Positions 1 to 13,916 of a stretch of 13,916 bases of DNA are shown here, piece by piece. The DNA comes from Clostridia bacterium (GTDB lineage: Bacteria; Bacillota_A; Clostridia; Oscillospirales; CAG-272). Positions within the stretch are counted from its first letter, which is position 1. Each line of letters starts with the position of its first letter. The notes beneath the pieces were generated by a model. That model did no database searches. It was given only the letters and a program-made list of their open reading frames with translations, and had not been told where the DNA came from. The translations under genes and the position numbers were made by a program. The stretch is taken from the NCBI GenBank assembly GCA_017408625.1, contig JAFQUG010000292.1, positions 1 to 13,916 on the forward strand. Direction: 5' to 3'.

Positions 1-105
1 GAAAAGTTGGAAGAGTACATACATTACTACAACAACGAAAGAATTTCTCTAAAACTTAAAGGAATGAGCCCAGTGCAATACCGAGCTCATTCACAAACAA
101 CATAA
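1..105 (+). CDS. IS3-family transposase (OrfB), C-terminal end only
   Basis: The frame is open from the first base and stops at TAA 103-105, giving 34 visible residues. They include YIHYYNNERIS followed by LKGMSPVQYR, the characteristic C-terminal end of the DDE integrase (OrfB) of IS3-family elements, especially the IS150/IS3-like groups. The catalytic DDE residues and the upstream OrfA lie outside the window, so I cannot say whether the element is intact. The terminal inverted repeat follows directly, as expected for this family. The protein would catalyse copy-out/paste-in transposition of its own element. Family assignment is confident; subgroup is not. Confidence 0.85.
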   Translation, partial: EKLEEYIHYYNNERISLKLKGMSPVQYRAHSQTT

Positions 106-141
106 TATTTAATTTTTGTCTAAACTTTTGGGTTCACTTCA
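106..141 (+). repeat. Right terminal inverted repeat of the IS3-family element
   Basis: After the transposase stop, an AT-rich stretch leads into GTCTAAACTTTTGGGTTCAC and then TTCA, ending at about 141. Read on the other strand it begins TGAAGTGAACCC, a typical IS3/IS150-type terminus with a terminal 5'-TG. The left end is outside the window, so neither the exact inner border of the repeat nor the 3-4 bp target duplication (possibly AAA or AAAG after 141) can be checked. Confidence 0.65.
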
Positions 142-236
142 AAAGACTTCTGCTTTCGTTTTTCCCGCATATTTCTCAGCCCCATAGGCGTGACCCTTTT
201 CCATGCATATAGGGTAACGACATTTGCCAATACTTA

Positions 237-258
237 TGCTATAATGCGAGCAAAGGAG
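237..258 (+). promoter_or_regulatory. Extended -10 promoter and RBS of the recombinase gene
   Basis: A perfect TATAAT at 240-245 is preceded by TGC at 237-239, giving an extended -10 (TGNTATAAT). No good -35 lies 16-18 nt upstream, which is tolerated for extended -10 promoters. The start point would be near 252, leaving a leader of only about 15 nt. This leader includes the AAGGAG ribosome binding site (253-258), 8 nt before ATG 267. A small interrupted palindrome (ACCCT 193-197, AGGGT 211-215) lies just upstream and could be an operator, but that is only a possibility. Confidence 0.6.
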
Positions 259-266
259 ATGGTAAG

Positions 267-1106
267 ATGTTGAAGCTGACGGATGAATTATGCGATGCGT
301 TTGAAAAGGAATTGAGAGAGCAGGAGAGAGCCCTTGCAACCGTAGAAAAGTATATGCGTGACCTGCGTGCGTTCGGTGCATACGTGGGAGAGGGTGAGAT
401 CACAAAGCAGGTCGTGCTTGATTACAAGGCATACTTGCAGAAAAGATACGCCACAGCAAGCGTAAACAGCACGCTGTCCTCGCTGGGGGCTTTTTTTGCA
501 TTTTGTGAGCGACGCGACCTGTGTGTCAAGCGTATCAAGCAGCAAAAAAACATATTTGCAGCAAAGGAAATAGAGCTTTCGCGTGCGGAATACGAGCGTC
601 TTTTGAACGCTGCGCTGGAGAAAGGAAACAGACGATTGTATCTGCTCATGCAGACGGTATGCGCGTGCGGCATCCGCGTGTCCGAGCTGCAATTTATCAA
701 TGTTGAGGCGGTTAAGTGCGGATATGCGGATATTGCTTGTAAGGGCAAGCGCAGAAGGGTATATTTGCCCGGCGAACTGTGCCGTCAGTTGCGCGGTTAT
801 CTGAAGGAGCGGGGGATCACCGCGGGCGCGGTATTCGTGACAAGAAGCGGCAAACCGCTTGACCGCTCGAATATCTGGTCAGACATGAAAAAGCTGTGCC
901 AGGCGGCGCGGGTGAGTGAGGAAAAGGTCTTTCCGCATAACCTTCGCCATCTTTTCGCGCGCACGTATTATTCTATCCACAAGGACATCGTGCGCCTTGC
1001 GGACATTCTCGGTCACTCAGCCATTGACACCACGCGCATCTATACCATGGAAAGCGGTGACGTCCACCGAAAGCAGATCAACCGCCTTGGACTTGTGCGA
1101 TGTTAG
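267..1106 (+). CDS. Xer-like tyrosine site-specific recombinase, probable DNA invertase
   Basis: This 279-residue protein belongs to the tyrosine recombinase (phage integrase) family. Residues ~5-90 form the SAM-like core-binding domain (YMRDLRAFGAYV, then TASVNSTLSSLGAFF). Residues ~100-275 form the catalytic domain. The catalytic set is complete: R137 in CGIRVSEL, a beta-hairpin lysine within K159-K161, H224 and R227 in HNLRH, H250 in LGHS, and nucleophile Y259 in TTRIYTM. The length matches single-polypeptide XerC/XerD-like enzymes, without the arm-binding domain of large phage integrases. Twenty-one bases after its stop lies the first of two inverted 24-bp sites that bracket a promoter. 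I therefore infer that it inverts that segment, in the way small tyrosine recombinases control phase-variable promoters in gut bacteria. It is not the housekeeping XerC or XerD on any evidence visible here. Family membership is near certain; the inversion role is inferred from context. Confidence 0.93.
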   Translation: MLKLTDELCDAFEKELREQERALATVEKYMRDLRAFGAYVGEGEITKQVVLDYKAYLQKRYATASVNSTLSSLGAFFAFCERRDLCVKRIKQQKNIFAAKEIELSRAEYERLLNAALEKGNRRLYLLMQTVCACGIRVSELQFINVEAVKCGYADIACKGKRRRVYLPGELCRQLRGYLKERGITAGAVFVTRSGKPLDRSNIWSDMKKLCQAARVSEEKVFPHNLRHLFARTYYSIHKDIVRLADILGHSAIDTTRIYTMESGDVHRKQINRLGLVRC

Positions 1107-1127
1107 CCCAGAATTAAGATAAAAAAC

Positions 1128-1151
1128 ACCACATAATTCGCATTATGTGGT
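1128..1151 (+). repeat. Left recombination site of the invertible segment (dif-like 24-bp site)
   Basis: The site is a 10-bp arm ACCACATAAT, the 4-bp centre TCGC, and the reverse-complement arm ATTATGTGGT. It is the exact reverse complement of the site at 1348-1371 over all 24 bp. Read with a 6-bp crossover region it is CATAA-TTCGCA-TTATG inside longer symmetric arms, the core geometry of Xer/dif sites. The arms could each bind one recombinase monomer. The non-palindromic centre sets the polarity, so the two sites are in inverted orientation and recombination would invert rather than delete the DNA between them. Confidence 0.88.
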
Positions 1152-1174
1152 AGAAATATTTGATTACATAACCT

Positions 1175-1203
1175 ATTATACGCTTAAAACATGAATTTGT
1201 CAA
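1175..1203 (-). promoter_or_regulatory. Perfect sigma-A consensus promoter inside the invertible segment
   Basis: On the minus strand the -35 is TTGACA (1203 to 1198), the spacer is exactly 17 nt (1197-1181) and the -10 is TATAAT (1180 to 1175). All twelve hexamer bases match consensus. The DNA upstream of the -35 is AT-rich, including TATTTTTACTTTCTAATA, resembling an UP element. The start point should be near 1168, reading left through the left recombination site into the antisense strand of the recombinase gene. After inversion the same promoter would drive the lipoprotein gene. Confidence 0.9.
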
Positions 1204-1254
1204 TATTAGAAAGTAAAAATACGCTAATATGAGAGCAAATATGCGCAACAAACC

Positions 1255-1296
1255 GACCAATGAAAGATGTTTTTTTCAAAATCCTTTTCATTGGTC
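1255..1296. other. Hairpin within the invertible segment, possible insulating terminator
   Basis: GACCAATGAAA (1255-1265) and TTTCATTGGTC (1286-1296) form a perfect 11-bp stem around a 20-nt loop, followed on the plus strand by CTTTTC. A second, weaker stem (AAACC 1311-1315, GGTTT 1323-1327) is followed by ATTTTTTAT. Both lie behind the promoter in either orientation. They could stop read-through from the recombinase gene into the lipoprotein gene when the switch is OFF. The long stem is AT-rich with a large loop, so terminator function is uncertain. Confidence 0.4.
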
Positions 1297-1347
1297 CTTT
1301 TCTGCGCTCAAAACCGGCAGAGGGTTTATTTTTTATCCGGCAAGTTC

Positions 1348-1371
1348 ACCACATAATGCGAATTATGTGGT
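1348..1371 (-). repeat. Right recombination site of the invertible segment
   Basis: ACCACATAAT-GCGA-ATTATGTGGT is a perfect 24-bp reverse complement of the left site at 1128-1151. With a 6-bp crossover region the centre reads TGCGAA. The plus-strand flanks of both sites also share an extra C on the left and AGA on the right. The site ends 21 nt before the lipoprotein start codon and just before its AGGAG, so it would be transcribed as part of the 5' leader in the ON orientation. Confidence 0.88.
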
Positions 1372-1392
1372 AGATAGAAAAGGAGAAAGACT

Positions 1393-2541
1393 ATGAAAAA
1401 AGGCTTATGCTTATTGATGGTTTGCCTGCTCATGATGACAACGGTATTCGTATCGTGTGATCAGGGAGAAGGGCAGGGCGAAACGAAAGAATCAACTACG
1501 ACTGAGGCAGACGTTTCAGATGAGACCGAATCGCAAACCACTGCCCCCGGCACGAGCGAAAAGGGCACGAGTGCACCGGGAACAACCGAGCCCGGTACGA
1601 CCGAGCAGGGAACAACTACGCCGGAAACGAGCGACACAGATGCGAGCGAACCTGGTACAAGTGATTCCGGTACAGATACCCCTGCGCCCGTTTATTCCGA
1701 AGGCTTATTGTTTGAATCTAATGGAGATGGAACTTGTGCTGTTACAGGCATAGGAGTGTGTGTAGACGAAGGAATCGTTATTCCACCAACTTCTCCGGAT
1801 GGGGATAGCGTGACAAGCATTGGTTTTGGAGCATTTTCTCATTGCACCGGGGTGACGAGCATTACTATTCCGGACGGTGTAACCAGTATTGATGGTAATG
1901 CATTTTGGGACTGCCCGGATTTGGCGAATATCACAATTCCGGATAGTGTGGCATGCATTGGAAGATGTGCATTTGACAGTTGCCCCGAATTGGAATATAA
2001 CATATATGAAGATGGTAAATATCTCGGAAATGAGAACAATCCATATGCCATTTTTGTTGGTACGAAAGGCAGTGTGCCAGCTGTATATATAATGCATGAG
2101 AACACAAAATATATTTCTTACAATGCATTCTACAACTGTACACGCTTGAAAAGTATCGAGATTCCGAGTGGCGTTGTTAGTATAGGCAGCAGTGCATTTG
2201 CAGGTTGTACAAACTTGGTCAGTATTACTATTCCGAGTAGTGTTACAAATATTGATTCGTATGCGCTTTCAAACTGTATAGGATTGACAAGCATCACTAT
2301 TCCGAAGGGTATGACAAGCATAGATAGTAGTGCGTTCTATAATTGTATAAAACTGACGAGTATTGCAATTCCGGATAGTGTAAAGAACATTGGACATAGT
2401 GTGTTCTCCGGCTGTACCGAATTGAAAGACGTTTACTTCACTGGTACAGAGCAAGAATGGGCGGCTATTGAAATTGATGCATACAAAAACGAGATCCTTA
2501 CCGCCGTCACTATCCACTACAACTATGTTCCCGAAGAATAA
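1393..2541 (+). CDS. Phase-variable surface lipoprotein with BspA-type leucine-rich repeats
   Basis: The 382-residue protein starts with a lipoprotein-type signal: Lys-Lys, a hydrophobic run, then FVSC with the probable lipidated Cys22. The -3 residue is Phe, which is not the commonest choice. Residues ~25-100 are a Thr/Ser/Pro/Glu-rich linker with repeated PGT-type units, likely spanning the cell wall. From about V140 there are roughly eight repeats of ~23 residues on the pattern (V/T)TSIxxxAFxxCxxLTSITIP, the BspA-type LRR_5 family (PF13306). The third is enlarged by an insertion. The C-terminal FTGTEQEWAAIEI ending is common in clostridial members. Such proteins are surface-exposed and some mediate adhesion or host-protein binding; the ligand here is unknown. 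AGGAG at 1381-1385, 7 nt before the ATG, supports the start. Expression is predicted to depend on the invertible promoter upstream. Confidence 0.88.
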   Translation: MKKGLCLLMVCLLMMTTVFVSCDQGEGQGETKESTTTEADVSDETESQTTAPGTSEKGTSAPGTTEPGTTEQGTTTPETSDTDASEPGTSDSGTDTPAPVYSEGLLFESNGDGTCAVTGIGVCVDEGIVIPPTSPDGDSVTSIGFGAFSHCTGVTSITIPDGVTSIDGNAFWDCPDLANITIPDSVACIGRCAFDSCPELEYNIYEDGKYLGNENNPYAIFVGTKGSVPAVYIMHENTKYISYNAFYNCTRLKSIEIPSGVVSIGSSAFAGCTNLVSITIPSSVTNIDSYALSNCIGLTSITIPKGMTSIDSSAFYNCIKLTSIAIPDSVKNIGHSVFSGCTELKDVYFTGTEQEWAAIEIDAYKNEILTAVTIHYNYVPEE

Positions 2542-2553
2542 TCCTTAAAAATA

Positions 2554-2591
2554 AAGCACTTATGAGTTCCGCAAGGCACTCATAAGTGCTT
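2554..2591. terminator. Bidirectional terminator between the lipoprotein gene and hisIE
   Basis: AAGCACTTATGAGT (2554-2567) pairs perfectly with ACTCATAAGTGCTT (2578-2591), a 14-bp stem with a 10-nt loop. On the plus strand ATTCTTT follows; on the minus strand TATTTTT follows. It lies between two convergent genes (stops at 2541 and 2601) and can end transcription from both sides. Confidence 0.85.
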
Positions 2592-2600
2592 ATTCTTTAC

Positions 2601-3248
2601 TTATTTCATCTTCTCCTGCTTAACCTTATGGTCAATGATATGCCTGGACGCAAGCTCGGCCTTGACCTCGTCAACCGAGATGCCCATTTCGTTCATCATG
2701 ACCATGACGTGGTAGGCAAGGTCTGCAATCTCGTAAATGGCCTCGGCCTTATCCTGATTCTTGCCCGCGATGATGACCTCGGTGGATTCCTCGCCCACCT
2801 TTTTGAGGATCTTATCCATGCCCTTGGCAAACAGGTAAGTGGTATAAGAGCCCTCGGGCATCTTTTCACGTCTGTCGGCAAGCAATGCTTCAAGCGTATT
2901 GAGCGAGAAGGGGGCTTCGGTGCCGCTTGTATAAACAAGGTCGTTGAAGCAGGTCTCTGCGCCCGTGTGGCATGCGGGGCCGTCCTTAGTAACAAGCACG
3001 GTCAGCGTGTCGCGGTCGCAGTCCGCCTTGATGCACAGCACGTGCTGGCGGTTGCCCGACGTTTCGCCCTTTCTCCAAAGCTCATGTCTGGAGCGCGACC
3101 AGAAGCAGGTCGTGCCTTCGTCCATGGTGATCTGCAGACTTTCTGCGTTCATATAAGCCAGCATCAGAACCTTGCCATCCTGCGCGTCCACGACGATGGC
3201 AGGGATCAGACCGTTCTGATCAAATTTCAAATCCTTGATTTCTAACAT
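2601..3248 (-). CDS. hisIE: Bifunctional phosphoribosyl-AMP cyclohydrolase / phosphoribosyl-ATP pyrophosphatase
   Basis: This 215-residue cytoplasmic fusion performs histidine steps 2 and 3. Residues 1-~110 are the HisI domain: [18 protein letters not shown], then the metal site D76-C-D78-R-D80, and zinc-type cysteines C93 and C100 in [12 protein letters not shown]. Residues ~117-205 are the HisE domain, a MazG-like all-helical pyrophosphatase with [11 protein letters not shown] and [13 protein letters not shown]. HisE hydrolyses phosphoribosyl-ATP to phosphoribosyl-AMP, and HisI opens the adenine ring to give ProFAR. It is the last gene of the operon, 2 nt after the hisF stop, and is followed by the shared terminator. 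Length and order are normal for a HisIE fusion. Confidence 0.96.
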
Positions 3249-3250
3249 AA

Positions 3251-4009
3251 CTATCTCCTTACAATGATCCCTTGCTCGTGCAGACTCTGCTTGAGCGAGG
3301 GGATTTTAATTTCTCCGAAATGGAATACCGATGCGGCAAGACCCGCATCAACACCGGGCACAGACTTGAACAGCGTCACGAAATCCTGCACGCAGCCCGC
3401 ACCGCCCGAAGCGATCACGGGAACATTAACTGTATGGCAAACCTGCTCCAGCATTTCAAGGTCAAAGCCTTGCTTGACGCCGTCCGTATCGATTGAATTA
3501 ACTACGATCTCGCCCGCGCCGTTCTGCTCAGCACGTCTGAGCCATTCCAAGGCCTCAATGCCTGTGTTTTCGCGTCCGCCCTTGGCAAACACGCGGAAAA
3601 CGCCGTCCACGCGCTTGATATCAGCCGAGAGCACCACGCATTGACTGCCGTACTTTCTTGCCGCTGCGTAGATCAGATCGGGATTCTTAATCGCGCCGGT
3701 ATTGACGCTGACCTTGTCCGCGCCGCAAGCGAGCACGCGCTCAAAATCCGCAAGGGAATTGATACCGCCGCCAACTGTCAGCGGAATAAACACCTCTTTG
3801 GCCGTTTGTGTGAGAATGTCGGTAAAGAGGGCTCGCTCTGCCGCCGATGCCGCGATATCGTAAAAAACAAGCTCGTCAGCGCCATTGTCGCTGTAATACT
3901 TGGCAAGCTCCACGGGTGAGTTGACGTCACGCAGGCCTGCGAAGTTGACGCCCTTGACAACGCGTCCGTCCTTGACGTCAAGGCAGGGAATAATTCGCTT
4001 GGTGATCAT
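3251..4009 (-). CDS. hisF: Imidazole glycerol phosphate synthase, cyclase subunit
   Basis: This 252-residue (beta/alpha)8 barrel converts PRFAR plus ammonia to imidazole glycerol phosphate and AICAR. The ammonia comes from HisH through the barrel. The start [16 protein letters not shown] carries catalytic D11, and LSADIKR carries the second catalytic aspartate, D130. TVGGGI (78-83) and ASGGAG are phosphate-binding loops. The ATG overlaps the hisA stop by 4 bp (4006-4009), implying translational coupling. Full length; HisH is encoded two genes upstream in the same operon. Confidence 0.97.
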
Positions 4010-4725
4010 TCTGCTACCTCCCTGACTGCCGTGGCAAGATCCAGCGCACCTGTGTAGAGTGCTTTTCCAAGGATCGCTCCGTATATGTTCATGTCATTGA
4101 GCACTTTGACGGTTTCCAGATCCGAAATGCCGCCCGAGGCGGTGAACATCATATCCGGGAACTTTTTCTGCAGGGATTGGTAGAGCTCGCGATTTGTACC
4201 GCCCAGCACACCGTCCTTGGAAATATCGGTGCAAATGATGACCTTTACGCCGATGCTTTGCATGTTTTCGATAAACTCATAACCGCTGACCTGTGAAGTC
4301 TCCAGCCAACCGTGTGTTGCTACCATGCCATCGCGCAGATCTGCACCTACGGCAATTTTGTCACCGTATTTGGTAACTGCTTGCACAAGAAACTCGGGGT
4401 CGGTCAAAGCCGCCGTGCCCAGAATGACACGAAACGCCCCTGCATTCAAATATTTTTTAACAGTATCCATGTCGCGTATGCCGCCGCCTATTTCAACGCA
4501 AAGGGAAGTGTTCCCGATGATATTGGAAACGGTCCTGAAATTGGGAGTGCCGCCGTCACGCGCACCTTGCAGGTCCACAACATGCAGATGCGTCGCGCCT
4601 GCTTGTTCAAACGACCTTGCGACGGATACGGGATCATCGCTGTATACGGTCATTTGCGCGTAATCGCCCTTGTATAGGCGCACGGCTTTGCCGTCTATGA
4701 GATCAATTGCGGGAAAAAGAATCAT
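4006..4725 (-). CDS. hisA: ProFAR isomerase
   Basis: This 239-residue (beta/alpha)8 barrel catalyses the Amadori isomerisation of ProFAR to PRFAR. MILFPAIDLIDGKAVRLYKG at the N terminus carries catalytic D8, and VGADLRDG carries D129. VEIGGGIRD and ASGGISD are the phosphate-binding loops. The reading frame is open 60 nt further upstream to an ATG at 4785, but that would lie inside hisH. The 4725 ATG has GGAG 7 nt upstream and begins exactly at the conserved family N terminus. The gene starts 13 nt after the hisH stop and overlaps hisF by 4 bp. Confidence 0.96.
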   Translation of the reverse strand: MILFPAIDLIDGKAVRLYKGDYAQMTVYSDDPVSVARSFEQAGATHLHVVDLQGARDGGTPNFRTVSNIIGNTSLCVEIGGGIRDMDTVKKYLNAGAFRVILGTAALTDPEFLVQAVTKYGDKIAVGADLRDGMVATHGWLETSQVSGYEFIENMQSIGVKVIICTDISKDGVLGGTNRELYQSLQKKFPDMMFTASGGISDLETVKVLNDMNIYGAILGKALYTGALDLATAVREVAE

Positions 4726-4738
4726 AATATTCTCCAAA

Positions 4739-5368
4739 TTAAGGTTGTGTTGTAGGAATCTCGGTAAATGCACGCAGGATCGCAAGGCCTACGTTACCGC
4801 TCTTTTCGGGATGGAATTGTGTGCCACAAACGTTTCCGTGGCAGGCTGCCGCGGTCAGAAGTGCACCGTATTCGGTCAAGGCCGTCACGGATGCGTCACA
4901 GTCCATGGCAGCATAGGAATGCACGAAATAAACGTAATCACCTTGATTGACGTACTTGAAAATTGGGTGCTTGGGCTTGTCAGAGGGGAAGATCAGACTG
5001 TTCCAGCCCATTTGCGGAGATTTGAGTCCCCCTATAACAGGGGCAATCGGCTTGATGCTGCCGGGAATCAGCCCAAGACCTTGATGCTCTCCAAATTCAA
5101 AGCTTTTATCAAACAGCATTTGCATGCCAAGACAGATACCGAGAATGGGCGTGCCTGCAGCGGCTTTGGAAAGCACCACTTTGTCAAGCCCACTTTCTTT
5201 GAGTTTCTTGGCAGCATCCTCAAATGCACCAACGCCTGGCAGTATAATTCTTTCTGCATTCATGATTTTTTCGGCATCCGATGTCACCTCGGTCTGCTCA
5301 CCGATCTTTTCAAGTGAGCAGGCAAGAGAAAACAGGTTTCCAACGCCGTAATCGATAATGGTTGTCAT
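4739..5368 (-). CDS. hisH: Imidazole glycerol phosphate synthase, glutaminase subunit
   Basis: This 209-residue class I glutamine amidotransferase releases ammonia from glutamine and passes it to HisF. The catalytic triad is visible: nucleophile C79 in LGICLGMQMLF, and H186 and E188 in TQFHPEKSG. The N terminus IIDYGVGNLFSL and the oxyanion segment LPGVGAF are typical. The ATG overlaps the hisB stop by 4 bp (5365-5368). Full length. Confidence 0.96.
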   Translation of the reverse strand: MTTIIDYGVGNLFSLACSLEKIGEQTEVTSDAEKIMNAERIILPGVGAFEDAAKKLKESGLDKVVLSKAAAGTPILGICLGMQMLFDKSFEFGEHQGLGLIPGSIKPIAPVIGGLKSPQMGWNSLIFPSDKPKHPIFKYVNQGDYVYFVHSYAAMDCDASVTALTEYGALLTAAACHGNVCGTQFHPEKSGNVGLAILRAFTEIPTTQP

Positions 5369-5952
5369 AATACGCCTTTCGTGGAGGGAATTTGATCAGC
5401 TTTTGCTGCGTCGATCGCACAAGCTTTCGCAAGTGCACGCGCAACAGCCTTGAATTCGGCTTCAATAATGTGATGCGAATTCTTTCCTGCAAGCAGCTGC
5501 AGGTGGAGGGTAATGCCCGCACGACGAACGAACGCAAGCCAGAATTCCTCAGCCAGCTCGGTATCAAAGTCACCGACACGTGCTGCCGGAATATCAACAC
5601 TGTATCCGAGATACGGACGTCCGGAAACGTCCACCGCACAAAGCATCAGTGCTTCGTCCATGGGCAGAATGATATCACCGTATCTGCAAATACCCTTGCA
5701 ATCGCCCAGCGCCTTTGCAAATGCGTCACCAAGGCAAATGCCAATGTCTTCGGCAGTGTGGTGGAAATCTACCTCGCTGTCGCCTTTGCAGGTGAGTTTA
5801 AGATCAAAGTCGCCATGCTTGGCAAACAATGTCAGCATATGGGCCAAAAAACCGCAATCTGTTTGAATCTGACTTTGGCCGACACCGTCCAGGTTGAGCT
5901 TTAGTGAAATTTCGGTTTCATTTGTTTTTCTGTTGATTTCCCATGTTCTCAT
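5365..5952 (-). CDS. hisB: Imidazoleglycerol-phosphate dehydratase (monofunctional)
   Basis: This 195-residue manganese enzyme dehydrates imidazole glycerol phosphate to imidazole acetol phosphate. Both duplicated metal motifs are visible: HHTAED (H64, H65, E68, D69) and SHHIIEAEFKA (H160, H161, E164). The frame is open upstream to 6036, but that would overlap hisC by 70 bp. I start at the ATG 5950-5952 because AAAGGAAC lies just before it and MRTWEINRKTNETEI is the normal family N terminus. There is no N-terminal HAD phosphatase domain as in enterobacterial HisB, so histidinol-phosphate phosphatase is not provided by this protein. Confidence 0.95.
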   Translation of the reverse strand: MRTWEINRKTNETEISLKLNLDGVGQSQIQTDCGFLAHMLTLFAKHGDFDLKLTCKGDSEVDFHHTAEDIGICLGDAFAKALGDCKGICRYGDIILPMDEALMLCAVDVSGRPYLGYSVDIPAARVGDFDTELAEEFWLAFVRRAGITLHLQLLAGKNSHHIIEAEFKAVARALAKACAIDAAKADQIPSTKGVL

Positions 5953-5966
5953 GTTGTTTGTTCCTT

Positions 5967-7022
5967 TCAGATCAAGGATTTGATAGCACTTAGTAATGCG
6001 TCCATTTGCTCCTTGGTGCCAATGGTGATGCGGCAAAAATCGCTGATTCTCGGAGCATTGAAATAACGGACGAGGATTGCTTTTTCTTTAAGCCCAAGAT
6101 AGAGCTGTTCACCGGAAATTGCCGGATGCTTGGTAAAAACAAAGTTGGTTTTGGAGGGAAGCGTCTCAAAGCCGAGCAAGGACAGCTGCTCAGTCAGATA
6201 TTCGCGGTTTTGCGCGATAATCCTGCAATTTTGCATGTAATAGTTATTATTTTTCAGAATCGCACATGCAGCGGCCTGAGAAAGTGCATTGACGTTATAG
6301 GGGTTGATCGAGTTTCGGACTGTTTCAAGATCAGCAATCAGTGAAGGCTGTGCAACGGCAAAACCGACACGTCCACCTGCAAAGCTGCGGGATTTGGAAA
6401 AAGTGTTAATAACCAAAAGGTTCTCATATCTTTCCACCAAAGGAATCGCACAATCTGCACCGAAATCCACGTATGCCTGGTCAATAACAACGACGTTATC
6501 CGGATTGGAGATCAGAATCTGCTCAATTTGATCCAGTGTCAACGCAATGCCCGTGGGAGCATTGGGATTGGCGATAAAAACAGTTCTTCCAAGACCGGCA
6601 TAATCAGTAGGATTGATACAGTACTCTTCATCTAAAGGGACTATTTTTGTATCCGTCGCATAGAGACGGAAAAGCACGCTGTAAAAGCCATAAGTAATAT
6701 CTGCAAATGCGGCCCCCGTTTGTGCGTTGCAAAAAGCCAGAAATGCAAAAGATAACAGCTCGTCCGAACCGTTTCCGAGAGTAAAGTGATCGGGTGTCAA
6801 CCCGTACACGCTTGCAAGCTGCTGCCTAACGGCAAGCATGGAAGGATCGCAATAAAGATTCGCCTTATTCATTGCTTTCAAAACAGCTTCCGTTACGTTT
6901 TCAGCAGGTGGAAAAGGGGATTCATTTGTGTTGAGTTTAATCAGTGACTGCATATTTCTCGGTTGTTCACCCGGAACGTATGCCTGTAGCTCACCCGGCT
7001 TGCGGGAAAAATACTTGCTCAT
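5967..7022 (-). CDS. hisC: Histidinol-phosphate aminotransferase
   Basis: This 351-residue fold-type I PLP enzyme converts imidazole acetol phosphate plus glutamate to histidinol phosphate. The Schiff-base lysine is K210 in NTFSKSRSFAGGRVGFA. The PLP-contacting segments IANPNAPTG and VVIDQAYVDF and the N-terminal LNTNESPFPP are in the expected order. The ATG overlaps the hisD stop by 4 bp (7019-7022). Full length for the family. Confidence 0.96.
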   Translation of the reverse strand: MSKYFSRKPGELQAYVPGEQPRNMQSLIKLNTNESPFPPAENVTEAVLKAMNKANLYCDPSMLAVRQQLASVYGLTPDHFTLGNGSDELLSFAFLAFCNAQTGAAFADITYGFYSVLFRLYATDTKIVPLDEEYCINPTDYAGLGRTVFIANPNAPTGIALTLDQIEQILISNPDNVVVIDQAYVDFGADCAIPLVERYENLLVINTFSKSRSFAGGRVGFAVAQPSLIADLETVRNSINPYNVNALSQAAACAILKNNNYYMQNCRIIAQNREYLTEQLSLLGFETLPSKTNFVFTKHPAISGEQLYLGLKEKAILVRYFNAPRISDFCRITIGTKEQMDALLSAIKSLI

Positions 7023-8293
7023 TTTTTGATCCTGACCTCAGCACTTCTTGCGTGCGCCTCCAAGCCTTCCTTGCGGGCAAAGAGCGCAATATCGGGTGCT
7101 GCTTTCTGTATAGCGTTCTGATCGTAGTAGGTGTATGCGATCTTCTTGATGAAATCGTCTACTGATAACGGGCTGGAGAATCTTGCCGTACCGCTTGTGG
7201 GGAGCGTGTGGTTAGTGCCCGCATAATAGTCACCAAGAGCCTCGGGGCAATAACGGCCGAGGAAGACAGATCCTGCATTCTCAATCTTTTCAAGATAGGT
7301 AAAAGGATCGTCCACACAAATCTCAAGGTGCTCAGGAGCAATGCGATTGGCAACCTCGATCGCTTGCCACAAATCAGAGCAAACGATGATCTTCCCGAAA
7401 TTGTCAATGGAAGGACGAGCGATCTCGTAGCGGGGCAAAACTGCCAGTTGAGCCTCAACTTCTGCTTGAACAGCCTGTGCAAGCTCAGCACTGTCTGTGA
7501 CCAGAACCGCACTTGCCATTTTATCGTGCTCGGCCTGCGAGAGCAGGTCGGCAGCAACAAATGCAGGGTTGGATTTGCCGTCTGCAAGCACAAGAATTTC
7601 GGAAGGGCCTGCGATCATATCGATGGCAACCTTGCCGTAAACTTGTCTCTTTGCTTCAGCAACGAATGCGTTGCCGGGGCCTACGATCTTATCCACGCAA
7701 GGAACCGACTCGGTGCCGTATGCAAGTGCTGCAACCGCTTGTGCGCCGCCTATCTTGAAGATTTTGTCCACGCCTGCGATTTTTGCTGCACAGAGGATAG
7801 CGGGATTGACCAGGCCGTCCTTTGCAGGAGGCGTGACCATAACGATCTCACCAACGCCTGCAAGCTTTGCGGGAATGCTGTTCATCAGCACGGTGGAAGG
7901 ATATGCAGCAGTACCTCCCGGAACGTAAATACCAACCTTTGCAAGAGGAGTGATTTTCTGTCCGAGAATGATGCCGCCGTCCTTTTTGATCTCAAAGCCC
8001 TGTCTGACCTGATTTTTATGATAAGCCTCAATGTTGGCAGCCGCGTCACGCATAACGCGAATGAACTCGGGATCAGCATTTGCAAATGCGTCGGCTATCT
8101 CTTGCTCGGAAACCTGCAGGGAAGCAAGCTTGACCTTATCAAACTTTTCAGTATATGCCAGGAGAGCAGCGTCTTTTTCGGCTCTTACTGTAGAAATGAT
8201 TTCGGAAACGATGTCTTCTACGTTGAATGCATTTTGTGTACGTCCGAAGATCTCTTCATCAGAAACGGAATTAAAATCAAAAATGCGAATCAT
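7019..8293 (-). CDS. hisD: Histidinol dehydrogenase
   Basis: This 424-residue zinc enzyme oxidises histidinol to histidine in two NAD-dependent steps. Residues matching the zinc ligands of the E. coli enzyme are visible: Q253 and H256 in LSQAEHDK, D355 in EALGDYYAG, and H414 near the C terminus. The catalytic pair is E321-H322 in IAPEHLEI. VGIYVPGGTAAYPSTVLM and VGPGNAFVAEAKR are conserved family blocks. It begins 3 nt after the hisG stop and overlaps hisC by 4 bp. Confidence 0.97.
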   Translation of the reverse strand: MIRIFDFNSVSDEEIFGRTQNAFNVEDIVSEIISTVRAEKDAALLAYTEKFDKVKLASLQVSEQEIADAFANADPEFIRVMRDAAANIEAYHKNQVRQGFEIKKDGGIILGQKITPLAKVGIYVPGGTAAYPSTVLMNSIPAKLAGVGEIVMVTPPAKDGLVNPAILCAAKIAGVDKIFKIGGAQAVAALAYGTESVPCVDKIVGPGNAFVAEAKRQVYGKVAIDMIAGPSEILVLADGKSNPAFVAADLLSQAEHDKMASAVLVTDSAELAQAVQAEVEAQLAVLPRYEIARPSIDNFGKIIVCSDLWQAIEVANRIAPEHLEICVDDPFTYLEKIENAGSVFLGRYCPEALGDYYAGTNHTLPTSGTARFSSPLSVDDFIKKIAYTYYDQNAIQKAAPDIALFARKEGLEAHARSAEVRIKK

Positions 8294-8296
8294 GGT

Positions 8297-8914
8297 TTAT
8301 CCCTCTCTTTGAGCTTGCAGCTTTTGCTGAAGCTCAGTAATTTCGATACTGTTAAATTTATAAGCGGACTTATTTGCGATCAATCTGGCACTGATCGGCA
8401 AGATCTCTTGCTTGACCACCAATCCGTTTTCCTTGAGTGTGGTTCCGGTTTCCACGATATCCACGATGACGTCGGAAAGTCCGAGAATGGGAGCAAGCTC
8501 AATAGAACCGTTGAGTTTGATGATATCAATGGTTCTGCCGCATGATGCATAATATCTGGCAGCGGCATTTTTGAATTTGGTTGCCACACGAAGCGGATTT
8601 GCCGGGTCGTCCTCAAAATCTTCTTTTGCAGCCACGCAAAGTCTGCATTTGCCGATTCCAAGGTCCAAGAGCGAATAAACGTCAGGCTCGTATTCCACCA
8701 GAATATCGCTGCCCGCAACACCGATATCCGCCACTCCGCGTTCTACGTAAATGGGAACATCAGAGGGCTTGACAAAAAAGTAAGAAACCTTGTCTGTAGA
8801 AAACACGAGTTTTCTTGAAGGTGTATGAATCTCGGGACAGGTATAACCGGCATTTTCAAACATGGCAAGAACCTTGTCGCCAAGTCGGCCTTTGGGGAGT
8901 GCAATCTTTATCAT
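8297..8914 (-). CDS. hisG: ATP phosphoribosyltransferase, short-form catalytic subunit
   Basis: This 205-residue enzyme catalyses the committed step, ATP plus PRPP to phosphoribosyl-ATP. The N terminus IKIALPKGRLGDKV and the PRPP-binding loop DIVETGTTLKENGL (about 152-165) are diagnostic. The protein ends near residue 205 and lacks the C-terminal allosteric domain of long HisG. It is thus the short form, which is active only in a hetero-octamer with HisZ. HisZ is encoded immediately upstream, overlapping by 4 bp (8911-8914). Histidine feedback is expected to act through HisZ. Confidence 0.97.
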   Translation of the reverse strand: MIKIALPKGRLGDKVLAMFENAGYTCPEIHTPSRKLVFSTDKVSYFFVKPSDVPIYVERGVADIGVAGSDILVEYEPDVYSLLDLGIGKCRLCVAAKEDFEDDPANPLRVATKFKNAAARYYASCGRTIDIIKLNGSIELAPILGLSDVIVDIVETGTTLKENGLVVKQEILPISARLIANKSAYKFNSIEITELQQKLQAQREG

Positions 8915-9984
8915 TTGAGCACCTCCGTGACATGCAGTATTTTGGAAAACTTGCGGTTTGCAGGTATCTGAGAAGCTGCCATCACGTGCTTTCCTTGTGC
9001 AGTGATTTTTTGCATAGCCTGCGTGATTGAAAGTGCGGAATCCTTATCTGAGTACAACAAAAGAACGTCAGATTCCGGGGCCGAGTCGCTGTATCTGATA
9101 TAATCCAGGTAAAGCGCAAAGCCGATAGCTGCAGCCGAGAGCCCAAAGCGTTCAAGCAGCGGGTCGTAGCGTCCGCCGGAAAGTACCGCGACAGGTACGT
9201 CTTTGATATATCCCTTGAAAATGATACCGTTGTAATAACCGATATCATGCATCAGCGAAAAATCCAGGTAAACGTTATGATCAAGCCCCAGGCTTTGCAA
9301 TACCTCGGCGATCTGCGCAAGCTCTTCAACCGCTTGAGAATCCGGGAGAGTGGCTTTGAGCGCAGGAATCATTTGAGAGATCGGTAAATAAGAGTCTACC
9401 AGTATAGCCAGAGGATTCTCGCAATCAAGAGCGGAAAGCATGGATTGAATTCCGTCAGCATTTTTTTGCGAGATCATTGCAGTCAGCTCGTCGCGTTGCG
9501 CTCCGCACTCGCAGGCATGATCAATTAACGAAGAGAGAATTCCCATATGGGAAATATCAAGAATGTTGTTTTGGTTGACAGCGTCCAATGTAGCCTTTGC
9601 CAATGAGACAACTTCGGTAATGGCATACAAGCTATCGTCTCCAATCAATTCAAGCCCCATCTGATGCAGCTCACTGAATTCGCGATCACCCTTTTTGACA
9701 CGGTAAACCGTTTCGTTGTAAAAAACCTTTAATGGCAGGTGCTGATCTCTGGCAAGGTTTTTGACGATCGAAAGCGTGATGTCGGGCTTGAGAGCCTTAA
9801 GCTTGCCGCCGTCCGTAAAGGTCAGGAGACGATCGTCTACCAAAAAGCTTTTGTTATCGGCATAAAGGGAATAGTCCTCGAATTTATTCATCAGAAATCT
9901 ACGGTATCCATAGTTTGTATACAGGCCTGCGCATTTGCTGACGGTCTGCTCAGCAGGCGTCATGACATAAGAGATTTTGTCCAT
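8911..9984 (-). CDS. hisZ: ATP phosphoribosyltransferase regulatory subunit (HisRS paralogue)
   Basis: This 357-residue protein is a catalytically repurposed relative of class II histidyl-tRNA synthetase that activates and regulates short HisG. Visible HisRS-like blocks are the N-terminal GLYTNYGYRRF, the DITLSIVKNLA region, YYNGIIFKGYI (250-260) and GGRYDPLLERFG (270-281). It lacks the C-terminal anticodon-binding domain, which fits HisZ rather than HisS. It is the first gene of the operon. GGAGG (9995-9991) lies 6 nt before the ATG, and the promoter is immediately upstream. Confidence 0.93.
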   Translation of the reverse strand: MDKISYVMTPAEQTVSKCAGLYTNYGYRRFLMNKFEDYSLYADNKSFLVDDRLLTFTDGGKLKALKPDITLSIVKNLARDQHLPLKVFYNETVYRVKKGDREFSELHQMGLELIGDDSLYAITEVVSLAKATLDAVNQNNILDISHMGILSSLIDHACECGAQRDELTAMISQKNADGIQSMLSALDCENPLAILVDSYLPISQMIPALKATLPDSQAVEELAQIAEVLQSLGLDHNVYLDFSLMHDIGYYNGIIFKGYIKDVPVAVLSGGRYDPLLERFGLSAAAIGFALYLDYIRYSDSAPESDVLLLYSDKDSALSITQAMQKITAQGKHVMAASQIPANRKFSKILHVTEVLK

Positions 9985-10014
9985 CAGATTCCTCCATAGT
10001 AAAAGGATAGTATG

Positions 10015-10043
10015 ATTATACTACAAGCAAGCACTTTAGTCAA
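10015..10043 (-). promoter_or_regulatory. Promoter of the his operon
   Basis: On the minus strand the -35 is TTGACT (10043-10038), the spacer is 17 nt and the -10 is TATAAT (10020-10015). The start point should be near 10008, giving a leader of only about 24 nt before hisZ. That is too short for a T-box or a his leader-peptide attenuator, so any regulation at initiation would have to act on this promoter itself. Confidence 0.88.
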
Positions 10044-10114
10044 GTAAAGCGCAAAGAAAAATTAAATATTAATGTAAACAATTTGTAAACCAAGGACAGT
10101 TTCTGCCTGTTTTG

Positions 10115-10146
10115 TGATAGAATATGCAGGTATCTTTGCAAGGAGG
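10115..10146 (+). promoter_or_regulatory. Probable extended -10 promoter and RBS of the grpB-like/mntP operon
   Basis: TGA at 10115-10117 followed by TAGAAT at 10118-10123 forms an extended -10, with no clear -35 at normal spacing. The start point would be near 10130. AGGAGG at 10141-10146 lies 5 nt before ATG 10152. Upstream, two TGTAAAC copies (10073-10079 and 10084-10090) are spaced 11 bp apart, about one helical turn. They could be an operator shared with the divergent his promoter. Confidence 0.5.
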
Positions 10147-10151
10147 ACAAT

Positions 10152-11036
10152 ATGATCGGGCTTGAGCATGGAAAAGTAAAGCTTGTGGAGCATGATCCTC
10201 GTTGGTTTGCGCTGGCAGATGAGCACATCAGGAAGATCAAAAATGCTCTGGGCGAGATTGCAATTGATATTGCGCACGTGGGAAGTACGTCTGTTCCCGG
10301 ACTGTGTGCGAAACCCATTATTGATATCGTCGTTGGCGTTCGAAATTTTCATGACTCCATCATAAGAGGCTTGGAGCAAGCAGGATATTTGTACAGGCCT
10401 GCGCATGAGAGTCAGACACATATGCTTTTCATAGATGCTGATGGAGAAATCAGACGTGCGCACATACACGTTGTTCAGCACATGAGTATGGAGTGGCGGA
10501 ACTATCTGAATTTCAGAGATTACCTAAAAGCGTTTCCGCAAGTCAAACGTACATATCGAGATCTGAAAAACACTCTCGCAGTGAAATATCCGAATGACAG
10601 GGAACAGTACACGCTGAAAAAGGCAGAATTTATTACCTATACGTTGCGCAAAGCGATGGTCTGGTCGTTTCTCGGACATTATGTGTGCGCACAGGTAGAC
10701 AGACCTGCCGGATATCTGCACCGTAAGGGTCAAAAGGAATTACTGTATCCCATTAACTATGGTTTTATCCCCGGTGTATTGGGCGGTGACGGTGAGGAGC
10801 TGGACGTATATTATCTTGGTACAGACAAACCACTTAACTCATTTTCCGGTAGAGTGATCGCAATCGTACACAGAAAAGATGACAGCGAAGACAAGCTTGT
10901 GGTTGCTGCGGACGATTATCAGTATACAGCTGAACAAATTTGTCGGGAAATCTATTTTCAAGAGAAATATTATGATACGACGGTTGAATTGATCAACGGA
11001 CAAAAATTGCACATCAGTAACGGAGTAACAAAATGA
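10152..11036 (+). CDS. Fusion of a GrpB/UPF0157 nucleotidyltransferase-like domain with an inorganic pyrophosphatase-like domain
   Basis: The 294-residue protein has two parts. Residues 1-~168 are a GrpB (UPF0157) domain of the polymerase-beta nucleotidyltransferase superfamily: HVGSTSVPG (42-50), AKPIIDIVVGV (53-63), then HIHVV and NYLNFRDYL. Residues ~169-294 resemble soluble inorganic pyrophosphatase: YPINYGFIPGVLGGDGEELD (199-218) matches the family signature, with Glu where the central Asp is usual. RKDDSEDKLVV (241-251) matches the second acidic/Lys site. Small stand-alone proteins like the second half occur in Firmicutes. Met169 at the junction has no ribosome binding site, so the fusion looks real. 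A nucleotidyl transfer would release PPi, which the second domain could hydrolyse, but the substrate is unknown. The gene overlaps mntP by 4 bp. Confidence 0.85.
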   Translation: MIGLEHGKVKLVEHDPRWFALADEHIRKIKNALGEIAIDIAHVGSTSVPGLCAKPIIDIVVGVRNFHDSIIRGLEQAGYLYRPAHESQTHMLFIDADGEIRRAHIHVVQHMSMEWRNYLNFRDYLKAFPQVKRTYRDLKNTLAVKYPNDREQYTLKKAEFITYTLRKAMVWSFLGHYVCAQVDRPAGYLHRKGQKELLYPINYGFIPGVLGGDGEELDVYYLGTDKPLNSFSGRVIAIVHRKDDSEDKLVVAADDYQYTAEQICREIYFQEKYYDTTVELINGQKLHISNGVTK

Positions 11037-11665
11037 TTATTGAGTTAATAATTTTAGCGGTTGCGCTTTCCATGGACGCCTTTGCCGTAGCCATTTGCAA
11101 GGGCTTATCCATGCAAAAAGCGACCTTAAAAAAGGCGGCAATCGTTGGCGGTTGGTTCGGTGCCTTTCAGGCATTGATGCCTGCGCTCGGATTCTTGTTG
11201 GCAGGAATTCTGAATAAGTTCTTTGGTCAATACTTGGAAATGTTCACCGGCTGGATCGCGTTTATTCTCTTAGCATTGATTGGCGGCGGTATGATCAAGG
11301 AAGCGATTGAAAAGAAGGAAGAGGGATGTGCGTGCTGTGACAAGGATGCTTCACTGTCCGCCCGTGTCATGTTTCCCATGGCAGTTGCTACCAGCATTGA
11401 TGCAATGGTAGTCGGCGTCGGATACGGATTACAGCCCGATATGGGCATTCCGGAGGTATTGATCAGTGTGACCTTGATTGGCGTTATTACCTTTGCGCTT
11501 TCCGCACTTGGCGTCAAGATAGGCAACGTATTTGGAGACAAATATGAGAAAAAAGCACAGCTGGCAGGAGGTATCATTCTTTGCCTGCTCGGGCTCAAAA
11601 ACGTATTGGATCAATACGGTGTGATTGATGCTGCATGGAATTGGATTTTGGGAATATTTGCATAA
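11033..11665 (+). CDS. mntP: MntP-family manganese efflux pump
   Basis: This 210-residue membrane protein matches the MntP (DUF204) family: two repeats of three transmembrane helices with a cytoplasmic loop between. The paired signatures LSMDAFAVAICKGL (D15) and ATSIDAMVVGVGYG (D123) carry the intramembrane aspartates needed for Mn2+ export. The central loop contains a cysteine cluster, GCACCD (C99, C101, C102), which might bind metal. GGAG at 11022-11025 lies 7 nt before the ATG, and the start overlaps the upstream stop by 4 bp. No yybP-ykoY manganese riboswitch fits before this gene or before the operon. A strong terminator follows. Confidence 0.93.
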   Translation: MIIELIILAVALSMDAFAVAICKGLSMQKATLKKAAIVGGWFGAFQALMPALGFLLAGILNKFFGQYLEMFTGWIAFILLALIGGGMIKEAIEKKEEGCACCDKDASLSARVMFPMAVATSIDAMVVGVGYGLQPDMGIPEVLISVTLIGVITFALSALGVKIGNVFGDKYEKKAQLAGGIILCLLGLKNVLDQYGVIDAAWNWILGIFA

Positions 11666-11668
11666 CAT

Positions 11669-11698
11669 AAAAGGCGAGCGCCGTGGCGCTCGCCTTTT
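11669..11698. terminator. Strong bidirectional rho-independent terminator after mntP
   Basis: AAAAGGCGAGCGC (11669-11681) pairs perfectly with GCGCTCGCCTTTT (11686-11698) around a CGTG loop. This 13-bp GC-rich stem runs into a T-run on the plus strand and is flanked by As there, so it also works on the minus strand. It sits between mntP and the convergent gene ending at 11709. Confidence 0.95.
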
Positions 11699-11708
11699 TC
11701 ATGATTGG

Positions 11709-13916
11709 TTATTGTGTTACGCGGAACGTACGTGCTTCTCCGTCATCCATTTGGAAGGAGAATGCGTACGAATACGTACCGTCATCCTCACGGAAGACCA
11801 TGTAGCCGTCGTAGCTGTGGTGCTGATAGTTGTAATCTACCCAAGCCCCATTCTCCATAACCTGAATGGTGGGCTGAGTATAGCTGTCAAAGCCGTAAAC
11901 ACGAACGGCATAAACAGCAGAGCCACCACCACTTACGGTGAATTCGGTAACGTTCTGATCGGCAATCACCGTGGGAAGGTAAGTATCCTCAATGACACTG
12001 CCGACAGAGGATTCAACCTTGATCGTAGAGAGAACCGAATCCTCTCTGACGCCAAGCACGTTGGAGTCGTCCTTGCTTTCGGGAGATCCCCAAGGCAAGA
12101 GGACCATATCGATATGTACGGTATCGCCTGCACGAAGCGTGATATCACCTGCATCCACGGTTAGGGTTGCAAGGTTGACCGTTCCGTCAAACTGTTCCTT
12201 CAAAACGAGATTGCCGTCATAAGGCTTACCGCCGAGAATCATGCTGTAATCCTTGATAACGACAGCCATGTTGACCGAATCCGTACCCTTATGGGAAGGA
12301 TCAGAGTCGATGTAGTAATCAAAATACGCACCATCTTTACCGAGTTTGTAGTAATCGGTATGCTCGCTGAGCTTCAGGTCAACCGTTTGCGGCTGATTGT
12401 TTTGGTCAAGGTAGCCAAGCTTCTTATAAACGATCGCGCGTCCGTCCATGGAGAAGAACGAGAAATTGTTGACAAAATCCTTGATCTCAAGATCCTCAAG
12501 CACAGTCAGATCCAGCGTGTAGTAGGTTCTGGTTTCGTCGGACTGCGCCATCTCCACCTGTCTGTAATCGACTTGGATCTTACCGTCATCGGAAAGATAC
12601 GACATATCAATATCCACGTAAACAGGGCCGGAAGACGAAATATTTGCGGTTTGTGATTCGGAGCCATAGAAGTTTCCTTGCGCATCGGTGTATTGCAGCC
12701 AGTACAATCTGCCCGCGCTGGTGTGCTGAGGCTGTCCAGGCCACAGAGGAGCGGACATGGCACGGAAGTCCGGAAGTGTCCAGTAGTCCTTTCCGTAAAC
12801 GTAATAGGGGGCGATGCAGTTGGATTCGGTTACTCCGCAGGAAAGGTGATAATAAGGTGCAATAAACTGAATAGAGGACAGCTGCTTGAGCGGGAAGTTC
12901 CCCCAGTTCTGGTACAGGTTGATCGACTTGAACTGTTTTGTCTGGTTCTTGGAGACTATGATGGGGAATATCGAATAGCCGTAGTGCATATCCTCGGGAT
13001 CAAACAAAGGTTCTTCGTATTCGCCCTTGAAGTTCTTGCAGACCTCTACGTTGATGGGCAGCAGTCTGTCAGCTTCGTCAAGTACCACACCGCACTCAAG
13101 GCATCCCGTATTGTTGGTGTGCGCAAAGATATAAATCTCACGGTCATAATCGTCTCCGACGATCTGCGAATCAACAATATAATGCTTTTGAGGTTCTTCA
13201 TAATAAGGCTTATTGAAGTCGGTGCCGTCCAGCGTGTATGTGTAACAGCCGACAAGACTGTTGTAGCCAACATATTTTGCGTTATCGCTCTTGTTGACGA
13301 TCTTGATGTCGGTCAACGGGTTACGTTCAATATAAGCCTGTCTTTCCAGCTCGTCGAACGAGTGTCCCTTGTCGGTGTAGATGCGATGACCGATCGAGTA
13401 GCTATCATGGCTTTTCAGAGTTGTGGTAGCGGGGGTATAGGTCTGCGTGATCACGTAGTAGCCGTCCTCCAAGGTGACAGTCACTTCACCGACGTATTGT
13501 TCCTCGGCAGGGAAAATGTAACCAAACACACCCGCATCGGTTACATCAAAGCCAACGTATTGTACCGAGGCAGCGTCAATGCCGTCAATGGAGGAGTGCT
13601 TACCGTTCTTGTCGGCAATTACAAGCGAAGATACGCGGCTTTGCTCAATGCGGGTAACCATGCCGAATCCTTTCAAGCCGTGAGTGTCACCATCCGCCAC
13701 CACGCGGATTTGCTGATGCATTTTGTCACCGTAAACATGCAGGTTGCGGTCAAGTTTCATGGCGGTCGCTGCAGTTGTGTTGATCTTAACCGCTTTCATT
13801 TCCGTGATCTCGATCTTCTCCCCAACCTTATCGCCACAGTCCACACGGATGGATTCCACCTTGCCCGTGTAATCGGGAATAGAAACGAGAGGAACGATGA
13901 CGGTACAGTATTCTTC
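11709..13916 (-). CDS. Large protein of unknown function, C-terminal 735 residues (5' end beyond window)
   Basis: The frame is open from the right edge (first visible residues EEYCTVIVPLV) to a stop at 11709-11711, so the start codon and any signal peptide lie outside. The GTG at 13857-13859 is in frame but is not a credible start, because coding continues upstream of it. I do not recognise the protein. It is rich in Tyr, Asp, Thr and Val with predicted beta-strand character, and has no obvious membrane helix. Visible marks include GCLECGVVLDE (one CxxC), the aromatic block CIAPYYVYGKDYWTLPDF followed by MSAPLWPGQPQHTSAGRLYW, and a late VHIDMVLLPWGSPES. Composition suggests a secreted or cell-surface protein, possibly carbohydrate-related, but that is a guess. 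It is followed by the mntP terminator on its 3' side. Confidence 0.8.
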   Translation of the reverse strand, partial: EEYCTVIVPLVSIPDYTGKVESIRVDCGDKVGEKIEITEMKAVKINTTAATAMKLDRNLHVYGDKMHQQIRVVADGDTHGLKGFGMVTRIEQSRVSSLVIADKNGKHSSIDGIDAASVQYVGFDVTDAGVFGYIFPAEEQYVGEVTVTLEDGYYVITQTYTPATTTLKSHDSYSIGHRIYTDKGHSFDELERQAYIERNPLTDIKIVNKSDNAKYVGYNSLVGCYTYTLDGTDFNKPYYEEPQKHYIVDSQIVGDDYDREIYIFAHTNNTGCLECGVVLDEADRLLPINVEVCKNFKGEYEEPLFDPEDMHYGYSIFPIIVSKNQTKQFKSINLYQNWGNFPLKQLSSIQFIAPYYHLSCGVTESNCIAPYYVYGKDYWTLPDFRAMSAPLWPGQPQHTSAGRLYWLQYTDAQGNFYGSESQTANISSSGPVYVDIDMSYLSDDGKIQVDYRQVEMAQSDETRTYYTLDLTVLEDLEIKDFVNNFSFFSMDGRAIVYKKLGYLDQNNQPQTVDLKLSEHTDYYKLGKDGAYFDYYIDSDPSHKGTDSVNMAVVIKDYSMILGGKPYDGNLVLKEQFDGTVNLATLTVDAGDITLRAGDTVHIDMVLLPWGSPESKDDSNVLGVREDSVLSTIKVESSVGSVIEDTYLPTVIADQNVTEFTVSGGGSAVYAVRVYGFDSYTQPTIQVMENGAWVDYNYQHHSYDGYMVFREDDGTYSYAFSFQMDDGEARTFRVTQ

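Follow-up and report, generated by a model that had tools for sequence, protein, structure and literature searches.

A probable promoter inverton upstream of a BspA-type LRR lipoprotein gene and the Clostridia recombinase group to which it belongs

The stretch of DNA analyzed here (the window) comprises 13,916 nucleotides from a Clostridia bacterium (contig JAFQUG010000292.1). At its start, immediately 5' of a recombinase gene, lies what we take to be the tail of an IS3-like transposase ORF (positions 1–105, assigned by eye). The following features make up the locus.

217–245, plus strand: candidate recombinase promoter (ACGACA, 17-nt spacer, TATAAT, with TG ahead of the –10 element), scoring 10/12 in a consensus scan and called on sequence likeness alone
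267–1106, plus strand: Xer-like tyrosine recombinase, the proposed invertase (279-aa ORF; PF00589, E = 1.3e-22; PF02899, E = 7e-08)
1117–1152, minus strand: proposed OFF-state terminator, the left-site hairpin followed by T6 (terminator scan; fold –13.5 kcal/mol, z –5.6)
1128–1151, plus strand: left recombination site, ACCACATAAT-TCGC-ATTATGTGGT (repeat search and site-pattern scan)
1203–1175, minus strand: proposed invertible promoter (TTGACA, 17-nt spacer, TATAAT; 12/12 match), aimed at the 3' end of the recombinase gene (OFF)
1255–1296, no strand assigned: internal hairpin, T-rich on both sides (–15.5 kcal/mol), a proposed two-way terminator insulating the cargo gene
1348–1371, minus strand: right recombination site, identical to the left site in inverted orientation (repeat search and site-pattern scan)
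1381–1385, plus strand: ribosome binding site AGGAG, read from the sequence
1393–2541, plus strand: BspA-type LRR protein, the proposed switched gene (382 aa; LRR_5, PF13306, E = 1.9e-54)
2546–2599, no strand assigned: inverted repeat forming a hairpin 3' of the LRR gene, a likely terminator (terminator-like on the plus strand at 2574–2591)

Beyond this hairpin, the minus strand between 2601 and 9984 presumably encodes a histidine biosynthesis cluster that converges on the lipoprotein gene (gene names assigned by eye). Farther downstream, a GrpB domain and a pyrophosphatase-like domain are fused in one reading frame (10152–11036), and a large minus-strand ORF (11709–13916; 735 aa), which has no Pfam match, runs off the window.

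The PF00589 domain and a set of R, K, H, R, H, and Y residues (R137, K159, H224, R227, H250, and Y259) place the recombinase among the tyrosine recombinases. We take these residues to be the catalytic ones, and they show no variation across 16 aligned relatives. The protein falls below all NCBIfam equivalog cut-offs for XerC, XerD, XerH, and XerS, with a best score of 126.3 bits against a cut-off of 220 (XerD, 119.1 against 329.6; XerC, 110.5 against 335).

The two sites, of 24 nt each, are 100% complementary and separated by 196 nt. Scanning with the site pattern at up to three mismatches yielded two matches in the window, both of them the known sites, and none in 200 dinucleotide shuffles. 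Each site is a palindrome in which two 10-bp arms flank an asymmetric 4-bp core (TCGC or GCGA), a structure absent from an earlier, sequence-only reading of this DNA. The 12/12 promoter between the sites is also found in the two nearest relatives (L003 and L004, described below), and weaker promoter-like matches within positions 1–2800 are at chance level (7 observed against 5.5 in shuffles). The right site ends 21 nt from the ATG of the LRR gene, so that there is no space for a promoter outside the segment. The N-terminus of the LRR protein carries a signal with a likely lipobox, VFVSC (both recognized by eye), and this export signal, combined with LRR_5 repeats, identifies a BspA-type LRR surface protein. 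The window therefore contains an outward promoter between inverted repeats 5' of a gene, the arrangement typical of promoter invertons. The sequence-only reading had described a complete tyrosine recombinase of the Xer-like type, a pair of 24-bp sites that are exact inverted copies, a perfect consensus promoter between them that faces away from the lipoprotein gene, and a good ribosome binding site for a gene that lacks its own promoter; all four components are borne out by these results.

We consider it very probable that the window is a promoter inverton governing the LRR lipoprotein gene. This interpretation, also put forward in the sequence-only reading, is supported by the layout of the window, the core-matched sites of its relatives, the occurrence of promoters in both directions, and natural inversions. 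In the proposed mechanism, the recombinase would bind both palindromic sites and swap strands across their identical 4-bp cores, turning round the 244-bp stretch 1128–1371 in this strain. In the OFF state, as assembled, the strong promoter would fire leftward, and the transcript would terminate some 50 nt on, at the left site, which resembles a terminator hairpin because T6 lies beyond it on the minus strand; this intrinsic terminator would stop the RNA before antisense entry into the recombinase gene, and the lipoprotein gene would be silent at present. In the ON state, the inverted promoter would point rightward and yield an mRNA in which a leader of some 60 nt (the right-site hairpin, then AGGAG) precedes the LRR lipoprotein coding sequence. 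The internal hairpin, located upstream of the promoter, would block read-through from the recombinase gene into the lipoprotein gene in both states; taken as the best 56-nt window, it has a z of –1.86.

The recombinase belongs to a large group: 7999 candidates were scored, all at E ≤ 0.001, and the best reached 93% identity among the matches listed. From a scan of genome contigs, the 80 best of 588 related stretches were kept; almost all have titles that denote Clostridia-type MAGs. The nearest among these 80 were L003 (94%) and L004 (90%), which belong to a single sheep-colon MAG; L003 and the window represent the same locus, their switches and following genes aligning. The recombinase was detected at E ≤ 1e-60 in 33 of 97 relatives of this MAG and at E ≤ 1e-85 in 50 of 394 genomes from the order to which the MAG belongs; no recombinase nearer than those of L003 and L004 was found among the 97 relatives and the 394 genomes of G001's order.

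An inverted core-matched pair of the form ACATAAT-nnnn-ATTATGT is present within 800 nt 3' of the recombinase in 86 of 112 distinct loci, the window included, and two site-like matches occurred in 8 of 1217 control stretches from the same loci or contigs. Among the 26 pairless loci, 13 are cut by a contig end within 446 nt, 4 (L002, L076, L119, and L121) carry an inverted repeat of different or degenerate sequence, and 9 have none. The strongest evidence among the site findings is core identity. When pairs were picked blind to the core, all 79 had inversely identical 4-bp cores, 49 of which were distinct, compared with a mean of 2.5 and a maximum of 8 matches after partners were re-dealt. A second set comprised 20 loci, 17 of them with a pair, and the cores matched in 15 of 16 core-blind picks; in the one that did not match, L147, a third site bearing a different core lies next to a matching pair. 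Strand exchange by tyrosine recombinases would enforce such a combination of free core drift and strict identity within a locus.

A role of the core as the address of a locus, with paralogues in one genome having differing cores, was rejected as a general rule because paralogous switches in both G094 and G001 have common cores: TGAT occurs in 6 of 8 readable G094 loci, an identical 24-nt arm is common to 5, and the two closest G001 loci have TCGC in common. Exchange between the five G094 loci with an identical site is therefore conceivable. The G094 genome encodes 11 related recombinases (L122–L132) with variant sites that have ACATTAT arms. In five other loci (L018, L033, L045, L067, and L070), there is an extra direct copy of the left site, 30–55 nt off and with the same core, which could permit deletion or alternative inversion.

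Signs of transcriptional insulation recur across the group. At least six T in the 10 nt outside the left site, on the outward strand, were found in 37 of 86 loci versus 9 outside the right site, and inward T-rich tracts at the two sites in 6 and 7 of 86; the Wilcoxon p of 1e-6 for this asymmetry is a guide only because the loci are related. Judging from these tracts, the left site may often double as the OFF-state terminator. Local hairpins exceeding those of shuffled sequences (z < –2) are present in 57 of 86 segments, a mark that the window's own hairpin, at –1.86, does not attain. Both a clear promoter and a hairpin at least as stable as –12 kcal/mol are present in 51 loci. In 49 of these, the hairpin lies upstream of the promoter, typically 40–80 nt from the –35 element; the two sides of the hairpin average 4.8 and 4.9 T in 10 nt, against a background of 3.5. 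The position alone is modest evidence because a promoter near one end leaves most of the segment upstream.

A promoter score of at least 11.5 was obtained for 47 of the 86 segments, with 0.2 expected from shuffles. The strict promoter call divided the 86 segments into 53 OFF (toward the recombinase), 8 ON (toward the cargo), 2 ambiguous, and 23 below threshold; a looser scoring of 65 loci gave 43 OFF, 13 ON, and 9 unclear, and we prefer the stricter one. Such a strong excess of OFF (53 to 8) is unlike free two-way flipping without selection, and together with the insulated layout, it suggests that leakage is selected against. The fact that 53 of the 61 clearly called promoters aim at the recombinase could also mean that the main job of the OFF-state promoter is to damp recombinase expression, by antisense RNA or collision, the cargo being secondary. 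We find this unlikely: the T-rich tract beyond the left site, seen in the window and in the 37 of 86 loci above, should stop such RNA, and a ribosome-binding site and a gene with a signal peptide come directly after the right site.

Both orientations were observed between relatives within the group. L045 and L052 are colinear in the recombinase (83% identity) and the next, TetR-like gene (73%), whereas the segment aligns at 74% on the opposite strand; the reversal stops at the sites, and neither locus has a clear promoter call. The segment is likewise reversed between L015 (OFF) and L028 (ON), with the promoter call turning along. Altogether, 11 of 45 homologous segment pairs are in opposite orientation. 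On a tree of 61 recombinases, the ON label changes 6 times, at least 5 of these on well-supported branches, and is mildly clustered (15 of 500 shuffles were as low). Contig ends within 210 nt of the recombinase are found downstream in 11 of 80 loci and upstream in 1 of 80, with 0.7 expected from the downstream background, an excess anticipated if both orientations coexist, so that a mixed population enters the assembly; at 420–1000 nt, contig ends are commoner upstream of the recombinase (9 versus 3). Contigs of G094 and G065 break at the same place in 6 of 15 loci fetched.

The locus of the window itself was seen in one orientation, with the window, L003, and L004 all OFF; no relative above 85% identity was found in the ON state, nor was a close ON-state relative detected in viral contigs. 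This shared orientation, along with the OFF excess in the group, would fit a locked or decayed switch that retains inverton anatomy while the segment is fixed in this lineage and the gene stays off. Against this quite improbable scenario, nothing appears decayed: the recombinase is intact with its catalytic residues, the sites are exactly identical, and the promoter matches the consensus at 12 of 12 positions.

Another possibility, which we judge very improbable, is that inversion moves a terminator and that the gene is driven by an outside promoter, for instance, by transcripts that start at the recombinase promoter and read through. The segment does contain an internal hairpin, and cwpV of Clostridioides difficile works in this way (PMC2784873), but the 12/12 promoter lies inside the segment, and inversion should change the hairpin little because it is T-rich on both sides. 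The sequence-only reading had offered cwpV as a comparable switch; the comparison is a loose one because, as described in the available part of the source, cwpV has its promoter external to the invertible DNA, and a terminator is proposed to account for its OFF state (PMC2784873). According to the same text, the two systems have in common their occurrence in Clostridia, a segment of about 200 bp, short inverted repeats (21 bp in cwpV), a tyrosine recombinase, and a surface protein, and they differ in that recV is distant from its switch (PMC2784873). With its promoter inside the segment, the window is not a cwpV-type switch. A mobile origin, with the recombinase and the inverted repeats left over from a small transposon or integrative element, is scarcely credible: the presumed IS3-like tail (1–105, by eye) and the many related recombinase loci found within single genomes (11 in G094) would agree with it, but both repeats are 3' of the recombinase and bracket the promoter rather than the recombinase, as they do in 86 of 112 loci, and there is no match in viral contigs and all plasmid relatives are below 60% identity.

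Returning to the promoter inverton, the spacing of the sites is another regularity of the group. Site-to-site distances range from 147 to 534 bp, mostly 218–284, and show a 10.4-bp period (R 0.60, a value not reached in any of 2000 jittered sets) with a phase near zero, that is, whole helical turns; the 220 bp of the window correspond to 21.05 turns. The period was recovered in 52 loci below 70% recombinase identity (R 0.62; 0/1000 as high) and in loci thinned to below 60% (n = 15; 7 of 1000 nulls as high); the 13 spacings outside 200–310 bp are not significant alone (118/1000). The distance from the stop codon to the left site, intended as an unphased control, gave an R of 0.35 at 9.5 bp (equalled or exceeded in 3 of 1000 nulls), since one short distance is common to many loci; distinct site-to-site distances were therefore tested too, and the period held (R 0.50; 0/1000). 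The second set (17 loci, relatives included), which was not used for finding the period, gave an R of 0.66 at 10.45 bp (Rayleigh p ~7e-4). The distance from the promoter to its outward site has a similar phase (R 0.75 near 10.9 bp; 61 loci).

The cargo was surveyed by Pfam searches with 82 first downstream ORFs, crudely chosen and, if long, trimmed at 700 codons. Among 115 families in all, the survey yielded LRR_5 (6 ORFs), Flg_new repeats (5), collagen (5), TetR (5), signal peptidase (3), cohesin (3), prepilin N_methyl (3), and MCP (2). Surface proteins and regulators predominate by eye, and BspA-type LRR proteins are a recurrent cargo of the switch group. Collagen-like lipoproteins are the cargo of close or related switches in L004, L011, L074, and L102.

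We lean, somewhat, toward a broader proposition, namely that these loci are switch cassettes, self-contained and interchangeable, that make up a large group in Clostridia. Each locus would need only its own two sites with a common 4-bp core, which otherwise drifts; the sites would be whole helical turns apart, with selection for looping visible in the sequence; the promoter, outer site, and internal hairpin would form a two-way insulated unit in which a site doubles as a terminator; and the cargo (LRR, collagen-like, and InlB-like repeats, pilins, TetR, and others) would be freely exchanged. No description of matched free cores, whole-turn spacing, and an insulated promoter as group-wide rules was found in the literature searched; that no study of natural spacings of this helical kind was found there is a weak negative.

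That the system is of a known, ordinary kind, of which the window is a new member, is well supported. Its site and recombinase group is probably the published inverton group 139 together with invertase group 35, a circumstantial match on taxa, layout, and spacing. As reported in the portion of the study available, 32 of the 33 members of inverton group 139 are from Clostridia, and its link to invertase group 35 is the strongest one reported to a recombinase group; its motif was previously unpublished, and read-level flipping was observed in Clostridium sp. D5 and Intestinimonas butyriciproducens (PMC11892184). Drawn from the hCom2 gut community, these invertons are intergenic or gene-near and adjoin a gene for a tyrosine-type recombinase, whose expression would not depend on the inverton promoter; by the coordinates in print, arm starts are 231 and 241 bp apart, similar to the spacings found here (PMC11892184). 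The available text makes no mention, for group 139, of palindromic sites, the core rule, helical spacing, or terminators, which appear once, as future work (PMC11892184). The sequence-only reading knew of no described case in which this site sequence controls a BspA-type protein; as the site and recombinase group is probably in print, this remark needs correction. No inverton with LRR or BspA cargo was found in the openly licensed literature. The fimA/fimS switch of Escherichia coli (FimB/FimE) likewise combines an invertible promoter, short inverted repeats, and an adjoining tyrosine recombinase, as outlined in the part of the source at hand (PMC2784873), but its site sequences and cargo are unrelated, and the window has one recombinase, with no sign of a second. 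In "Ca. Mycoplasma girerdii," BspA-like surface proteins are switched on and off, in the account available, by changes of repeat length within the gene rather than by inversion (PMC5476646).

Whole-turn spacing makes a physical idea testable, namely that in short DNA loops both sites must lie on the same face, through half-turn changes of the spacing. If the interpretation is right, the site motif and the recombinase group would allow phase-variable surface genes to be found and oriented in gut Clostridia from assemblies alone. The BspA-type protein encoded in the window would then vary between cells, and the BspA family has been linked to adhesion, according to the part of the source available (PMC5476646).
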